From Butyricimonas synergistica DSM 23225 (GTDB taxonomy: Bacteria > Bacteroidota > Bacteroidia > Bacteroidales > Marinifilaceae): 64,000 nucleotides of DNA. Location: contig NZ_KB903367.1 in the NCBI RefSeq assembly GCF_000379665.1, forward strand, positions 124,001 through 188,000, written 5' to 3'. Each line of letters begins with the position of its first letter. The stretch's first letter is position 1. A program made the position numbers and the translations under genes. Positions 1 to 64,000 of this stretch are shown one piece after another. The notes below the pieces were generated by a model that did not search any database, had not been told where the DNA came from, and saw only the letters and a program-made list of their open reading frames with translations.

Positions 1-1
1 G

Positions 2-196
2 GTACGAGCGGGAGGAATGATTATTGCCGACGACGTGTTGTGGGATGGTAAAGTAGCAGACCCTAACGTGAAGCTGGATGCCCAGACCCAAGGAATTTTG
101 GAATTCAATGATATGGTGCAAGCCGATTCCCGCGTGGAAAATGTATTGCTTCCCGTGCGGCATGGTCTGATGATGATAAGGAAAGTTAAAACCTAA
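2..196 (+). CDS. O-methyltransferase family 3, C-terminal fragment (partial)
   Basis: An open frame enters from the left edge and stops at TAA 194-196, giving about 64 C-terminal residues. The visible part contains GGMIIADDVLWDGKV, then a stretch ending LLPVRHGLMMIRK. This matches the end of SAM-dependent catechol/caffeoyl-CoA-type O-methyltransferases: an Asp-Asp/Asn metal site after a hydrophobic strand, and a final strand reading 'P.R.GL...RK'. The substrate cannot be told; in Bacteroidales these are usually annotated simply as O-methyltransferase. The start and SAM-binding motifs lie outside the window. It is followed by repeats and then thyA on the same strand. Confidence 0.8.
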   Translation, partial: VRAGGMIIADDVLWDGKVADPNVKLDAQTQGILEFNDMVQADSRVENVLLPVRHGLMMIRKVKT

Positions 197-254
197 AAGT
201 GATTTCCAGTTGAAAAGCATAAAACCTCAAAATAAGATCAGGCTTGTCCAATGG

Positions 255-286
255 AAATCTAAAATCTAAAATCTAAAATCTAAAAT
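255..286. repeat. AAAATCT heptamer tandem repeat
   Basis: Four to five tandem copies of AAAATCT lie between the O-methyltransferase gene and thyA. A degenerate copy of the same unit recurs before folA (about 1221-1245). This is one of several heptamer families seen at gene junctions here. Confidence 0.8.
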
Positions 287-293
287 TAAACGC

Positions 294-301
294 TATCTTT
301 G
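294..301 (+). promoter_or_regulatory. Candidate -7 box (TATCTTTG) for thyA
   Basis: TATCTTTG fits the Bacteroidota -7 consensus TAnnTTTG. It lies 66 nt upstream of the chosen thyA start. No clear -33 TTTG is visible at the expected distance, because that position is occupied by the AAAATCT repeat. Confidence 0.45.
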
Positions 302-333
302 TTCAATCATTTGGTTGAATCTTGGGAATCACA

Positions 334-362
334 TTTTCAATTTTCAATTTTCAATTTTCAAT
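334..362. repeat. TTTTCAA heptamer tandem repeat upstream of thyA
   Basis: Four tandem copies of TTTTCAA end four bases before the thyA ATG. An in-frame upstream start would translate the repeat into [10 protein letters not shown], which is not a thymidylate synthase sequence. The repeat is therefore best read as the 5' untranslated region. Confidence 0.8.
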
Positions 363-366
363 TATT

Positions 367-1161
367 ATGAAGCAGTATTTAGATTTATTGGATAGAATAT
401 TGAAAGAAGGAACGGTAAAGGAAGATCGCACGGGTACCGGTACGATGAACGTGTTCGGGCATCAGATGCGTTTTAACCTGGAAGAGGGCTTTCCTTTGCT
501 GACCACGAAAAAATTGCACCTAAAGTCTATTATATACGAGTTGTTGTGGTTTTTGCAAGGCGACACGAACGTGAAGTATTTGCAAGATCATGGTGTGAGA
601 ATTTGGAATGAATGGGCTGATGAGAATGGGGATTTGGGGCATATCTATGGTTATCAATGGCGTTCGTGGCCAAAGGCTGACGGTACTTTCTTGGATCAGA
701 TTACGCAAGTGGTGGAGGGAATCAAGCATTCTCCCGATTCCCGACGACTGATCGTGAGTGCTTGGAATGCCGGGGACATCGAGAATATGGCATTGCCGCC
801 TTGTCATGCGTTATTTCAATTCTACGTGGCAAACGGTAAACTGTCCTGCCAGCTTTATCAACGGAGTGCCGATACTTTCCTCGGGGTTCCTTTCAACATT
901 GCTTCCTATGCTTTGTTGACCTTGATGATGGCTCAGGTGTGTGGTTTGAAGCCTGGAGAATTCGTGCATACCTTAGGCGATACCCATATTTATCTGAATC
1001 ATATCGAACAGGTAAAACTGCAATTGACCCGTGAGCCTCGACGTTTACCCCGTATGATAATCAATCCGGAGGTGAAAAGTATCTTTGATTTTAAGTACGA
1101 GGATTTCGAATTGCAGGATTACGACCCGCACCCGCATATAAAGGGGGCAATATCTGTTTAA
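367..1161 (+). CDS. thyA: Thymidylate synthase
   Basis: This enzyme methylates dUMP to dTMP using methylene-tetrahydrofolate. The product from ATG 367 ([12 protein letters not shown]) is 264 residues, the standard bacterial ThyA length. An in-frame start at 322 would only add translated repeat. Key motifs are present: the N-terminal RTGTGT phosphate-binding segment, the catalytic cysteine in [13 protein letters not shown], and the dUMP-binding [20 protein letters not shown]. The C-terminus ends [10 protein letters not shown]; the usual family ending is ...KAPVAV-like, so this is a normal variant. It is followed 91 nt later by folA, the classical thyA-folA pairing that recycles the dihydrofolate ThyA makes. 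Confidence 0.97.
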
Positions 1162-1252
1162 TTGAAAATGCAGAATTGAACATGAAATTAATTACGGCAT
1201 AAGCGAGAGCTTGTGTGGAGAAATCTAAAATCACAAAATCTAAAATTGAAAC

Positions 1253-1741
1253 ATGGTTTTATCAATTATAGTAGCAGCGGCGGAGAATAATGTTATTGGA
1301 CGGGACAATGGTTTGGTATGGAGGTTGTCTGCTGATTTGAAACGTTTTAAAGCGTTGACGACAGGACATACGATTTTGATGGGGCGTAAGACCTACGAGT
1401 CCGTGGGAAAAGCATTACCTAACCGGAGAAATATCGTGATCTCTCGGAATCCGGTTTATAAGGCAGAGGGATGTGAGGTTGTTCGTGGAGTGGAGGAAGC
1501 GTTGGAGTTGACGAAGGGGGAAGATGAGGTATTCGTGACCGGGGGCGGAACGATCTACAAGGAGTTGTGGGATAAAGCCGATAGATTGTATCTTACCGTT
1601 GTGCATCAGGAATGCGAGGGAGATACAGTGATTCCTCCCGTTGATCCGAAGAAATGGAAAGAGGTGCTTCGGGAAGAACATCAGGCGGACGAGAAAAATG
1701 AATGTGATTACACGTTTATCAATTACGAACGGATAAAATGA
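1253..1741 (+). CDS. folA: Dihydrofolate reductase
   Basis: The enzyme reduces dihydrofolate to tetrahydrofolate with NADPH and is the target of trimethoprim. Its 162 residues match the family (about 160). Visible motifs are IVAAAENNVIGRDNGLVWRL (substrate pocket and Met20-loop region), MGRKTYESVGKALPNRRNIV (NADPH binding) and FVTGGGTIYKEL (glycine-rich NADPH loop). The usual acidic residue after the 'W.L' segment appears as Asp in SADLKRFK. Its TGA overlaps the ATG of the next gene by 4 nt, so that kinase is probably translationally coupled to it. Confidence 0.97.
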   Translation: MVLSIIVAAAENNVIGRDNGLVWRLSADLKRFKALTTGHTILMGRKTYESVGKALPNRRNIVISRNPVYKAEGCEVVRGVEEALELTKGEDEVFVTGGGTIYKELWDKADRLYLTVVHQECEGDTVIPPVDPKKWKEVLREEHQADEKNECDYTFINYERIK

Positions 1742-2502
1742 TAGATTACCGGATTAACCCGAAATATAAGTCGCTGGAAAACGCAATCTTGGATATTCCC
1801 CACCGATTTGAAGAGGAGGGGAAAGTAATCGAGGATAATCGGAACGTGATTAAAATATTGGATGTGGAAGGATTGCGTGTGAACGTGAAATCTTTCAAGA
1901 AACCAAACGTGGTGAACCAATTCGCTTACGCGTACATCCGGAAAGGCAAAGCTTTACGGTCTTTCGAGTATGCTAATTTATTCCGAGAGAAGGGCATCGG
2001 AACGCCTGAACCTGTGGCTTATATTGTGTTTAGGAACGTATGGGGTGTAACCCGGAGTTATTATATTTCACAGCAAGTTGATTACGATTATTTATTTCGG
2101 GATTTGAGGGAGAAGCGTCCTGCCGATTTGGAGTTCATATTGCGGGAATTTACTCGCTTCACGCATTATTTCCATTCACAATCCATCTATTTCGTAGACC
2201 ATTCCCCGGGCAATACATTGATAAAGCGAACAGAGAAGGGGGTCGAATTTAGCCTAGTTGATTTAAACCGAGTAAAATTCATATCGATACCGCCATTGGT
2301 CGGGTTGAAAAATTTCTGTCGGTTAAACGCTACGGACGACATGATTGATATTATTGCGGATGAATACGCCCGGTTGACGAATTCGGATTCTGCGGAAATG
2401 ACTCGCTTGCTAAAAGAGTGGACGCATGACCATGACGAACGGGTACGCCGCCGTAAGGAAAAGAAGAAAAAGTCAAAAAAGTATTTATTGAGGTCACTCT
2501 AA
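1738..2502 (+). CDS. Lipopolysaccharide kinase (Kdo/WaaP family)-like protein
   Basis: This 254-residue protein has the eukaryotic-like kinase fold of the Kdo kinase/WaaP family, which phosphorylates lipid A-core sugars on the cytoplasmic face of the inner membrane. The N-terminal lobe has VNVKSFKKPN, with the putative ATP-binding lysine. The catalytic loop reads YFVDHSPGNTLI, and SLVDLNRVKF provides the metal-binding Asp (the DFG equivalent). The C-terminus is a basic tail rich in Arg and Lys, suited to membrane contact. It overlaps folA by 4 nt. The glycan cluster starts just beyond it on the opposite strand, which supports an LPS core role. The phosphorylated residue is unknown. Confidence 0.8.
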   Translation: MIDYRINPKYKSLENAILDIPHRFEEEGKVIEDNRNVIKILDVEGLRVNVKSFKKPNVVNQFAYAYIRKGKALRSFEYANLFREKGIGTPEPVAYIVFRNVWGVTRSYYISQQVDYDYLFRDLREKRPADLEFILREFTRFTHYFHSQSIYFVDHSPGNTLIKRTEKGVEFSLVDLNRVKFISIPPLVGLKNFCRLNATDDMIDIIADEYARLTNSDSAEMTRLLKEWTHDHDERVRRRKEKKKKSKKYLLRSL

Positions 2503-2505
2503 ATT

Positions 2506-3558
2506 TTACTTCTTGTTGATCTTTCCGAATTTCTTGATACTCGTGTATTTACGCCAAAGGTTTACTTTCCGTTTTGCGGGTACTCCGTGACGTGCGATAT
2601 AATCCCTGGCAGCGTCCAGCATCCGATGGGCAACTTTACCGTCAAGATAAGGATCGTAATTGTCGATAATCCATTTCCGTTGAGCGATGTATTCTTCATC
2701 GTGTTGTGCTTTTTCAAATGCCTCGGGTAGTTCCTCTGGGTTTTGTATGTCAAGCCAATAGATGTCTTTGGCGATGGTCTTGTAAGTGATAACCGGTTTG
2801 TCTAGTAACAGGAACTCGTAGACGGTGGAGGAAGTATCGCTGATCATCACATCAGCCATAATTTGATATTTCGTGATGTTGTGGTCTTCTATCCAAAGTA
2901 TATTGTCGTGTTGTGCCGCCAATTCTTTGTATTCCTGCATCCATTCGGCTTTCGTCAAGGGATGGAATTTCAGAATGAATAGTACATCTTTTTCTTTTGC
3001 CAGTTTTACCAGTCCTTCTTTGATGAAGGGCAGGGAGGTAAGGGAAGGCGAAAAGGTGGGGGCATACAGTACGAGTTTGCTTTTACCATGTTTCTCTAGT
3101 AGCGCTTTTTTTTCCGCATTGAAAGTATGTAGATTGTTGTAAATCCAATCTTGGCGAGGCCAACCTGTTTCTACAACTTCAAAATCCTTGTATTTTTGAG
3201 CTAGGGCTTTAAATCCTTTCGTGAACAATGGACCTTGAGTGAAATAGGTGTCAAAGTATCGACGGATCACCCAATGGTCTTTCTTTTCAGTTGCGTAACC
3301 GTGGAATATCTGTATTTTCACTCCCGGCAAATAATAGGGGACAATGTTACAAGGGACAAAGATTGCCTCTGGAGAAAAATCATAGATATCTTGAATGCTG
3401 TTTGTCCATTTTACTTCATCCTTTAGCGGAAATTTCGGAATATTTTGTTCTCGGACATACCATAAGATCGTGTGTCCGCCTTCTTTATTTGCCTCTTCTT
3501 CTATCGGTTGTAGAATGTTAATGGCGTATTTCTGTTCACAAAATAGTACGATTCGCAT
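2506..3558 (-). CDS. CDP-glycerol glycerophosphotransferase-like protein (TagB/TagF family)
   Basis: This 350-residue protein belongs to the family that moves glycerol phosphate (or a related alcohol phosphate) from a CDP donor onto a glycan or lipid acceptor, on the cytosolic membrane face. Diagnostic motifs are IFHGYATEKKDHW in the N-terminal half, ILKFHPLTKAEW (the conserved 'KxHP' histidine) and the donor-site signature MISDTSSTVYEFLLLDKPVI. It lacks the long N-terminal repeats of Gram-positive TagF polymerases, so it more likely adds single residues than builds a chain. Its ATG shares one base with the stop of the upstream nucleotidyltransferase (TAATG), so the two are co-translated and probably use the same activated intermediate. 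Confidence 0.85.
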   Translation of the reverse strand: MRIVLFCEQKYAINILQPIEEEANKEGGHTILWYVREQNIPKFPLKDEVKWTNSIQDIYDFSPEAIFVPCNIVPYYLPGVKIQIFHGYATEKKDHWVIRRYFDTYFTQGPLFTKGFKALAQKYKDFEVVETGWPRQDWIYNNLHTFNAEKKALLEKHGKSKLVLYAPTFSPSLTSLPFIKEGLVKLAKEKDVLFILKFHPLTKAEWMQEYKELAAQHDNILWIEDHNITKYQIMADVMISDTSSTVYEFLLLDKPVITYKTIAKDIYWLDIQNPEELPEAFEKAQHDEEYIAQRKWIIDNYDPYLDGKVAHRMLDAARDYIARHGVPAKRKVNLWRKYTSIKKFGKINKK

Positions 3559-4292
3559 TATTGTAAATGTTTAGGTATTCTATTGATAGCATCTTGAAAA
3601 TCTTCCACGGTATCAAGTTCCATGGAAAAATAATTGCTCGTGTCCACGGGGTAAAAATAGTGTCCTTGAGAAATCAGGCGTTCAAAAGCGAGTTCGTAAA
3701 ACACGTTATCCAACCCCTCGCGCAGGATCATTTGCCCCAATTCATCGTAAAGTGCAGACAGGTACGTGTTTGATATCTTCTCGATACCGATAGATTCGCC
3801 GATGGCTTTATCGATGGAACAAGTCTTGCTGATCTCCGTGATTTGGTTTTTCTCGTTCACGATGACTTTAATTTCTTCCTCTCCTAACTTGTGACCGTCC
3901 AAAGCCAGGCAATTGCTGTACGGGGCATCTTGCAGGATTTTGATCATGAGAGGATCGAACAGGATGTCACTATCCAAAAGGATGATTTCTTTCTCGTGTA
4001 ATACTTCCGGTTTTGCCAACCACAACGAGTAGATGTTGTTCGTGGACGCGTAAACCTCGTTATATATGAATTTCACGGAAAGGTTCGGGTAAGTCGCACG
4101 GACAAAATCTTCGATCATTTCTTTCAGGTAGCCCGTGACGATCACGATTTCATCTATCCCGTTTATTAACAGACCATCAATGGTTCTTTCCAGTAGGGAA
4201 CGATTACCTATTTTTAGCAGGCATTTTGGGTGGTCATTCGTGAGGGGACGTAGACGGGAGGCGATTCCTGCGGCAAGGATAACAGCTTTCAT
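3558..4292 (-). CDS. Sugar- or alcohol-phosphate nucleotidyltransferase (NTP_transferase family)
   Basis: The product is 244 residues with a Rossmann-like nucleotidyltransferase fold. The N-terminal signature is LAAGIASRLRPLTNDHPKCLL, IVTGYLKEMI follows, and the metal-binding Asp lies in ILLDSDILFD. The size and the STNNIYSLWLA segment resemble small cytidylyltransferases of the LicC type (phosphocholine) more than long glucose-1-phosphate enzymes. It is translationally coupled to a TagF-like transferase and sits downstream of a HisC-like PLP enzyme. The likely scheme is CTP activation of an amino-alcohol phosphate followed by transfer. The exact substrate is inferred, not shown. Confidence 0.8.
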   Translation of the reverse strand: MKAVILAAGIASRLRPLTNDHPKCLLKIGNRSLLERTIDGLLINGIDEIVIVTGYLKEMIEDFVRATYPNLSVKFIYNEVYASTNNIYSLWLAKPEVLHEKEIILLDSDILFDPLMIKILQDAPYSNCLALDGHKLGEEEIKVIVNEKNQITEISKTCSIDKAIGESIGIEKISNTYLSALYDELGQMILREGLDNVFYELAFERLISQGHYFYPVDTSNYFSMELDTVEDFQDAINRIPKHLQ

Positions 4293-4324
4293 ATGTCGAT
4301 TTTAGATTTGGCTTTTAACTTGAT

Positions 4325-4356
4325 CGGTTCCGCCTTTATATAAAAAGACGGAACCG
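4325..4356 (-). terminator. Hairpin between aminotransferase and nucleotidyltransferase genes
   Basis: CGGTTCCG and CGGAACCG form an 8-bp stem around a 16-nt AT-rich loop, 8 nt past the aminotransferase stop. There is no U-tract after it, so it may be a partial terminator or an RNA-processing structure inside a leftward operon. Confidence 0.35.
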
Positions 4357-4363
4357 GAAAGTT

Positions 4364-5419
4364 CTATTTAAAATTTTGCGCAACTTCTTTGATCGTGTCA
4401 ATGACTAGTCGATTTTGCTTCTGTGTACCCAAGGTGATACGCATATGCGTGTTGATGTCTTCTTCGTTCATGAATTTGACGATTAATCCCTTGGCTTTAA
4501 GAGCTTCTTGAAGTTTGGCTTTCATGGCAATCGGGTATTTTACCAGGATGAAGTTGGCATCCGATTTATATACTTTAAACCCGTCGAGTCCGCTCAATTC
4601 CTTCATGTACAGTTCTCTGTCCTGTGCCATCAAGTCGGCGATGTTTTGGTAATAATCGCTGGCTTTGAACACGGCAATCCCGATTTCTTCCGTGATCCGG
4701 TTGTAACCGAGGTATTTCGTGCTATAATTCAGGAATGTAGATAAATCGGCACCCATGAACGCGAATCCAAGACGTAAGCCCGGTAATCCGTAGAATTTGG
4801 ATAACGTGCGGATGATTAGGAGATTCGGGAATTCTTCAATCAAGGGTTTGATGTAACTGGTATCTTTGTTCGCGAATGAAGCGTAAGCCTCGTCGATCAC
4901 GATAACTGTTTCCCGGGGGATAAAAGAGAGTATCTCGTGCAATTCTTCTTTTGTCAGCGAATTGCCTGTCGGGTTATTAGGGGATGCCATAAGCACCATT
5001 TCCGGTTTCTCTTTTTCTACCGATTCACGAATGCTTTGGATATCATACTTGAAGGTATTCCCCTCCTCGAACAGGGGATAGAAGATGGTTCTCCCGTTTA
5101 CCTCGTCGGCGATGGATTTGTAGTACCACCACGAGAATTTTGGGATAAGTAACGTTTTCTGTTTTGCGCCTCCAGCTAAAAAGCAGTGAACGACTTGTTT
5201 CAGAATGTCCTCTCCCCCGTAACCTAAGATTACTTGTTTCTCCGGGATTCCGTACAATTCAGATATATAATCGGATAATATACTTTTTTTACCCTCGTCG
5301 TAGATCCGGGTGTAGAAGCATAATTTGTTAGGATCAAAGTTTTTAAGAACTTCGCCGATCTCCGGCGCAGGACCATAGTTATACTCGTTACGGTCCAGGT
5401 ATGCAACTCTTTTTTCCAT
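4364..5419 (-). CDS. PLP-dependent aminotransferase, class I/II (HisC/CobD-like)
   Basis: This 351-residue fold-type I PLP enzyme has MASPNNPTGN (the NPxG substrate loop), VIDEAYASF (the Asp binding the pyridine nitrogen) and RTLSKFYGLPGLRLGFAF (the Schiff-base Lys and phosphate-binding Arg). The family includes histidinol-phosphate aminotransferase and the CobD threonine-phosphate decarboxylase. No other his or cob genes are nearby, and it sits upstream of a nucleotidyltransferase and a TagF-like transferase. A role in making an amino-alcohol or amino-sugar decoration is therefore more likely than histidine synthesis. It is transcribed leftward from a region with a -7 box at 5632 and a 28-bp palindrome at 5544 in the predicted leader. 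Confidence 0.8.
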   Translation of the reverse strand: MEKRVAYLDRNEYNYGPAPEIGEVLKNFDPNKLCFYTRIYDEGKKSILSDYISELYGIPEKQVILGYGGEDILKQVVHCFLAGGAKQKTLLIPKFSWWYYKSIADEVNGRTIFYPLFEEGNTFKYDIQSIRESVEKEKPEMVLMASPNNPTGNSLTKEELHEILSFIPRETVIVIDEAYASFANKDTSYIKPLIEEFPNLLIIRTLSKFYGLPGLRLGFAFMGADLSTFLNYSTKYLGYNRITEEIGIAVFKASDYYQNIADLMAQDRELYMKELSGLDGFKVYKSDANFILVKYPIAMKAKLQEALKAKGLIVKFMNEEDINTHMRITLGTQKQNRLVIDTIKEVAQNFK

Positions 5420-5543
5420 CGTTTTTTTGTATCTCTTTTTATTACAAATTATTCGTTCTAATGGTTTATTGCCTTTTTATCAGCTTTCTCATTTCTAGTG
5501 TTTTATGAAAATGGCTGTTTGTTACATCTTGTATCTTTACACG

Positions 5544-5571
5544 ATATCAATAAACGATCGTTTATTGATAT
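5544..5571. promoter_or_regulatory. 28-bp perfect palindrome, AAACGATCGTTT operator site 1
   Basis: A perfect inverted repeat is centred on AAACGATCGTTT, with arms ATATCAATAAACGA and TCGTTTATTGATAT. It lies in the divergent intergenic region between the aminotransferase gene and the DUF4254 gene. Two further sites with the same core occur at 10066 and 10203, in the other divergent region of the cluster. It is probably the binding site of a dimeric regulator. Confidence 0.7.
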
Positions 5572-5631
5572 AGGTGTAATTATCTCTCCGCACAGTTGTA
5601 TAAAGGCAACCATTCCTTTAAAATCTTTTTG

Positions 5632-5639
5632 CAAAGGTA
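5632..5639 (-). promoter_or_regulatory. Candidate leftward -7 box (TACCTTTG)
   Basis: On the minus strand this reads TACCTTTG, fitting TAnnTTTG. Transcription would start near 5625 and run through palindrome site 1 into the aminotransferase operon. The leader would be about 200 nt. Confidence 0.45.
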
Positions 5640-5785
5640 AAAAATATATTCTGTTTACGATTGTATATCAGTAAATATTCCTTTCTTCCTCGTGATACGT
5701 TTCTTGGCGTGATCAGTGATGTTTCTTGAAAATAGCTTATTTTCGTTTTTATCGTGAATGGAGTGAAAATTGGAATACTTTTTGT

Positions 5786-5793
5786 TATATTTG
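5786..5793 (+). promoter_or_regulatory. Candidate -7 box (TATATTTG) for DUF4254-GT9 operon
   Basis: TATATTTG matches the Bacteroidota -7 consensus and lies 31 nt before ATG 5825. The predicted transcription start near 5800 excludes an upstream in-frame start at 5726 and supports the chosen one. Confidence 0.5.
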
Positions 5794-5824
5794 TAAATAT
5801 AACAAGCAATTGAGAACGGGACAC

Positions 5825-6445
5825 ATGTTATTTGCAGAATTGAGTTATCAAATTTTTGAGAAGGCGACAGCGTGTTATCACGTGACGGATAACACGGAGG
5901 TTGAGGCTGAAAATCCATATGAATATGGATCGATTGAATATTATCTGTTTCAAAAGAACTGGATAGATGCTGTTCAGTGGCACTTGGAGGATATTGTACG
6001 TGACCCGGACATTGAGCCTGGGTATGCTTTACAAATCAAACGCCGGATAGACGAATCGAACCAGTGGCGCACGGATGTGGTTGAGTTGATAGATGATTAT
6101 TTCTGGGATAGATTCAAGGAGGTGAAGATATTGCCTCATGCCACGATAAACACGGAGAGTCCGGCTTGGGCATTAGACCGGTTGTCAATTTTGTGCTTGA
6201 AGATATATCACATGGAGCAGGAAGTGAGGCGAGTGAATGTTACCCAAGAGCACGTGAGGAAATGTGAAATGAAGTTGTACGTTTTATTGGAACAGAAACA
6301 TGATTTGATCGTTGCCATTAATCAGTTTTTAGAGGATATCGAGGCGGGAAGAAAATACATGAGAGTCTATAAGCAGATGAAAATGTATAATGATCCGAAC
6401 TTGAATCCGGTTTTATATAGAAAGGAAAAATTAGGATGCCAGTAA
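5825..6445 (+). CDS. DUF4254 domain-containing protein
   Basis: This 206-residue cytosolic protein of unknown function is found in Bacteroidota glycan regions, usually beside a family 9 glycosyltransferase, as here. The start at 5825 (MLFAELSYQIFEKA) follows the -7 box and resembles the family N-terminus. The conserved core is visible as NPYEYGSIEYYLFQKNWID followed by VQWHLEDIVRDPDIEP, rich in Trp, His and acidic residues. The rest is mostly helical. No signal peptide or membrane segment is seen. It overlaps the GT9 gene by 10 nt, so the two are co-translated and may work together in LPS core or glycan assembly. Confidence 0.85.
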   Translation: MLFAELSYQIFEKATACYHVTDNTEVEAENPYEYGSIEYYLFQKNWIDAVQWHLEDIVRDPDIEPGYALQIKRRIDESNQWRTDVVELIDDYFWDRFKEVKILPHATINTESPAWALDRLSILCLKIYHMEQEVRRVNVTQEHVRKCEMKLYVLLEQKHDLIVAINQFLEDIEAGRKYMRVYKQMKMYNDPNLNPVLYRKEKLGCQ

Positions 6446-7491
6446 AAAAGGTTTTAGTGATTCGTTTTCGTCGAGTAGGGGATGCCGTGTTGTCTGTCGT
6501 GATTTGCAGTACGATTCGAAAGAGTTTTCCTGACGCGGAGATTCACTATGTCGTGAATGAATCTATTGAACCTTTGTTCCGGGATCACCCAGATGTCGAT
6601 CGGGTAATTACGTTTTCTGACCGGGAGAATAATCATTTTTTTACTTACTTGGCGAAAGTGTATCGATTGATGCGCAAGGAACGCTATGATGTGATTGTTG
6701 ATACGCGTTCGACTCTGAAGACATTATGGTTTAGTATTTTTTCCTTGGGCACGAAATACCGTATTGGTACCCGAAAATACTACAATCTTTTCTTTCATAA
6801 TTATCGGGTTAGGAATCAGCAATATGAGGAATTGGACGAGGTTTCCCGTAATTTATTGTTGGTAAAACCCCTGGAACGGGAGGGACAGATCGTGTACGAG
6901 ACTGATTTCAAACTTCAGGTGACTGATGAGGAGAGGTATGGTTTTAGAAGATACATGGTTGAACGAGGGATTGATTTCTCTCGGTTGGTAGTGTTGTGTA
7001 CTCCTTTTACCCGTGTGGTTGATAAGAAGTGGGACATTCAAAAAATGAAAGAAGTGTTGTCCCGCTTGGTATGGAAGTATAATGCGCAATTGATCTTTAA
7101 TTATTCAAAGGAAGAAAAAGCTGAAGCATTAGCCTTGTATGACGAGATGGAGGGAGATAAACATATTTTCGTGAATGTGGAAGCTGATTCGTTGCGGAAG
7201 TTAGTTGCAATGCTCTCTCTGTCAGATTTCTTTTTCGGAAACGAGGGTGGTCCCCGTCATATGGCACAGGCTTGCGGGATTCCCGGCTTGGCGATATACC
7301 CGCCTTGGGTGAACAAGCAAAAGTGGTTGCCTTCTCGTGATGAACGTTATCAAGGTATAAGCCCGTTGGATTTTATTCCCGAGGCGGAAAGAGGAATGTT
7401 GTTGGATGGGGAAATGTTTGATCGCCTTACCGTGGAGCAGGTGTGGGATCGGCTGGACGGGATGTTGAGAAAAATCAAGAAGAGTACGTAG
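6436..7491 (+). CDS. Glycosyltransferase family 9 (heptosyltransferase-like)
   Basis: This 351-residue GT-B enzyme transfers ADP-heptose or a related sugar to LPS core on the cytosolic membrane face. The N-terminus has the typical VLVIRFRRVGDAVLS, where the Asp is the catalytic base position in WaaC/WaaF-type enzymes. The C-terminal half has FFFGNEGGPRHMAQACGIPG, the equivalent of the family 'DSGPxHxAxAxGxP' donor-binding motif, with Glu replacing the usual Asp. It overlaps the DUF4254 gene by 10 nt. The acceptor and sugar are not determined. Confidence 0.88.
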   Translation: MPVKKVLVIRFRRVGDAVLSVVICSTIRKSFPDAEIHYVVNESIEPLFRDHPDVDRVITFSDRENNHFFTYLAKVYRLMRKERYDVIVDTRSTLKTLWFSIFSLGTKYRIGTRKYYNLFFHNYRVRNQQYEELDEVSRNLLLVKPLEREGQIVYETDFKLQVTDEERYGFRRYMVERGIDFSRLVVLCTPFTRVVDKKWDIQKMKEVLSRLVWKYNAQLIFNYSKEEKAEALALYDEMEGDKHIFVNVEADSLRKLVAMLSLSDFFFGNEGGPRHMAQACGIPGLAIYPPWVNKQKWLPSRDERYQGISPLDFIPEAERGMLLDGEMFDRLTVEQVWDRLDGMLRKIKKST

Positions 7492-7507
7492 ATACCGTAT
7501 TATTCAT

Positions 7508-7515
7508 TATCTTTG
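7508..7515 (+). promoter_or_regulatory. Candidate -7 box (TATCTTTG) for the glycerol-phosphate pair
   Basis: TATCTTTG fits TAnnTTTG and lies 33 nt before ATG 7549, directly after the GT9 stop. It suggests that the cytidylyltransferase-dehydrogenase pair has its own promoter. No good -33 element is seen. Confidence 0.45.
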
Positions 7516-7548
7516 GTGCCGTAATTTGTGGTATCTAAAATGAATTGT

Positions 7549-7968
7549 ATGAAGAATGTATACGTGATAGGAGTTTTTGACCTATTTCATTTCGGTCACG
7601 TTGAGTTGTTACGATGCGCAAGAGCATTGGGCGACCGTTTGATCGTTGCGATCAATGGGGATGATATGGTGGCTTCTTATAAACGCCGACCTTTTTTATC
7701 CGAACAAGACCGCCTGGAAGTCGTGAAAGCGTGTCGTTACGTGGATGACGCTTTTATTATTCGAGAATACGATAATAAAGAATATATCAAGAAATACGGG
7801 ATTAATGTTATCGTGCACGGTGATGATTGGAGCGGAGAGGGATATTTGAAACAAATCCGGGTGACGCCTGAGTTTTTGGAGGAACATCATGTAGAGATGG
7901 TGTATTTGCCTTACACGAAAGGGATTAGTACGTCGGAATTGGTTGAAAAGATAAGAAGCACGAAATAA
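7549..7968 (+). CDS. tagD: Glycerol-phosphate cytidylyltransferase (TagD-like)
   Basis: This enzyme would activate a glycerol phosphate with CTP to give CDP-glycerol. The product is 139 residues from MKNVYVIGVFDLF; TagD proteins are about 130. The nucleotidyltransferase signature GVFDLFHFGH (HxGH) is intact, as is the C-terminal YTKGISTSELV, equivalent to the family RTxGISTS loop that binds the CTP phosphates. A start at 7540 (MNCMKNVY) is possible; the GTG at 7528 is unlikely. It overlaps the next gene by 1 nt (TAATG). That gene makes sn-glycerol-1-phosphate, so the substrate here may be glycerol-1-phosphate rather than the usual 3-phosphate. Confidence 0.88.
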   Translation: MKNVYVIGVFDLFHFGHVELLRCARALGDRLIVAINGDDMVASYKRRPFLSEQDRLEVVKACRYVDDAFIIREYDNKEYIKKYGINVIVHGDDWSGEGYLKQIRVTPEFLEEHHVEMVYLPYTKGISTSELVEKIRSTK

Positions 7969-8960
7969 TGTATTCCAAAATTATAAATGTACCGATTGTC
8001 CTTGAGATAGGAGAAAATATATTCATCCATATGGATGAAATATTACGGCGCAATCATATTTTTTTCAATGAGAAAATTCTGGTCACTTCACCGGAGTTGA
8101 AAGAACTTTACAAGCAACAGGTGGATTTATTGTCATTTGATGACATCCTGCTTATTCAAGGTGGTTCTTACGAAGAGGCGCATGAAGTCATGGGAAATAT
8201 CACGAATAAGGATGCGCTTTTAGTCGCTTTCGGGGGTGGAAGCGTTATTGATGCCGTGAAGATGATTTCGAATGATTTGAATTTGAGTTATATTACAGCT
8301 CCCTCCACGTTGTCGAATGATGCGATTTATTCTCCCATTGCACGTCTTGTGCAAAAGGGGAAAAAGCAGAGTTTCGGGGTGAAAGCTCCGTTGGGGATAA
8401 TTGCGGATATCGAGATTATAAGAAGGTCACCCCGAAAATTATTATTGGCAGGAGTGGGAGACTTGGTTTCTAATGCCAGTGCCGTGAAAGATTGGAAACT
8501 GGCGAACGTGGAGAATGGAGAACATATCAATAATTTTGCTTTAACATTGGCTGCTTTGAGTGGCAATTCCGTGATGTCGTACTCGATAGATGATATCAGT
8601 ACGGATCGTTTTATTGGTGATCTAGCGAATGGGTTAGTAATTTCTGGATTGGCGATGGTGTTGGCAAATAGTTCCCGTCCGGCGAGTGGGGCGGAACATT
8701 TAATCAGCCATGCGATAGATGATCTTTACCCGACTCGGACGACCTTGCACGGGTTACAGGTTGCTTGGGGACATTTATTGTTGGAACGGGATTATCGTCA
8801 GGATCATGATGATTTTGAGAAACTACGAACGTTTTTTGACCGTATGAAGATTATCGAGGAAATGGAACATGATATTCATTTCTCGAGTGACGAGATTGCT
8901 CGAATTACAGATCGGGCAAAGACAATCCGGGACAGATACACGATTTTATCTAAATTTTAG
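7968..8960 (+). CDS. sn-glycerol-1-phosphate dehydrogenase (iron/zinc alcohol dehydrogenase family)
   Basis: The 330-residue product belongs to the family that reduces DHAP to sn-glycerol-1-phosphate with NAD(P)H. Such enzymes supply archaeal lipid backbones and, as AraM, a few bacteria. Features are AFGGGSVIDAVKM (dinucleotide-binding glycines), the family-specific APSTLSNDAIYSPIA, GVGDLVSNASAVKDW (first metal ligand Asp), SSRPASGAEHLISH (metal-binding His) and TLHGLQVAWG (further His ligand). All expected metal ligands appear present. It is translationally coupled to the TagD-like gene, which points to CDP-glycerol of unusual stereochemistry rather than lipid synthesis. Its 3' end overlaps the convergent glycerophosphotransferase gene by 11 nt. 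A related glycerol or DHAP reductase activity cannot be excluded. Confidence 0.85.
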   Translation: MYSKIINVPIVLEIGENIFIHMDEILRRNHIFFNEKILVTSPELKELYKQQVDLLSFDDILLIQGGSYEEAHEVMGNITNKDALLVAFGGGSVIDAVKMISNDLNLSYITAPSTLSNDAIYSPIARLVQKGKKQSFGVKAPLGIIADIEIIRRSPRKLLLAGVGDLVSNASAVKDWKLANVENGEHINNFALTLAALSGNSVMSYSIDDISTDRFIGDLANGLVISGLAMVLANSSRPASGAEHLISHAIDDLYPTRTTLHGLQVAWGHLLLERDYRQDHDDFEKLRTFFDRMKIIEEMEHDIHFSSDEIARITDRAKTIRDRYTILSKF

Positions 8961-10026
8961 CTAGTTCCAGTAGTTTATTCACGATTCTTTCGGATACTTT
9001 CCCGTCTACTTCACCAACGACGTAACGGGATAATTCTTCCCGTTTGGTCTTGTTTTTGTCTGGGTTAGCTAGATTTTCACGAGCATATTGTACCATTTCT
9101 TTGTAGTTTTTCGGGGTATCGCCAACTTCCCACAGATAAAACTTTGAGATGTCTAACCGTTTGCGTACTTTGTGCGGAAATAGCCTGTCTATGGGGCGAT
9201 AGTGTAGGAACATATTGATGATAGCGGGTTTGCCGACTCCGGAGAATTCAAACACGGCGCTTGACATATCGGAGATTAACAGGTCTGCAGCATGAAGAAA
9301 CGGGAGAATATTGGTTTCGTTGAAATTTGCCAGGTAAACATTGGGTGCACCAGCCCATGACTGAAGGCGGTGCAAGTCTTTTCGATATTTTTTACGCAGG
9401 AAAAGATGTGAATGAGGTTTCAATATAATATTACAATCGGCAAAGTCTTCAGCGAACTTTTTCCCCATTTTTAACACTGAAGACGGGTAAAAGGTCGGAG
9501 CGTAAAGTATTGTTTTTTTGTTGATATCCAGATGACGTTCCAGAAGGAATTTTTTCCGGTCATCATCCGTTAGTTTAAAGTAATTATCCAGTTTGGAATA
9601 ACCGGATGCGTAGAAGATGTGCTTTTTCTCGGGATAAAGTTCACATAGGTATTCTTCTAAGAATTTGCCATCCAGAAAACGTATGTCCACTTCATTCAAA
9701 CCGGGTTCTATGTTCATAGTCTTACCTCCCCATACACCATGATTGATAAATGCTGATTTGTTGAATTGCGTGTGTATATGACGGGGGGTATTGCCGAAGA
9801 CGAGTACGTTGCAAAAACAATCTTCTTCCTCAAGGCAATACGTGAAGTTATTTTGCTTACAATAGTTGATGGATTCTTCCCTTTGATTTATTTCGTCACG
9901 ATCTCTTGTTTTCGGGATAATCACTACATAAGGAATTTCCCGTTTGATAAGTTCTCTGATGACAGGTTCGAATTGTGGAGAGTAGTATAACTTTTCGAGA
10001 TAGAAGCCGATCGTGTAGTTTTTCAT
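8950..10026 (-). CDS. CDP-glycerol glycerophosphotransferase-like protein (second copy)
   Basis: This 358-residue TagB/TagF-family protein is the likely user of the CDP-glycerol made by the two genes converging on it. Motifs are INHGVWGGKTMNIEPG (N-terminal His), TILYAPTFYPSS, ILKPHSHLFLRKKY (KxH) and LISDMSSAVFEFSGVGKPAI (donor-site signature). It is clearly related to, but much diverged from, the copy at 2506-3558, so the two probably use different donors or acceptors. It is transcribed leftward from a promoter region with palindrome sites at 10066 and 10203. The 11-nt overlap at the 3' end with the dehydrogenase gene is convergent. Confidence 0.85.
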   Translation of the reverse strand: MKNYTIGFYLEKLYYSPQFEPVIRELIKREIPYVVIIPKTRDRDEINQREESINYCKQNNFTYCLEEEDCFCNVLVFGNTPRHIHTQFNKSAFINHGVWGGKTMNIEPGLNEVDIRFLDGKFLEEYLCELYPEKKHIFYASGYSKLDNYFKLTDDDRKKFLLERHLDINKKTILYAPTFYPSSVLKMGKKFAEDFADCNIILKPHSHLFLRKKYRKDLHRLQSWAGAPNVYLANFNETNILPFLHAADLLISDMSSAVFEFSGVGKPAIINMFLHYRPIDRLFPHKVRKRLDISKFYLWEVGDTPKNYKEMVQYARENLANPDKNKTKREELSRYVVGEVDGKVSERIVNKLLELAKI

Positions 10027-10065
10027 ACGTAAGTTTTTGTTGTGCTCTGTTTGCGTCGTTAGCTG

Positions 10066-10083
10066 ATTAAACGATCGTTTAAT
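10066..10083. promoter_or_regulatory. 18-bp perfect palindrome, operator site 2
   Basis: ATTAAACGATCGTTTAAT is a perfect palindrome. It sits immediately downstream of the predicted leftward -7 box (10090), covering the expected transcription start of the glycerophosphotransferase gene. That is a classical repressor position. Confidence 0.7.
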
Positions 10084-10089
10084 GCGTTA

Positions 10090-10097
10090 CAAATATA
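10090..10097 (-). promoter_or_regulatory. Candidate leftward -7 box (TATATTTG)
   Basis: The minus strand reads TATATTTG, matching the -7 consensus, 64 nt upstream of the glycerophosphotransferase ATG at 10026. Site 2 lies at its expected +1. Confidence 0.5.
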
Positions 10098-10202
10098 TAT
10101 TATTTTTACGTCATGTCAGCCTTTTGTATGATATTTTTTACGTGCTAATAATTAGATGTTTAGGTTTTTTGTCGGGAAATTCAGAATATTTCATATGTTA
10201 AT

Positions 10203-10226
10203 ATCATTAAACGATCGTTTATTGAT
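10203..10226. promoter_or_regulatory. 24-bp near-perfect palindrome, operator site 3
   Basis: ATCATTAAACGA joined to TCGTTTATTGAT is palindromic apart from one base pair. It shares TAAACGATCGTTTATTGAT with site 1. It lies 50 nt upstream of the GT2 start, so a regulator bound here could control the rightward glycosyltransferase genes. Confidence 0.65.
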
Positions 10227-10275
10227 CGGTTGAGAAATGGCTAAAAACATACTGTATCGTTAATTCAAGTTATCA

Positions 10276-11088
10276 ATGTTACAAACATCACTTATTATAT
10301 CCACTTATAATAGACCTGCAGCTCTTGCGTTATGCTTGGAGAGTATAAAGAGGCAGAAACAACTTCCTGCTGAAGTTATTATTGGTGATGATGGCTCAAA
10401 AGATGATACAAAAATTTTGATCGAAAGCTTTCAGAAAGATTTTCCGGTTCCGCTGTTGCATATTTGGCAGGAAGATGACGGATTTCGTGTGGCTAAAATC
10501 CGTAATAAATGTATAGCCGTGGCTAAGTATGAGTATATTATCCAAATCGATGGAGATATGGTTTTACATCCCTATTTTGTAATGGATCATATTTCGTGTG
10601 CTCGAGAAGGATATTATATAAAAGGGGGACGGGTAAATCTCACGCGAGCAGAAACAGAGCGATTGTGTCGGAACGGCACATATCGTTCGTTGGGATTTTT
10701 CACCTTGGGTGTGACCCGGAGGGAAAATTCTATTCATTGTCTATGGCTTGCGAAATATCTTGCCCCACGTCGTAAAACTCGTCCGGGATTGGGGTGTAAT
10801 ACTTCTTTCTGGAAAAAAGACGTGTTGCAAATAAACGGGTATGATGAATATTATGTCGGCTGGGGAGGGGAAGATTATGATTTTAGCATCCGTCTATTGA
10901 ATATTGGTTGTAAAAAATTAGCCTTGAAGTTTGCGGCTATCGGTTTTCATTTGTGGCATGAGGATAAATTCATGCAAAATAGAGATAAAAATTTCAAATA
11001 TTATTTTGAAAAGATGGCAGAAAAGGCAACGTGGTGTGAGAGTGGAATAGATCAATATTTAAAAGATGAGAAGTCGGAGGATGTGTGA
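10276..11088 (+). CDS. Glycosyltransferase family 2 with GT7-type C-terminal segment
   Basis: A 270-residue GT-A enzyme. The N-terminus has LIISTYNRPAALALCLES and IGDDGSKDDT (nucleotide binding), and QIDGDMVLHP contains the metal-binding DxD. The C-terminal part, GLGCNTSFWKKDVLQINGYD then WGGEDYDFSIRL, is the galactosyltransferase-like (Glyco_transf_7C) segment. That segment is also found in chondroitin-polymerase-type and bacterial capsule GT2 enzymes. No membrane segment is visible, so it acts in the cytosol on a lipid-linked glycan. Its stop TGA overlaps the next ATG by one base, indicating an operon with the GT-D gene. Confidence 0.88.
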   Translation: MLQTSLIISTYNRPAALALCLESIKRQKQLPAEVIIGDDGSKDDTKILIESFQKDFPVPLLHIWQEDDGFRVAKIRNKCIAVAKYEYIIQIDGDMVLHPYFVMDHISCAREGYYIKGGRVNLTRAETERLCRNGTYRSLGFFTLGVTRRENSIHCLWLAKYLAPRRKTRPGLGCNTSFWKKDVLQINGYDEYYVGWGGEDYDFSIRLLNIGCKKLALKFAAIGFHLWHEDKFMQNRDKNFKYYFEKMAEKATWCESGIDQYLKDEKSEDV

Positions 11089-11999
11089 TGAACAATATTT
11101 TCTATTACTTGGAATTAAGTTTTCGTCTTTTGAAGTATCGACGACGTTTCCGAAAAAAGCAGGAAGCGTTAGGTTTTATTCCTGATATTAGGTCAACGGA
11201 TGAAACTTTGGACAAAATACTTCGGGAGCATTGTTCAGTCAGTCGGTATGGAGATGGAGAGTTTAACCTTATACGTGGTAAAGGAAATGGTTTCTGTCAT
11301 TACAATGTTTCTTTGTCGGAAAGATTGCAAGAAGTACTGACAGTAGAACTGCCGAATCATATTGTAGGTTTGCCTTATGCCCTCGTTTCACAAGAAAATT
11401 TGAACTTACGTACAAAAGTTTTTTGGCTCGCCCATTTTACAAAGGCATATGATGTTTTTGCCCGGTATGTAAAACCTGGGCGGGTGTATTATGATGCCTC
11501 GTTTACACGATTCTATTTCACGTACAAGAATAAGGATGGATGTAACGGTTATCTGGAAAAAATCAAACGTATATGGTCGGGGCAGGATGTGCTCCTGATA
11601 GAGGGGGAGTATAGCCGTTTGGGGGTAAATAATGATCTTTTTGACCATGTGTGTTCAATGCAACGTATTTTGTGTCCTGCGATAGATGCGTACGAAAAAT
11701 ACGATGATATTATGAATGCGGCGGTAAAATACGGGGACAAAAAATTGATCCTTATAGCATTGGGACAGGCAGCAACTGTGTTGAGTTATGATTTGGCGAA
11801 GTTAGGTTATTGGGCAATCGATATTGGGCACGTTGACATTGAATATGAGTGGTTTTTGCGTAAAGCAAAGGATAAGATACAAATTGAAGGGAAATATGTC
11901 AATGAAGCCAAGAAGAATGAAATATCCCATCGAAAAAGGCTTCAAAATGATAATTATGAGAGATCAATAGTAGAGCGTATACCAGCTTCTTTATGTTAA
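11088..11999 (+). CDS. GT-D fold glycosyltransferase (DUF1792-like)
   Basis: The 303-residue product carries VSRYGDGEFNLIRGKG, matching the conserved D-G-E motif of the GT-D (DUF1792) glycosyltransferases first described in streptococcal serine-rich glycoprotein modification. Further conserved-looking segments are PGRVYYDASFTRFYF, VLLIEGEYSRLGVNND and LILIALGQAATVLSYDLA. The last resembles the end of the nucleotide-binding domain before 'GYWAIDIGHVDIEYEW'. The ATG at 11088 is chosen over a GTG three bases earlier because it gives the usual TGATG coupling. Donor and acceptor are unknown. An O-antigen ligase gene follows. Confidence 0.8.
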   Translation: MNNIFYYLELSFRLLKYRRRFRKKQEALGFIPDIRSTDETLDKILREHCSVSRYGDGEFNLIRGKGNGFCHYNVSLSERLQEVLTVELPNHIVGLPYALVSQENLNLRTKVFWLAHFTKAYDVFARYVKPGRVYYDASFTRFYFTYKNKDGCNGYLEKIKRIWSGQDVLLIEGEYSRLGVNNDLFDHVCSMQRILCPAIDAYEKYDDIMNAAVKYGDKKLILIALGQAATVLSYDLAKLGYWAIDIGHVDIEYEWFLRKAKDKIQIEGKYVNEAKKNEISHRKRLQNDNYERSIVERIPASLC

Positions 12000-12076
12000 T
12001 ATCTATATATCGTGTTCTTTATGTTATACGTGTTTACTATTTTTTATTGTTTAGATGCTATAAGATAGATATATAC

Positions 12077-12084
12077 TATATTTG
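12077..12084 (+). promoter_or_regulatory. Candidate -7 box (TATATTTG), ligase copy 1
   Basis: TATATTTG lies 18 nt before ATG 12103. About 20 bases before it (GATGCTATAAGATAGATATAT-like) recur upstream of the second ligase copy, so the promoter was duplicated with the gene. The position excludes a TTG start at 12082. Confidence 0.5.
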
Positions 12085-12102
12085 AAACGGAAAATGCATA
12101 TT

Positions 12103-13413
12103 ATGAGTTGGATGGTGAAGTTTCAGGGGTATTTTTTTCTTTCTGTCGCTTTCCTTTTGGGAAGTGTCGCCCCGTTGTATGGTAATGTCTTCAATTTTCT
12201 TTTATTGGCATTTCTCCTGTTGTTGTGCTGGAAGAATGCGAAGCAGGTATGGGCGAATATCATGTCGGAACGGCTGTATATAGGGGTTAGTGTGGTATTT
12301 TTGCTTTACTTTTCATTGCATACAGTGATAGTTTTGCTAAAAGGGAATCCCATGGCTAAGTTTAGTTATGGGATGTTTGAAGTATTGGCACTTAATTTTG
12401 TTTTAGTCCCGATTTTTGTCGTGATGTGGAAGGATTGGCTGACACCGGAGCTGCTAAAACGGTTCCTTTTCTATCTTTGCGCGGGGGTTTTGCTATTGAA
12501 TCTGTATATTCTCTTGATGATGACGGGTACCCGCCTGTTTACCGCTCCGGGTGAGGCTTTGGGGATGCTGTATGATGGCCGATTTGGGGAAAATCGATTT
12601 GTTTTGGGAGGCAGGTATTGGTTAGATATTCAAGCGATGCTTCTGGCAATATCTGCATTGATTGCCTATTTCCTGACAATCGTGGAAAAGCGATGGAATA
12701 AAAGGATATGTGCCCTTTGCATGTTCTGGATGTTCGTGCTATTCCTTTCTTTTACAGTCACCAAGTCGGCTATATTCGGTTTCTTGCTCGGTTTCCTGGT
12801 TATGAATATATGTTTATTCAAGAAGTTTTCTTTCTGGCGGCGTGTTTGTGTTTTTGGGGGTGCTTTGTCGGTTGTATTGGCTTTTGTGTTGCTTTCGGAT
12901 TTGGAAAAATACGAGGAACGGATAGAGGAGATGGAGGTCGAGATACGGAATGTGCGGGAGGGGCAATTCGTGGGAGGAACTTTGGCTCCGAGATTGGCAT
13001 ATATAAAAGAGAGTTTTAAGCATTTGGACGAGTTTTCATTATGGGGATTGGGAGTCACGACGAAACATCGGCTTAAAGCGTGGTTTGAGACGCCGGATTG
13101 GAATCTGGAACCATTTACTAATATGCATAACGCTTTCTTTCAATATTGGATAACAGGAGGAATTGTCGGGTTGGGAACGGTACTTTTTGTGTTTTTTGCG
13201 TCGGTTTACAGAATGATCAAGAGAAAGAGATTTTCGTCCCTGATACTTGCTATATTATGTGTGTTCTTCGTCGTGAGTAATTCGAGTGCTACTCTATCGT
13301 TGGCAAATTCACGAGCTTTGATGTTGATATTTTTTGCGATGTTTTATTTTTACGGGGATATATTTTCCCAGTTGGAAAATGATCTCTCCCGTGATAAGCC
13401 CTCTTCTATTTAA
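12103..13413 (+). CDS. O-antigen ligase/polymerase (Wzy_C) family protein, copy 1
   Basis: This 436-residue polytopic inner-membrane protein has about ten to twelve hydrophobic segments. One large periplasmic loop sits near residues 280-345, containing the charged stretch DLEKYEERIEEMEVEI and then GGTLAPRLAYIKES and GLGVTTKHR. This is the architecture of the WaaL/Wzy superfamily, which joins or polymerises lipid-linked glycans in the periplasm. The start MSWMVKF is the same as in the second copy and follows the -7 box. The protein is highly similar along its whole length to the gene at 13855 and of exactly equal length, so the two arose by tandem duplication. Ligase and polymerase functions cannot be told apart by sequence alone. 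Confidence 0.85.
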   Translation: MSWMVKFQGYFFLSVAFLLGSVAPLYGNVFNFLLLAFLLLLCWKNAKQVWANIMSERLYIGVSVVFLLYFSLHTVIVLLKGNPMAKFSYGMFEVLALNFVLVPIFVVMWKDWLTPELLKRFLFYLCAGVLLLNLYILLMMTGTRLFTAPGEALGMLYDGRFGENRFVLGGRYWLDIQAMLLAISALIAYFLTIVEKRWNKRICALCMFWMFVLFLSFTVTKSAIFGFLLGFLVMNICLFKKFSFWRRVCVFGGALSVVLAFVLLSDLEKYEERIEEMEVEIRNVREGQFVGGTLAPRLAYIKESFKHLDEFSLWGLGVTTKHRLKAWFETPDWNLEPFTNMHNAFFQYWITGGIVGLGTVLFVFFASVYRMIKRKRFSSLILAILCVFFVVSNSSATLSLANSRALMLIFFAMFYFYGDIFSQLENDLSRDKPSSI

Positions 13414-13465
13414 GCTATTTCCCTTTTCTACTGAACTTGACCATGAATCAGAGATTTTCTTCCCG
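13414..13465 (-). pseudogene. Fossil of the wzi 3' end
   Basis: Read on the minus strand, the sequence just past ligase copy 1 still encodes FMVKFSRKGK before a stop. It aligns with FTVKLSRKGKLLK at the C-terminus of the wzi gene, which sits in the same relative place after copy 2. It shows that the duplicated unit extended into wzi. Confidence 0.75.
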
Positions 13466-13468
13466 CTA

Positions 13469-13691
13469 TTGCTTTGCTGTCATGTCGAATATTGCCACGT
13501 TCAACCCGTCGGTTTCGTTGGCGTAGATAATACTTGCCTGCGCCGAAATGACTTCTGCCGGAACAAGGTTGTGCTTGATGGCATTGGTGTGTATATAGCT
13601 TAAAAGGCACACTGATAGCAGAACCGAATTCAAATGCGATATCTTTATGTGCAAATGTTCCTCCGTAACGCCTTTTGTTCCACAACGACAT
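13469..13691 (-). pseudogene. KilA-N domain protein remnant, frameshifted and deleted
   Basis: The first minus-strand frame reads KRRYGGTFAHKDIAFEFGS then AISVPFKLY. This is the hallmark of KilA-N domain proteins of Bacteroidales and phages ('RYGGTYAHKDIAFEFGSAIS..FKLY'). At about 13600 the frame shifts and a stretch normally linking to the next block is missing. The second frame continues IHTNAIKHNLVPAEVISAQ and ASIIYANETDGLNVAIFDM, matching the downstream part of the same proteins ('IIYANEADVLN.ALFG.TAKQW'). There are no intact start, N-terminus or C-terminus. The identification rests on remembered family signatures. It is a decayed phage- or island-type gene inserted between the ligase copies. 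Confidence 0.75.
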
Positions 13692-13829
13692 TTAGATGCG
13701 CTTGGTACAAAAGTGCAGGATTATGAATAATTGCCTATGTGCCAAGAAATTTAATTGTATAACGGCTTCTATAATTCATACGTGTTTAATATTTTTGGCG
13801 TTCAGATGCTATAAGATAGATATATCTTG

Positions 13830-13837
13830 TATATTTG
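13830..13837 (+). promoter_or_regulatory. Candidate -7 box (TATATTTG), ligase copy 2
   Basis: This is the same box and upstream block as before copy 1, 17 nt before ATG 13855. It argues against the longer in-frame start at 13696. Confidence 0.5.
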
Positions 13838-13854
13838 TATGCCAAATGTATATT

Positions 13855-15165
13855 ATGAGCTGGATGGTGAAGTTTCAGAGCTATTTTTTTCTTTCTGTTG
13901 CTTTCCTGTTGGGAAGTGTTGCCCCGTTGTATGGTAATGTCTTCAATTTCCTTTTATTGATATTTGTTCTGTTATTGTGGTGGAAGAATGGAAAGCAGGT
14001 ATGGACGAATTTAATGTCAGAACGATTGTACATTGGGGTTAACGTGGCATTCTTACTTTACTTTTCATTGCATACGATTATCGTTTTACTAAAGGGGAAT
14101 CCTATCGCTAAGCCTAGTTACGGAACGTTTGAAGCTTTAGCTCTTAATTTTGTTTTGGTCCCTATTTTTGTTGTGACATGGAAAGATTGGTTGACGCCGG
14201 CTTTGGTGAAGCGTTTCCTTTTTTATTTTTGCGTGGGGTCTTTATTGTTGAATCTGTATATTCTTCTCATGATAACGGGTACCCGTTTGTTTACAGCCCC
14301 GGGCGAGGCTTTGGGAATGTTGTATGATAATCGGTTCGGGGAAAATAGGATTGTCTTGGGAAGTAAATATTGGTTGGAGGTTCAAGCTATGCTTTTGGCA
14401 GTATCTGCGTTAATAACTTATTTCCTAACAATCATAGAAAAGCGATGGAATAGAAAGATATGCGTCATCTGTATGTTTTGGATGTTCGTGTTATTCCTTT
14501 CTTTCACGGTTACTAAATCAGCTATATTCGGCTTTTTACTTGGTTTTTTAGTCATGAATATATATTTGTTCAAAAAGTTTTCCTTTTGGCGGCGTGTTTG
14601 GGTTTTTGGAGGAACTTTGTTGGTTGTATTGACTTTTGTATTGCTTTCGGATTTGAAAAAGTATGAGGAGCGGATAGAGGAGATGGAAATAGAGATGCGG
14701 AATGTTCGGGATGGTCAATTCGTGGGAGGAACTTTGGCTCCAAGATTAGCATTTATAAAAGAAAGCTTCAAGCATTTAGACGAGTTTTCATTATGGGGAT
14801 TGGGAGTCATGACGAAACATCGGATTAAAGCGTGGTACGAGGCGTCTGATCTAAATATTGCGCAATTCAATAACGTGAATAACGCTTTTCTTCAATATTG
14901 GATTACAGGAGGAATTGTCGGATTGTCGGTTATCCTCTTTGTGTTTTTTGCGTCGATTTATCGAATGATCAAGAGAAAGAAATTTTCGTTCTTGATACTT
15001 GCTATAATATGTGTATTCCTGGTTGTGAGTAATTCATGTGTTACTCTATCGTGGGCAAATTCACGAGCTTTGATGTTGATATTTTTTGCGATGTTTTATT
15101 TTTACGGGGATATATTTTTTCAATTGGAAAATGATCTCTCCCGTGATAAACCTTCTTCTATTTAA
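13855..15165 (+). CDS. O-antigen ligase/polymerase (Wzy_C) family protein, copy 2
   Basis: This 436-residue polytopic membrane protein is collinear with the gene at 12103 with no length change. It shares MSWMVKF, the opening LGSVAPLYGNVFNFLL, FTVTKSAIFGFLLGFLVMNI, GGTLAPRLAFIKESFKHLDE and the C-terminus RDKPSSI. Differences cluster in the putative periplasmic loop (GVMTKHRIKAWYEASDLNIA against GVTTKHRLKAWFETPDWNLE), where acceptor specificity would be expected. The start is taken at 13855 because the promoter box lies inside the upstream extension. The last 8 nt overlap the convergent wzi gene. Confidence 0.85.
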   Translation: MSWMVKFQSYFFLSVAFLLGSVAPLYGNVFNFLLLIFVLLLWWKNGKQVWTNLMSERLYIGVNVAFLLYFSLHTIIVLLKGNPIAKPSYGTFEALALNFVLVPIFVVTWKDWLTPALVKRFLFYFCVGSLLLNLYILLMITGTRLFTAPGEALGMLYDNRFGENRIVLGSKYWLEVQAMLLAVSALITYFLTIIEKRWNRKICVICMFWMFVLFLSFTVTKSAIFGFLLGFLVMNIYLFKKFSFWRRVWVFGGTLLVVLTFVLLSDLKKYEERIEEMEIEMRNVRDGQFVGGTLAPRLAFIKESFKHLDEFSLWGLGVMTKHRIKAWYEASDLNIAQFNNVNNAFLQYWITGGIVGLSVILFVFFASIYRMIKRKKFSFLILAIICVFLVVSNSCVTLSWANSRALMLIFFAMFYFYGDIFFQLENDLSRDKPSSI

Positions 15166-16585
15166 GCAATTTCCCTTTTCGGCTGAGTTTGACAGTGAAT
15201 CCGAAATTGTCTTTGAAAAGTTTTCCTAAATCCCCATAAATACCTGTTTCTACCGAGAATGGTAAGTTGTGGAAGGGAAGGGTTACCTCTAAAGCTCCGG
15301 AGAATTGGTCTTTATTGAATTTATCCTTATACGTTCCGTAGTTTTTGGAATACGAGAGCATTAGCTTGTAAGGAGTGGTTTTCCATGCCATACCTTTTAT
15401 TCCGATATGGTGGGCGATGACCCGGTTGTTGATAATTCTAATCAGATTACCGCTTAAACCGGGAGTCATGAACGGGCTACCGATGACTTGCCCGTATAGC
15501 GTCCAGCCATTGGCATATTCTCCGTTATTGAAATAGTTGTCACATCCCCCGAGTACTTTTCTGCCATAAAAATGACTATTCGGGTCTTGTTTTGCAATTT
15601 CATCCGGTGTTGCTGGGCGATCATGCCGGGAACCGGATTGATATTTCGTGTAATAAAACTCGTATATTACATCAGAAATCCATTGTTCGGGGTTCTTTGA
15701 GCCATAATAAAAGCAATATGTGCCATCCGGGAAGGAACGGAAGTCTGTGCCTGAGCCGTCTTCAAAAGGAATATCGTGATAGAATGATAAGATGTAATTG
15801 TCTGCTAAATAATTAATTCTTAGATGTTCCCTCCCCAAGTGATTCCCTAAGGCATTGATCGAGTCGCTAACAGTAGATCCCGCACCTCCTCCTTCGGCGA
15901 AAATAATCCGAGAGTAATCACTGAAAGAACCCGGTTGTTTGCCCAAAGTAGGATGTTTACCAGCCCATTGTGCCCAATGTTCAAGTCCGGCAATGATTTC
16001 CAGGCGATGATGAGGCTTGATTTTCACGTAGAGAGATTTATTGTGCAGGCGGATGTCTTTCATGTAACTATCGTCAATCATCATGTAATCAGCCCAATTG
16101 AATTTGAAGGCGATAATTCCTTTGGTCAAGGGCACTTTAATAAATTCACTTCTCAAGTTATACCCGGGGAATGTCCGGGAGTTACCTGATCGGACGAAAT
16201 CTCCATTGGTGGAGGAAACGCCGTTATATTGCTCTTCCGGGTGAATCATACCAAGGTCAAGACGAAGATTGCGCCAACGGGCACTGGCGAAAAGTTGGTC
16301 TAAGATGATCTTGTTTCCCGGGCGGGATAAATACCCTCCGGCAGATATCCCATATGCGAATTGAATCTTATGTTTGTTCGTGAAATCGGAATATAGCCCC
16401 AGTTCGAGGAGAGTACCGTTCCCGTTTGGCATGAGTCCATGCCGGTTGCTTACAGCCCAAAAGGGTAATGTCTTTTGTGTGGAAACGAATCCCGATAATG
16501 ATGCGTTATATACAATATCTCGTTTTTGTCCTTGCCCTGATAAAGAAAACAAGATTACAAGAATGCCTACAAATAAAATTCTCAT
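15158..16585 (-). CDS. wzi: Capsule assembly Wzi family outer-membrane protein
   Basis: The 475-residue protein starts with a signal peptide (MRILFVGILVILFSLSGQ). It continues as an amphipathic beta-strand-rich chain typical of Wzi, an 18-strand outer-membrane barrel that anchors capsule or exopolysaccharide to the cell surface. Wzi-like segments include GFVSTQKTLPFWAVSNRHG near the N-terminus, the middle block DYMMIDDSYMKDIRLHNKSL, and HHIGIKGMAWKTTPYKLMLS near the end. It closes a glycan cluster, supporting a surface-anchoring role. Transcription is leftward from a -7 box at 16623. Its final codons overlap the end of ligase copy 2. Confidence 0.85.
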   Translation of the reverse strand: MRILFVGILVILFSLSGQGQKRDIVYNASLSGFVSTQKTLPFWAVSNRHGLMPNGNGTLLELGLYSDFTNKHKIQFAYGISAGGYLSRPGNKIILDQLFASARWRNLRLDLGMIHPEEQYNGVSSTNGDFVRSGNSRTFPGYNLRSEFIKVPLTKGIIAFKFNWADYMMIDDSYMKDIRLHNKSLYVKIKPHHRLEIIAGLEHWAQWAGKHPTLGKQPGSFSDYSRIIFAEGGGAGSTVSDSINALGNHLGREHLRINYLADNYILSFYHDIPFEDGSGTDFRSFPDGTYCFYYGSKNPEQWISDVIYEFYYTKYQSGSRHDRPATPDEIAKQDPNSHFYGRKVLGGCDNYFNNGEYANGWTLYGQVIGSPFMTPGLSGNLIRIINNRVIAHHIGIKGMAWKTTPYKLMLSYSKNYGTYKDKFNKDQFSGALEVTLPFHNLPFSVETGIYGDLGKLFKDNFGFTVKLSRKGKLLK

Positions 16586-16622
16586 GGCGCCGATCTAATA
16601 CACGTCTATACTTCTTCAGCGA

Positions 16623-16630
16623 CAAATGTA
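16623..16630 (-). promoter_or_regulatory. Candidate leftward -7 box (TACATTTG) for wzi
   Basis: The minus strand reads TACATTTG, fitting TAnnTTTG, 38 nt upstream of the wzi ATG at 16585 and just past the ispD stop. It gives wzi a promoter separate from the ispD operon. Confidence 0.45.
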
Positions 16631-16637
16631 TCTTTTT

Positions 16638-17330
16638 CTAACTTAAAAGACGTCGTTCTATGATGGAAATATCTTCTTTGTAAGTTAATTTAACATTAGA
16701 AGGCGACCCTTCGATGATTTTGATCACCGTGTCCGGCAAATAGCGTTTTACCACTCCACAGTCGTCCGTGCTGAAGAAATGGGGGTCTGTTAATGCTTGA
16801 TTATAAGCTTCGCGTAATGTTTCCACTAGAAAACCTTGTGGGGTTTGTACCTGAAATAGGGTAGAGCGATCGGGAATCTTGTTCACGAATTGACCGGATG
16901 TATCACTTTGCAGAATCGTATCGGTGGAAGGAATGGCTGTTGTACAAGCCGGATAATGATCGAGGGCTTCGATTGTATCGTCGATCATGTGCTGGGTGAC
17001 GAATAACCGGACTGCGTCATGGATGATAAATTTGCATTTTTCGTTCGGGTAGGCGTTTAAAGCAGCCAAAGTAGAGTGGTAGCGTTCTTTTCCGCCGGGA
17101 ATAATCATTTTTACCTTGTGGAAACCTTCGGCAGTGACGATTTTCCGTGTTTCATTCAAGTAATCTTTATGGACGACAATAACGATTTCGTCGATATGCT
17201 CGTTTTCCTCGAATGTTGTCAACGTGTGAGCCAATACCGTTTTCCCGGCAATAATAATAAATTGCTTTGGTAGTTCGCTGCCTAAGCGACGTCCGGAACC
17301 TCCGGCTAGAATTACCCCAATGTTCTTCAT
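16638..17330 (-). CDS. ispD: 2-C-methyl-D-erythritol 4-phosphate cytidylyltransferase
   Basis: This enzyme makes CDP-methylerythritol in the MEP isoprenoid pathway. The product is 230 residues, the usual IspD length. The N-terminal signature is VILAGGSGRRLGSELPKQF, the conserved IIHDAVRLFV follows (with the Asp and Arg of the CTP site), then TVAIPS-like TTAIPSTDTI, QTPQGFLVETLREAY, and the C-terminal KLTYKEDISIIERRL. The related TarI/IspD-like enzymes that make CDP-ribitol share these motifs. Given the surrounding glycan genes that alternative deserves mention, but no ribitol-5-phosphate reductase is nearby. It follows the GH92 gene by 42 nt that consist almost entirely of heptamer repeats. 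Confidence 0.85.
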   Translation of the reverse strand: MKNIGVILAGGSGRRLGSELPKQFIIIAGKTVLAHTLTTFEENEHIDEIVIVVHKDYLNETRKIVTAEGFHKVKMIIPGGKERYHSTLAALNAYPNEKCKFIIHDAVRLFVTQHMIDDTIEALDHYPACTTAIPSTDTILQSDTSGQFVNKIPDRSTLFQVQTPQGFLVETLREAYNQALTDPHFFSTDDCGVVKRYLPDTVIKIIEGSPSNVKLTYKEDISIIERRLLS

Positions 17331-17334
17331 AACA

Positions 17335-17385
17335 ATTGAAAATTGAAAGTTGAAAATTGAAAATGCAGATGCTCAATTTTCAATT
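17335..17385. repeat. TTGAAAA heptamers and inverted partner between GH92 and ispD
   Basis: Four copies of (A)TTGAAAA-type units at 17335-17363 face an inverted TTTTCAA copy at 17373-17385. The inverted copy contains the last codons and stop of the GH92 gene, so the repeat has set the GH92 C-terminus. The pair can fold into a hairpin in the operon mRNA. Confidence 0.7.
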
Positions 17386-19586
17386 TCTTCTTGTGTACTT
17401 AATTCAAATTCGAGTTCTCCGCCATTCATGATTTCGTCATGGGTGATCCATGTACGATCTAGGGATTCTCCATTCAATAATACTTTTTTCACGTAAATAT
17501 ATTGATCGTTTTCCCGGTTGGCTTTTATCACGAAACGGCGGTCTTGTCCAAGTTTGATAATTACTTTTTCAAACATCGGAGTTCCTAACTGATATTTGTC
17601 GTCACAGGGATTGACCGGGTAGAATCCTAATGCGGAAAAGACGTACCATGCAGACATTTGCCCGCAATCCTCGTTGCCGCATAGCCCGTCCGGACGATCC
17701 GTGTAGAGTTCCCGGCGGATTTTATCCACATAATATTGCGTTTTGTAAGGTTTGTCCGTGTGGTTAAATAAATAAGCCACGTGATGAGAAGGTTCGTTTC
17801 CGTGGGCATATTGTCCGATCAATCCACTGATGTCGGGAGAGGCATTACTGCCTTCTATGACAGAAGGAAGTGTGAACAGGCTATCCAATTTGAGTGCAAA
17901 GTTTTCCTTTCCCCCGTGCAAAGCGATGAGCCCTTCAATGTCATGGGGTACAAACCACGAGTATTGCCAAGCGTTTCCTTCCGTGTAATCATCATCCCGG
18001 TGTGTGGAAGAGAAAGGAGAGAAGGGGGTTCTCCAACTGCCGTCGGCTAATTTGCCTCGCATGAGTCCGGTCGAGGGATCAAACACATTCTTGTAGTTTT
18101 TGGATGATTCCATGAAATAAAGGTAGTCGTCTTCTTTGCCCAAAGCTTTTGCCATTTGCGCGATACACCAGTCATCGTATGCGAATTCAAGGGTTTTGGA
18201 TACCGATTCTTTTTCCAAGTCACAAGGTATATAATTGTATTCCCGGAAAACTCCCAACCCGTGTCCCTTGGAAAGAGAAGTTTCCTTCATCGCCTCGTAA
18301 GCTTTTTCAACGTCATATCCCCGTATGCCTTTCAAGTAAGCTTCCGTGATGACCGGAATGGCGTGGTTGCCGATCATGCAATGGCTCTCGTTACCCATTA
18401 ATTCCCAGTTCGGCAATAACCCGTAGGCCTCGTAATGCCGGATAAACGAGTTAACCATATCATTTACCCTGTTTTTTTGCGTGATGGTGAATAACGGATG
18501 CGAAGCTCTGAACGTATCCCACAGCGAGAATACGGTATATTGGTTTTCTTTGCCTACACTATGGATTTCCCCGTCCGGACCTTTGTAATTCCCGTGTGCG
18601 TCCGAGAACAGGTAGGGGGCAAGGTAAGCGTGGTAAAGGGCAGTATAAAATGTTCGTGTTTGTTCTTTTGTTCCGCCTTCAACTTTGATTCGAGATAAAG
18701 CCCGTTTCCATTGTTGTTTGGCTTCCCGGCGCACTTTGTCAAAACTCCAGTGAGGAAGTTCCCGGTCCAGATTAGCTGCAGCTCCCTCGCAATTGGCAGA
18801 GGATATACCGACTTTTACCAATACTTTGTTGGTTACAGTTCCGAAATCTATCCACGCGTATCCTTTGTCGGAAACGATTTTCTGCCCGTTCTTCAGTAGT
18901 TGCAAGGAATCGCTACCCGCCCAAACATCAACGTCCTGCGAAAATTCCATGAAGAAATAGACGTTATGCTCTCTCGCCCAACCGGTGGATTTACGGTACC
19001 CTTGTATCGTGCGGTTATTTATTTTCTTGATGGAGGTCATCACTGTCCGATCCCAATTTCTAGCCGTGGTTAAATCCAAGGTCACCCCGTAAACGGAATT
19101 TGCCGGGTATTGGTAAGCGTGCATACCGCAACGGGCAGTGACAGACAATTCAGTCTTTATGCCATTATCGAAGGTCACACTATAAAATCCCGGTTCCGCG
19201 ATCTCGTTAGCATGGGAGAACTTGGCGTACCCGGACGTGATAAAGTCGATGGCACTTTCTCCTGGTTGCGGTCTACCCGTGACCGGCAGAAGACGAATAT
19301 CCTGCAGGTCTCCGATTCCGGTACCGCTCAGGTGTGAATGTGAAAACGAAGAAATAATGCTATCACTGTAATGATAGCCGGAACACCACTCCCAACCGCT
19401 ACGTGGGTTATCCGGACCGAGTTGGATGCCTCCGAATGGTATGGCGGCTCCCGGGAAGCAATGCCCTTGCCCGGCAGTTCCAACAAATGGATCAACGTAG
19501 TCCGTAACTCGAGTTTCTTTTTCTTTTCGGCAGGACGTGAACGTCCCGATAGAACAGAGCAGGAGTATAAGGAGTCGTGTTTTCAT
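17373..19586 (-). CDS. Glycoside hydrolase family 92 (alpha-mannosidase)
   Basis: The 737-residue lipoprotein has a signal MKTRLLILLLCSIGTFTSC with the lipobox Cys at residue 19. It is therefore a surface or periplasmic enzyme. GH92 members are calcium-dependent exo-acting alpha-mannosidases. The N-terminal domain has YVDPFVGTAGQGHCFPGAAI and the catalytic domain has FSLWDTFRASHPLFTI. The C-terminal part has DRPDGLCGNEDCGQMSAWYV, holding the conserved 'GNED.GQMSAWY' block with catalytic acids, then GFYPVNPCDDKYQLGTP. It lies in a ROK kinase-GH92-ispD leftward operon with short gaps. No SusCD pair is adjacent, so the substrate (N-glycan or yeast mannan type) cannot be set. Confidence 0.95.
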   Translation of the reverse strand: MKTRLLILLLCSIGTFTSCRKEKETRVTDYVDPFVGTAGQGHCFPGAAIPFGGIQLGPDNPRSGWEWCSGYHYSDSIISSFSHSHLSGTGIGDLQDIRLLPVTGRPQPGESAIDFITSGYAKFSHANEIAEPGFYSVTFDNGIKTELSVTARCGMHAYQYPANSVYGVTLDLTTARNWDRTVMTSIKKINNRTIQGYRKSTGWAREHNVYFFMEFSQDVDVWAGSDSLQLLKNGQKIVSDKGYAWIDFGTVTNKVLVKVGISSANCEGAAANLDRELPHWSFDKVRREAKQQWKRALSRIKVEGGTKEQTRTFYTALYHAYLAPYLFSDAHGNYKGPDGEIHSVGKENQYTVFSLWDTFRASHPLFTITQKNRVNDMVNSFIRHYEAYGLLPNWELMGNESHCMIGNHAIPVITEAYLKGIRGYDVEKAYEAMKETSLSKGHGLGVFREYNYIPCDLEKESVSKTLEFAYDDWCIAQMAKALGKEDDYLYFMESSKNYKNVFDPSTGLMRGKLADGSWRTPFSPFSSTHRDDDYTEGNAWQYSWFVPHDIEGLIALHGGKENFALKLDSLFTLPSVIEGSNASPDISGLIGQYAHGNEPSHHVAYLFNHTDKPYKTQYYVDKIRRELYTDRPDGLCGNEDCGQMSAWYVFSALGFYPVNPCDDKYQLGTPMFEKVIIKLGQDRRFVIKANRENDQYIYVKKVLLNGESLDRTWITHDEIMNGGELEFELSTQEEIEN

Positions 19587-19597
19587 GATGTTTATTT

Positions 19598-20551
19598 CTA
19601 AGCGTTTAATTCATTCCATACAAGTGCGGATGCCCCGAATATAGCGGCATTCGTGGGAAGGGACGAGCGTAATATTTTTACTTTTTGTTTGAATACGTAC
19701 AACATATTGGCTTCCATTTGTTCCTGTGTGGTTTTGAAAAGCCATTCTCCGGCATTTGCAACCCCTCCTTGCAGGAATATAGCTTCTGGGCTGATAATGG
19801 CAACCAGGTTTGCTAGTGCTTTGCCCAATTGTTCACCGGTAATCTTGAAAGCTTCGAGTGCGATGGGGTCTCCTTTTTGAGCTGCATCATATACTTTCTT
19901 TGCCGTGATTTCCGTGTAGGGAATATCTCTTAAAGCACTCGGTGTATTTTCAAGGGCGAGCAATTCGCAAGCCGTGCGTTTGATTCCGGTTGCCGAAGCA
20001 TAAGTTTCGAGGCATCCCCGGCGACCGCAATTGCAGTATCTGTCGCCTCCGCACACGAGCGTGTGCCCGACTTCTCCAGCCAGTCCATCGTGTCCGTAAA
20101 CAAGTTTTCCATTTACCACGATACCGCTACCTAATCCGGTTCCCAGTGTAATAATCACGAAATCTTTCATCCCTTTTGCCCCGCCATATATCATTTCCCC
20201 GATTGCTGCAGCTTTTGCGTCATTAGTGATAAAGGAAGGTACGCCAAATTGTTTTACTAGCAATTCGACCATAGGAATAGTACCTTTCCACTTCAAATTA
20301 GCTGCATTTTCAATGGTTCCGTTGAAATAATTTCCATTAGGGGCGCCGACGCCGATGCCAATCAATTTGACCTCCAGTTTGGATAGTTCTTTATTTACCG
20401 TTTTGTGTAAATCCAGGACAAAATCTTGAGGGGTATTATACGCTGTTGTGGGTAAAGAGCCGTCTGCCAGGCAATTCCCATTTTTATCGATGATTCCGAA
20501 TGCGATATTGGTGCCGCCAATATCTATTCCTAAAGAGACAGTGGTTTGCAT
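19598..20551 (-). CDS. ROK family sugar kinase (glucokinase-like)
   Basis: The 317-residue ASKHA-fold kinase phosphorylates a hexose (glucose, mannose, fructose or N-acetyl sugar) in the cytosol. Features are LGIDIGGTNIAFGIIDKNG (phosphate-1 loop), GVGAPNGNYF, ITLGTGLGSGIVVNGK (phosphate-2), and the ROK zinc signature GHTLVCGGDRYCNCGRRGCL, containing CxCGxxGC, then ETYAS with Glu. The C-terminal adenosine loop is IFLQGGVANAG. There are no DNA-binding residues at the N-terminus, so it is a kinase and not a ROK repressor. It is 11 nt upstream of the GH92 gene; phosphorylating a released mannose is a reasonable inference. Confidence 0.9.
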   Translation of the reverse strand: MQTTVSLGIDIGGTNIAFGIIDKNGNCLADGSLPTTAYNTPQDFVLDLHKTVNKELSKLEVKLIGIGVGAPNGNYFNGTIENAANLKWKGTIPMVELLVKQFGVPSFITNDAKAAAIGEMIYGGAKGMKDFVIITLGTGLGSGIVVNGKLVYGHDGLAGEVGHTLVCGGDRYCNCGRRGCLETYASATGIKRTACELLALENTPSALRDIPYTEITAKKVYDAAQKGDPIALEAFKITGEQLGKALANLVAIISPEAIFLQGGVANAGEWLFKTTQEQMEANMLYVFKQKVKILRSSLPTNAAIFGASALVWNELNA

Positions 20552-20610
20552 AAATAATATATAAATTTGACAACAACATGATTTGCATCCTAAAATGCGG
20601 TTAAAGGTAA

Positions 20611-20647
20611 TAAAAAAATAAGAGACCGATGGGGCGATCTCTTATTT
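20611..20647 (-). terminator. Intrinsic terminator, leftward
   Basis: AAATAAGAGA and TCTCTTATTT form a perfect 10-bp stem. On the minus strand the loop reads TCGCCCCATCGG-like and the stem is followed by a run of T residues. It ends leftward transcripts, but it lies upstream of the ROK gene rather than after trmN6. Confidence 0.7.
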
Positions 20648-20713
20648 AATTACTAACTACTAACCTAAACATACAAACTTATGAAAAAAAACTGTGTCTT
20701 CTATCTGTTTTCT
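20611..20713 (-). ncRNA. Candidate small RNA or long leader, about 100 nt
   Basis: Between trmN6 and the ROK kinase gene, a leftward -7 box (20720-20727) is followed by roughly 100 nt without a gene and then by a strong intrinsic terminator (20611-20647). That is the layout of a stand-alone small RNA. It could instead be a terminated leader that controls the ROK-GH92-ispD operon, 60 nt further on. The plus strand of the same stretch holds a 15-codon frame (MKKNCVFYLFSTLQR) that looks like a decayed signal peptide, an alternative explanation for part of it. Confidence 0.4.
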
Positions 20714-20719
20714 ACATTA

Positions 20720-20727
20720 CAAAGATA
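20720..20727 (-). promoter_or_regulatory. Candidate leftward -7 box (TATCTTTG)
   Basis: The minus strand reads TATCTTTG. It stands about 73 bases before the intrinsic terminator stem and 98 nt past the trmN6 stop, so it would drive the candidate small RNA or leader. Confidence 0.45.
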
Positions 20728-20824
20728 GGGCGTATTCCATGATTTAATAGTTAATAGATCGTTAATCTTTTGTGTATATAGATTTAAATCTGGCAAACAA
20801 AATGTAATAAATGCCCTCCCGGAT

Positions 20825-21532
20825 TTATAGTTTCAAATAGAAATCTTTTGTTAATTGAGCGTAGGTTTCGTGGTAAAAATGACGTTCTATTTCGAGTATA
20901 ATAGTTTTATTTTCAGTCGGTTCCTGCTTTCTTGAAATTTCCAGTAATTTGCGTTTCGGAGGTTTGTTCGGGGTCGGATGAATTGTTGTAAATTTGTTAA
21001 CAAACCATTTACGAGGTTGGGCTAATGTTATAAAATGCTCCGTCTCGGGAACCGGCAGAATAACACAAAGTTTTCCTTCCGGGGTCAATAATTTTTCCGC
21101 GACGTTTAAAATATCCTCGTGAGTGAGAGTTTCGCAATGGCGTGCGAGTGCCCTGTTTAATTCCGGATTTTTGGTGGAGTTGATAAAGAAAGGCGGGTTA
21201 CACGTGATAACGTCGTACAGGTAAGTCGGTTTGAAATCCTGTACCCTTCCTTGGAAAAGTCGGATACGTTCTTTCCACGGGCAGTTTTGCACGTTTACTT
21301 TCGCCTGTTCGCAAGCAACTGGGTCAATTTCTACGGCATCTATTTGTATCGTCGAATTGCGTTGTGCCGCCATGATGGCTATCAGCCCTGTACCTGTTCC
21401 AATGTCAAGTAAACGATGTGCTGCCGTCAGATCTGCCCATGCACCCAAAAGAACACCGTCTGTACCTACTTTCATGGCACATTTATCCTGACGGATCATA
21501 AACTTTTTGAATTGGAAATAATCGTTTGCCAT
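20825..21532 (-). CDS. trmN6: tRNA1(Val) (adenine(37)-N6)-methyltransferase
   Basis: This 235-residue SAM-dependent class I methyltransferase modifies A37 next to the anticodon of tRNA1(Val) (YfiC/TrmN6 family). The N-terminus FQFKKFMIRQDKCAMKVGTD followed by GVLLGAWA is the family hallmark. LLDIGTGTGLIAIMAAQR is SAM motif I and IDAVEIDP is motif II. VITCNPPFFI is the NPPF catalytic tetrapeptide used by N6-adenine methyltransferases. The C-terminal basic segment NKPPKRKLLEI is probably for tRNA contact. It has no close operon partner; a repeat-bearing gap separates it from DUF5606. Confidence 0.92.
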   Translation of the reverse strand: MANDYFQFKKFMIRQDKCAMKVGTDGVLLGAWADLTAAHRLLDIGTGTGLIAIMAAQRNSTIQIDAVEIDPVACEQAKVNVQNCPWKERIRLFQGRVQDFKPTYLYDVITCNPPFFINSTKNPELNRALARHCETLTHEDILNVAEKLLTPEGKLCVILPVPETEHFITLAQPRKWFVNKFTTIHPTPNKPPKRKLLEISRKQEPTENKTIILEIERHFYHETYAQLTKDFYLKL

Positions 21533-21555
21533 GGCTGTCTATAAAGTTCGTGAAG

Positions 21556-21626
21556 TCTATAAGGTTTATAAAGTGATAAAGTAAAGAACCTTACAAACTT
21601 AATAAACCTTATAAACTTTATAAACT
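21556..21626. repeat. TTTATAAACY-type repeats with 11-bp inverted copy
   Basis: Short units of the form TATAAACC/TATAAAGT recur six or more times between trmN6 and DUF5606. GTTTATAAAGT at 21564-21574 is exactly inverted at 21615-21625, so the gap can form a long hairpin. It is another of the low-complexity junction families. Confidence 0.6.
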
Positions 21627-22041
21627 ATTTCTTCTCTTCTTCTTTCTTTTCCTCGGCCTCTTCGAGGTTCAGCATATTCTTTTCCAACAGCAGGTTATAC
21701 CATTGGATCATTTTCCGCATATCGGATACATATACCCGGTCTGCATCGTATTCCGGCACGACAGAGTCGATATAGTTCGTGATGTCCGCGGCAGATTCCT
21801 TGTGATTGATTGCCGGTTTGCCCTCTTCTTTCTCGTATATTCTTTTGAATACCTCTTTCAGGGGCATATCTTCATCTTCCGTGTATATGGAAATATCTTC
21901 AAGAGAAATAATTTTTGCGTTAGAATAAGCAGGAAAGCGTTTTCCGTCAAGTAATGATTCTACGATTAAAGCGTTCGATGTATTGCTAATTAATTTGTAT
22001 AATCCCGGTTTTCCTGAGATGGATAAAATTTCTTTCAACAT
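21625..22041 (-). CDS. DUF5606 domain-containing protein
   Basis: This 138-residue cytosolic protein is conserved in Bacteroidota; its function is unknown to me. The start MLKEILSISGKPGLYKLI is chosen because a -7 box lies 31 nt upstream (22072). An earlier in-frame ATG at 22074 would lie on the promoter itself. The N-terminal 75 residues form the DUF core (GKPGLYKLI, KRFPAYSNAKIISLEDISIY). The middle holds the helical KEVFKRIYEKEEGKPA. The C-terminus is a highly acidic and lysine-rich tail. The stop overlaps the edge of the TATAAA repeat region. Confidence 0.82.
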   Translation of the reverse strand: MLKEILSISGKPGLYKLISNTSNALIVESLLDGKRFPAYSNAKIISLEDISIYTEDEDMPLKEVFKRIYEKEEGKPAINHKESAADITNYIDSVVPEYDADRVYVSDMRKMIQWYNLLLEKNMLNLEEAEEKKEEEKK

Positions 22042-22071
22042 ATTGCTTTCTTTTTGTGTTTTAATGAGGGG

Positions 22072-22079
22072 CAAAAATA
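22072..22079 (-). promoter_or_regulatory. Candidate leftward -7 box (TATTTTTG) for DUF5606
   Basis: The minus strand reads TATTTTTG, 31 nt before ATG 22041. It decides the start codon of the DUF5606 gene. Confidence 0.5.
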
Positions 22080-22191
22080 CGAATCAATGTTTAAAAGTAA
22101 AAACAATGAATTGTTTATTTTTTATTGCCCTCGTGCAACGTTTGAATAAAAAATTGCATCTTGCCTGTGAAAAGGAAAATAAACGAGACTA

Positions 22192-22713
22192 ATGGACGAA
22201 GCGTGGGTGATTGAGGAATGCCGGAAAGGTAATCCGAAAGCACAAAAGTTTCTGTATGAATATTTCGCTCCCAGAATGATGGGCGTGTGTATCCGTTATG
22301 CCGGAAATCGGGATGCGGCTGGGGACTTATTGCAAGACGGCTTCGTGAAGATTTTCACCCGATTGAATGAATATACCGCTGCCGGAAGTTTGGAGGGATG
22401 GGTGCGGAGGATTTTTATCAATTGCGCTTTGGAAAAGATTCGCAAAGAAAGAATTTTTTCTAAAGTGATAGAGGGAGAGATTGATGTCGAGGATACCATA
22501 CCTTCGGTTTTGGAAACGTTGACAGAGCAGGAGATGCTGCAAATGATCCGGCAGTTGCCCGAGGGGTATCGTACGGTGTTTAATTTGTTCGCTATCGAAG
22601 GGTTCTCGCATAAAGAGATCGGAGAGATGCTTCATATTACGGAAGGAACCTCCCGCTCGCAATATGCCCGCGCCCGGCAGAGTTTGCAGGAAATGATTAA
22701 AAAGATGTACTGA
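22192..22713 (+). CDS. RNA polymerase ECF sigma factor (sigma-70 family)
   Basis: The 173-residue product has region 2 (FLYEYFAPRMMGVCIRYAGN, then DAAGDLLQDGFVKIF) and region 4 (LPEGYRTVFNLFAIEGFSHK, then EIGEMLHITEGTSRSQYARA). It has no region 1.1 or 3, so it is an ECF sigma factor. The next gene begins 2 nt after its stop and encodes a cytosolic stub plus a transmembrane helix, as expected of an anti-sigma protein. The same operon continues to the lipoprotein-radical SAM pair, suggesting that this sigma factor controls envelope functions including its own operon. No clean TAnnTTTG box is seen upstream. Confidence 0.93.
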   Translation: MDEAWVIEECRKGNPKAQKFLYEYFAPRMMGVCIRYAGNRDAAGDLLQDGFVKIFTRLNEYTAAGSLEGWVRRIFINCALEKIRKERIFSKVIEGEIDVEDTIPSVLETLTEQEMLQMIRQLPEGYRTVFNLFAIEGFSHKEIGEMLHITEGTSRSQYARARQSLQEMIKKMY

Positions 22714-22715
22714 TT

Positions 22716-23852
22716 ATGGATAAGAGAGAGCGATTTGATGATATTTTCCGGGAAAGGCTGTACGATGTGGAATATAGCCCGACGGAAGTTGCTTGGGAAG
22801 GAATTTCCGCCCGGCTTCCTCGTCGTCGGCTTGTTCATGGATGGATACGTCGTGTCGCTGCCGTGGTCGCTTTATTCTTGTTGGCGGTAGGGGGTGTGTT
22901 ATTTTGGTGGTACACGGATGAAGATGATATAGCTGGTCTTGCTGCGGTACAAAAGAGTAATTCAATACCTCTATTCTCAATACCTGATGCCAAATTATAC
23001 GTGGCACCTTTAAGCGTGAGCGAGTTACCTTCTTATGTGCTCGGGAAAGAAGTTTTATCGAAACAATTTGTGCAGGAATGTACTATCACATCGCTTGATA
23101 GCACCTTGTATTTGTCACCTCGTGAAGAGGAAAAATCCTTTATTTCGTTAGTTAGTCATGTTAATGCCCCTTTGGTAAAGAAGTCACCTCGGAAATGGCG
23201 TATTGGCGTGGGCAGTGGGAATATGGGATTAGCAGGAGTTTCTCTAAATAATGGTGGTGATATGGCAGCGATGGATAACGTATGGAATGATAATTCCAAT
23301 CCGAATGATGAAGATGAGCCCCTTTTATCCCGGGCAACTTCGACTCCTAGTTATTTGCCGGAGAGAACTACCCGGGTAAAACATTCCATGCCTATTTCGT
23401 TCGGGGTATCTTTGTCTTACCCGATAAACGAACGTTGGAGTTTTCAAACCGGATTGACATATACATACTTGCGTTCCAAATGGAAATATGTATCGAGCGA
23501 TCGGGTTGTTCAGAAACAATCATTGCATTTCTTGGGCATGCCGGTTTCTGTGAATTATCGATTAACCAATTGGTCCCGTCCATATTGTTATTTTAATGCG
23601 GGAATACTGGCAGAGGTGAACCTTGCCGGAAAACTTAAAAACTCGTACGGGTACGAACATATTTGTATCCCGGGAGTGCTATGGACGACGTATGCCCGTG
23701 TTGGGGTTGCTTACCCGCTTATCCGTTTTGTTTCGGTATATGCGGAAGGAGGAATTTGTTACTATTTCGATTACAAGGGAACTGTTGAAACGAAGCGTTC
23801 TGAAAATGCTTTCAATTTTACGGGACAGCTGGGATTACGATTGAACTTTTAA
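22716..23852 (+). CDS. Single-pass membrane protein with C-terminal outer-membrane-type beta-barrel; possible anti-sigma factor
   Basis: This 378-residue protein has three parts. Residues 1-46 are cytosolic, charged and Arg-rich (RERFDDIFRERLYDVEYSPT), and residues 47-68 are a strong transmembrane helix. A linker of about 130 residues follows, and from about 215 on there are alternating beta strands ending LRLNF with the C-terminal Phe typical of outer-membrane barrels. The barrel resembles PorT-type eight-stranded proteins. The linker is low-complexity and Asn/Asp-rich. It follows the ECF sigma gene by 2 nt. One chain would link cytosol and outer membrane, and could pass an envelope signal to the sigma factor. 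That role is inferred. Confidence 0.75.
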   Translation: MDKRERFDDIFRERLYDVEYSPTEVAWEGISARLPRRRLVHGWIRRVAAVVALFLLAVGGVLFWWYTDEDDIAGLAAVQKSNSIPLFSIPDAKLYVAPLSVSELPSYVLGKEVLSKQFVQECTITSLDSTLYLSPREEEKSFISLVSHVNAPLVKKSPRKWRIGVGSGNMGLAGVSLNNGGDMAAMDNVWNDNSNPNDEDEPLLSRATSTPSYLPERTTRVKHSMPISFGVSLSYPINERWSFQTGLTYTYLRSKWKYVSSDRVVQKQSLHFLGMPVSVNYRLTNWSRPYCYFNAGILAEVNLAGKLKNSYGYEHICIPGVLWTTYARVGVAYPLIRFVSVYAEGGICYYFDYKGTVETKRSENAFNFTGQLGLRLNF

Positions 23853-23869
23853 TATAAAAATAAAAGGAT

Positions 23870-24394
23870 ATGGAATTATCAAAGAATTATTGGAGTAAAA
23901 GTTGGGGTTGGTTGCTTTCTTCTTTTCTGGTAGTGCTTGGCTTTACAGCTTGTGATGATGACACGGGAGGAGAGTGTATGTATGGAAGTCCGACAACAAC
24001 CTTTTCAATTAAAGGAAAAGTACAAAACGAGGTTGGACAAGCTTTGTCCGGAGTTCGGGTGGTTATCCCTAAGTGTGAATTTTATCAAGTTGCCACGGAG
24101 AATTTTATTCCTGATCAACCTATCATGACTGTGGAAATTCGGGATACCTTGTACACGGACAGAGAAGGTCATTTTGAACGTGTGTTTTATGATTTTCCCG
24201 CGGATACAGTTCGCTACGAGATGCAATTTTACGATATCACCCCACAACCGGGTATCCCTCCATATGAACCGGATACATTAAAAGTTACTTTCTTGCGTGG
24301 AGATTTGAAGACAAGTAAAGATGATGGGGAGTGGTATCGTGGACATGCGGAAAAGGAAATCACCGTGGTTTTAAAAGAGAAAAAAGATGAGTAA
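23870..24394 (+). CDS. Radical SAM-associated putative lipoprotein
   Basis: This 174-residue lipoprotein has a signal sequence ending LVVLGFTAC, with the lipobox Cys at residue 28 followed by DDDTGGE. The segment CMYGSPTTTFSIKGKVQNEV starts a carboxypeptidase-regulatory-like beta-sandwich (GQALSGVRVVIP, TDREGHFERVFYDFP). This combination matches the family I know as the radical SAM-associated lipoprotein (TIGR04134-like), always next to a SPASM radical SAM enzyme. The adjacent enzyme gene overlaps its 3' end by 8 nt. The second Cys, in ECMYG, and a third in IPKCEF are candidate modification sites. The acceptor of any modification is unproven. Confidence 0.8.
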   Translation: MELSKNYWSKSWGWLLSSFLVVLGFTACDDDTGGECMYGSPTTTFSIKGKVQNEVGQALSGVRVVIPKCEFYQVATENFIPDQPIMTVEIRDTLYTDREGHFERVFYDFPADTVRYEMQFYDITPQPGIPPYEPDTLKVTFLRGDLKTSKDDGEWYRGHAEKEITVVLKEKKDE

Positions 24395-25466
24395 TAAACC
24401 GGGAATTCGTCAACGTTTGGGATTAGAGGTCTTCCGGGCAAAACGGCAGCAACAAAAAGAGGCGCATGAACTGCGTACATTATTTTGGGAGTGCACGCTG
24501 CGCTGCAATGTTGCTTGTCGTCATTGTGGCAGTGATTGCCGGGCGAGTGTTGAGCAGGCAGATATGCAGAGAGAATATTTCTTGAGGGTGGTCGATTCCA
24601 TTACTCCACACGTGAACCCGCACAAGGTGTTTGTCATATTTACCGGAGGCGAACCTTTGATGCGGGATGATCTGGAAGTTTGCGGGCGTGAATTATACAA
24701 CAGGGAATATCCTTGGGGTATCGTAACCAATGGTCTATACCTTTCCCGTCAACGTTTGGATTCTTTGCTGAAAGCCGGGATGCACTCCATTACGGTCAGC
24801 CTCGACGGATTGGAAGAAGCCCACAATTGGCTTCGTCGCCACCCGAAAAGTTTCCAACAGGCAACGGGGGCAATCCGGATGCTTGCCCGTGAGGAGGAGA
24901 TTATTTGGGATGTGGTGACTTGCGTAAATCAAAACAATATCGACCAATTGCCCGCCTTGCGGGATTATCTCATCGGGATAGGTGTGAGGCGTTGGCGTAT
25001 ATTTACCATATTCCCGGTTGGTCGTGCTGCGGATATTCCCGAGTTACAACTTTCTGACAAACAATTTGTAACGGTATTGGATTTTATCGAATCTACCCGT
25101 CGGGAGAATAAAATACAACTCAACTTCGCTTGCGAAGGATTTCTCGGTCGGTATGAAGCGAAAGTCCGGGATTATTTTTACCATTGTAATGCTGGTATTT
25201 CTGTCGCTTCTGTCCGGGTGGACGGTTCCATCTCGGGATGTCCCAGCATTCGGGCGAATTATAATCAAGGAAATATCTATCAGGATGATTTTATGCAAGT
25301 GTGGAATGAGCGTTTCGCACCTTTTCGTGACAGAGAATGGGCTAGGCAGGGGGAGTGTGCCGATTGCTCCATGTTCCGATATTGTGAAGGAAACGGGATG
25401 CACTTACACGATGAAACAGGTAAACTCCTTGTGTGCCACTTCAACAAGCTAAAGTCCAAAACGTAA
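24387..25466 (+). CDS. Radical SAM/SPASM protein of the rSAM-lipoprotein system
   Basis: The 359-residue enzyme carries the radical SAM cluster motif C40-NVA-C44-RH-C47, flanked by extra cysteines at 36 and 51. VIFTGGEPLMRDDLEVCG is the GGE motif and ITVSLDGLEEAHNWLR is a SAM-binding strand. The C-terminal SPASM-type cysteines lie in YHCNAGISVASVRVDGSISG and CPSIRANYNQGNI, then GECADCSMFRYCEGNG and VCHFNK, for auxiliary iron-sulfur clusters. It is the TIGR04133-type partner of the lipoprotein just upstream. Start and stop overlap by 8 nt, so synthesis is coupled. The likely role is post-translational modification of a peptide or of the lipoprotein before export. The reaction is not known. Confidence 0.85.
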   Translation: MSNKPGIRQRLGLEVFRAKRQQQKEAHELRTLFWECTLRCNVACRHCGSDCRASVEQADMQREYFLRVVDSITPHVNPHKVFVIFTGGEPLMRDDLEVCGRELYNREYPWGIVTNGLYLSRQRLDSLLKAGMHSITVSLDGLEEAHNWLRRHPKSFQQATGAIRMLAREEEIIWDVVTCVNQNNIDQLPALRDYLIGIGVRRWRIFTIFPVGRAADIPELQLSDKQFVTVLDFIESTRRENKIQLNFACEGFLGRYEAKVRDYFYHCNAGISVASVRVDGSISGCPSIRANYNQGNIYQDDFMQVWNERFAPFRDREWARQGECADCSMFRYCEGNGMHLHDETGKLLVCHFNKLKSKT

Positions 25467-25525
25467 ATGACTAATCGAAAATAAGAACACGGGCAAAATG
25501 TACAAATCCGGAAGCCATGAAACGG

Positions 25526-26113
25526 TTACGCCTTTGTAGTATGATTTGCTTTGCAGAAACAGCCTTCCAAATGGTCGTTCACAAAGCCGGCTGCCTGCAA
25601 AAAAGCGTAGCAGATAGTTGAACCGAAGAACTTGAAGCCTCGTTTTTTCATGTCTTTGCTCATGGCATCCGATTCGGGAGATGTGGCGGGAATTTGGCTC
25701 AAGGTCTTGAAATGGTTGATAATAGGAGGCTGATAGGGAAAGAATGATAAGATGTACTTGTAGAAACTACCGAACTCTTCCTGAATAGCCATAAATAGTT
25801 TTGCGTTATTGATCGTGCTATTGATTTTTAGCCTGTTTTTGACGATTCCATCAAAGTGCATCAACCGTTCGATGTCTTCCGATGTCATTTGCGCTACTTT
25901 CTGCACGTCAAAGTGATGAAAGGCTTCCCGGTATCCTTCCCGTTTTCGGAGGATCGTGATCCAGGCTAATCCGGCTTGAGCACTTTCGAGTACCAAAAAC
26001 TCGAATAGAGCTTTGTCATCGGTAACGAGTTTGCCCCATTCTTCGTCATGGTATTTTATATATAGTTCGTCTGTTCCGCTCCAACCGCAACGTGTATTTA
26101 TGATATCTTGCAT
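25526..26113 (-). CDS. tag: DNA-3-methyladenine glycosylase I
   Basis: This 195-residue base-excision repair enzyme removes 3-methyladenine from alkylated DNA. The family signature begins RCGWSGTDELYIKYHDEEWG, with the zinc-binding Cys, His and the conserved Trp. It is followed by FEFLVLESAQAGLAWITILR (helix-hairpin-helix core with the conserved Glu) and the C-terminal GFKFFGSTICYAFLQAAGFV, then DH and a final CFC zinc ligand region. It is convergent with the radical SAM gene and 19 nt downstream of the DnaJ-domain gene, so probably the last gene of a leftward operon. Confidence 0.95.
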   Translation of the reverse strand: MQDIINTRCGWSGTDELYIKYHDEEWGKLVTDDKALFEFLVLESAQAGLAWITILRKREGYREAFHHFDVQKVAQMTSEDIERLMHFDGIVKNRLKINSTINNAKLFMAIQEEFGSFYKYILSFFPYQPPIINHFKTLSQIPATSPESDAMSKDMKKRGFKFFGSTICYAFLQAAGFVNDHLEGCFCKANHTTKA

Positions 26114-26132
26114 ATTTTCCTAAACTTTCGTC

Positions 26133-26870
26133 TTAATTAATTCCCCTTTGTTTTTTGATCTTCTCGTAAGCCTCGTTGATTGCCATAAATTTCTTCTCGG
26201 CGGCTTTGCGAATATCTTCTCCCATGTAGCCAACTTTGTCCGGGTGGTTCTCGATAGCCATTTTCCGGTATGCTTTTTTCACCTCTTCATTCGTGGCGGA
26301 AGCCGGTATGCCCAAAATTTGGTAAGCCGAACCCGAATCGTCATAATACATTGCTTTGACGGATTGGTACGTGTTCGAGTCTATTCCCAGGAGATTGGCA
26401 ATCCTGTCCAGCAAGGCTATTTCGTGGTTACACACGTTGCCATCGGCTTTTGCTAGCCCGAACAGGAAATAAAGTAATTGCGTGCGGGAATAAATATTCA
26501 TGTTCATGCGTATTTGCATGGCGACTTGCTCGATGGAGATTTCTTTATTCAACAAGTCTTTGATGATGGCAAGGGCTTCCCGTTCACCTTCTTCCCCGAA
26601 ATTATCCCTGAAAAATCGTTTCACGTACTCCAGTTCACCCTTTGTCACTTTCCCATCCGCTTTCATGAGGGCAGTTGCCAGTATCACGAGGCTGACAAGA
26701 AAATCTCCCCTGCCTGTCGGGCGGGATGCGGGGTCTTGTGACGTTTGTTGATTTGTGATAACGGTGGCGGAATCAAAAAAAGAGCCGATCCAAAAGCCCA
26801 GTAGTGCGCCGATGGGACCTCCCATCACGAAACCTAATCCGCCGCCTATCCATTTTCCGTATTTTGCCAT
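26133..26870 (-). CDS. TerB-DnaJ domain membrane co-chaperone (DjlA-like)
   Basis: The 245-residue protein has three parts. The N-terminus is glycine-rich and hydrophobic ([20 protein letters not shown]) and is probably a short membrane anchor. A TerB-like helical domain spans about residues 55-165 ([20 protein letters not shown] and [20 protein letters not shown]). The C-terminal J domain reads [20 protein letters not shown], with the diagnostic HPD in ENHPDKVGY. The J domain stimulates Hsp70 (DnaK) ATPase, so it is a membrane-bound DnaK partner. It lies 6 nt after coaE in the same direction. Confidence 0.9.
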
Positions 26871-26876
26871 AATGTG

Positions 26877-27473
26877 TTATCTATTTTTATTCAGGTTGTT
26901 TAGTTGATGAATGATCGCCAAAATCTGTTTTACGATTTGATCGTCATCGTTGTTGTAAATCACGAAATCCGATTTCGACAATTTCTCGCTATCCGGCATT
27001 TGATTGTTGATACGTTCAATTACTTTCTCCCGTTTCGTGGCATCTCGCTCTACCACTCGTTTGATGCGGGTTTCCATGTCCGCGGAAATTGAAATGATGT
27101 AATCAAACAGCCCTTCGAGCTTTGATTCAAAAAGGATTGCCGATTCAAAAAATAGAATGTCCTTCTTTTGTTCCCTGCACCACTCAAGAAAATCTTGGGT
27201 GACAGCCGGGTGAACAATTCGGTTTACTTCCGTGATCGCGTTTTTATCGTTAAAGATGATGGAAGCGAGTCGTTGCCTGTTTAGCCTGCCTCCCGGTAAA
27301 TAAATCTCATCCCCGAAATATGACGTTAAAGCTTCTCGAACCTCCAAATCCCAATTCATCAGCCATGCTGCCCTTAGGTCGCTGATATACACGGGGTATC
27401 CCAATATTTCAATAATCTTGGCGATGGTTGATTTTCCGCTGCCGATGCCTCCTGTCAGTCCGATTTTAAGCAT
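26877..27473 (-). CDS. coaE: Dephospho-CoA kinase
   Basis: This enzyme carries out the last step of coenzyme A synthesis, ATP-dependent phosphorylation of the 3'-hydroxyl of dephospho-CoA. The 198-residue P-loop protein has the motif LTGGIGSGKSTIAKI. Other family segments are YISDLRAAWLM (the DxxA substrate region), LNRQRLASIIFNDKNAI, VNRIVHPAVTQDFLEW and the lid RVVERDATKREKVIERI. It lies 4 nt downstream of the YbbR-like gene, an arrangement (yajC-ybbR-coaE) familiar in Bacteroidales. Confidence 0.95.
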   Translation of the reverse strand: MLKIGLTGGIGSGKSTIAKIIEILGYPVYISDLRAAWLMNWDLEVREALTSYFGDEIYLPGGRLNRQRLASIIFNDKNAITEVNRIVHPAVTQDFLEWCREQKKDILFFESAILFESKLEGLFDYIISISADMETRIKRVVERDATKREKVIERINNQMPDSEKLSKSDFVIYNNDDDQIVKQILAIIHQLNNLNKNR

Positions 27474-27477
27474 GGTC

Positions 27478-28467
27478 TTATTTTTTCTTTTCGATTAAGT
27501 ATTCAACCGATTCGGGCATAAGTACTAAAGACTTGATGTGTGCGGGTTGTTTATCCACGGTCACCTTGAGTGCAGCCGGGTTGTTAGCGATTTGCGTGTA
27601 ATCCACCGAAAACGAGAAGTTTGTGTCGGAAATCGACTCGTAACGGCTTAGACCGACGTCAAAAGTGAAGTCGATGTTTTGAGGAAACAAACGAATCAAT
27701 AACGAGTCCGGCAGATTCTTCACGTGAATAGTGCTTTTCTTCTTTGCTTCCGTGAAACGTTCTATTTCAATTTTTACCTTTGCGCCGTTTTCGGAGATTT
27801 GTGTCCCGGGAATTTCTTCAAAAGAAACGTTTTTGGTCACATCCTTCGACAGTTCTTTTAACTTTAACGGAGAGGTATAAACTCCTTTCAGTGTGTCAAG
27901 AATAGACGCGGGACCGCTGATCTCCACTTCGTTGGGAATCACTGAAATATTGTTTTTTAGCATATACTGCCGTTTCAGCGTGTAGTCGACTTGCGGGATC
28001 ACGGGTACTTTCTTGCTTCCGAATTGTGAAAACTTGAACGTGATCGTTTCCGGTTTTACTTTTATCAACTTGATATCGGAATTTAATTGCGAGGCGATAC
28101 GTTCTTTTATATCTTCCGTGTTAATCGTGTATTCCAGTAAATCTTTTTTGTCGACAAGCGAACTCACGTTGACCACGATGGGCAAAAAAGATGTACCTAT
28201 GCTATAACGCAATAAAGTGAAACCGTGTGCTTTTACCTCCAACGTCATTTCCTTGGGAGGTTCGGAAACCAATAGTTTTCCCTTGGGAAGGTCGGCGTAT
28301 CTTATCGGGTAGGTAAGTTCTGTCGAGTACTCTTTGTTCAAGGTATTCAAGAACCATAAAATCGTGGCAATAACAAGGCATACCCCGTAAGTAATCACGT
28401 TGCGTTTTATATGCAACTCGTGATGGGATTTGAAAAAGCCGATAATCTTATCAATAATACCACGCAT
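27478..28467 (-). CDS. YbbR-like domain protein
   Basis: The 329-residue protein has a cytosolic N-terminal stretch of about 22 residues and one transmembrane helix (VITYGVCLVIATILWFL). It continues with an extracytoplasmic chain containing YbbR-type beta repeats, for example PKEMTLEVKAHGFTLLRY and PNEVEISGPASILDTLKGVY, the latter holding the typical 'V.GP...ID...V.' pattern. In Firmicutes the homologue CdaR regulates the c-di-AMP cyclase CdaA. A cyclase is not nearby here, so that role is only suggestive. It is coupled to coaE (4-nt gap) and follows yajC after an 80-nt gap holding a hairpin. Confidence 0.85.
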   Translation of the reverse strand: MRGIIDKIIGFFKSHHELHIKRNVITYGVCLVIATILWFLNTLNKEYSTELTYPIRYADLPKGKLLVSEPPKEMTLEVKAHGFTLLRYSIGTSFLPIVVNVSSLVDKKDLLEYTINTEDIKERIASQLNSDIKLIKVKPETITFKFSQFGSKKVPVIPQVDYTLKRQYMLKNNISVIPNEVEISGPASILDTLKGVYTSPLKLKELSKDVTKNVSFEEIPGTQISENGAKVKIEIERFTEAKKKSTIHVKNLPDSLLIRLFPQNIDFTFDVGLSRYESISDTNFSFSVDYTQIANNPAALKVTVDKQPAHIKSLVLMPESVEYLIEKKK

Positions 28468-28481
28468 ACTTAATTATTGTT

Positions 28482-28537
28482 GCAGGTTACAGGTTGCAAG
28501 TTACAAGTTGTGGTTTTTACTTGAACTTGTAACTTGC
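28482..28537. repeat. CAAGTTA heptamer repeat forming a 14-bp hairpin
   Basis: Tandem CAGGTTA/CAAGTTA units precede a perfect inverted repeat, GCAAGTTACAAGTT at 28496-28509 and its complement at 28524-28537. It fills the gap between yajC and the ybbR-like gene. A fragment of the same unit recurs at about 34146-34160. Confidence 0.75.
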
Positions 28538-28546
28538 ATAATCGTA

Positions 28547-28870
28547 TTATTTAGCGACCGGAACGTCCGTCATGTCTTTTATGATGGCTTCCTTGCTTAC
28601 TTTTAATCTGGCTTGGCTTTCTACTTCAATAATCACGGTGAAATCGCTGATCTCCACGATCTTCCCGAAGATGCCTCCGGTAGTCATGATCTTGTCGCCT
28701 TTCTTCAATTCATCCCGGTATTTTTTTAATTCTTTTTGTCTTTTCATTTGCGGTCTAATCATAAAGAACCAGAAAACAACCACGATAAGAATCAGAAAAA
28801 TGATTTGCATACTTGCGCCACCACCTTGTGCGCCTGTTTGTTGTAGTGTCAGCATAAAAATTGTGTTCAT
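28547..28870 (-). CDS. yajC: Preprotein translocase subunit YajC
   Basis: The 107-residue single-pass inner-membrane protein accompanies SecDF in the Sec translocon. After a Gly/Gln-rich start comes the helix IIFLILIVVVFWFFMIRPQM, with the characteristic FFMIRPQ motif. The cytosolic domain has KGDKIMTTGGIFGKIVEISD, the family 'GD.V.T.GGI.G.V' signature. A TATCTTTG box at 28941-28948 on the minus strand, inside the preceding gene, could give it its own promoter. secDF and nusB are not in the window. Confidence 0.94.
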   Translation of the reverse strand: MNTIFMLTLQQTGAQGGGASMQIIFLILIVVVFWFFMIRPQMKRQKELKKYRDELKKGDKIMTTGGIFGKIVEISDFTVIIEVESQARLKVSKEAIIKDMTDVPVAK

Positions 28871-28881
28871 AAATCTACTTT

Positions 28882-29337
28882 TTATTGAGTTTTTATATTT
28901 GCAATTATTTTTAGTTCCACGACCTTTTCAGGAACGTTTGCAAAGATATTAATAACTTTGTATTGTTTACCATATCTGCCCGAAGAGTTGAATTCAACTT
29001 CAATTTTTCCTTCGCCTCCCGGCGGAATAGGTTTCTTGTCGTATTTCGGGGTGGTACAGCCGCAACTACTTTCGATATTCTGAATCACGAGGCTTTTTTT
29101 ACCCGTGTTTTTGAAATGGAACGTGTGCGTGACGATTTCGCCTTCCGCCAAGTCTCCGAAATTAAAAGACTTGTCTTTTATCTCGAATTTAGCCCTGGTG
29201 GTCGAGTCATTCGTGATGGTCTGATCACTTGTCGGATTCACGTTTTGTTGTTTCTCTTTTGCTTTGTTTTCACAGGAGCAGAGCAACAAAACGATACCCG
29301 AAAACACGTAAAATATTCTTTTCAGCATATTTCCCAT
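28882..29337 (-). CDS. DUF1573 domain-containing lipoprotein
   Basis: The 151-residue protein has a lipoprotein signal (FYVFSGIVLLLCSCENK) followed by a single Ig/ASPM-like beta-sandwich. The signature is FNFGDLAEGEIVTHTFHFKN, then ESSCGCTTPKYDKKPIPPGG with the paired cysteines typical of DUF1573, and VEFNSSGRYGKQYKVINI. Many Bacteroidota carry several copies, and their function is unknown. A second in-frame ATG three codons later (MLKRIF) is also a plausible start. It precedes yajC by 11 nt in a leftward operon. Confidence 0.9.
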   Translation of the reverse strand: MGNMLKRIFYVFSGIVLLLCSCENKAKEKQQNVNPTSDQTITNDSTTRAKFEIKDKSFNFGDLAEGEIVTHTFHFKNTGKKSLVIQNIESSCGCTTPKYDKKPIPPGGEGKIEVEFNSSGRYGKQYKVINIFANVPEKVVELKIIANIKTQ

Positions 29338-29364
29338 TTTGCCGACGAAAGTACTATATAATTA

Positions 29365-30138
29365 TTAAAAAATGAGGTGCTTCATTGAATAATTTTTCTC
29401 TTGAATGCTTTTCATCGTTTCTATTCCGATATCGAGGTGTTCCCGCACGAAGTTTTGGGTGACCACCTTGTCTGATGCCGTTGTCTTTATCCCGTCCGAG
29501 ATCATGGGTTGGTCCGAGATCAGGAGCAATGCCCCTGTTGGGATACGGTTGGCGAACCCCACGGTGAAGATCGTGGCGGTCTCCATGTCTATCGCTAAAG
29601 CCCGGGTACTCACGAGATAATCTTTGAAATGCTCGTCAAATTCCCACACTCTTCGGTTCGTGGTATAAATAACTCCCGTGTAGTATTGTCTGCCGTGCTG
29701 TGTGATGGCTTTGGAGCAGGATTTCTGTATGCTGAATGCCGGGAGTGCCGGGATTTCCTGGGGCAGGTAGTCGTTTGACGTGCCTTCGCCTTTGATGGCG
29801 GCGATGGGCAGAACATAGTCGCCCACGTGATGCTTTGTCTTCAGTCCCCCGCATTTCCCGAGAAACAGAACGGCTTCCGGCTCTATCGCCGTGAGTAAAT
29901 CCAGCACCGTGGCGGCGTTAGGGCTTCCCATGCCGAAATTAATCATCGTGATCCCGTCGCACGACACGCTGGGCATATTCTTGTCTTCACCCAAGATGGG
30001 AGCGTTGTATTTTTCCGCGAACAATTCCAGGTAATAGTCGAAATTCGTGAGCAGAATATGCTTCGAGAAATCTTCCAGGGGACGTCCCGTGTAACGAGGT
30101 AACCAGTCATCTACAATATCTTTCTTCGTTTTCATCAA
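29365..30138 (-). CDS. amn: AMP nucleosidase
   Basis: The 257-residue purine phosphorylase-type enzyme would hydrolyse AMP to adenine and ribose 5-phosphate. It is the short bacteroidal form lacking the N-terminal domain of E. coli Amn. Segments are ITMINFGMGSPNAATVLDLL, EAVLFLGKCGGLKTKHHVGD (phosphate/ribose site), YLPQEIPALPAF, ALAIDMETATIFTVGFANRI (the ME motif that binds ribose) and LLLISDQPMISDGIKTT (catalytic Asp). It is divergent from queA, with a 76-nt gap made of TTTTAGTTTTTACC-type low-complexity repeats. Confidence 0.88.
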   Translation of the reverse strand: MMKTKKDIVDDWLPRYTGRPLEDFSKHILLTNFDYYLELFAEKYNAPILGEDKNMPSVSCDGITMINFGMGSPNAATVLDLLTAIEPEAVLFLGKCGGLKTKHHVGDYVLPIAAIKGEGTSNDYLPQEIPALPAFSIQKSCSKAITQHGRQYYTGVIYTTNRRVWEFDEHFKDYLVSTRALAIDMETATIFTVGFANRIPTGALLLISDQPMISDGIKTTASDKVVTQNFVREHLDIGIETMKSIQEKNYSMKHLIF

Positions 30139-30140
30139 AC

Positions 30141-30180
30141 TTTTAGTTTTTGCCTTTTAGTTTTTACCTTTTATCTTTAC
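30141..30180. repeat. TTTTAGTTTTTRCC repeat between amn and queA
   Basis: Two to three imperfect copies of a T-rich unit (CTTTTAGTTTTTGC, CTTTTAGTTTTTAC, CTTTTATCTTTAC) occupy the divergent promoter region of amn and queA. Confidence 0.5.
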
Positions 30181-30214
30181 TTTTGTTGCCTTAAAAGTAA
30201 GATATTATTACCGA

Positions 30215-31474
30215 ATGACAAAAAAAATGCCAGCTGAAAATTCTCCGGAAATAATCGAGAATTTGAAGGAAATTAGAATAGAAGATTACACGTACGATCT
30301 CCCGGAGGAACGGATAGCCAAGTTTCCCCTGGAACGGCGTGATGCCTCGAAATTGTTGATTTATGACGACGGGGAGATCTGCGAAAGGCATTTCCGTGAT
30401 GTTCCCGAAATGCTGCAACCCGATCATATGCTGGTATTTAATAACACGAAGGTGATTTATGCCCGTGTGCTTTTCCGGAAAACGACAGGTGCCATTATTG
30501 AAGTGTTCTGCCTTGAACCTTATTTGCCTGCCGATTATGTGCAGAGTTTCGCCGCTTACGGGCGCTGCGAGTGGAAGTGCATGGTCGGGAATCTGAAAAA
30601 ATGGAAAGAGGGAACGATATATTGCTACTACCAGGTGAACGGGGTAGATTATCAGTTGGCTGCCACCCGGAAATCACGGGAAGAAAATGATGTTATCGTC
30701 GAGTTTACATGGGATACTTCGCTTAGTTTCAGCGAAGTGTTGGAATACTGCGGGCGAATCCCTATTCCTCCCTACTTGAACCGGGAGTCGGAAGACGATG
30801 ACAAAATCCGTTACCAAACCGTTTATTCCAAGAATGAAGGTTCCGTGGCTGCCCCTACGGCGGGATTGCACTTCAGCCTCTCCGTGTTGGATGCTTTACG
30901 GGAAAAGGGCGTGACGATAGAGGAATTGACCTTGCACGTGGGAGCCGGGACATTCCGCCCCGTGAAGAGCGAAACGATCGGGGGGCATGATATGCACACG
31001 GAGCACATATCTGTTCGGCGGGAAGTCGTGGCGCATTTGCTCAACCACCCGGAAAAGGTGATTGCCGTGGGAACGACTTCTGTACGTACACTGGAAAGTC
31101 TTTACTGGATGGGGGTAAAACGAATATCGGGTGATGCCGGTTTTAATTCCTTGGGGCAATGGGAAGCTTATTCCTTGCCCTCGTCTTATAGCGTGCAGGA
31201 ATCCATGAGTGCCTTGTTGGAGTGGTTTGATGAACAGGAAACAGAATTATTGAAAGCAAAGACCACGATCATCATCGTACCCGGGTACACGTATCGGGTC
31301 ATCACGGCGATGTTTACCAATTTCCATCAGCCTCAAAGTACGTTGCTGTTGTTAGTTGCGGCGGCTATCGGGGAGGATTGGCGAAAGGTATATCATTACG
31401 CATTGACGCACGATTTCCGTTTCCTGAGTTACGGGGATAGCAGTTTGTTAAAAATAAAAAGTGGAATAAAGTGA
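30215..31474 (+). CDS. queA: S-adenosylmethionine:tRNA ribosyltransferase-isomerase
   Basis: QueA adds the cyclopentene ring precursor to preQ1 at position 34 of tRNA on the way to queuosine. The 419-residue product (family 340-420) has YDLPEERIAKFPLERRDASK, VFNNTKVIYARVLFRK and the central RYQTVYSKNEGSVAAPTAGL, continuing HFS. Later come LHVGAGTFRPVKSE and VIAVGTTSVRTLESLY, and the C-terminal TNFHQPQSTLLLLVAA. All are QueA signatures. The N-terminal 20 residues and an acidic insertion make it longer than E. coli QueA, as is usual in Bacteroidota. Its stop overlaps the next start (GTGA). Confidence 0.95.
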   Translation: MTKKMPAENSPEIIENLKEIRIEDYTYDLPEERIAKFPLERRDASKLLIYDDGEICERHFRDVPEMLQPDHMLVFNNTKVIYARVLFRKTTGAIIEVFCLEPYLPADYVQSFAAYGRCEWKCMVGNLKKWKEGTIYCYYQVNGVDYQLAATRKSREENDVIVEFTWDTSLSFSEVLEYCGRIPIPPYLNRESEDDDKIRYQTVYSKNEGSVAAPTAGLHFSLSVLDALREKGVTIEELTLHVGAGTFRPVKSETIGGHDMHTEHISVRREVVAHLLNHPEKVIAVGTTSVRTLESLYWMGVKRISGDAGFNSLGQWEAYSLPSSYSVQESMSALLEWFDEQETELLKAKTTIIIVPGYTYRVITAMFTNFHQPQSTLLLLVAAAIGEDWRKVYHYALTHDFRFLSYGDSSLLKIKSGIK

Positions 31475-31914
31475 AAAGTTTGAACCTTCCTCCTTTTGAT
31501 TACAAGGTGAAAAAGCAGAACGGACAGGTCTGGATATTCGATATGATCCGAAAACGCTACGTCGTGCTGACGCCGGAGGAATGGGTAAGGCAACATTTTA
31601 TTCATTTTTTGATAGAATATAAGCATTATCCGGCTCAATTGATTGCTGTGGAAAAAGAGATACAAGTGTGTGGCATGAAACGGCGTTTCGACCTGGTGTG
31701 CTATGATCGCCAGGCGAATCCTTATCTTATCGTGGAGTGTAAAGCGCCTTCCGTACCGTTATCTCAAATTGTTTTCGATCAAGTCTTCCAGTACAACCGA
31801 TCTCTTGCGGCACGTTTCGTGGCAATAACAAACGGTTGCGAGCATTTTTGCGGTGAGATTTCATCGGAGAGTGGCTTCCGAATTGTAGCGGATATCCCGG
31901 ATTTCGGGATGTAA
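31471..31914 (+). CDS. HsdR N-terminal-type (PD-(D/E)XK) nuclease domain protein
   Basis: This 147-residue protein of a Bacteroidota family is usually annotated 'type I restriction enzyme R protein N terminus'. The core YDRQANPYLIVECKAPSVPL with the preceding RRFDLVCYD gives the PD-(D/E)XK catalytic pattern D...ExK. There is no helicase or specificity subunit, so it is not a restriction system by itself. A role in DNA or RNA metabolism is inferred only from the fold. The start is GTG 31471, overlapping queA by 4 nt (GTGA). It is probably co-translated with queA, an arrangement I believe is common in the order. Confidence 0.85.
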   Translation: MKSLNLPPFDYKVKKQNGQVWIFDMIRKRYVVLTPEEWVRQHFIHFLIEYKHYPAQLIAVEKEIQVCGMKRRFDLVCYDRQANPYLIVECKAPSVPLSQIVFDQVFQYNRSLAARFVAITNGCEHFCGEISSESGFRIVADIPDFGM

Positions 31915-32070
31915 CAAGGTTTTTCTCTGTATACTACATAAAAGTTTTCCTCGATACGTGTATAATATTTTATTCCATTATGCGTGTTGAAGATAAGAAA
32001 ATGTATTCAACATCAGATTTTGACAATGGGATTACACCTATTATTCCAATTTTACTTCCATATCACTTCC

Positions 32071-32202
32071 ATATGAATACCGTATAGTAAATTGTAGGTT
32101 CGCTGTAGATTCGCTGTAAGTTCGCTGTATTTTCACAGCGAACTTACAGCGAATCTACAGCGAACCTACAACTTTTTTTATGCTATTGTATCGGAAGTGA
32201 TA
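32071..32202. repeat. Long palindromic element built of 11-bp units
   Basis: The centre is a perfect 37-bp inverted repeat: arms 32092-32128 and 32135-32171 with a 6-nt loop. Each arm consists of three tandem 11-bp units of the form TGTARRTTCGC (GG, GA and AG variants). An outer inverted pair TATCACTTCC (32071-32080) and GGAAGTGATA (32193-32202) flanks it, with partly complementary DNA between. On the plus strand the stem is followed by CTTTTTTTA, so it could act as a terminator. The nested structure and unit repetition point to a mobile or recombination-related element. Confidence 0.85.
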
Positions 32203-32453
32203 CGCTATTCGTATTTTAATTATTTGGGTTATAGATAAAACATCATCAGTACTTGTGGGGCTACTTGCCAACAGGCTGCTGTTCTCCTTCATTTCCGTAA
32301 GTCTAAGTAAAAGGTTTTGAAATTTTTATTTGGGGATAGTAATGGTTGATTTCTGTTGAATTTTGTATGAATTCACGGGAAATTCGGATATAGAAGGCGT
32401 TTATGTTTCTTTTGTAAAATTTACGTGTTGGCTTAGTTTGGTTGATATAGAAC

Positions 32454-32488
32454 ATTCTCACGGAATCACTGAGCAATACCGTGAGAAT
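32454..32488. repeat. 10-bp hairpin ATTCTCACGG/CCGTGAGAAT
   Basis: Perfect 10-bp arms enclose a 15-nt loop. An outer pair GAACAT (32451-32456, overlapping) and ATGTTC (32494-32499) extends the symmetry. It lies in the gene-free stretch; no coding or RNA family was recognised. Confidence 0.45.
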
Positions 32489-32575
32489 ATAAAATGTTCT
32501 TTTCCCATACAAATTCGCAACCAACCCAGAGGCGGGCTCTATTTTTTACTGAAGGCTGCACGCCATCCCCATATC

Positions 32576-32593
32576 ATTAAATGAACGATTAAT
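32576..32593. promoter_or_regulatory. Degenerate AAACGATCGTTT-like palindrome
   Basis: ATTAAATGAACGATTAAT matches the 18-bp operator at 10066 at 15 of 18 positions. A second such sequence, TTAATCGTTCGTTTAA at 32726-32741, matches the 16-bp core (TTAAACGATCGTTTAA) at 14 of 16 on the other strand. Both lie in the non-coding stretch downstream of meaB. They may be weak sites of the same regulator. Confidence 0.35.
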
Positions 32594-32909
32594 GACAGTC
32601 AAATGTAAACATTTTTAATGAGATTCATGCAAAATATTCTATATTATTTTAACCTGGTAATCAAATACTCGCATTTGTAGAAAATTATTGACATCTTTAC
32701 TCGGAAGCTGAAGAGTAAACGATAATTAATCGTTCGTTTAAAGAAATTTTTTAATACTTGATAATACTTTTTCCCTCAGCCAGTTTGTCTTTGTTTTGTC
32801 TTTCGTGTGTCGGAGTTGTAGGTATTTGTTATTGTTACGGTTGGTGATGTGTTAATTTGCTTGTTATAAGTAAATTACATCGAATAGCATCCCCGAGAGC
32901 AAGTGGACG

Positions 32910-32953
32910 AAAATAACATTCCCGCAGTTTTAAAACTGCGGGAATGTTATTTT
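32910..32953. terminator. 44-bp perfect palindrome, probable terminator after meaB
   Basis: Two 22-bp arms (AAAATAACATTCCCGCAGTT plus TT, and the complement) abut with no loop. Read leftward from meaB it gives a GC-rich stem core CCCGCAG/CTGCGGG within A/T-rich ends, the shape of a bidirectional intrinsic terminator. It starts 31 nt beyond the meaB stop. Its full 44-bp symmetry is longer than a terminator needs. Confidence 0.65.
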
Positions 32954-32984
32954 GATATAGAAAAGTAATAATTTCACTTTAGGA

Positions 32985-34103
32985 TTACCCGTGTGTTTTG
33001 GTATCGTTTTTGAAATAGTTGTCCAGCAAACGGAATGCGGCGGCAAAGGAACTTTCCTCGTTATTTTGTACTTTTTCTTCTGCCAGCTTGATCTGTTCTT
33101 TTTGGCTTTGGTAGAAACGGTTTCTCAATTGTTCGTCGATAGTTTCGTACATCCAGTATTTGGATTGCTCGCTGCGGCGTGCGTCAAAATACTTGTTTTG
33201 TTGGGTTTCGCTGCAATAATGCAGTATGTTTTCCCATATATCCCGGATACCGGTTTTCTCGTAAGCCGAGCAAGTCATCACCTTGGGTTCCACTCCCGAC
33301 TCGTGAGGGGGGAAGAGGTGTAGGGCATTCTGTAATTGTACTTTTGCCAGCTCGGCACGCGTGATGTTATTGCCGTCAGCCTTATTAATAATGATGCTGT
33401 CCGCCATTTCCATGATACCCCTTTTGATACCCTGTAATTCATCGCCCGCTCCGGCAATTTGTACCAACAGGAAGAAATCGACCATGGAATGCACTGCTGT
33501 TTCACTTTGACCGACTCCCACGGTTTCGATCAGTATGATGTCAAAGCCTGCCGCCTCGCACAGGAGCATTGCTTCCCTAGTTTTACGGGCAACGCCTCCC
33601 AATGAGCCTGCCGATGGGGAAGGACGTATATACGCGTGAGGGTCGCAAGCAAGTTCTTCCATGCGGGTTTTGTCACCCAAGATGCTTCCTTTGGAGCGTT
33701 CGCTACTCGGGTCGATTGCCAACACGGCAATTTTGTGTCCCTCGTTCGTGAGGAATTTACCGAACGCTTCGATAAAGGTACTTTTCCCGGCACCGGGAAC
33801 TCCCGTGATACCGATGCGTATGGATTTTCCCGTGTTGGGGAGGCAGCGGTTGATGACTTCCTGAGCCATCGCCTGATGGTCTATACGTGCACTTTCAACA
33901 AGCGTGATTGCCTGGCTCAAGATGTTGATATCTCCTTTTAGGATACCGGCAATATACTCGTCGACAGATAAAACTTTTTTCTTGAGATGCTTCAGTCTTT
34001 CTGCAATTGCCGGATTCACCGGATCAGGTTGTTCTATTCCTTTGTTGACGGCTAATCCCTCGTAGCAAGCGTCATTTTCAGGATGTTCTATATCTTGTTG
34101 CAT
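32985..34103 (-). CDS. meaB: Methylmalonyl-CoA mutase-associated GTPase MeaB
   Basis: This 372-residue G3E/SIMIBI GTPase loads and protects the adenosylcobalamin cofactor of methylmalonyl-CoA mutase in the succinate-propionate pathway. Motifs are IRIGITGVPGAGKSTFIEAF (P-loop), VLAIDPSSERSKGSILGDKT (switch I), IILIETVGVGQSETAVHSMV (switch II) and SIIINKADG (base specificity, NKxD). The C-terminus is helical and charged. The mutase subunits are not adjacent. A -7 box lies 23 nt upstream (34126). The gene ends before the 44-bp palindrome. Confidence 0.94.
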   Translation of the reverse strand: MQQDIEHPENDACYEGLAVNKGIEQPDPVNPAIAERLKHLKKKVLSVDEYIAGILKGDINILSQAITLVESARIDHQAMAQEVINRCLPNTGKSIRIGITGVPGAGKSTFIEAFGKFLTNEGHKIAVLAIDPSSERSKGSILGDKTRMEELACDPHAYIRPSPSAGSLGGVARKTREAMLLCEAAGFDIILIETVGVGQSETAVHSMVDFFLLVQIAGAGDELQGIKRGIMEMADSIIINKADGNNITRAELAKVQLQNALHLFPPHESGVEPKVMTCSAYEKTGIRDIWENILHYCSETQQNKYFDARRSEQSKYWMYETIDEQLRNRFYQSQKEQIKLAEEKVQNNEESSFAAAFRLLDNYFKNDTKTHG

Positions 34104-34125
34104 ATCGTTTTTATTTAATTTGATG

Positions 34126-34133
34126 CAAAGATA
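34126..34133 (-). promoter_or_regulatory. Candidate leftward -7 box (TATCTTTG) for meaB
   Basis: The minus strand reads TATCTTTG, 23 nt before the meaB ATG. It falls after the ppdK terminator, so meaB is probably a separate transcription unit. Confidence 0.5.
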
Positions 34134-34215
34134 GGGTTATTGTTGACAAGTTACAAGTCGGGAATGTTTATTATTATGCCTTCTCTCGGCGGAAATATTC
34201 GAGTTTGTCGGATAA

Positions 34216-34245
34216 AAAAAAGTGCCTCGTTTCGAGGCACTTTTT
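34216..34245 (-). terminator. Intrinsic terminator after ppdK (bidirectional shape)
   Basis: AAAAAGTGCCTCG and CGAGGCACTTTTT form a 13-bp stem with a 3-nt loop, with further A/T tracts on both sides. It lies 22 nt past the ppdK stop. On the minus strand the stem is followed by a long T run. Confidence 0.85.
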
Positions 34246-34267
34246 CCTAAAATATCAATAATGTATA

Positions 34268-37000
34268 TTATTTTTTAGCGTGCATGATGGCAGCTTGCGC
34301 CGAAGCCAGGCGTGCGATGGGTACGCGGAAAGGAGAGCAGGATACATAGTTCATGCCCATCTTGTCGCAGAAGATCACGGATGAGGGTTCTCCACCATGT
34401 TCTCCACAGATACCTACTTTCAGGTTTTCGTTGGTTTGGCGTCCTAGTTTCACACCCATTTCTACCAAGCGACCAACACCTTCCTGATCGAGAACGGCGA
34501 AAGGATCGGTTTTCAAGATACCTTTCTTGATGTAGTCGGGAAGGAATTTACCAGCGTCGTCACGAGAGAATCCAAAAGTCATTTGGGTCAAGTCGTTGGT
34601 TCCAAACGAGAAGAATTCTGCTACTTCTGCGATTTGGTCGGCAGTGATGGCTGCACGTGGAATCTCGATCATTGTACCCACGAGGTAGTTGACTTTCACG
34701 CCTTTTTCCTCAAATACTTGATCGGCAACACGGCGGATGATACCGGCTTGTTGTTGTAATTCCTTAACGCTGCCCACGAGCGGAACCATGATTTCCGGAC
34801 GAGGATCAAGACCACGGAGTTTCAGGTTGCAGGCTGCCTCGATGATGGCACGGGCTTGCATTTCGGTGATCTCGGGATAGGTGATACCCAAACGGCAACC
34901 GCGGTGACCAAGCATCGGGTTGAATTCGTGAAGGGCGTCTACTTTTTCCTTGATGCGTTCTACCGGCATATCGAGTTTCTGCGCCATATATTGTTGTGAA
35001 GCGGGTTCGTTCGGGGTGAACTCGTGCAATGGCGGGTCGAGCAGTCGGATGGTGACGCCCAAGCCGTTCATCGCCTCGAGGATGCCCTCGAAGTCGCCTC
35101 TTTGCATGGGTAATATTTTGTTGAGTGCATCACGGCGACCTTCTACGGTGTCGGAAAGGATCATTTCGCGCATGGCGTCGATGCGGTTACCCTCGAAGAA
35201 CATGTGTTCCGTGCGGCAAAGTCCAACTCCTTTTGCCCCGAATTCGCGCGCTTTACGAGCGTCTTTGGGGGTGTCTGCATTGGTACGCACGTGCATACGG
35301 GTGTATTTCTCTGCCAAATTCATGATGGTTGTGAAGTCTTCGTTCAAGGTGGCGTCTTCCGTGGCGACTTTGCCGAGGTAAACTTCACCGGTAGAGCCGT
35401 TAAGAGAGAGCCAGTCACCTTCTTTAACGATGGTGCCGTTCACGTTGAAGTGGCGTTTCGCGTAGTCAACAATGATTTCACCTGCACCGGAAACACAGCA
35501 TTTACCCATTCCGCGAGCAACAACGGCAGCGTGGGAAGTCATTCCTCCGCGAGCGGTTAAGATACCCTCGGATACGTTCATCCCTCTCAAGTCCTCGGGG
35601 GAGGTTTCAAGACGAACTAGGATAACTTTCTCTCCTCTGTTTTTCCATTCTTCCGCTTCGTCGGCGAAGAATACGACGCGACCACAAGCTGCTCCCGGAG
35701 ATGCGGGAAGTCCTTTGGTGATAACATGGGCGTTTTTCAATGCCTCTTTGTTGAACACGGGGTGGAGAAGTTCATCCAGCTTGTTGGCTTCCTGACGCAA
35801 TAAGGCGGTATGTTCGTCGATCATTCCCTGTTTCAGCATATCGACAGCCATTTTTACCATGGCAGCACCGGTACGTTTTCCGTTACGGGTTTGCAGCATC
35901 CATAATTTACCGTCTTGGATGGTAAATTCGAGGTCTTGCATATCGTGGAAATAGTTTTCCAGCTTTTCTTGTACGGCATTCAGTTCGGCGTAAGCTTCCG
36001 GCATGGCTTCTTCTAGGGAAGGATATTTAGCAACGCGGTCTGCTTCTGAAACATTTTGCATTTTTGCCCAACGGCGAGAACCTTCTATCGTGATCTCTTG
36101 CGGGGTACGAATACCTGCAACCACGTCTTCTCCCTGTGCGTTGATCAAGTACTCTCCGTTGAAAATGTCTTCTCCGGTAGCGGCGTCGCGAGTGAAGGCA
36201 ACCCCAGTTGCGGAATTGTTACCCATGTTACCGTAAACCATAGCTTGTACGTTCACGGCAGTACCCCATTCTTCCGGGATTTGATTCAATTGGCGATATA
36301 GAACGGCACGTTCCGTCATCCAAGAATCGAACACGGCACAGATTGCTCCCCATAATTGCTCCCACGGGCAAGTGGGGAAGTCTTTGCCGGTTTTAGTTTT
36401 AACGACAAGTTTGAAACGGCGAACCAGTTCTTGCAGGTCTTCAGCCGTGAAGTCCGTGTCGTTAGTAATATTTTTCTCTGCTTTTAATTTGTCGATTTCT
36501 ACTTCAAACGGGTTGTGCTCTCCTTTTCCGGCAGCAACACCCATTACCACGTCACCGTACATTTGCACGAAACGGCGATATGAATCCCAGGCGAATCTGG
36601 CGTTACCTGATTTCTCTGCCACGATCTTAACGGCGTCGTCATTCATACCGAGGTTAAGCACCGTGTCCATCATACCCGGCATGGATACTCTGGCTCCCGA
36701 ACGCACGGACACCAAAAGAGGGAATGCCTCTCCTTTTGAACCGAATTTAGCGTTCATTAATTTTTCGGTAGCCTCGATACCGGCTTTCACGTCATTCTCA
36801 ATTAATTTCACAACAGCGTCACGTCCTTCCTGGTTGTAAAGTGTGCAAACTTCTGTCGTGATAGTGAATCCTGCTGGTACAGGAACTCCGATGAGATTCA
36901 TTTCGGCAAGATTGGCGCCCTTACCTCCAAGCAGGTTTTTCATGTCTGCTTTTCCTTCTGCTTTTCCGTCGCCAAAGGTGTAAACGTACTTCGTACTCAT
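34268..37000 (-). CDS. ppdK: Pyruvate, phosphate dikinase
   Basis: The enzyme interconverts pyruvate, ATP and Pi with PEP, AMP and PPi, and in anaerobic Bacteroidota supports glycolysis or gluconeogenesis. The product is 910 residues from MSTKYVYTFGDGKAEG; a longer in-frame ATG at 37036 adds 12 atypical residues. The ATP-grasp domain starts LLGGKGANLAEMNLIGVPVP. The phosphohistidine domain has ILTARGGMTSHAAVVARGMG, with the catalytic His in GGMTSHAA. The PEP-binding barrel has LCRTEHMFFE and LGHRGCRLGITYPEI, ending with SFGTNDLTQMTFGFSRDD and the catalytic Cys in KVGICGEHGGEPSS. The CDS is flanked by a -7 box (37092) and a terminator (34216), so it is monocistronic. Confidence 0.97.
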   Translation of the reverse strand: MSTKYVYTFGDGKAEGKADMKNLLGGKGANLAEMNLIGVPVPAGFTITTEVCTLYNQEGRDAVVKLIENDVKAGIEATEKLMNAKFGSKGEAFPLLVSVRSGARVSMPGMMDTVLNLGMNDDAVKIVAEKSGNARFAWDSYRRFVQMYGDVVMGVAAGKGEHNPFEVEIDKLKAEKNITNDTDFTAEDLQELVRRFKLVVKTKTGKDFPTCPWEQLWGAICAVFDSWMTERAVLYRQLNQIPEEWGTAVNVQAMVYGNMGNNSATGVAFTRDAATGEDIFNGEYLINAQGEDVVAGIRTPQEITIEGSRRWAKMQNVSEADRVAKYPSLEEAMPEAYAELNAVQEKLENYFHDMQDLEFTIQDGKLWMLQTRNGKRTGAAMVKMAVDMLKQGMIDEHTALLRQEANKLDELLHPVFNKEALKNAHVITKGLPASPGAACGRVVFFADEAEEWKNRGEKVILVRLETSPEDLRGMNVSEGILTARGGMTSHAAVVARGMGKCCVSGAGEIIVDYAKRHFNVNGTIVKEGDWLSLNGSTGEVYLGKVATEDATLNEDFTTIMNLAEKYTRMHVRTNADTPKDARKAREFGAKGVGLCRTEHMFFEGNRIDAMREMILSDTVEGRRDALNKILPMQRGDFEGILEAMNGLGVTIRLLDPPLHEFTPNEPASQQYMAQKLDMPVERIKEKVDALHEFNPMLGHRGCRLGITYPEITEMQARAIIEAACNLKLRGLDPRPEIMVPLVGSVKELQQQAGIIRRVADQVFEEKGVKVNYLVGTMIEIPRAAITADQIAEVAEFFSFGTNDLTQMTFGFSRDDAGKFLPDYIKKGILKTDPFAVLDQEGVGRLVEMGVKLGRQTNENLKVGICGEHGGEPSSVIFCDKMGMNYVSCSPFRVPIARLASAQAAIMHAKK

Positions 37001-37091
37001 AGTTCTGTTAGATTTTTTGCGTTTACCTCCTGACATTCAGGAGTGTTTGTTTATATGATCATTCTTTGTTAAAATTCCTATCTTAAAAGTG

Positions 37092-37099
37092 CAAAGATA
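37092..37099 (-). promoter_or_regulatory. Candidate leftward -7 box (TATCTTTG) for ppdK
   Basis: The minus strand reads TATCTTTG, 91 nt before the chosen ppdK start, giving a leader of about 85 nt. Confidence 0.5.
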
Positions 37100-37237
37100 A
37101 TTTTTTTTCTTGAATAAAGGAATAGAGAGTTTTAGTTAAAATTTACGCGAACGTTTGTTGTTGAGCTGGAATGAGAAATTTTCGAGGAGGTGAATAAAAA
37201 ATGGAGATTGCTGTTAAATTTTAAACAAATAAATGTG

Positions 37238-37245
37238 TATTTTTG
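37238..37245 (+). promoter_or_regulatory. Candidate -7 box (TATTTTTG)
   Basis: TATTTTTG lies 24 nt before ATG 37270. A TTG start at 37243 would be inside the box, so the ATG start is preferred for the radical SAM gene. Confidence 0.5.
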
Positions 37246-37269
37246 CGGGCTGTTAATTATTTGGAAAGA

Positions 37270-38202
37270 ATGATGTTTGAACGAGAGCAAAAACGATACA
37301 ACGATTACCCGACTTATTTCAGAACGTTTTTTGGAGGGCGGGTTCAGAAATTGTCGATAGATGGGGGATTTACTTGTCCCAACCGGGATGGAAGTAAGGG
37401 AACCGGGGGATGCTCGTTCTGTAATAATAATAGTTTTAATCCTGATTATTGCCGGGCGGTAGAGGGGATTACCCGGCAGATAGAGGAGGGGGTGAAGTTT
37501 TTCGGGCGCAAATATAAGGATCAGAAATACTTGGCTTATTTTCAAGCGTATTCTAATACGTATGCTCCTTTGGATGTGCTGAAACAGCGATACGAGGAGG
37601 CTTTGGCACACCCGATGATCGCGGGATTGGTGATTGGCACACGTCCCGATGTGGTGAATGATGAGGTGTTGGATTATCTGGAAGAGATTGCCCGGCATCA
37701 TTATGTCTGCGTCGAATACGGCGTGGAGTCGGCAAACGACGAGGTTTTGCGACAGGTGAACCGGGGACATGATTTCGCTGCATCTGAATGGGCGATACGC
37801 GCTACCGCGAACCGGGGGATAGCCATTGGTGCACATTTGATTTTCGGTCTGCCGGGAGAAAGCCGTGAATCGATGTTGGAGGGAGCCGTACGGTTGAGTG
37901 AGTTGCCTATACAAGTGTTGAAGTTGCACCAGTTGCAAATCGTGAAGGGCACCCGTATGGCAGAAGAATATGCCGAGAATCCATCAAGCTTCCGTTTATA
38001 CACGTTGGAAGAGTATTTGGATTTCGTGGTAGAGGTGATTGAGCGAATCCGTCCGGATGTGTATCTGGAAAGGTTTGTGAATCAATCTCCGCCGGAATAT
38101 TTAGTCGCCCCACAGTGGGGAGTGAAGAATTTCGAGTTCACGGCAAAGTTGGATAAACGATTAAGGGTGTTGGATACATGGCAGGGGAAACGAAAAGATT
38201 AG
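37270..38202 (+). CDS. TIGR01212-family radical SAM protein (YhcC-like)
   Basis: The product is 310 residues from MMFEREQKRYNDYPTYFRTF. The N-terminal LSIDGGFTCPNRDGSKGTGG followed by CSFCNN carries the radical SAM cysteines in the spaced form typical of the YhcC/TIGR01212 family (C...C..C). Later blocks are KYLAYFQAYSNTYAPLDVLK, IGTRPDVVNDEVLDYLEEIA, VEYGVESANDEVLRQVNRGH, and GIAIGAHLIFGLPGESRESM. The C-terminal VYLERFVNQSPPEYLVAPQW followed by G is also typical. The family is widespread and its substrate is not established. A tRNA or peptide modification role is often suggested, and no partner gene here helps decide. Confidence 0.9.
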   Translation: MMFEREQKRYNDYPTYFRTFFGGRVQKLSIDGGFTCPNRDGSKGTGGCSFCNNNSFNPDYCRAVEGITRQIEEGVKFFGRKYKDQKYLAYFQAYSNTYAPLDVLKQRYEEALAHPMIAGLVIGTRPDVVNDEVLDYLEEIARHHYVCVEYGVESANDEVLRQVNRGHDFAASEWAIRATANRGIAIGAHLIFGLPGESRESMLEGAVRLSELPIQVLKLHQLQIVKGTRMAEEYAENPSSFRLYTLEEYLDFVVEVIERIRPDVYLERFVNQSPPEYLVAPQWGVKNFEFTAKLDKRLRVLDTWQGKRKD

Positions 38203-38280
38203 AATTTAGAGTTTAAAGTTAAATGGAGTGTTGGTCCGATTGGAGGAATCTAAAATCGGAAATCATAAATCAAAAATGAT

Positions 38281-38778
38281 ATGAATCGGGTTGGACAAAA
38301 GGAAGTATACGAAACGTTGGCTGCATTGGGGATTGAGTTTGATTACGAGGAGCATCCTGCCGCACCGACGATAGAGATTGCAAAACAGTACTGGAAGAAT
38401 TTGGACAGTACGCATTGTAAAAATTTGTTTTTCAGAAATCATAAAGGAGACAGGCATTATTTGGTTATCTTGCATTGTGACCATAGTATGGCGATTCATG
38501 ATATGGAAAAGATGTTGAAGCAGGGAAAATTGAGTTTTGCCTCGGAAGCACGGATGGAAAAATACCTGGGCGTACGTCCCGGTTCGGTAAGTCCTTTCGG
38601 TTTGTTGAACGATGCGGAACATCATGTGTATGTGTTTCTGGACAAACATTTGCAAGAGGCAAAAAAGTTGTCATTTCACCCGAATGACAATCACGCATCT
38701 TTGGCAATAAAACTGGATGATTTTATCCGTTATATGGATTACACGGGTAATTCCTACGAGTGGATTGAACTATATTAA
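38281..38778 (+). CDS. Prolyl-tRNA deacylase (ProX/YbaK-type trans-editing domain)
   Basis: The 165-residue free-standing editing protein hydrolyses mischarged aminoacyl-tRNAs, in the ProX/PrdX subfamily typically Ala-tRNA(Pro). Segments are LGIEFDYEEHPAAPTIEIAK, CKNLFFRNHKGDRHYLVILH (the conserved FLR.K/'LFFRN.K' strand), KLSFASEARMEKYLGVRPGS followed by VSPFGLLND, and the C-terminal SFHPNDNHASLAIKLDDFIR. The PGSVSPFGL block is diagnostic. It forms a rightward series with the preceding radical SAM gene and the following ACT-like gene, separated by heptamer-type repeats. Confidence 0.9.
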   Translation: MNRVGQKEVYETLAALGIEFDYEEHPAAPTIEIAKQYWKNLDSTHCKNLFFRNHKGDRHYLVILHCDHSMAIHDMEKMLKQGKLSFASEARMEKYLGVRPGSVSPFGLLNDAEHHVYVFLDKHLQEAKKLSFHPNDNHASLAIKLDDFIRYMDYTGNSYEWIELY

Positions 38779-38800
38779 GATTTCGTCGTGCAAGAAAGTA

Positions 38801-38830
38801 TTTTCAATTTTCAACTTTCAATTTTCAATT
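38801..38830. repeat. TTTTCAA heptamer tandem repeat
   Basis: Four copies of TTTTCAA (one with TTTCAAC) end four bases before ATG 38834. The in-frame upstream extension translates the repeat as [10 protein letters not shown], so the start is placed after it. Confidence 0.8.
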
Positions 38831-38833
38831 AAT

Positions 38834-39493
38834 ATGATGAGTGTAGCGCAAGCAGTAGAAGGAGTTGTAAAGCATAAGCCTTATTTGTCGGAAGCTCTGG
38901 CATCCGGGATTATCAATATTTCGGCATTGGCAAGACAGATTCAGCCGGAGTTGGAAACGATGTTGGGTAAACCGTTGAACGCAGGGGCTATCGTGATGGC
39001 ATTGAATCGGTTGGCTCCTTATTTGCAAGTACGGGAGCAGGTGCAGTTAAAAAAATTGTTGAACAACATGGGGGACATTATTTTGCGGAGTAACCTGTGT
39101 GATTACACGTTTAAGAACTCTAACACGTTGGTCGATTGTCATATACGGGTGCTGAAATCCATATCCCGGCGGGAGGAAGTGTTTTACACGATGGTACAGG
39201 GTGTTTTTGAAACCAACCTTGTCGTGAGTGAGGTGATGGAGAACGTGGTGGACGAGTATTTCAAGGAGGAGCAATGTATCTTCAAGCAGAACGGACTCTC
39301 ATCCGTGACGTTGAAACTGCCCAAGGGGAATATCCTGCAACCGGGTTTTTATTATTGTATCATGAAAGAGTTGTCGTGGGAAGGAATCAACTTGACCGAG
39401 GTGATTTCCTCGACGAATGAGTTTACCGTTGTCGTGGATAACTCGTTAATAGATAAAACGTTTGTTGTTTTAAAAAATATCAGCCGGAAGTAA
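38834..39493 (+). CDS. ACT-like domain protein of unknown role
   Basis: The product is 219 residues (a second ATG follows directly at 38837). The N-terminal 70 residues are helical (SVAQAVEGVVKHKPYLSEAL, ALARQIQPELETMLGKPLNA) and look like a small winged-helix or regulatory module. The C-terminal half has the alpha-beta pattern of an ACT domain (NGLSSVTLKLPKGNILQPGF, WEGINLTEVISSTNEFTVVV), as in the regulatory end of aspartate kinases; homologues are sometimes labelled so. No kinase domain is present. It could be an amino-acid sensing regulator. It is bounded by heptamer repeats on both sides, the downstream one inverted. Confidence 0.65.
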   Translation: MMSVAQAVEGVVKHKPYLSEALASGIINISALARQIQPELETMLGKPLNAGAIVMALNRLAPYLQVREQVQLKKLLNNMGDIILRSNLCDYTFKNSNTLVDCHIRVLKSISRREEVFYTMVQGVFETNLVVSEVMENVVDEYFKEEQCIFKQNGLSSVTLKLPKGNILQPGFYYCIMKELSWEGINLTEVISSTNEFTVVVDNSLIDKTFVVLKNISRK

Positions 39494-39649
39494 TTGAGAA
39501 TTGAAAATTGAAAATTGAAAATGAAATAGATGAGTTTTCCGGTAAAAATACTAATTTTGCGGAGAATGTATAATCTAGGAGTTTAATAATGAATTATTGA
39601 GATTGTTAATGCTTGGCATTTTCGATTTTCAATTTTCAATTTTCAATTG
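39494..39649. repeat. Inverted pair of heptamer repeats before ffh
   Basis: TTGAAAA units (39494-39522) face TTTTCAA units (39617-39649) across 94 nt. The two arms are complementary over about 25 bp, so an mRNA hairpin could form between the ACT-like gene and ffh. No terminator T-tract is evident. Confidence 0.75.
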
Positions 39650-39655
39650 ATAATT

Positions 39656-40981
39656 ATGTTTGAGAATCTATCGGAGAGGTTAGAGAAATCATTTAAGATT
39701 TTAAAAGGACAGGGGAAAATCACCGAAATCAACGTGGCAGAAACGTTGAAAGAGGTAAGACGTTCATTGCTGGATGCCGACGTAAACTATAAGATAGCGA
39801 AAGAGTTTACTAATACGGTTAAGGAAAGAGCTTTGGGGATGGACGTGTTGACCGCCGTGAAGCCGGGACAGATGATGGTGAAGATCGTTCACGACGAGTT
39901 GATTCAGTTGATGGGCGGTACGAATGTTGATATTAATATAAAGGGCAATCCAGCCGTTATTTTGATGTCTGGTCTTCAAGGATCCGGTAAAACGACGTTT
40001 TCCGGTAAGCTGGCAAATCTGTTGAAAACGAAACGGGGAAAGCATCCTTTGCTGGTAGCCTGTGACGTGTATCGTCCGGCTGCAATCGAGCAGTTGAAAG
40101 TGTTGGGAGAGCAGATCGGGGTGCCTGTGTATAGCGAGGTGGGGAATAACGATCCCGTGAAGATTGCCTTGAATGCCGTGAAGGAAGCCCGGGCTACCGG
40201 AAAAGACGTGGTTATAGTCGATACAGCCGGGCGTCTTGCTATTGACGAGCAGATGATGAACGAGATCGCTGCTATCAAGAAAGCGATAGAGCCGGAAGAA
40301 ACGCTTTTCGTGGTCGACTCCATGACCGGACAAGATGCGGTGAACACGGCGAAAGAGTTTAACGACCGCTTGAATTTCGACGGGGTTATTCTGACGAAGT
40401 TGGATGGTGATACTCGCGGTGGTGCAGCCCTTTCTATTCGTACGGTGGTGAACAAACCGATCAAATTTGTCGGAACCGGCGAGAAATTGGAAGCGCTGGA
40501 TGTCTTCCATCCCGATCGTATGGCTGACCGTATCTTGGGGATGGGTGATATCGTTTCTTTGGTGGAGAAAGCACAAGAGCAATTTGACGCGGAGGAAGCC
40601 AAGAAATTGCAGAAAAAGATTGCCAAGAACCAGTTTAACTTCAATGACTTCCTGAGCCAGATACAACAAATCAAGAAGATGGGTAATATCAAGGATTTGG
40701 CATCCATGATTCCCGGCGTGGGTAAAGCATTGAAGGACGTGGATATTGACGACGATGCTTTCAAGGGGGTCGAGGCTATCATCCATTCCATGACTCCGGC
40801 GGAGCGAGAGAATCCCGAATTGCTGAACGGTTCCCGTCGTAAACGTATAGCCACGGGTAGTGGAACCACCATCCAAGATGTGAACCGCTTGTTGAAGCAA
40901 TTTGATGAATCCAAGAAGATGATGCGGATGCTGTCAAAAGGCGGTAAGATGATGGGGAAAGCACCGATGAAAAGACGCTAA
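39656..40981 (+). CDS. ffh: Signal recognition particle protein Ffh
   Basis: This 441-residue GTPase recognises signal sequences and, with 4.5S RNA and FtsY, delivers ribosomes to the Sec translocon. The start [20 protein letters not shown] follows the heptamer repeat; an in-frame TTG at 39647 is not preferred. The N domain is followed by the G domain: [20 protein letters not shown] (P-loop), [40 protein letters not shown] (switch II) and [15 protein letters not shown] (TKxD). The methionine-rich M domain ends with [15 protein letters not shown], and [15 protein letters not shown] contains the 4.5S RNA-binding region. Confidence 0.97.
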
Positions 40982-40984
40982 GAA

Positions 40985-41075
40985 TTAAGTGATTCAGTGA
41001 TTTACGATTTAGTGATTGGAAATAGAAAATCACTAAATCATTGAATCGCCAATCACAGAATCAAATAATCATAAA
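40985..41075. repeat. AATCACTAAATC-type repeats between ffh and folD
   Basis: Imperfect copies of GTGATTTAGTGATT-like units at 40987-41020 face inverted copies AATCACTAAATCA at 41027-41040 and further CAATCACAGAATCA at 41050-41063. They fill most of the ffh-folD gap and can form a hairpin. Confidence 0.6.
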
Positions 41076-41087
41076 TTTAGAAGATCG

Positions 41088-41963
41088 ATGGAAATTATTG
41101 ACGGTAAAAAAATTTCAGCACAGATCAAGCAGGAGATAGCAGACGAGGTCGCTCGTTTCGTGGCGGAAGGGAAGAAAGTCCCTCATTTGGTAGCTGTGCT
41201 TGTTGGAAATGACGGGGCAAGTGAGACTTACGTGGCTAGTAAGGTGAAAGCTTGTCAAGCGGTCGGGATGAAAAGTTCGGAACTGAGGTATGGTGATGAT
41301 ATTACCGAGGAACAGTTACTGGAAGTGATCGACAAGTTGAACGACGACCCGGATGTGGACGGGTTTATCGTGCAATTGCCTCTCCCGAAGCATATTTCCG
41401 AAGAAAAAGTTTTGAACCGTATCAATCCGGATAAGGACGTCGATGGTTTCCATCCCTGTAACGTGGGACGCATGGTGTTGGATTTACCGACTTATTTGCC
41501 TGCAACCCCGGCAGGAATTGTCGAGTTGTTGGCCCGCTACGAAATCCCAACGGAAGGGAAACATTGCGTGGTAGTCGGACGGAGCAACATTGTCGGAACC
41601 CCGATGGCTATATTGATGTCGCGCAAGTCGAAGCATGCGAATTGTACAGTGACTTTGTGTCATAGCCGGACGGCAAACTTGAAAGAGATTACTTTGCAGG
41701 CGGATATATTGGTTGTGGCAATCGGTGTCCCTCATTTCTTGAAAGAAGATATGGTGAAGGAGGGAGCCGTGGTGGTCGATGTGGGAATTCATCGTTTACC
41801 TTCCGAAACGACCAAAACAGGCTGGAAACTCGTGGGTGACGTGGATTACGATCACGTGGCTCCGAAATGTTCTTATATAACCCCGGTTCCCGGTGGTGTG
41901 GGACCGATGACGATTGTCACCTTGTTGCAAAACACGGTGAAGGCTTGTAAGGCAAAACATTAA
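41088..41963 (+). CDS. folD: Bifunctional methylenetetrahydrofolate dehydrogenase/cyclohydrolase
   Basis: FolD interconverts 5,10-methylene-, methenyl- and 10-formyl-tetrahydrofolate in one-carbon metabolism. The 291-residue product matches the family. Signatures are [20 protein letters not shown] (with catalytic Lys in YVASKVKA), [60 protein letters not shown] (NADP-binding loop) and [20 protein letters not shown]. It shares the one-carbon theme with thyA and folA but is far from them. Confidence 0.97.
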
Positions 41964-41965
41964 AT

Positions 41966-42033
41966 AATTGAAGATTGAGAATTAGAATGACTGGGAAAGT
42001 CATTTTCAATTTTCAATTTTCAATTTTCAATTG
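41966..42033. repeat. Inverted heptamer pair upstream of the SpmAB-like gene
   Basis: TTGAAGATTGAGAATTAGAA (degenerate TTGAAAA units) is followed after GACTGGGAAAGTC by four perfect TTTTCAA units. GACT and AGTC close the loop, so the whole forms an extended hairpin just before the start codon of the next gene. Confidence 0.75.
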
Positions 42034-42038
42034 ATATC

Positions 42039-43271
42039 ATGGTTCTCAATTACATTTGGATATTCTTATTTGGAGCGGCATTTTTGGTGGCTCTGTGCAA
42101 ATTACTTTTCATGGGTGACACGGAGGTGTTTTCTGCTATCGTGAAAGCTACTTTCGATATGTCGAAGACTGGGTTTGAGATTTCGCTGGGACTGACGGGA
42201 GTGTTGACCTTATGGATGGGAATCATGAAAATCGGGGAGCGTGGGGGTGCGGTGAAGGTGATGTCGTGGTTGATTAGTCCTTTTTTTCGTAAATTGTTTC
42301 CCGAGTTACCGCCCGATAGTCCGGCATACGGTTCTATCATGATGAATATCGCGGCGAATATGTTGGGACTGGATAATGCTGCCACACCCGTGGGGTTGCG
42401 TGCCATGCAACAGATGCAGGAGGTGAACCCGCATAAGGATAGGGCGTCTAATGCACAAATTATGTTCTTGGTGCTGAATACTTCCGGTCTGACTATTATC
42501 CCCGTGTCTGTTATGGTCTACCGGGCGCAGATGGGGGCTGCCAATCCGGCGGATATATTCATTCCGATACTTCTAGCCACGTATGTTTCCACGCTTGCGG
42601 GACTGATAGCGGTTGCGATTTACCAGAAACTGAATTTGTTCAACCGGGTGGTTATGGCTTACTTGATCGGCGGAACTCTGGTCGTGGGAGGGTTGATCTG
42701 GTATTTTTCCGGATTGGATAAAGAAACGATTACCACGGTGTCTGCCGTTGCCAGCAACGTGATCCTGTTCTCTATTATTGTGGCTTTTATCGCGATGGGT
42801 GCCTGGCATCGTATTAATGTTTACGATGCTTTTATCGACGGGGCTAAGGAAGGTTTCTCGATTGCGGTGAAGATCATTCCCTATCTGGTGGCGATACTTG
42901 TTGCTGTGGGCGTGTTCCGTGCTGCCGGGGCTATGGATATGTTGATGGGAGGGTTGGAACGTTTGTGCCTGGCGTGTGGCTTGGATGCCGATTTTATCCC
43001 GGCGTTACCGACGGCATTGATGAAACCCTTGAGCGGTAGTGGTGCTCGCGGTTTGATGATCGACACGATGAATACCTTCGGGGCGGATTCTTTTGCGGGA
43101 AGACTAGCTTCGACGTTCCAAGGGGCAACTGATACAACTTTTTATATTATAGCTGTTTATTTTGGTGCTGTCGGCATTAAGAATACCCGCTACGCTATTC
43201 CTTGCGGGTTGATTGCCGATTTAGCGGGAATTATTGCAGCCCTGGTGATGGCATATCTGTTTTTCGCTTAA
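42039..43271 (+). CDS. Nucleoside recognition (Gate) domain membrane protein, SpmA-SpmB fusion type
   Basis: This 410-residue polytopic inner-membrane protein carries two Gate (nucleoside-recognition) domains in one chain, equal to fused spore maturation proteins A and B. The first half has SLGLTGVLTLWMGIMKIGER and MMNIAANMLGLDNAATPVGL (the NxLGLxxAATP hallmark). The second half has AIKIIPYLVAI-like AVKIIPYLVAILVAVGVFRA and LMKPLSGSGARGLMIDTMNT (PxSGSGARG). GATDTTFYIIAVYFGAVGIK closes the second domain. In non-spore-formers such proteins are of unknown transport or envelope function. Its 3' end overlaps the convergent DUF4251 gene by 41 nt. Confidence 0.9.
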   Translation: MVLNYIWIFLFGAAFLVALCKLLFMGDTEVFSAIVKATFDMSKTGFEISLGLTGVLTLWMGIMKIGERGGAVKVMSWLISPFFRKLFPELPPDSPAYGSIMMNIAANMLGLDNAATPVGLRAMQQMQEVNPHKDRASNAQIMFLVLNTSGLTIIPVSVMVYRAQMGAANPADIFIPILLATYVSTLAGLIAVAIYQKLNLFNRVVMAYLIGGTLVVGGLIWYFSGLDKETITTVSAVASNVILFSIIVAFIAMGAWHRINVYDAFIDGAKEGFSIAVKIIPYLVAILVAVGVFRAAGAMDMLMGGLERLCLACGLDADFIPALPTALMKPLSGSGARGLMIDTMNTFGADSFAGRLASTFQGATDTTFYIIAVYFGAVGIKNTRYAIPCGLIADLAGIIAALVMAYLFFA

Positions 43272-43785
43272 CGATCTGACCGACATAGCTGATTGGTGAG
43301 CGTTTCCGATCGCTGAAATAGAGATAACATGTACCGTCATATTGAATGTGCATATTCAAATAATAGACATCGCCTCCGGATACGATGGTAAGCTGGTAAG
43401 CTATTGCTTTTTTCTTCCCTTCCCAATAGACTTTCACGGTTCGGCTAAACAGGATGTTTTGGAATGAGATGGTATCTAGTTGTGAACCGGATTTCACGCT
43501 TCCCTCACCGAAATAGGGAAGGTTTGCTTTCACGAGAGAGTCCTGTACCCATAAATAACAGTTTTTTGGGTCAATATCAATATTGTTTCCCGCTCCGGGA
43601 GGGGTAAAGAGGGTTTGTACCGTGGGGGTGGCAATGTAGAACTTCACGGTGAATTTGTCACTGTTGACGAGTGCTAATGTTTTTTGAAATTCTTTCTCGA
43701 ATCGGTTTTCTTTTTTGTTTTGTGCCTTGACCGGAATGATTGTTATAGCAAGTAATAGTCCGGTGATAAATAATAGTCTTTTCAT
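43231..43785 (-). CDS. DUF4251 domain-containing secreted protein
   Basis: This 184-residue protein has a signal peptide (MKRLLFITGLLLAITIIPVK, cleaved after AQ). The mature part contains the DUF4251 beta-rich region: FTVKFYIATPTVQTLFTPPG, NIDIDPKNCYLWVQDSLVKA, NLPYFGEGS and YLNMHIQYDGTCYLYFSDRK. Function is unknown; members are small periplasmic or outer-membrane-associated proteins found only in Bacteroidota. The last 13 codons overlap the end of the SpmAB-like gene on the other strand. There is no intrinsic terminator for either gene. Confidence 0.88.
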   Translation of the reverse strand: MKRLLFITGLLLAITIIPVKAQNKKENRFEKEFQKTLALVNSDKFTVKFYIATPTVQTLFTPPGAGNNIDIDPKNCYLWVQDSLVKANLPYFGEGSVKSGSQLDTISFQNILFSRTVKVYWEGKKKAIAYQLTIVSGGDVYYLNMHIQYDGTCYLYFSDRKRSPISYVGQIVKRKTDMPSPGLQ

Positions 43786-43953
43786 GTTTCCCGTTTTGAG
43801 AGGGTATACGGGAAAGAGGGGAAATGGTTTTGTATATATAATGTGTTAATTATTATTATATTTTGTTTGTATGATAGTATGCTATTAGGTATTTCGTGTT
43901 TTATAATAAACGAGATAGAACAACAATTATTAGTACCATTAATAACAAAAAAT

Positions 43954-44183
43954 ATGGAAAGAGGATTGATAATTAAAAGATATTGTTTGTTGTCATTGCT
44001 GTGTGTTTTAGTGTGACAGTGAATGCTTCGGTAGAATTGACGTATCTAGATGATGGGACTTATCGCTCATCACCCTCACCGGGCACTTCACCTATTCTTA
44101 TAGAATTGGGTGCACCGATCTCACCTTTATTTGAGAATAATTATTTAATAAATTTGAAATTGTGGGCGATTAAGGAGGATTAA
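43954..44183 (+). pseudogene. Small secreted protein broken by a frameshift
   Basis: ATG 43954 opens MERGLIIKRYCLLSLLCVLV and then stops at TGA. A frame shifted relative to it continues TVNASVELTYLDDGTYRSSP and on to LKLWAIKED. Joined, the two give a normal signal peptide with a cleavage site at VNA-S and a mature chain of about 50 residues. The mature part, with 'RSSPSPGTSPILIELGAPIS', resembles small Bacteroidales secreted proteins of the DUF3244 type, but I am not sure. The single frameshift near 44010 makes it a likely pseudogene or a sequencing error. Confidence 0.5.
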
Positions 44184-44257
44184 TTACAACTGAATATTTT
44201 CTAGGAAGGTTGTTTTATTTCGTTTTTTTTTGTAATTGTAAAATTAAAAACGTAACC

Positions 44258-47200
44258 ATGGATTTTCAAGATATATTGCTAGTTGCTTGTTACGAGCGTA
44301 GATTGATAAACCGGAGTTTTACTTTTATGCTTTTGTGTTTTGTTGGGATTATCGGAATATCCGCTTTTCATTTGTTCGCACATAGTATTTGGAGAACGTT
44401 TCCTTTTCAGGTAGATATTCCAGCAGCAATGCCTTACGTGAATGCCTATTTGTTTTGTGTGTTTCAGTCTTTTGCGTTGTTGTTTCTTGGAGGAGATTTT
44501 CTGAAGCGGGATATTAAATACAATACGAATGACGTGTTTTTTTCTCGTCCGATAGGGAATGCCGAATATATCTTGGGTAAATTTTTGGCATTGGTACAAT
44601 TCTTTTTGATGCTAGCAGTGGTGATAGGAGGTATTGCTTGGGCTATAAATCTCTTTGCAAGTAAAGCTGTATGTAATTTTGGGTATTACGTGTTTTATTT
44701 TTTGACCTTGACTTTGCCTGTTACTCTTTTTGTGGCAGCCTTCACTATTCTCGTGAGGGTATATATAAAAAATCAGGCGTTGAGTTTATTCTTTTTGTTT
44801 GTTTTCTGGGGAGGTACTGTACTCTTGCTCCCTCATTTTTTGCATGGGGCATTTGATTTTTTGGCGGCAGGGATCCCGAATACCTTTTCCGCTATCGTGG
44901 GACATCCGGCGTTAGGGAGTTATTTGGTACAAAGACTTATGTTTGTATCGTGTTCATTTTGTTGTATCGTTTTTATTATTAGAAAATATCCAAGGGCGAG
45001 TAATTTTCTTTTTTTGTCATCCCGGACAGGTAAAATAGGAATAATTGCCGGGGGTATGATTGTTTTGTGTACATGGTTGTTTTTGTATCCTTTTTATCAA
45101 ATGAATAAGGTACGGAAAAATTATGTGGAAATCTATAAGTATTATGACTCGTTGCCTAAAGTAAGTGTCCGAACTCATGATATTACTTTTCGACAAGAAA
45201 AAGACAGATATCTTGCCTCTAGTCGCCTTGAGATCGAGAATATGAACGAGAAAACTATTGATACATTGTTATTTTACCTGAATCCGGGGCTGAATGTTTC
45301 GGGGTTACGGATTTCAGGAAAGAATTATTCTTTTCGGCGACATGAGCAGATCGTGCTGGTTCCTTATTCGTTAGGTACAAAAGAGAAATGTGTTTTAGAG
45401 ATGGACTACGGGGGGGCTCTTACCTCTGATATTTGTTATCCGGACATTCCCGATGATAATTTTTATCGTTTGGATAGAATGGATTTCTTTCTTAACCCGG
45501 GACGTCATTATATGTACTTGACTTCCGATTATACTTTGATAACACCGGAGGTCTTGTGGTATCCGACTTCTGCACCTGTCGTCAATATGACTCAACCTTA
45601 TTTGGCAGTTTCGGATTACACGATATATACTTTGAGAGTAATTAATCCATTCGGACAAATGGTTATTTCCCCGGGAAAGAAGAATGTACAAGGTGATACG
45701 ATTTGTTTTTATAATGATCTTCCTCTTGTTGGCATATCCCTTGTCTGTGGGGATTTGGAGAGGATGTGTATTGAGTCGGATTCCGGGCGTTTCGAGTGCT
45801 ACTACACGAAAGGTAAGGCTCTTTTACAGGGAATTCAGGATGTGTCGGATGAAGGTAAAAAATGGGGAGTGGAAAGGGTGTGGAGATTTATCCCCCAATT
45901 GACCGTTAGCCGTGAGAAATACCCGTTTGATAAAATGGTACTGGTGGAACATCCTTTAGGCTATATGTCTTTCCAACGACCGTGGAAATCAATATCCAAT
46001 TACGCTTGCCCTGAGGTTTATTTTTTCCCGGAAAAGAAGGATCGGGTAAGAGTAAATTTCAATGAAATGTTAGCTCAAAGTACAGTGTATGATAATTTGT
46101 TAAAAATAGAAGAAGAGTTCTTTTTTGAAAAATTTCGTCCTTTTCTTCGTGCTCGTTTTCCAAAGATACCCCAGGAATTGTTTTCTATTCTGTCTAAAGA
46201 TTATCCCCTCATGAACGGGATTATTTCAGCTTTTGATTGGGATCCCCGTTTTAAGCGTCACGATCGATCACGAGTTTTAAATGAGATGGAGGCATTGGAG
46301 TATTTATCTCGCAACAGTCTTGCGGAAGCTATCCGTGATCCGGATGCCTTTGATATGATGGATGTCATTATTCAATTGAAGAGTGAACAATTGCGAGAGT
46401 ATATATTGACACAAACGACTTGGGACACACTCTCGAATTTTATGTCTGGTTTTGTTGATAAATATCGTTATCAAAATATCGATGGGGAAACATTGTGTAA
46501 GGATTTTTATGAGTCAACTAGAGTCGATATTTTACCGTGGATGAATAAATGTTATAATGAGAAAGGGATTCCTCGTTTCGTGATACAAGAACCGAATACT
46601 TATTTTACATCTTCGGGAGAGGAAACAATTGTTTATTTGAGTTTTAAGATTTGGAATAAAGGAAATCTTGATGGTTGTGTTTCTTTATGGCAAGAAGATG
46701 GATTTAGTCCTTCATTTTTTTTAGAGAACAAACATGATTTTGACCGGATTTTTGTTTTTCACCGTAAAAATGGCTGGAAAGAATGGATTTTTAAAAGTAT
46801 TTTCATCCCTTTGGGTAAAGGTATGGATATTTGTATTCCCGTGGACACGTTACCGATGGTAATAAATGATGCCAGAAATTATTTTGGGATAATGGGGAGA
46901 GGTTATAAATTATCTTATATTTTTTCGGGAAATTATCCTGGAGATTATGGATTTGAGTCTCAGTTACGCCCCCTCCCGTCATCAAAAGATACAGGTGTTT
47001 TTGAGTTAGATACTTCTTTATTTTTACCCCCTCCCGGAATAATTATCGTGGATAATGAAGATCCCGGATTTCGGATTTTTGAGGAACAATTATTATTTTC
47101 TCGTAGTTTAGAAAAGCGGAAATATAGTAAGCATTCCCCTCCTTTGCCCCGTTGGGCTCTTTTTATTGATCGGGAGTCTTATGGTGATGTTGTGCGAAGT

Positions 47201-47593
47201 TTTTATTGCAAGGGAGCTGGAGGGGGGAAAGCAAAATTGGAATGGAGTGCTTCTATTCAAGAAGGAGGTATGTACGAGTTGTTTGTTTACTATCAATGGG
47301 CTCTGAATGATCCGGTATGGTTTGCTAATCAGCCATTACATCATTACACGTTTCATCATGGGGAAGTAAAAGACGATATTTTTCTTGAACCCAAGGGAAT
47401 AGAAAGAAATGTTACGATTCGTTATGCTGATGGAGGTGAAGAAAAAGCTAAGGCTGAATCTTTTTCATACTGGATTCCGGTCGGTAAATATGTTCTTGCT
47501 CCCGGCGATGTAAAACTTGTTTTACATGACAATGGATTGGCTGCAGGACAGATGCTTTATGCCGATGCCGTGAAATGGGTGAAAGTGGAGTGA
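44258..47593 (+). CDS. ABC-2 permease fused to an inactive M1-peptidase-like region and a golvesin-like C-terminal domain
   Basis: The 1111-residue protein starts at MDFQDILLVACYERRLINRS; an upstream TTG start would lie in the leader. Residues 1-300 are polytopic and match ABC-2-type permeases (GGDFLKRDIKYNTNDVFFSR, RPIGNAEYILGKFLALVQFF). The next 550 residues are extracytoplasmic and resemble the N-terminal and helical parts of M1 aminopeptidases, but no HExxH zinc site is seen. The last 110 residues (AKLEWSASIQEGGMYELFVY, ending GQMLYADAVKWVKVE) match the golvesin/xanthan-lyase C-terminal domain. No ABC ATPase gene is adjacent. Codon use is AT-richer than in the neighbours. The role is unknown. 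Confidence 0.7.
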   Translation: MDFQDILLVACYERRLINRSFTFMLLCFVGIIGISAFHLFAHSIWRTFPFQVDIPAAMPYVNAYLFCVFQSFALLFLGGDFLKRDIKYNTNDVFFSRPIGNAEYILGKFLALVQFFLMLAVVIGGIAWAINLFASKAVCNFGYYVFYFLTLTLPVTLFVAAFTILVRVYIKNQALSLFFLFVFWGGTVLLLPHFLHGAFDFLAAGIPNTFSAIVGHPALGSYLVQRLMFVSCSFCCIVFIIRKYPRASNFLFLSSRTGKIGIIAGGMIVLCTWLFLYPFYQMNKVRKNYVEIYKYYDSLPKVSVRTHDITFRQEKDRYLASSRLEIENMNEKTIDTLLFYLNPGLNVSGLRISGKNYSFRRHEQIVLVPYSLGTKEKCVLEMDYGGALTSDICYPDIPDDNFYRLDRMDFFLNPGRHYMYLTSDYTLITPEVLWYPTSAPVVNMTQPYLAVSDYTIYTLRVINPFGQMVISPGKKNVQGDTICFYNDLPLVGISLVCGDLERMCIESDSGRFECYYTKGKALLQGIQDVSDEGKKWGVERVWRFIPQLTVSREKYPFDKMVLVEHPLGYMSFQRPWKSISNYACPEVYFFPEKKDRVRVNFNEMLAQSTVYDNLLKIEEEFFFEKFRPFLRARFPKIPQELFSILSKDYPLMNGIISAFDWDPRFKRHDRSRVLNEMEALEYLSRNSLAEAIRDPDAFDMMDVIIQLKSEQLREYILTQTTWDTLSNFMSGFVDKYRYQNIDGETLCKDFYESTRVDILPWMNKCYNEKGIPRFVIQEPNTYFTSSGEETIVYLSFKIWNKGNLDGCVSLWQEDGFSPSFFLENKHDFDRIFVFHRKNGWKEWIFKSIFIPLGKGMDICIPVDTLPMVINDARNYFGIMGRGYKLSYIFSGNYPGDYGFESQLRPLPSSKDTGVFELDTSLFLPPPGIIIVDNEDPGFRIFEEQLLFSRSLEKRKYSKHSPPLPRWALFIDRESYGDVVRSFYCKGAGGGKAKLEWSASIQEGGMYELFVYYQWALNDPVWFANQPLHHYTFHHGEVKDDIFLEPKGIERNVTIRYADGGEEKAKAESFSYWIPVGKYVLAPGDVKLVLHDNGLAAGQMLYADAVKWVKVE

Positions 47594-47614
47594 TATAGAT
47601 GTCTCCGTAAAACT

Positions 47615-47848
47615 GTAAAATATCCGGCGGAAGCCCTGAAGCAAAAAATAGGTAGGGTTTATGTGCAATTCATTATAGGAACAAATGGAAGTATAACGAA
47701 TGCGAAGGTACTTCGCTCGGTTCGCCCTTTATTAGATGTTGAAGCTCTTCGGGTAATAAGAAATATGCCAAACTGGATACCCGGGATTCAGAGAGGTAAA
47801 CGGGTTAGAGTTTCTTACACGATACCAGTCGGTTTCCGATTAGATTGA
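47615..47848 (+). pseudogene. TonB C-terminal domain fossil
   Basis: A 77-codon frame without a proper start reads VKYPAEALKQKIGRVYVQFI, then TNAKVLRSVRPLLDVEALRV and ends VGFRLD. It aligns nearly residue for residue with the C-terminal TonB-like domain of the M56 protein at 49640-49890 (VKYPEKAQKEKIQGRVTVQF and so on). Only the last domain remains, so it is the tail of a second, deleted BlaR1-like gene. An internal GTG at 47663 could start a 61-residue product, but no signal for expression is seen. Confidence 0.75.
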
Positions 47849-47952
47849 TGGATAGAAATCTTTCGTACGAGTGGCAATAATATTTTTCGCTATTCATTTT
47901 GGTTTGATTTGTAGAGTATTAAAAATAATACGTGATTTTTATTTACGAAACA

Positions 47953-47983
47953 TTTGGAGTATTACGAAAATTTCGTAGATTTG
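47953..47983 (+). promoter_or_regulatory. Promoter of the BlaI-M56 operon with overlapping operator
   Basis: TTTG (47953-47956), a 19-nt spacer and TAGATTTG (47976-47983) form a full Bacteroidota promoter. A perfect palindrome, TACGAAAATTTCGTA (47963-47977), fills the spacer and overlaps the first two bases of the -7 box. ATTTACGA (47942-47949) and TCGTAAAT (47992-47999) are outer half-sites. This is the expected layout for repression by BlaI of its own operon. Confidence 0.75.
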
Positions 47984-48008
47984 CGAAAGAATCGTAAATA
48001 AGTAACGT

Positions 48009-48365
48009 ATGGAAAAGTTGACATATCAGGAAGAAGAGGTAATGCTGATTATCTGGCAAGTGAAAAGTGGCGTCGTGAAAGATTTTTTGAATCGGATGGA
48101 AGAACCGAAGCCGCCTTACACGACAGTTGCTTCTATCGTTAAGAATTTGGAGAAAAAGGGATTTCTGACAAGTAAGAAACACGGGAACATCTACGAGTAC
48201 ATCCCTCTTGTGGACGAAAACGAATATAAAACAAAGTTTATGTCGGGGGTCGTGAGGAACTATTTTGAGAATTCATACAAAGAGATGGTGACTTTTTTTG
48301 CGAAGGAGCAAAAAATTTCGACAGAGGATTTGCAAGAGATTATCAGGTTGATCGAAAAACAATGA
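48009..48365 (+). CDS. BlaI/MecI/CopY family transcriptional repressor
   Basis: This 118-residue winged-helix dimer represses its own operon until cleaved after a signal from its M56 partner. The DNA-binding half is KLTYQEEEVMLIIWQVKSGV, then EEPKPPYTTVASIVKNLEKK (recognition helix TTVASIVKNLEKKG) and SKKHGNIYEYIPLVDENEYK (wing). The C-terminal dimerisation helix follows. The ATG lies 26 nt after the -7 box of the operator-overlapping promoter. It is 13 nt upstream of the M56 gene. Confidence 0.93.
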   Translation: MEKLTYQEEEVMLIIWQVKSGVVKDFLNRMEEPKPPYTTVASIVKNLEKKGFLTSKKHGNIYEYIPLVDENEYKTKFMSGVVRNYFENSYKEMVTFFAKEQKISTEDLQEIIRLIEKQ

Positions 48366-48378
48366 AATACATGAAGCC

Positions 48379-49893
48379 ATGTTCACGAGCGATACATTCA
48401 TCTACTTGGTGAAGATAAATTTAGCGTTTATCGTGTTTTATCTTTTCTATCGGCTCTTGTTTAGCCGGGATACTTTCTTCACGATTCGTCGGGTGTGCTT
48501 GCTGACCATTCTTTTTTTGTCATTGTGCTACCCGTTAATTCCTTTTACTTTCGGAGAGGAACAGAAAGCGGTTATTCAAGAGGCGGTTTCTCAATATACC
48601 ACGGTCTTTTTGCCGGAGATTACCGTAAAGCCGGATAAACCTAGCCTTCAATTTACTGTTGTTGATGTATTGTGCTGGTGCTATTGCTTGGTTGTGGGTG
48701 TTTTGGCAATCCGAATTTTTATACAATTATTTTCTATATTCCGGTTGATTCGTAAGGGCAAACGGGTGGTTTGTTATTCACTTCCCGTTATTGCTTTGCC
48801 GGATCATACAACTCCATTCTCTTTTTTTAAGTGGATATTTATTAATCCGACCTTGTATGAATCACATGATTTGCAGGAGATTCTGGCTCACGAGAAGACG
48901 CACGTGGACCAGTGTCATTCTTTGGACGTGATGTTCTCCGAATTGTTGTGTGCTCTGTTTTGGATCAATCCCGCCGTATGGTTATTGAAACGGGAGATTC
49001 GGCGTGATTTGGAATTCTTGGCGGATAAACGGGTAGTGGCTGCCGGGTTTGACCGGAAAGCATACCAGTATCATCTTCTCCGCCTCACTTGTACTTCGGC
49101 TGCAGCTCAAATAGTTAATAAATTCAACGTGACACCTTTAAAAAAACGTATTATGATGATGAATAAAAAAAGGACATCAAAAATGGGATTGTTCAAGTAT
49201 GCTTTGCTATTTCCAGTAGTAGGATTACTTGTTTTATCCAGTAACGTTCAGGCCATTGTGCAACTGAACCAGGAATATTCGAGCATGATAGGGAAAGATT
49301 CTATTACAGTGAAAGGAATTGTGGTAGATCACGATAATAAGCCTTTGAAAAATGCAATCGTGGTTATTCGTGAAACGAATATCGGAACGTTTACGAATGA
49401 AAAAGGAGAGTTTACCATTATGGTAGAACCGGGTGCAGAATTGTATTTTTCTTATGTCGGAAAACGAGGGGTGCTTCGTGAAGTGAAGGACGAGAAAAAG
49501 TTAATTATAAAGATGAATAATGCCGTTTATGATATAGAAGATCCTAGTTCGGTTTCATTAGATACTACTGCGGCAAAGAATTATGATGATGTTTTTCAAG
49601 TCGTGGAAGATATGCCGAAATTTCCGGGAGATTTGAATAAATACTTGGGGAAAAATGTAAAATATCCAGAGAAGGCACAAAAAGAAAAAATTCAAGGGCG
49701 TGTAACTGTTCAGTTTATTGTGGAAAAAGATGGAACAATCACAAATGTGAAAGTTCTTCGTTCTGTTCATCAGTTATTGGATAAGGAAGCAATAAGAGTT
49801 GTGGAAAATATGCCTAAATGGATTCCGGGAACGCAAAGAGGAGAACCGGTGAGAGTATCGTATACGGTACCGATTAATTTCCGGTTACAATAA
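48379..49893 (+). CDS. M56 (BlaR1-like) metallopeptidase with carboxypeptidase-like and TonB C-terminal domains
   Basis: The 504-residue protein has four N-terminal membrane helices (residues 1-120, with a fifth near 270). The zinc peptidase motif is ILAHEKTHVDQCHSLDVMFS (HExxH) followed by ALFWINPAVWLLKREIRRDL (downstream Glu). After the fifth helix comes a carboxypeptidase-regulatory-like domain (VKGIVVDHDNKPLKNAIVVI). Last is a TonB C-terminal domain (FIVEKDGTITNVKVLRSVHQ, ending INFRLQ). BlaR1 relatives cut their BlaI repressor on sensing a signal outside. Here there is no beta-lactam sensor domain, and the TonB-like tail may sense or energise an outer-membrane partner. The ligand is unknown. 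Confidence 0.9.
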   Translation: MFTSDTFIYLVKINLAFIVFYLFYRLLFSRDTFFTIRRVCLLTILFLSLCYPLIPFTFGEEQKAVIQEAVSQYTTVFLPEITVKPDKPSLQFTVVDVLCWCYCLVVGVLAIRIFIQLFSIFRLIRKGKRVVCYSLPVIALPDHTTPFSFFKWIFINPTLYESHDLQEILAHEKTHVDQCHSLDVMFSELLCALFWINPAVWLLKREIRRDLEFLADKRVVAAGFDRKAYQYHLLRLTCTSAAAQIVNKFNVTPLKKRIMMMNKKRTSKMGLFKYALLFPVVGLLVLSSNVQAIVQLNQEYSSMIGKDSITVKGIVVDHDNKPLKNAIVVIRETNIGTFTNEKGEFTIMVEPGAELYFSYVGKRGVLREVKDEKKLIIKMNNAVYDIEDPSSVSLDTTAAKNYDDVFQVVEDMPKFPGDLNKYLGKNVKYPEKAQKEKIQGRVTVQFIVEKDGTITNVKVLRSVHQLLDKEAIRVVENMPKWIPGTQRGEPVRVSYTVPINFRLQ

Positions 49894-49906
49894 TGAATTT
49901 ATATAG

Positions 49907-49952
49907 AAGAGGCTGTTCGATTGTAAAGACAATTTTCAGCCTCTTTTTTTTA
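49907..49952 (+). terminator. Intrinsic terminator after the M56 gene
   Basis: AAGAGGCTG (49907-49915) pairs with CAGCCTCTT (937-945 of the same kilobase), with an inner ATTGT/ACAAT pair, followed by a run of seven T. It lies 13 nt past the stop and touches the stop of the convergent M16 gene. Confidence 0.85.
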
Positions 49953-51218
49953 TTTTCCCGCTGTGACGATATACATATCTTCCGGTTGGAGATACTTGTT
50001 TGCCATACGCATGATGTCCTCTGCCGTGCAGGTACGGATGCGATCGATGGTGCGAAGGTAAAACGTGTTGTCGATCCCGTAATTGAGTTTGTGTTTCAAG
50101 GCATCCGACTGGGCGAAGGCTCCATCAAGTTCCCGCAATAGTTCCCCGTTGAAATAGCTTTTCACGAGATGCAATTCTTCTTCCGGGACAGGTTCTGTTT
50201 GGAGGCGTCGGATTTCTTTCATGCACTCTTCGATGGTTGCTTCGGCTTGATCGGCATTGACATCCGTGGCAATCATCCAGTAGGCGGCTAATGGCATGGT
50301 GACGTTGTAAGAACCGATACCATAAGTATAGCCTTTCTCTTCGCGGATATTCGACATTAACCGGGAACCGAAATAACCGCCTAGCACCATGTTGAGCAAC
50401 TGGAAGTTCGTGTAATCCTCGTCAAGCAATGAAACGCCCGCTTTGCCGATGCGGATGCTTGTTTGTACGGCGTCGGGTTTCGTTACATGGTATCTCCCCG
50501 GGGCGTAAGGATGTATATCAAATAGCTGTGTATCCGGCAAGGGAAGATTGCTCATGGGTGCGAAAGCCTCGCTGACCTCCCGGATAACGGTATCGTTGAT
50601 ATTACCGCAAAGCATGATGCGGCAATGGGATGCTTGAAAGCGTTCTTTATAGTACTTCATCAATATGTCGGGTGTGACCCGGTCAAAATCTTCGAGCGTG
50701 AAGCGATTGGCATAAGGGTGTGTATCCCCGTAAAGGCGATAAATAAATTCCATGCGTGCCAGATAAGCTGTCTTCTCGATATTTACCAAATGCTGTTGCT
50801 TCCTGTTGCGAATGTAAATTTCCAGTTCTTTTCGCGGGAAGATACTTTCGAGCACCATTTCTGCCACCATACGAATCGTTTCTCTGGCATACTTGTTCAA
50901 GGAAATCATGTTGATTTCCGATTTGTGCATACCGCAATTGAAATCTACGTATGCCCCGTGGTAATCGAAAAGTTCTGCAATTTCGGTAGACGTGTGTAAC
51001 CGGGTTCCCTCGTTAAGCATGCTTAGCATGGTGGATGCCACGATCGGTTGGGGTTGGTAATACCCTCCGGTAGGGACAATCACGTCAATTTTGAATACTT
51101 CCTGGTTCGGGTCGTGCAGGTACACGATGTCGAGTCCGTTGGAGAGTTTGGTTTGCCGGTGTTCCCACAATGTCGGGCGGGATATTTCGGTAATAGGCGG
51201 TTCTATATTTCTATTCAT
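49950..51218 (-). CDS. M16 family peptidase-like protein, no zinc site (partner subunit)
   Basis: The 422-residue protein has the two-domain M16 (insulinase/processing-peptidase) fold. The position of the HxxEH zinc motif is occupied by MLNEGTRLHTSTEIAELFDY, with no HxxEH, so it should be catalytically inactive. C-terminal M16 features are kept: LGGYFGSRLMSNIREEKGYT followed by YGIGSYN, the R/Y pair that binds substrate in the C-domain. Paired with the active M16 gene 16 nt upstream, it probably forms a heterodimer like mitochondrial processing peptidase. There is no signal peptide, so the dimer may be cytosolic or rely on its partner. Confidence 0.88.
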   Translation of the reverse strand: MNRNIEPPITEISRPTLWEHRQTKLSNGLDIVYLHDPNQEVFKIDVIVPTGGYYQPQPIVASTMLSMLNEGTRLHTSTEIAELFDYHGAYVDFNCGMHKSEINMISLNKYARETIRMVAEMVLESIFPRKELEIYIRNRKQQHLVNIEKTAYLARMEFIYRLYGDTHPYANRFTLEDFDRVTPDILMKYYKERFQASHCRIMLCGNINDTVIREVSEAFAPMSNLPLPDTQLFDIHPYAPGRYHVTKPDAVQTSIRIGKAGVSLLDEDYTNFQLLNMVLGGYFGSRLMSNIREEKGYTYGIGSYNVTMPLAAYWMIATDVNADQAEATIEECMKEIRRLQTEPVPEEELHLVKSYFNGELLRELDGAFAQSDALKHKLNYGIDNTFYLRTIDRIRTCTAEDIMRMANKYLQPEDMYIVTAGK

Positions 51219-51234
51219 GATAAATGCGCTAATG

Positions 51235-52473
51235 TTATTTTTCTTTGAGATACCACAACGTGGAGCAATTGTCGATCGAAAACAGTTCTTTTGCTGTTTG
51301 CTTTAACGTGTCCAATGGTACTTGATACCGCTTGCTCTCCGAGTTAATCAGTTCGATGTCCCCGAGGTAGTCAAAGAAAGCGAGGTTTGCCGATTTATTC
51401 TGGTAATTGATTTCGCTGTACGAGATGCGGGCATCTGTTTTGTTAATCACTTTTTGCAATTCCCGTTCGGTGATCGGGTCTTCGATAAAATGATTGATTT
51501 CGCTTTGTATAGCGGCTTCGGCTTCCTCGATTGCCACGCCTTCGGATAGTTTTCCGGAGAAAACAAATAGTCCGGGATCCATATCCCCGGTGATGTAGGC
51601 ATCAATCTCGGAGAATAATTTCCCGTTTTTAATCAGGTTAATATACAAACGGGAGGATTGACCGTTCGACAGGATATCCGATATGATATCACAAGCGTAA
51701 AAATTGTCGGAACGGCGGTCGCCCATATGGTAGACTTTATAAATGGCGTCAGCGGGGACCTTGTTGTGCTCGCTGACCAGGCGGCGTTCCTCGGTTTGTC
51801 GTGGTTCGACGGGTACGGCTTGCCTTGTGTAATTGGCAGGAGCGATGTCCCCAAACCATTTCTTCACCAGTTCCAGCGCTTTTTCATCCGTGATATTCCC
51901 GCTAATACTAAGAATCGCGTTATCGGGAGCGTAGAAACGATGAAAGAAATCTTTCACTTCTTCAAGTGTGGCTCCAGCGATGTGGTCGATGTTTTTACCG
52001 ATTGTGGGCCATTGGTACGGGTGTACCTTGTATGCCAGTGGGCGGAGTTTTAACCAGAGATCCCCGTAAGGGTTGTTGAAATACCGTTGTTTGAACTCTT
52101 CGATCACCACGTTTCTTTGCACGTCAAGTGACTTCTGCGAGAAATCAAGTGCCATCATTCGGTCGGATTCCAACCATAAGGCGGTTTCGATATTGGAAGC
52201 CGGGATCGTGATATAATAATTCGTGTAGTCATTGTTCGTGAATGCGTTGTTGTCCCCTCCGGCTTTCTGCACGTGGTAGTCGTAATTCGGGATATGCTTT
52301 GAGCCCCCGAACATCAGGTGTTCAAAAAGATGCGCGAATCCGGTTCGGTTTGGATCCTCGTTTTTTGCCCCCACTTTATAGAGAATATTCACGGATACGA
52401 AAGGGGTACTCGTGTCCGTGTTGCAAATAACGGTTAAGCCGTTATCTAGGGTATGGCGGGTGTATTTTATCAT
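51235..52473 (-). CDS. M16 family zinc peptidase (active subunit)
   Basis: The 412-residue protein contains the inverted zinc motif in GFAHLFEHLMFGGSKHIPNY (HxxEH), with the downstream Glu in VVIEEFKQRYFNNPYGD. This gives a complete M16 catalytic site. It is preceded by NTDTSTPFVSVNILYKVGAK, typical of the strand before it. The C-domain has ILSNGQSSRLYINLIKNGKL. It pairs with the inactive M16 protein immediately downstream. M16 peptidases degrade short or unfolded peptides. No signal peptide is seen. It lies 2 nt downstream of the FMN oxidoreductase gene in a leftward operon. Confidence 0.92.
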   Translation of the reverse strand: MIKYTRHTLDNGLTVICNTDTSTPFVSVNILYKVGAKNEDPNRTGFAHLFEHLMFGGSKHIPNYDYHVQKAGGDNNAFTNNDYTNYYITIPASNIETALWLESDRMMALDFSQKSLDVQRNVVIEEFKQRYFNNPYGDLWLKLRPLAYKVHPYQWPTIGKNIDHIAGATLEEVKDFFHRFYAPDNAILSISGNITDEKALELVKKWFGDIAPANYTRQAVPVEPRQTEERRLVSEHNKVPADAIYKVYHMGDRRSDNFYACDIISDILSNGQSSRLYINLIKNGKLFSEIDAYITGDMDPGLFVFSGKLSEGVAIEEAEAAIQSEINHFIEDPITERELQKVINKTDARISYSEINYQNKSANLAFFDYLGDIELINSESKRYQVPLDTLKQTAKELFSIDNCSTLWYLKEK

Positions 52474-52475
52474 CT

Positions 52476-53423
52476 TTACATTTTTACATTTTCAAATTTT
52501 TCCATGGTATCGTTGAAATCGGCAATAAGGTCGCGTATCATCTCGGCAACTGTTTTTTCCTTGTGAAGCATAGAAGCAATTTGTCCTATTTCAAGTTCTC
52601 CTTCTACCATATCTCCTTCAAATATACCTTTTTTAGCCCTGCCTTTCCCGAGTAGTTGGGTTAATTGTGCGGCGTTGGCTCCGGCGTCTTCCAATGTTTT
52701 CACTTGTTCAAAGAATTCATTTTTAATGAGTCGGGTGGGGGCTAGTTTCTTTAATGCCAGCATCGTGCCGCCTTCGTCCGTGTCAATCACTCGTTGTTTG
52801 AATGCCGGGTGGGCGGATGATTCCGTGGCAATAGCGAATAGAGTCCCGATTTGTACTCCCTCGGCTCCCAATGCCATGGCTGCTGCTATCGCTTTTCCCG
52901 AGGCGATACCTCCTGCCGCGATCACGGGCAATGAAGTTGATTCTGCCACGTTCGGGATCAATGTCAAGGTGGTTGTTTCTTCCCGCCCGTTGTGTCCTCC
53001 CGCCTCGAATCCTTCGGCAACGACAGCGTCTACTCCGGCTTCTTCACATTTCTTGGCGAACAGGGCACTGCTAATCACGTGTACCACCGTGATGCCGTGT
53101 GATTTCAACAGGGAAGTCCATTTCTTGGGGCTTCCCGCGGAGGTGAATACGATTTTCACGCCTTCGTTGATGATGATTTCCATGAGTCGGTCTATTTCCG
53201 GGTAGAGTAAGGGCACATTTATTCCCCACGGTTTGTCGGTAGCCTGTTTCATCTTGTGGATATGCTCCACGAGAGTTTCCGGGTGCATCGATCCGGCACC
53301 CAAAAGTCCCAATCCGCCTTCATTACTAACAGCGGCAGCTAATCGCCATCCGCTGCACCATACCATACCCCCTTGAACGATCGGGTATTTTATATTGAAA
53401 AGTTTCGTAATTCTATTTTCCAT
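52476..53423 (-). CDS. Nitronate monooxygenase/FabK-type FMN oxidoreductase
   Basis: The 315-residue TIM-barrel flavoprotein starts ITKLFNIKYPIVQGGMVWCS. It also has GGLGLLGAGSMHPETLVEHI, VVAEGFEAGGHNGREETTTL (EAGGHxG, catalytic His) and LPVIAAGGIASGKAIAAAMA then LGAEGVQIGTLFAIATE (phosphate-binding loop). This family includes the enoyl-ACP reductase FabK and nitronate monooxygenases. The C-terminal length and 'ML..ALKK' segment fit either. Since no fabI-type gene is seen in the window the choice cannot be made. It has its own -7 box at 53461. Confidence 0.88.
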   Translation of the reverse strand: MENRITKLFNIKYPIVQGGMVWCSGWRLAAAVSNEGGLGLLGAGSMHPETLVEHIHKMKQATDKPWGINVPLLYPEIDRLMEIIINEGVKIVFTSAGSPKKWTSLLKSHGITVVHVISSALFAKKCEEAGVDAVVAEGFEAGGHNGREETTTLTLIPNVAESTSLPVIAAGGIASGKAIAAAMALGAEGVQIGTLFAIATESSAHPAFKQRVIDTDEGGTMLALKKLAPTRLIKNEFFEQVKTLEDAGANAAQLTQLLGKGRAKKGIFEGDMVEGELEIGQIASMLHKEKTVAEMIRDLIADFNDTMEKFENVKM

Positions 53424-53460
53424 GATCGATAATAAGTTATGTGTTTACTTTTTATTGATG

Positions 53461-53468
53461 CAAATTTA
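53461..53468 (-). promoter_or_regulatory. Candidate leftward -7 box (TAAATTTG)
   Basis: The minus strand reads TAAATTTG, 38 nt before the FMN oxidoreductase ATG and after the MFS terminator. Confidence 0.45.
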
Positions 53469-53503
53469 AGAAAATAGTTGGATAGCTTTCCGGGAAGAGA
53501 ATA

Positions 53504-53535
53504 AAAAAGCCTTCGCCGGTAAGGACGAAGGCTTT
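53504..53535 (-). terminator. Intrinsic terminator after the MFS gene
   Basis: AAAGCCTTCG (53506-53515) and CGAAGGCTTT (53526-53535) form a 10-bp stem with a 10-nt loop. On the minus strand the stem is followed by TTTTTAT. It lies 21 nt past the stop of the MFS transporter gene. Confidence 0.85.
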
Positions 53536-53556
53536 ATATGATTTAAGATAATTCGT

Positions 53557-55215
53557 TTATTTTTGGATATTCGGTAATTCCAATCCAAGACCTTTCTTCT
53601 TGTCTACTGCTTTGAGCACGAATCCCAAAATCAGGGCTGCTCCACCCAAGCAAGCCAACATCACCAGCGGGGCAGTGTAGTTGTAAGAAATAGCGGCTTG
53701 TTCAGGCGTGATTTTACCGCTTTGTAAATCGGCTACTAGTTGAGGGTTTGTGTTATCCAAAACTTTACCGATGAGCAAGGGGAATAACCACAACCCGATA
53801 TTTTGTACCCAGAAGATCAACGCGTAGGCGCTACCGATAATTTTAGCATCCACCAGTTTCGGCACGCTAGGCCAAAGAGAGGCAGGAACTAGGGAGAAAC
53901 TTGCACCGAGAACGAGAATCGTGATATAGGCTACGATAACTCCTCCAATGGCATCCCCTCTGAACGCCGGCAAAACAAAGGCGAAAGTAAGATGGCAAAG
54001 AATAAGTAATACGGAACCCATGATAAGCATGGAGGCAGCCTTACCTTTGTGGTCCACGTAATTACCCAAGATAGGAGTGATACCTACAGCCAACAACGGG
54101 AATACTGCGAATATGGTTTCCGCACTTTGGCGCATATAGCCCATGTAACAGAATATAATCAATGATACGACGGCTAATGCTAGTAAACCATATTTCATGC
54201 CTTTGCTTTTCGAGAAGTTGCTGGCAAAAGCTGCGGCAGCAACGACAAGCATTATACAATACTGGATTACCGTCACCGTGTTCGTCGCCCAGAATGAATC
54301 GGGATCAACCGAGGTGAAAGTCAGGTTACATTGCAACATATTTACGGCATATTTCTGGAAGGGGAAAATGGCTGAATAGTAAAGTACACAAAGTAAAGCT
54401 ACCAACCAGAAGCCCATACTGGACATAATTTTGCCCAAGTCGCTGATTTTAAATGGATCATCTTTCTCTTCAGCTTCTCCGGTTTGTGCATCAAGTCTTT
54501 TATCCATGAAGAAATAGACGATGAACATGATAAGCGCAACGAGCAACAAAATAACACCGAAAGCTACTGAACGGGAAACATCGATGTTGCCGCCCAATTT
54601 GGCGAATACCGGCGAGAAGATCATACAGGAGGCTACTCCCAAACGGGCTAATGCCATTTCAGATCCCATGGCTAGAGCCATCTCGCGACCTTTAAACCAT
54701 TTCACGATTCCGCGTGAAACCGTGATACCTGCCATTTCAACACCACACCCGAAGATCATGAAGCCTACCGCCGCGAATTTAGCTGACGCGGGCATTCCTT
54801 TGTAGAAAGGCGAGATGCCCAATTCGTCAAAACCGGGGATGTAATTCAAGTTGTTGGTAAACCAAGTGTCTAATCCGCTGCCTTGAAAGCTTTCGGTCAC
54901 GGCGTACCAGTTAATGGTGGCGCCAACCAACATCACGACACCGGAAAGGATTGCCGTGAAACGAACCCCCATTTTGTCAAGGATGATTCCCGCGAAAATG
55001 AGGAAGAAGATGAAGACATTCAGAAATGTTTCCGATCCTTGCATTGTTCCGAATGCAGTAGAGTCCCACCCCCGGGTGGACTGCATTAAGTCTTTGATGG
55101 GCGATAAAATGTCCATAAAGATATAAGAACAGAACATGGCAAAAGCTAGAAGCAAGAGAACCATCCAGCGCATGGCTGCCGAATCTCTAAGAGTTTGTTG
55201 AATTTTTTCTACCAT
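53557..55215 (-). CDS. Major facilitator superfamily transporter
   Basis: The 552-residue inner-membrane protein has about twelve membrane helices and a central cytosolic loop rich in charges (DKRLDAQTGEAEEKDDPFKI) between the two six-helix halves. The first half has GIILDKMGVRFTAILSGVVM, the family loop 2-3 motif, and IVKWFKGREMALAMGSEMAL, seen in oxalate/formate and nitrate-type MFS. Large periplasmic loops account for the length over the usual 400-450. The substrate cannot be told; carboxylates are one possibility for this branch. It is probably a single-gene unit between a -7 box (55256) and a terminator (53504). Confidence 0.85.
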   Translation of the reverse strand: MVEKIQQTLRDSAAMRWMVLLLLAFAMFCSYIFMDILSPIKDLMQSTRGWDSTAFGTMQGSETFLNVFIFFLIFAGIILDKMGVRFTAILSGVVMLVGATINWYAVTESFQGSGLDTWFTNNLNYIPGFDELGISPFYKGMPASAKFAAVGFMIFGCGVEMAGITVSRGIVKWFKGREMALAMGSEMALARLGVASCMIFSPVFAKLGGNIDVSRSVAFGVILLLVALIMFIVYFFMDKRLDAQTGEAEEKDDPFKISDLGKIMSSMGFWLVALLCVLYYSAIFPFQKYAVNMLQCNLTFTSVDPDSFWATNTVTVIQYCIMLVVAAAAFASNFSKSKGMKYGLLALAVVSLIIFCYMGYMRQSAETIFAVFPLLAVGITPILGNYVDHKGKAASMLIMGSVLLILCHLTFAFVLPAFRGDAIGGVIVAYITILVLGASFSLVPASLWPSVPKLVDAKIIGSAYALIFWVQNIGLWLFPLLIGKVLDNTNPQLVADLQSGKITPEQAAISYNYTAPLVMLACLGGAALILGFVLKAVDKKKGLGLELPNIQK

Positions 55216-55255
55216 AATGATTTATTTATAAAAGTTGATTTTGCACACAAACGCT

Positions 55256-55263
55256 CAAAGGTA
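55256..55263 (-). promoter_or_regulatory. Candidate leftward -7 box (TACCTTTG) for MFS gene
   Basis: The minus strand reads TACCTTTG, 41 nt before the MFS ATG at 55215 and 21 nt after the GT2 stop. Confidence 0.5.
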
Positions 55264-55283
55264 AAATAAAATATGGAAAATCT

Positions 55284-56231
55284 TTAAATTTTTTTCTCAA
55301 TTCTGTACACGTTCCTGTCGCTGGCACTCCGGGAAACCAATTCCGCCAGGAATCCGGCTAGGAAGAGTTGTGTCCCTATGATCATGCAAGTCAGTGCGAT
55401 ATAGAAATAAGGATTGTTCGCCACGAGGGGTGCCCGAAGCCCGTCGGCAAGGGCAATTAATTTTTCGATGCCAATCCACGCGGCGGAGCAAAAGCCGATG
55501 ATGAACAGCAATGTCCCCAGCGCCCCGAACAAGTGCATGGGCTTTTTGGCGAAACGCGTGATAAAGGTCACGGAAAGCAGATCCAGGAATCCGTTAATAA
55601 AACGGTTCAACCCGAATTTGGTAACCCCGTATTTACGCGCCTGATGGTGTACCACCTTCTCCCCGATACGGGTAAATCCGGCTTGTTTCGCCAGTATCGG
55701 TATGTAGCGGTGCATTTCCCCGTAAACTTCGATATTTTTGACCACTGCACATTTATACGCTTTCAACCCGCAATTGAAGTCGTGCAGCTTGATTCCCGAG
55801 AAACGTCGGGCTGTGGCGTTAAAGAGTTTCGTGGGAACGGTTTTGGTGATGGGGTCATATCTCTTTTGTTTCCACCCGGACACGAGGTCGTAGTCTTCGT
55901 CCGTAACCATCCGGTAGAGTTCTGGTATCTCGTCCGGGCTGTCCTGCAAGTCGGCGTCCATGGTAATGACCACCTCGCCTTGGGCATCCTCGAATCCGCA
56001 ATGCAAGGCGGCTGATTTCCCGTAATTGCGGCGGAATTTAATCCCCCGTATTCGATTGTCTTTGGCGGAAAGTTTTTCAATCACTTTCCAGGAAGAATCA
56101 TTGCTGCCATCGTCAACCATGATAATCTCATAGGTGAAATGGTTTGCCTCCATCACCCGGTTGATCCATGCCGCTAGTTCCGGTAGCGATTCTTCTTCAT
56201 TATATAACGGGACAACAACAGATATATCCAT
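55284..56231 (-). CDS. GtrB-like family 2 glycosyltransferase with two C-terminal membrane helices
   Basis: The 315-residue enzyme has an N-terminal GT-A domain: ISVVVPLYNEEESLPELAAW, IMVDDGSNDSSWKVIEKLSA and VVITMDADLQDSPDEIPELY (DxD). The LHDFNCGLKAYKCAVVKNIE block follows. Two C-terminal transmembrane helices (LFGALGTLLFIIGFCSAAWI and PYFYIALTCMIIGTQLFLAG) are typical of DPM1/GtrB-type enzymes. These transfer sugars to polyprenyl phosphate for periplasmic use, for example LPS or lipid A modification. No flippase or acceptor transferase is adjacent. The gene follows the DUF4199 gene by 2 nt. Confidence 0.92.
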   Translation of the reverse strand: MDISVVVPLYNEEESLPELAAWINRVMEANHFTYEIIMVDDGSNDSSWKVIEKLSAKDNRIRGIKFRRNYGKSAALHCGFEDAQGEVVITMDADLQDSPDEIPELYRMVTDEDYDLVSGWKQKRYDPITKTVPTKLFNATARRFSGIKLHDFNCGLKAYKCAVVKNIEVYGEMHRYIPILAKQAGFTRIGEKVVHHQARKYGVTKFGLNRFINGFLDLLSVTFITRFAKKPMHLFGALGTLLFIIGFCSAAWIGIEKLIALADGLRAPLVANNPYFYIALTCMIIGTQLFLAGFLAELVSRSASDRNVYRIEKKI

Positions 56232-56233
56232 GA

Positions 56234-56773
56234 TTAGAATTGTTGAGGGTTAATCGGGGGTGTTTTTCTTTTTACCAGTCCGGCAATAAAGAGGGTGAAG
56301 GCAGCCCCGATGAATATTCGATTGAACATTTCACCGACCGCGATCACGATGGGCGAAAAGAATATTTCAGTTAATTTGTTATTGAGTAATTCTTGCAAAT
56401 TCATGTTTTTGTACACCTCGTTCAAGATCGTGAGTGTAACCTTTTTGTACATGGCTAACAATTCCGCGTCCGCGGAGTAAAGGATAAACGTGTAGACGGC
56501 ATTGCACAATGCCGCGATGGCAAGGATGTATATCCCGGTAGACAGGGCTTTCCCGTAAGAGATGATGCCGGAGAGGTGGTCGTCCCTGTATTTTTTCACC
56601 CCGATGAATATGCCGAATATGGTCAACATCATGGTGATATTGTTGAATTGCGGGTTTGCCACGATGCCTTTCCCCGCGTACACGAAGAGCAGGGAAGCGA
56701 CAATAAAACTGGCACCGATCAGCCCGCCGAATAGCGTGTTGGGTTTCAAGAATGATTCGTTCGTCTTTTCCAT
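56234..56773 (-). CDS. DUF4199 domain-containing membrane protein
   Basis: The 179-residue inner-membrane protein has four predicted helices: LIGASFIVASLLFVYAGKGI, NITMMLTIFGIFIGVKKYRD, GIYILAIAALCNAVYTFILY and IFIGAAFTLFIAGLVKRKTP. The KKYRD between helices 2 and 3 and the GISYGKAL segment are family features. DUF4199 proteins often precede a GtrB-like GT2 gene in Bacteroidota, as here (2-nt gap), suggesting a shared lipid-linked sugar pathway. That function is inferred. Confidence 0.85.
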   Translation of the reverse strand: MEKTNESFLKPNTLFGGLIGASFIVASLLFVYAGKGIVANPQFNNITMMLTIFGIFIGVKKYRDDHLSGIISYGKALSTGIYILAIAALCNAVYTFILYSADAELLAMYKKVTLTILNEVYKNMNLQELLNNKLTEIFFSPIVIAVGEMFNRIFIGAAFTLFIAGLVKRKTPPINPQQF

Positions 56774-56788
56774 TATTTAGAGTTCCTT

Positions 56789-57706
56789 TCAATATAATTG
56801 TGCCGCCCTTCTTAGAGAGATCATTTCTCCGGGTTGGGGCTTATCACCGTTCTCCATGTAATTGTATTGCAATAGTTTTGCCAGTTTGATCCCGTATATC
56901 TGGGAGATCATGTACATCGTGTCCCCCGGGCGACACTTGTGGAAGGTGTATCCCTTGGGGGCTTTGTTCTTCTTGTTTTTCAAGAAAACGTGCATCCCTT
57001 CGCGTATGGAGAGTTCGTTTTTATCATTGTAAGCCAAAAGTCGTTTCAAGGGAATCCCGAAATACTGGGCGATGCCTTCAAAAGTGTCACCCTTTTTCAC
57101 CTTGATGCTGGGAATATTATTGATATAGACTACCCGGCTTTGATAGTTTTGGGTATCGCCGAGTTTGTAATTCAATTCGTTGGGGATTTTGTGATTCCTT
57201 TTCCCGGGTTTGTCGAATTGGTATAGTTCCTCTTCTTCGATGATCTTGATTAATTTCTGCGCGTAATCGGGTGCCGTGGCGTAGCCCGCTTTCTTCAAAC
57301 CTTTTGCCCAACCCTTGTAGTCCGTCTTGGAAAGTTTGAACAAGGATGCGTACCGGGGGCGGGATACCAGAAATTCGCTATGGTCGACCCATGATTCTTC
57401 CGGGTTCCTGTATTTGCGGAAACATTCGTTCCGGCTGTCATCGTCCATGATGAAGCTTGCGCCGTTCCAGTTGTGGCATTTGATGCCGAAGTGATTGTTC
57501 GCGTTTATCGCTAACTTTGAATTGCCACAGCCGGATTCCAGTATGCCTTGAGCCAGCTTGATGCTGGCGGGAATCCCCGTGCGATCCATCTCCTGTATAG
57601 CGATGGATTTGTATTTTTTGATGAATGCCTTTCGACTATCGTTAGATGCACCGCATATGTTGACACATGTAAAAGTAAGAAATAAAATGACGTAAATCTT
57701 GCTCAT
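56789..57706 (-). CDS. Glucosaminidase with two LysM domains
   Basis: The 305-residue secreted protein has a signal peptide (IYVILFLTFTCVNICGA). Its peptidoglycan hydrolase domain (residues 25-165) is GH73/FlgJ-like: ASIKLAQGILESGCGNSKLA holds the catalytic Glu, and NNHFGIKCHNWNG followed by ECFRKYRNPEESWVDHSEFL is diagnostic. Two LysM repeats follow at about 200-245 (VKKGDTFEGIAQYFGIPLKR) and 255-300 (CRPGDTMYMISQIYGIKLAK), which bind glycan strands. The role is cell wall remodelling in the periplasm. The gene is divergent from cytidine deaminase. Confidence 0.93.
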   Translation of the reverse strand: MSKIYVILFLTFTCVNICGASNDSRKAFIKKYKSIAIQEMDRTGIPASIKLAQGILESGCGNSKLAINANNHFGIKCHNWNGASFIMDDDSRNECFRKYRNPEESWVDHSEFLVSRPRYASLFKLSKTDYKGWAKGLKKAGYATAPDYAQKLIKIIEEEELYQFDKPGKRNHKIPNELNYKLGDTQNYQSRVVYINNIPSIKVKKGDTFEGIAQYFGIPLKRLLAYNDKNELSIREGMHVFLKNKKNKAPKGYTFHKCRPGDTMYMISQIYGIKLAKLLQYNYMENGDKPQPGEMISLRRAAQLY

Positions 57707-57756
57707 GATTCGTGATAATGTTTTATATTGGCGGTAAAATTACGAAAAAAAATAGA

Positions 57757-58227
57757 ATGGAGAAAGCGGAATTCAAGATAGATTACTTTCTGTACCGGGA
57801 ATCTTACCCGCGAGGGTACGAAGAATTGTGTCGTGCTGCCTTGAAAGCCACGGAAAATGCCTATTGCGTGTACTCGGGTTTCGCTGTTGGGGCAGCCGTG
57901 TTGATGAATAACGGGGAGGTGGTTTGCGGCTCGAACCAAGAGAACGCGGCGTATCCTTCCGGGCTTTGCGCGGAGCGTACCGCTTTGTTTTATGCCTGTT
58001 CCGCTTACCCCGAAACCGGGGTGGCTGCCATTGCTATTGCCGCCAGGGATAAAGGGGTAGAGATTGACGAGTACGTTACGCCTTGCGGGGCTTGCCGGCA
58101 AGTCATGTATGAGGTCATCGAACGTTATCACGCGGACTTCGACGTGATTCTTGTCGGGAAGAAGCGCACCCTGCTGGTGAAGGCAAGCCTGCTATTGCCT
58201 TTTGCTTTTAAATTAGAGGTGCATTGA
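57757..58227 (+). CDS. cdd: Cytidine deaminase
   Basis: The enzyme deaminates cytidine and deoxycytidine to uridine forms in pyrimidine salvage. The product is 156 residues from MEKAEFKIDYFLYRE; earlier in-frame GTG/ATG codons at 57712-57720 would add an atypical basic leader. The catalytic zinc site is complete: SGLCAERTALFYA (CAE) and TPCGACRQVMYEV (PCxxC). NVYCVYSGFAVGAAV-like AYCVYSGFAVGAAVLMNNGE matches the nucleoside-binding strand. The gene is divergent from the glucosaminidase gene; no partner is obvious. Confidence 0.94.
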   Translation: MEKAEFKIDYFLYRESYPRGYEELCRAALKATENAYCVYSGFAVGAAVLMNNGEVVCGSNQENAAYPSGLCAERTALFYACSAYPETGVAAIAIAARDKGVEIDEYVTPCGACRQVMYEVIERYHADFDVILVGKKRTLLVKASLLLPFAFKLEVH

Positions 58228-58449
58228 CCGTAATTCTCGGGTATAGGGAGCTGGTCGGTATGCGATAGGGTGGTTATTGCCCCGGGAGGCGTGGTACTCG
58301 AGGGAATTAAATTTTCTTATTTCTTGTTAAAACGTGGGCGAACTGTAGGCAAACTGTAGGCTAAGAGTAGGCGATGCCGCCTACAACCCGCCTACAACTC
58401 GCCTACAACCCACCCGAATCTTTAGTTCTTGGGGAAGAAAAGGGTATGA
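58228..58449. other. Intergenic stretch after cdd holding the 11-bp-unit inverted array
   Basis: There is no gene in these 220 bases. The first 100 are non-repetitive, with no recognised motif. The rest is the inverted array at 58334-58412 and the approach to the sigma promoter at 58450. Confidence 0.6.
58334..58412. repeat. Inverted array of 11-bp GTAGGC/GCCTAC units
   Basis: The left arm (58334-58373) holds three units with GTAGGC spaced 11-12 bp, and the right arm (58378-58412) holds three units CCTACAACYCG spaced exactly 11 bp, around a 4-nt loop ATGC. The innermost pair GTAGGCG/CGCCTAC is perfect; the outer units pair with mismatches between them. Unit length, number per arm and the CTACA core are shared with the element at 32092-32171, so both belong to one dispersed family. 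Confidence 0.75.
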
Positions 58450-58481
58450 TTTGGAATTGAATGCCGGAATTGTTATTTTTG
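58450..58481 (+). promoter_or_regulatory. Promoter of the sigma-FecR-SusCD unit
   Basis: TTTG (58450-58453), a 20-nt spacer and TATTTTTG (58474-58481) give a complete Bacteroidota promoter. Transcription would begin near 58488, which rules out the in-frame ATG at 58461 and supports ATG 58500. Confidence 0.65.
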
Positions 58482-58499
58482 AACGGGAAAAGTCGCATT

Positions 58500-59030
58500 A
58501 TGAATAAACAGAAAAAAGACATATTCGAAAACTTGTTCAATACTTATTATAAAGATTTGTACGTGTATGCCTTGAGTTTTGTCCGGGACGAGGAGGAGGC
58601 GAAGGATATTGTCACTGACGTGTATGAGTACGTGTGGAAGAATTTTATGCGGCTGGATGCTTCTGCTTCATTACGTCCTTTGTTGTACACGTTGACCCGT
58701 TCCCGGTCGCTCGATTTTTTGCGACGAGAGAAATCCAAGGAGAAGTTTTTGGCGTACCAACGAACCTTACCGGAGGCAGATGAGGAGTACGAGGAGCACG
58801 AGGAGTTGCTCGCGAAGGCAATGCGCGTCATCGAGAATATGCCGGCGCAGACGGCGGCAGTATTTCGCAAGTGTTTTTTTGAAAAGAAAAAATATCAGGA
58901 GGCGGGGGACGAGTTAAATATTTCTATTAACACGGTGAGGTGGCATATAACGAAGGCTATGAGTCTGTTACGGGAGAAGTTGACGGGTGAGGAAATCGTG
59001 TTGTTACACACTTTGTTTGTTAAAAAATAA
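58500..59030 (+). CDS. RNA polymerase ECF sigma factor of a FecI-like unit
   Basis: The 176-residue sigma factor starts MNKQKKDIFENLFNTYYKDL. Region 2 has YVYALSFVRDEEEAKDIVTD, then VYEYVWKNF. The following region has LRPLLYTLTRSRSLDFLRRE. Region 4 has MPAQTAAVFRKCFFEKKKYQ, then EAGDELNISINTVRWHITKA (helix-turn-helix). The next genes are FecR, SusC with an STN domain, and SusD, the standard cell-surface signalling set of Bacteroidota. The sigma factor would be released when the SusC protein binds its glycan or peptide ligand. Confidence 0.94.
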   Translation: MNKQKKDIFENLFNTYYKDLYVYALSFVRDEEEAKDIVTDVYEYVWKNFMRLDASASLRPLLYTLTRSRSLDFLRREKSKEKFLAYQRTLPEADEEYEEHEELLAKAMRVIENMPAQTAAVFRKCFFEKKKYQEAGDELNISINTVRWHITKAMSLLREKLTGEEIVLLHTLFVKK

Positions 59031-59094
59031 AAAAATCTAGTTTTTAACCCACATCATTCGGGGTGCTTCACGTGTTATATATAAAAGCACAAAA

Positions 59095-60264
59095 ATGAAA
59101 GTGAACGAGAAGAATGATCAACTGGAATTTGTCTTGAATGTACTCAATCATCCGGAATTATTGCAAGATGAGTATGTTCGGGAATGGTTGAGCCATGCGG
59201 AGAACAAAAAGTTGTATGAGGAGTGTCGTCTTTACCTGGAAGCGGGGTTGAAGTTGGAGGTGGGCGATTCCGTGGATGTAAGGCGTGAATTCGAGAAATT
59301 CAAGAGAAGAATGACGTCACCGACTCGTGTGTTGTATCGTTGGACTGCTGCGGTGGCAGTTGTGGTGATCCTTGTCGCGAGCGGTTGGTGGTTGATGAAC
59401 GAGATGCCGTCGCGTGAAAGCGGGCGGGAGGTGATTGTAGGGATGCGGTCTGCCGTGGTACCGGGAAAGAATCAGGCAGTGCTGGTCACGGAAACGGGAC
59501 GGGAGATTGTTCTGGGAATGTCATCCGGCATGCGGGTTATGGAGGAAGGGGGTGTCAACGTGACGGACGACAGTACGCGGGGTGTGAGGTACTCGGGTAC
59601 GGAGGTTGGCGAGGTGCGTTACCACACGCTGAGAGTCCCGAAAGGGGGAGAGTATCGGATTGTGTTGAGCGACGGAACGGAAGTGTGGTTGAATTCGGAG
59701 TCCGAGTTGAGGTATCCCACGGTGTTCACGGGCGAGCGGCGAGTGGTGGAATTGAAGGGCGAGGGGTATTTTTCCGTGACGCGTGACGAACGCCAGCCTT
59801 TTATTGTGGTGGCGTCGGGCGTGCGGACGAAGGTGTATGGCACGGAGTTCAACGTGAAGGCGTACGCGGACAACAAGGTGGATGTGACGCTGGTGGAGGG
59901 GAAGGTTGCCGTGAAGCGGGCGAGTGATGATTCGGAGTATGCTTTGACTCCGGGACAGAACGCTCACCTGGAGGCGGGGGCGGTTCCCTTGATCGAGAAG
60001 GTGAATGTGCATAAATATATCGCCTGGAAGGAGGGGTATTTCTATTACGAGAATGAACGCCTGGAGGTGATCGTGAACGATTTGAAGCGGTGGTATGATT
60101 TTGATGTCGTGTATGTTGGTAGTGGCGTGAAGGATCTCAGGTTTGAACTTTGGTCCGGCAGGGATAGCGACATCGATGTGATCATGGGCTTGTTGACGAA
60201 AACCAACCGGGTGAGCGTGAGATTGGACGGACGCACTTTGATCGTGTCCGAGAGGGGCAAATGA
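59095..60264 (+). CDS. FecR family anti-sigma factor
   Basis: The 389-residue inner-membrane protein has a cytosolic N-terminal 80 residues (sigma-binding, e.g. LLQDEYVREWLSHAENKKLY) and a helix near 84-103 (WTAAVAVVVILVASGWWLMN). The periplasmic FecR domain follows: LRVPKGGEYRIVLSDGTEVW, LNSESELRYPTVFTGERRVV, ELKGEGYFSVTRDERQPFIV and GVRTKVYGTEFNVKAYADNK. A C-terminal DUF4974-type region (YENERLEVIVNDLKRWYDFD) contacts the STN domain of the receptor. It lies 64 nt after the sigma gene with no terminator between. Confidence 0.95.
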   Translation: MKVNEKNDQLEFVLNVLNHPELLQDEYVREWLSHAENKKLYEECRLYLEAGLKLEVGDSVDVRREFEKFKRRMTSPTRVLYRWTAAVAVVVILVASGWWLMNEMPSRESGREVIVGMRSAVVPGKNQAVLVTETGREIVLGMSSGMRVMEEGGVNVTDDSTRGVRYSGTEVGEVRYHTLRVPKGGEYRIVLSDGTEVWLNSESELRYPTVFTGERRVVELKGEGYFSVTRDERQPFIVVASGVRTKVYGTEFNVKAYADNKVDVTLVEGKVAVKRASDDSEYALTPGQNAHLEAGAVPLIEKVNVHKYIAWKEGYFYYENERLEVIVNDLKRWYDFDVVYVGSGVKDLRFELWSGRDSDIDVIMGLLTKTNRVSVRLDGRTLIVSERGK

Positions 60265-60317
60265 TTGTGTAATTATTACAAAAACAGGATTATAGAAACC
60301 TAAATTAATTCTTACCT

Positions 60318-63300
60318 ATGATGAAAAAATGGAACGGTAGTGGTTCTGGCAATCGCGGGATTGGCGGGATCATCAAGAAGATTGTGTTTGTTCAATTCGT
60401 GTTGGCCTCGTGTATTTTCACGAGTGTGGCGTCGGTGGCGTCACAAAATAGGGAGGTGAACCTGACTTTCGAGGAGGTGTCTTTGTCCCAGGCGTTGAAG
60501 GAATTAAGTGAGGCTTCCGGTTGTAAATTTATTTTTAATTACGATGATTTGAACCGCTATAAGGTGACTGCCAGGTTGCATGGGGCGGATGTGGAGGCAT
60601 GCCTGAATATTTTGTTGAAGGATAAGCCTTTCAAGTATAATCGCGAGGGCGAGTTTTTTGTGATCTCGTATAAAGAGGACGCCCGGAAGGACGAGGAATT
60701 GCGGGTGAAAGGTGTAGTGAAGGATGAGCAGGGTGTGCCATTGCCGGGGGTGACCGTTGTCGTGAAGGGTACAACCACGGGTATGGCTACCGATGCCGAT
60801 GGACGTTTCGAGTTGCGGGTGAAGGAACGCAACGTGACGCTAGTATTTTCTTTCGTGGGAATGAAGACGAAAGAAGTGATTGCAGATGCGGACAAGGCGT
60901 TGGACGTGGTGATGGAGGAGGAAGCCGAGATGTTGGGGGAGGTGGTTGCCACGGGTTACCAGACGATTTCGCGTGAGAGGTCGACCGGTTCGGCAGTGAT
61001 CGTTAATTCCAAGAAATTGGGACAGGTGCAATCTACCGATTTGATGACGAAGCTGGAAGGTATTACCCCGGGATTGATGAATTACGGGGGGATCATGTCT
61101 ATTCGCGGGCGGTCGTCTTTCGCGGTGTCTTCCACTCCGCTGGTGGTGGTGGATGGGCAGGTGGCGAATGTCGACTTGAGCGCGATTAACCCGGATGATA
61201 TCGAGTCGCTCACGGTGTTGAAAGATGCTGCCGCTACCTCGTTGTACGGCGTGCGGGCTTCCAATGGCGTGATCGTGATCGTGACGAAACGGGCAAAAGA
61301 TAAGACCACGGACGTGAATGTTTCTGCCGGATTTTACGTGTATCCGCTCCCGAGTTTCGGGTATCAGGATTACGCGTCTACCGGCGATATTATTGATTTC
61401 GAGCGGGACTTCCTGTTGAGCGATCCTACTTACAAGAGTAATCCTGCCGATTATTTCGCGAGTAAGAATGACCCGACGACCCCGAGCCGGTTGACGGGAG
61501 TGGAGCAGTTGTATTACGAGATGTCTTTGGGAAATCTGACCGAAGCGCAGTTGGAGCAAAAGTTGGATGAAATGCGCAAATACGATTATCGAAAGGAGAG
61601 GCGGAAAGCGTTGTTGGAAACGGCAGTGACGCAGGATTACAATTTGTCGATAGCCCGGGGAGGAGAGAACTCCAATTTATTCGTGTCGTTCCGTTACCAA
61701 GATTACGGGCAGTATGCCAAAAGTTCAGATAGCAAGCGGTTTAGTGTTTACTTGAAGAGCGAAATGGATTTGGAGAAGTGGTTCCGGTTGACTTATGGTG
61801 CCAATGCTTATTTCACCCGGACGAAACAATCCGTGTCGGTGGATGATTTGGGTGTGGATCGTTCGGACGAGATTATGCCTTACGAGCGGTTGAAAGATGA
61901 TGACGGGAATATGGTGTACCATTATTTCCACAATTATTATTTGTCACAGGATATAAATGAAACGGAAGGATTGAAGTTCATGGGATACAACGAGCTGGAG
62001 GCGTCTACCCAAAATATGCAAACCACGAGGGATACTTATTTAAAGTTGTTCACTCACGCGGATTTCAAGATCGTGAAGGGGTTGGATTTAGGTATGAAGT
62101 TCCAGTACGAGAGAAGTTACACGGATAAAGACCGGTACGACGAGCAGGATTCTTACATGATGCGTAAGACGATCAACGAGTTTGCCACCAAGAACATGTA
62201 TAATAATTTCGTGTATAATATTCCGGATGGGGGACATATCAGAAAAGAGAGCAACCGGAGCGAGTTTTATAATTTCCGGGTACAGGCGAATTACCAGACC
62301 ACGATAGGTGAAGACCATGATATCACGGTGTTGGTCGGTGGCGAGGTGCGACAAGATCATTGGCGTTCGTCCGGGAGCGAGGTGTACGGGTATGATAAAG
62401 ACAAGTTGACTGCCGCGCAGGTGGATTGGTTGACTTTGACCCAAAACGGGGTGATCGGACAGTTGAATAGCGCTACACCGAGAAAGAAAAGCGAGTTTAT
62501 TTTGAATGGTGATACTAAGCATCGTTACGTGTCGGCTTATGCTAATGCCGGTTATACTTACCTGGGACGTTACACGCTGAACGGAAGTATTCGCGTGGAC
62601 CAGGCAGACCTTTTTGGTACGGACCCGAAATACCGGTATAGACCTTTGTGGTCGTTGGGCGCTAGTTGGAACGTGTCGGGCGAGTCTTTCTTGCGGGATG
62701 CCGATTACCTTGATTTGTTGAAGTTGCGCCTGACGTATGGAATCACGGGTAACGTGGATCAGAATTCTTCTCCTTATTTGTTGGGTGTGTATTTGAATTC
62801 TCCCTGGAGTAACGGGAACATTACGGATATTCTTGTGGCTCCGAACAAGTTGTTGCGCTGGGAGAAGACATCGTCTTTAAATGTCGGGATTGATTTCTCG
62901 TTCTTTGCACGGTTGAACGGTTCGTTAGACGTGTACCGGAGATATAGTTCCGATTTGTTGGCGAAGAAGTCCCTGGATCCGTCTTACGGTTTCTCGGAAG
63001 CGACCGTGAATAACGGGGAGATGAAGAACACGGGTGTGGAGCTGAGTTTGTCTTATGATTGGTTGAAAAAGAAAGACTGGTCGTTGAACACGATGTTTAC
63101 AGCTGCATATAATAAGAATAAGATCAAGAAGGTCGGTTGCACGCCGACAGCCGCGGATTACATGTTGAAATCCCCGTATTCCTATTATTTGGAGGGAGAT
63201 ACTTACGGGACGGTGTATGCGTATTGTTATGCGGGATTGACAGAAACGGGCGATCCCTCGGTGTATGACGAGAATGGCGAGGTGCGGTCGAATACCGCTG

Positions 63301-63839
63301 TGGATGACATTCGGGCTTTGGTGGCGAAAGGACAATTGGCTCCGAAATGGAACGGGGCTTTAGGGTTGAATTTGAGGTGGAAGTCTTTGCAGTTGAACGC
63401 AAAATTCGTGTATTATTTAGGTCACTCGTTGCGTAATGATGTGCCGAAGTTGTATTCTATTTATAGTGACATCACGGGGTATATGCATAAAGATATAGCG
63501 AAACGCTGGACTCCGGAGAATACGAACACGGATGTGCCGTCTATGGGACCGAACGGGTTGGCGGTAGACCGTGAGATGCACTGGAAGTATGCCGACATGC
63601 ACGTGTTGAGCGCTTCATTTATCAAGTGCCGCAATATCGGGCTTTCTTATACCTTGCCGCAAGAGTGGACGCGTATGTTGAAGTTGAAGAACGTGAACGT
63701 GCGTGCCCAGGTGAACAACCCGTTCTATTGGGCAAAGAATAAAGAGGGGATCGACCCGGAGGCTTTCAATGCTAACGAGGGAACTCGCGCGCAGGAACAA
63801 GTGACAACTTATGTTTTCGGTTTGAATATAAATTTTTAA
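60318..63839 (+). CDS. SusC/RagA-type TonB-linked outer-membrane receptor with STN signalling domain
   Basis: The 1173-residue protein has a signal region IVFVQFVLASCIFTSVASVA. An STN domain spans about 50-120 (FEEVSLSQALKELSEASGCK), the signalling extension that talks to FecR. Next is a carboxypeptidase-regulatory-like domain (VKGVVKDEQGVPLPGVTVVV). The plug starts near 210 (EVVATGYQTISRERSTGSAV) with SIRGRSSFAVSSTPLVVVDG and ATSLYGVRASNGVIVIVTKR. The 22-strand barrel ends TTYVFGLNINF with terminal Phe. It works with the SusD lipoprotein 12 nt downstream to import a polymer with TonB energy. The ligand is not predictable from this window. Confidence 0.96.
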   Translation: MMKKWNGSGSGNRGIGGIIKKIVFVQFVLASCIFTSVASVASQNREVNLTFEEVSLSQALKELSEASGCKFIFNYDDLNRYKVTARLHGADVEACLNILLKDKPFKYNREGEFFVISYKEDARKDEELRVKGVVKDEQGVPLPGVTVVVKGTTTGMATDADGRFELRVKERNVTLVFSFVGMKTKEVIADADKALDVVMEEEAEMLGEVVATGYQTISRERSTGSAVIVNSKKLGQVQSTDLMTKLEGITPGLMNYGGIMSIRGRSSFAVSSTPLVVVDGQVANVDLSAINPDDIESLTVLKDAAATSLYGVRASNGVIVIVTKRAKDKTTDVNVSAGFYVYPLPSFGYQDYASTGDIIDFERDFLLSDPTYKSNPADYFASKNDPTTPSRLTGVEQLYYEMSLGNLTEAQLEQKLDEMRKYDYRKERRKALLETAVTQDYNLSIARGGENSNLFVSFRYQDYGQYAKSSDSKRFSVYLKSEMDLEKWFRLTYGANAYFTRTKQSVSVDDLGVDRSDEIMPYERLKDDDGNMVYHYFHNYYLSQDINETEGLKFMGYNELEASTQNMQTTRDTYLKLFTHADFKIVKGLDLGMKFQYERSYTDKDRYDEQDSYMMRKTINEFATKNMYNNFVYNIPDGGHIRKESNRSEFYNFRVQANYQTTIGEDHDITVLVGGEVRQDHWRSSGSEVYGYDKDKLTAAQVDWLTLTQNGVIGQLNSATPRKKSEFILNGDTKHRYVSAYANAGYTYLGRYTLNGSIRVDQADLFGTDPKYRYRPLWSLGASWNVSGESFLRDADYLDLLKLRLTYGITGNVDQNSSPYLLGVYLNSPWSNGNITDILVAPNKLLRWEKTSSLNVGIDFSFFARLNGSLDVYRRYSSDLLAKKSLDPSYGFSEATVNNGEMKNTGVELSLSYDWLKKKDWSLNTMFTAAYNKNKIKKVGCTPTAADYMLKSPYSYYLEGDTYGTVYAYCYAGLTETGDPSVYDENGEVRSNTAVDDIRALVAKGQLAPKWNGALGLNLRWKSLQLNAKFVYYLGHSLRNDVPKLYSIYSDITGYMHKDIAKRWTPENTNTDVPSMGPNGLAVDREMHWKYADMHVLSASFIKCRNIGLSYTLPQEWTRMLKLKNVNVRAQVNNPFYWAKNKEGIDPEAFNANEGTRAQEQVTTYVFGLNINF

Positions 63840-63851
63840 GGGGAGAGAAAT

Positions 63852-64000
63852 ATGAAAAGATATATTGCGATAGGCTGTTTGTGTTTGACCATGCTGTTTG
63901 CTGCATGTGACAATTATTTGGATATAGTGCCTAAAGGACAGGCCGTGTTGAATTCCACGGATGATTATCTCGGTCTGCTGGAAGAGGTGAGCCCGAATTA
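63852..64000 (+). CDS. RagB/SusD family lipoprotein, N-terminal part (truncated by window edge)
   Basis: The first 49 codons start MKRYIAIGCLCLTMLFAACD, a lipoprotein signal with the lipobox Cys at residue 19. They are followed by NYLDIVPKGQAVLNSTDDYL, the usual SusD beginning (CD.YLD..P.G). It is 12 nt after susC, preceded by the purine-rich GGGGAGAGAAAT, a stronger ribosome site than most genes here have. It is the surface lid of the SusC transporter. The gene runs off the right edge. Confidence 0.93.
   Translation, partial: MKRYIAIGCLCLTMLFAACDNYLDIVPKGQAVLNSTDDYLGLLEEVSPN

Follow-up and report, generated by a model that had tools for sequence, protein, structure and literature searches.

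Which residue does the radical SAM enzyme of this locus alter, and by which reaction? The first-pass annotation of the window (the whole analysed stretch of 64,000 nucleotides from Butyricimonas synergistica DSM 23225) had described a modification system composed of the enzyme and a partner lipoprotein, and had left both points unanswered. The candidate substrate lipoprotein (TIGR04134; 23870-24394, + strand, 174 aa; assigned by profile score, sequence and alignment A3) is made up of a signal peptide, the lipobox Cys28, an acidic DDD, a linker with CMYGSP and a C-terminal domain; its hydrophobic signal and lipobox (..LGFTAC28) are followed by DDDTGGECMYGSP. The lipid-attachment Cys28 with Asp29-31 lies at 23951..23962 (+), whereas Cys36-Met37-Tyr38-Gly39-Ser40-Pro41, the proposed modification site (X-Y-G = Met37-Tyr38-Gly39), is located at 23975..23992 (+). 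The radical SAM/SPASM enzyme (TIGR04133; 24387-25466, + strand, 359 aa; profile score, Pfam Radical_SAM and SPASM) starts inside the lipoprotein reading frame, the two overlapping by 8 nt, and carries its cluster motif C40-x3-C44-x2-C47 at 24504..24527 (+). The annotated coordinates, lipobox Cys, ECMYGSP, overlap, cluster motif and additional C-terminal cysteines were all present in the sequence, and the gene order and short gaps fit the apparent ECF sigma operon at whose end the pair had been placed: an ECF sigma factor as first gene (22192-22713, +; TIGR02937, 85.6 bits at a cut-off of 42.9), an outer-membrane beta-barrel protein (OMP_b-brl_2; 22716-23852, +; Pfam PF13568, 3e-9), the lipoprotein and the enzyme follow each other with gaps of 2 nt and 17 nt and then the overlap; the next gene downstream, tag, is on the - strand. 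In the barrel protein, a charged N-terminal region precedes a single transmembrane-like segment (by eye) and the C-terminal OMP_b-brl_2 domain; beside the sigma gene, the protein looks like an anti-sigma/barrel fusion across the envelope.

The search with NCBIfam profiles that had been suggested along with the annotation placed both proteins in the rSAM/lipoprotein families, the enzyme reaching 600.6 bits against TIGR04133 (curated cut-off 425) and the lipoprotein 94.9 bits against TIGR04134 (39.8). The two genes are adjacent, and the enzyme contains CxxxCxxC, PF04055 and PF13186 and lacks the Cys that would align with residue 337. One copy of each family above cut-off is present in the genome; the lipoprotein had no Pfam match at E <= 0.01 and in NCBIfam matched TIGR04134 alone. 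Both families are uncharacterised, and the window pair is an ordinary member that does not differ from the TIGR04133/TIGR04134 pair as defined in NCBIfam. The regulatory-like beta-sandwich that had been read into the lipoprotein is tentatively upheld by CarboxypepD_reg-type Pfam matches that related lipoproteins give, none of which reaches the gathering cut-off, and by weak PDB profile matches (NOMO2 at 1e-4; TonB-receptor, SusC and transthyretin-like chains at 0.15-0.25).

The site of action was approached through the proteins encoded next to related enzymes, in a sample of 122 loci with 124 enzyme ORFs, own copy included (loci L002-L011 and L049-L058, brought in by other matches, were excluded); 110 enzymes were classed as core (at least 340 bits in phmmer against the window enzyme), 12 as "low" and 2 as "far" (L141, L142). 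The genomes are related, so that the places are not independent of one another, and one and the same enzyme appears in both L018 and L086. Adjacent exported partners (same strand, within 420 nt, hydrophobic segment at hydropathy 1.5) varied widely yet mostly shared X-Y-G-x-P: under this fixed rule, an adjacent exported ORF with YG was found at 104/110 core places and one with YG..?P at 96/110, the corresponding figures being 11/12 and 11/12 for the "low" places and 0/2 for the "far" ones. The rule had been changed from an earlier filter (1.6, 700 nt) after the misses were known; the earlier filter gave 112/124 places with YG and 103/124 with YG..?P, with YG..?P in 16/464 background ORFs (13/233 of the exported ones). 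In an independently chosen set of 112 partners, for which the nearest upstream exported small ORF per enzyme was taken and the motif not consulted, Tyr-Gly occurred in 106 (shuffles: mean 40.6, maximum 54; 300 runs) and YG-x(1,2)-P in 97 (mean 3.7, maximum 12; 300 runs). An unbiased two-residue scan of the 112 mature regions ranked Y..P first (94 versus 22.4 expected), G.P fifth and YG sixth; the ranks in between were taken by W..G, AC and F..C, the latter two ranking high because of the lipobox. Reduction to ten single-linkage representatives left YG in 6/10 (2.2 expected), where it was not first and where several representatives were wrongly chosen neighbours, e.g. an ABC protein. The invariance of Y38, G39 and P41 in the 35 lipoproteins of alignment A3 is not independent evidence, because its other members were chosen by the YG..?P filter and L020 was then dropped.

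The motif does not belong to one protein fold. A sandwich profile built from the post-motif part of the 35 aligned lipoproteins was found in 99 of 141 exported YG..?P ORFs near an enzyme and was absent from 42, six of which were judged by eye to be chance occurrences (L031, L063, one of L083, L105, L109, L127). Coiled-coil-looking lipoproteins carried one to three [VL]YG[STPV]P sites (L045, L048, L061, L066, L067, L073, L078, L079, L083), and short low-complexity lipoproteins carried KYG[IV]P, often at the C-terminus; repeats within one partner protein, two or three copies in some, occur for instance in L048 and L096; six YG..?P ORFs were present in L069, four small YG-bearing ORFs (two with YG..?P) in L085, and a single downstream protein of L095 contained DDVEC[IV]YGPPPG three times. 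In one partner group the lipid Cys itself takes the X position (..FQACYGTPQD). When ten other partner types were compared with NCBIfam, seven had no family above cut-off, one of these (L097) scoring 31.2 bits against TIGR04134. The YG-x-P motif was thus associated with the enzyme across several scaffolds; judged from these sequences, it is YG-x-P and not the beta-sandwich that travels with the enzyme, and the motif outlives the lipoprotein fold. Its presence on differing, interchangeable carriers is the pattern of a modification site, and we regard Tyr38 of CMYGSP, with its YG-x-P surrounding, as very probably the site that is modified.

The counts also bear on the view that YG-x-P has nothing to do with the enzyme and is one of the common sorting or linker motifs of lipoproteins. 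It frequently stands just past the lipid Cys, and chance occurrences exist: among 333 exported background ORFs, 91 contained YG and 30 YG..?P, and in the window YG-x-P occurs twice in one other ORF (4364-5419) among the 60 that reach 150 aa. However, about two thirds of the 30 background ORFs appear on inspection by eye to be additional lipoproteins belonging to the same clusters, and the motif also occurs at C-termini and in secreted proteins that have no lipobox (..AQYGAP in L072 and L082), so that this explanation is scarcely credible. A further partner of the lipobox-less type reads ..AQYGSW (L092). In L072, L082 and L092, where these partners lie downstream of the enzyme, cleavage by signal peptidase I might leave Gln exposed as X, a situation for which the Bacteroidetes Q-rule paper reportedly points to pyroglutamate. 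The X residue over 145 sites was Glu in 36, Cys in 33, Met in 18, Lys in 18, Val in 16, Leu in 12 and another residue in 12, and a sactionine-type thioether at Cys36 was rejected because Cys is not regular beside the motif (33/145 sites). The recurrent L-G-F before the lipobox, considered as a hint that the signal peptide might double as a leader, divided the 106 YG-bearing partners into 47 "LGF-like", 54 other and 5 not assigned.

Nine places did not yield a YG partner under the fixed rule: three at contig edges (L068, L117, L137), one missed by the filter (L115, which has CYGTPQD), the two "far" ones and three genuine cases (L071, L076, L102), in which TIGR04133-like enzymes have at least 2 kb of sequence on each side and no YG partner nearby. 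The latter suggest that some enzymes may act in trans and would suit a reading of YG-x-P as a docking or recognition tag, the modified residue lying elsewhere (e.g. the lipid Cys) or the real substrate being another protein. A search for trans substrates with TIGR04134 at E <= 0.001 found none in the genomes of L071 (G132) and L102 (G175); the genome of L076 (G174) has three matches and contains another pair. Against such a tag stand the position of the motif, which by a rough rule lies 1 to 80 residues past the lipid Cys in 100/101 partners and 168 residues past it in one, and its repetition within one protein, which fits several sites better than a single docking tag; we consider this explanation unlikely. 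Two further arrangements were observed. In L140 the immediate partner (spanning the 217 nt ahead of the enzyme frame and its first 65 nt) reads AACYAPAPY in place of CYG-x-P, and KYGAPPLVKYGSP is found in a different lipoprotein, encoded some 3 kb upstream; L098 and L108 each encode two tandem TIGR04133-like enzymes, each enzyme with its own lipoprotein (CAKYGDIYD, ACYGTPHD).

The enzyme itself is strongly conserved in its potential metal ligands. C40, C44, C47, C51, C249, C267, C285, C324, C327, C333 and C350 were each present in 110/110 core homologues and C179 in 109/110; residue 339 was His in 108/110 and Cys in two, which represent one tandem-enzyme type of L098 and L108. The Cys aligned with residue 337, part of the usual SPASM CxxxC, is absent. 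Together with C249, six SPASM cysteines and His339 (the region with C267, C285, C324, C327, C333, H339 and C350 spans 25185..25436, +) would provide eight candidate ligands, a number sufficient to ligate two auxiliary clusters fully. Before SPASM, C249-E-G-F-L-G-R-Y-E257 (25131..25157, +) includes a segment resembling GYYGPYE of the Nostoc, Azospirillum and Aureibacter enzymes; in the alignment, G-[FYW]-x-G-x-[YF]-[ED] was shared by most TIGR04133 rows and these three enzymes, deviated in Tropicibacter (GYFSPFE), Agathobacter (GYYSNKD) and the "low" TIGR04133 group, and was missing from the sampled MftC, PqqE, TIGR04053 and TIGR04347 rows. In a tree of 35 proteins TIGR04133 and its distant relatives formed their own clade (100/99) on a long branch, and the Nostoc, Azospirillum, Aureibacter, Tropicibacter and Agathobacter enzymes formed a neighbouring clade (92/89); the root is arbitrary and AhbD/NirJ lay outside the sampling, so that a sister relationship of TIGR04133 to the spliceases was not adopted.

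Outside its own family, the window enzyme scored highest with the profiles of AhbD (129.6 bits), TIGR04053 (128.4 bits) and NirJ2 (128.1 bits), slightly above the best RiPP-maturase profiles TIGR04103 (113.2 bits) and TIGR03913 (107 bits); all five profiles match 45/45 aligned members at E <= 1e-10. The small advantage of AhbD and NirJ2 would agree with a radical SAM enzyme of the tetrapyrrole type that makes a product for the lipoprotein to bind, but both scores fall well short of the cut-off (about 130 bits against 500), and a carrier whose scaffold changes while a four-residue motif stays is ill-suited to form a cofactor pocket; this reading is very improbable. The TIGR04053 score, too, is far below cut-off, and its two aligned rows lack the Cys at 267 and 285.

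As regards the reaction, the motif recalls the substrate site of the PlpX-type spliceases. According to excerpts of the splicease papers, PlpX cuts out tyramine at Xaa-Tyr-Gly, the natural PlpXY sites are MYG and LYG, and one precursor can undergo several splicings (PMC11002830, PMC10533398, PMC10373908). In the excerpted tag experiments with FtsZ, both accepted tags contain GYGLPI and LYGLPI tags were tried and not accepted, and another published PlpXY tag type reads GYGVVFP, which means that YG-x-P is not part of all PlpXY contexts (PMC10533398); the InterPro entry IPR026482 is named for PlpX in the excerpt of PMC11002830. The window lipoprotein offers an XYG of this kind (MYG) as a putative substrate site. 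On a Nostoc plasmid, an enzyme annotated as nif11-class maturase 3, the name of TIGR04103 (which we take to be the same family as IPR026482), has a Nif11 precursor encoded ahead of it and a 71-aa protein behind it; the precursor ends with GGRGSIALYGLPPELF, including ALYGLPPELF, so that MYGSPTTTF of the window and LYGLPPELF of Nostoc have the same Y-G-x-P-x-x-x-[FY] layout. The two systems are alike in the radical SAM and SPASM domains, in the X-Y-G substrate motif, in the possibility of several sites per precursor, in the Pro two residues past Gly (shared by the Nostoc precursor and some of the tags excerpted) and in the G-[FY]-x-G-x-Y-E segment, which 3/5 of the PlpX-like enzymes examined possess. 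They differ in that the window enzyme remains at 113.2 bits against a TIGR04103 cut-off of 725, belongs to a separate clade and lacks one SPASM Cys, with His339 nearby; its substrates would be exported lipoproteins, and a nif11 or NHLP leader was not detected on the window lipoprotein with Pfam and NCBIfam. A general Pfam and NCBIfam scan of eight window proteins revealed no PlpY-like RRE partner, and X is mostly Glu, Cys, Met or Lys in TIGR04133 partners, in contrast to the Met and Leu given for PlpXY in the excerpts.

A related comparison concerns the GDL-motif maturases (TIGR03913 and relatives), for which 6/9 DUF1843-type precursors contain PYG, AYG or LYG near the N-terminus (L146, L155, L164, L165) and 3/9 have no YG (LYA, MYA, MYMATV); on the strength of the XYG this GDL-like family may also comprise spliceases. 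Unlike in the window pair, these precursors are very short and without lipobox, and the window enzyme's 107 bits compare with a cut-off of 591.75.

Taken at the level of the protein pair, the enzyme is probably, with considerable doubt as to the last step, a peptide maturase directed at lipoproteins, with the X-Tyr-Gly-x-Pro of its neighbour as target, and most likely works as a splicease; by analogy with PlpX, tyramine excision is the chemistry that we somewhat favor. Counted against splicing are the position outside the TIGR04103 profile, the slightly higher AhbD, TIGR04053 and NirJ2 scores, the separate clade, the RRE and the nif11 leader that were not seen, the PlpXY tag lacking YG-x-P and the LYGLPI tags not accepted in FtsZ, the missing SPASM Cys, the differing X residues, the altered G-[FY]-x-G segments, the partnerless L071, L076 and L102, the CYAP of L140 and the 6/10 representatives. 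A different reaction at the same YG-x-P site (Tyr cross-link, epimerisation, oxidative decarboxylation or hydroxylation) is a possible, though rather doubtful, alternative: the association of the site with the enzyme is independent of the reaction type, and the enzyme lies outside the splicease clade and differs in its auxiliary-cluster ligand pattern. As excerpted, a report on the mycofactocin maturase describes decarboxylation and cross-linking of a Tyr (PMC8326336), and an aromatic residue at motif position 7 or 8 (Tyr = 1), present in 90/145 sites, could be a cross-link partner; however, this residue is far from universal, and the Nostoc precursor next to a PlpX-like enzyme contains XYGxP as well. 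What had been left blank in the first-pass annotation is thereby narrowed to YG-x-P, which tracks the enzyme and resembles the splicease XYG site, the chemistry being proposed from this resemblance.

If the enzyme is a splicease, it would modify the precursor while this is still cytoplasmic, ahead of Sec export: a 5'-deoxyadenosyl radical formed at the radical SAM cluster would start the attack at Tyr38, and splicing would act on Met37-Tyr38-Gly39 to leave a reactive ketone (alpha-ketoamide) in the backbone. Export of the prelipoprotein and its lipidation at Cys28 would follow, and the product would be presented at the surface of the cell or on vesicles. Bacteroides surface lipoproteins have a lipoprotein export signal (LES) after the lipid Cys, as stated in an excerpt of PMC6222051, and the similarity of Cys28-Asp-Asp-Asp to this signal suggests that the product may be surface-exposed. 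At the surface the ketone might, speculatively, serve as an electrophile, either as a protease trap or as a covalent anchor; spliceotide products are described as protease inhibitors in the part of PMC11117315 consulted.

Within the order of the window, TIGR04133 matches at E <= 1e-70 were found in 96/393 sampled genomes (own included), 87 of them above cut-off. A draw of 395 genomes from the phylum contained three with TIGR04133: the window's genome, a second from the order, and G552 from outside it, in which a small ORF beside the enzyme carries EYGVREP. The closest of the eight named loci listed was Butyricimonas sp. Marseille-P3923, with an enzyme identity of 87%. The Butyricimonas relative at L012:4930-6008 encodes two tandem lipoproteins with SMYGSP and LMYGTP, where the window has one, and the commensal Parabacteroides distasonis has the pair at L144. 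The pair is not confined to Bacteroidota: an enzyme annotated as TIGR04133 is encoded on a plasmid of Treponema saccharophilum together with a lipoprotein containing SCYGMPENYY. It lies at L143:2800-5092 on a 424-kb plasmid and adjoins an Mpi-family DNA invertase gene, a location that suggests horizontal transfer.

Conservation of the sigma-barrel genes with the pair, which the first-pass annotation had put forward for survey, was confined to two places: among the 78 loci whose upstream flank reaches 2.9 kb, only L012 and L013 had strong homologues of both just upstream, and the idea of a conserved sigma/barrel sensor module as general partner was rejected for this reason. The barrel alone was upstream in L037 (short flank), and weaker ECF sigma matches occurred 3.3-3.8 kb upstream in L098, L106 and L108 and downstream in L102. 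Judged from these flanks, the sigma/barrel operon is lineage-specific; of the hinted regulation by an envelope signal, the operon in the window stands, and the rarity of sigma and barrel genes upstream elsewhere makes the hint a faint one.

A search of one literature collection found no publication on TIGR04133/TIGR04134 or the rSAM-lipoprotein pair, and the titles and opening lines of abstracts of the splicease and spliceotide matches listed contained nothing on a lipoprotein-paired system; the most relevant paper is said to be Scott 2022 (Chem), which may already cover TIGR04133 enzymes. What is likely to be new here is a probable modification site for the uncharacterised TIGR04133 family, which occurs in 96/393 sampled genomes of the order yet has no assigned reaction; the named residue and the mass shift expected from splicing (about -135.07 Da per XYG) make the reading directly testable. 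A natural splicease without RRE, if confirmed, would be useful for protein labelling. If splicing is true, envelope lipoproteins would join RiPP precursors as targets of protein backbone editing, and abundant gut bacteria would carry a reactive alpha-ketoamide.
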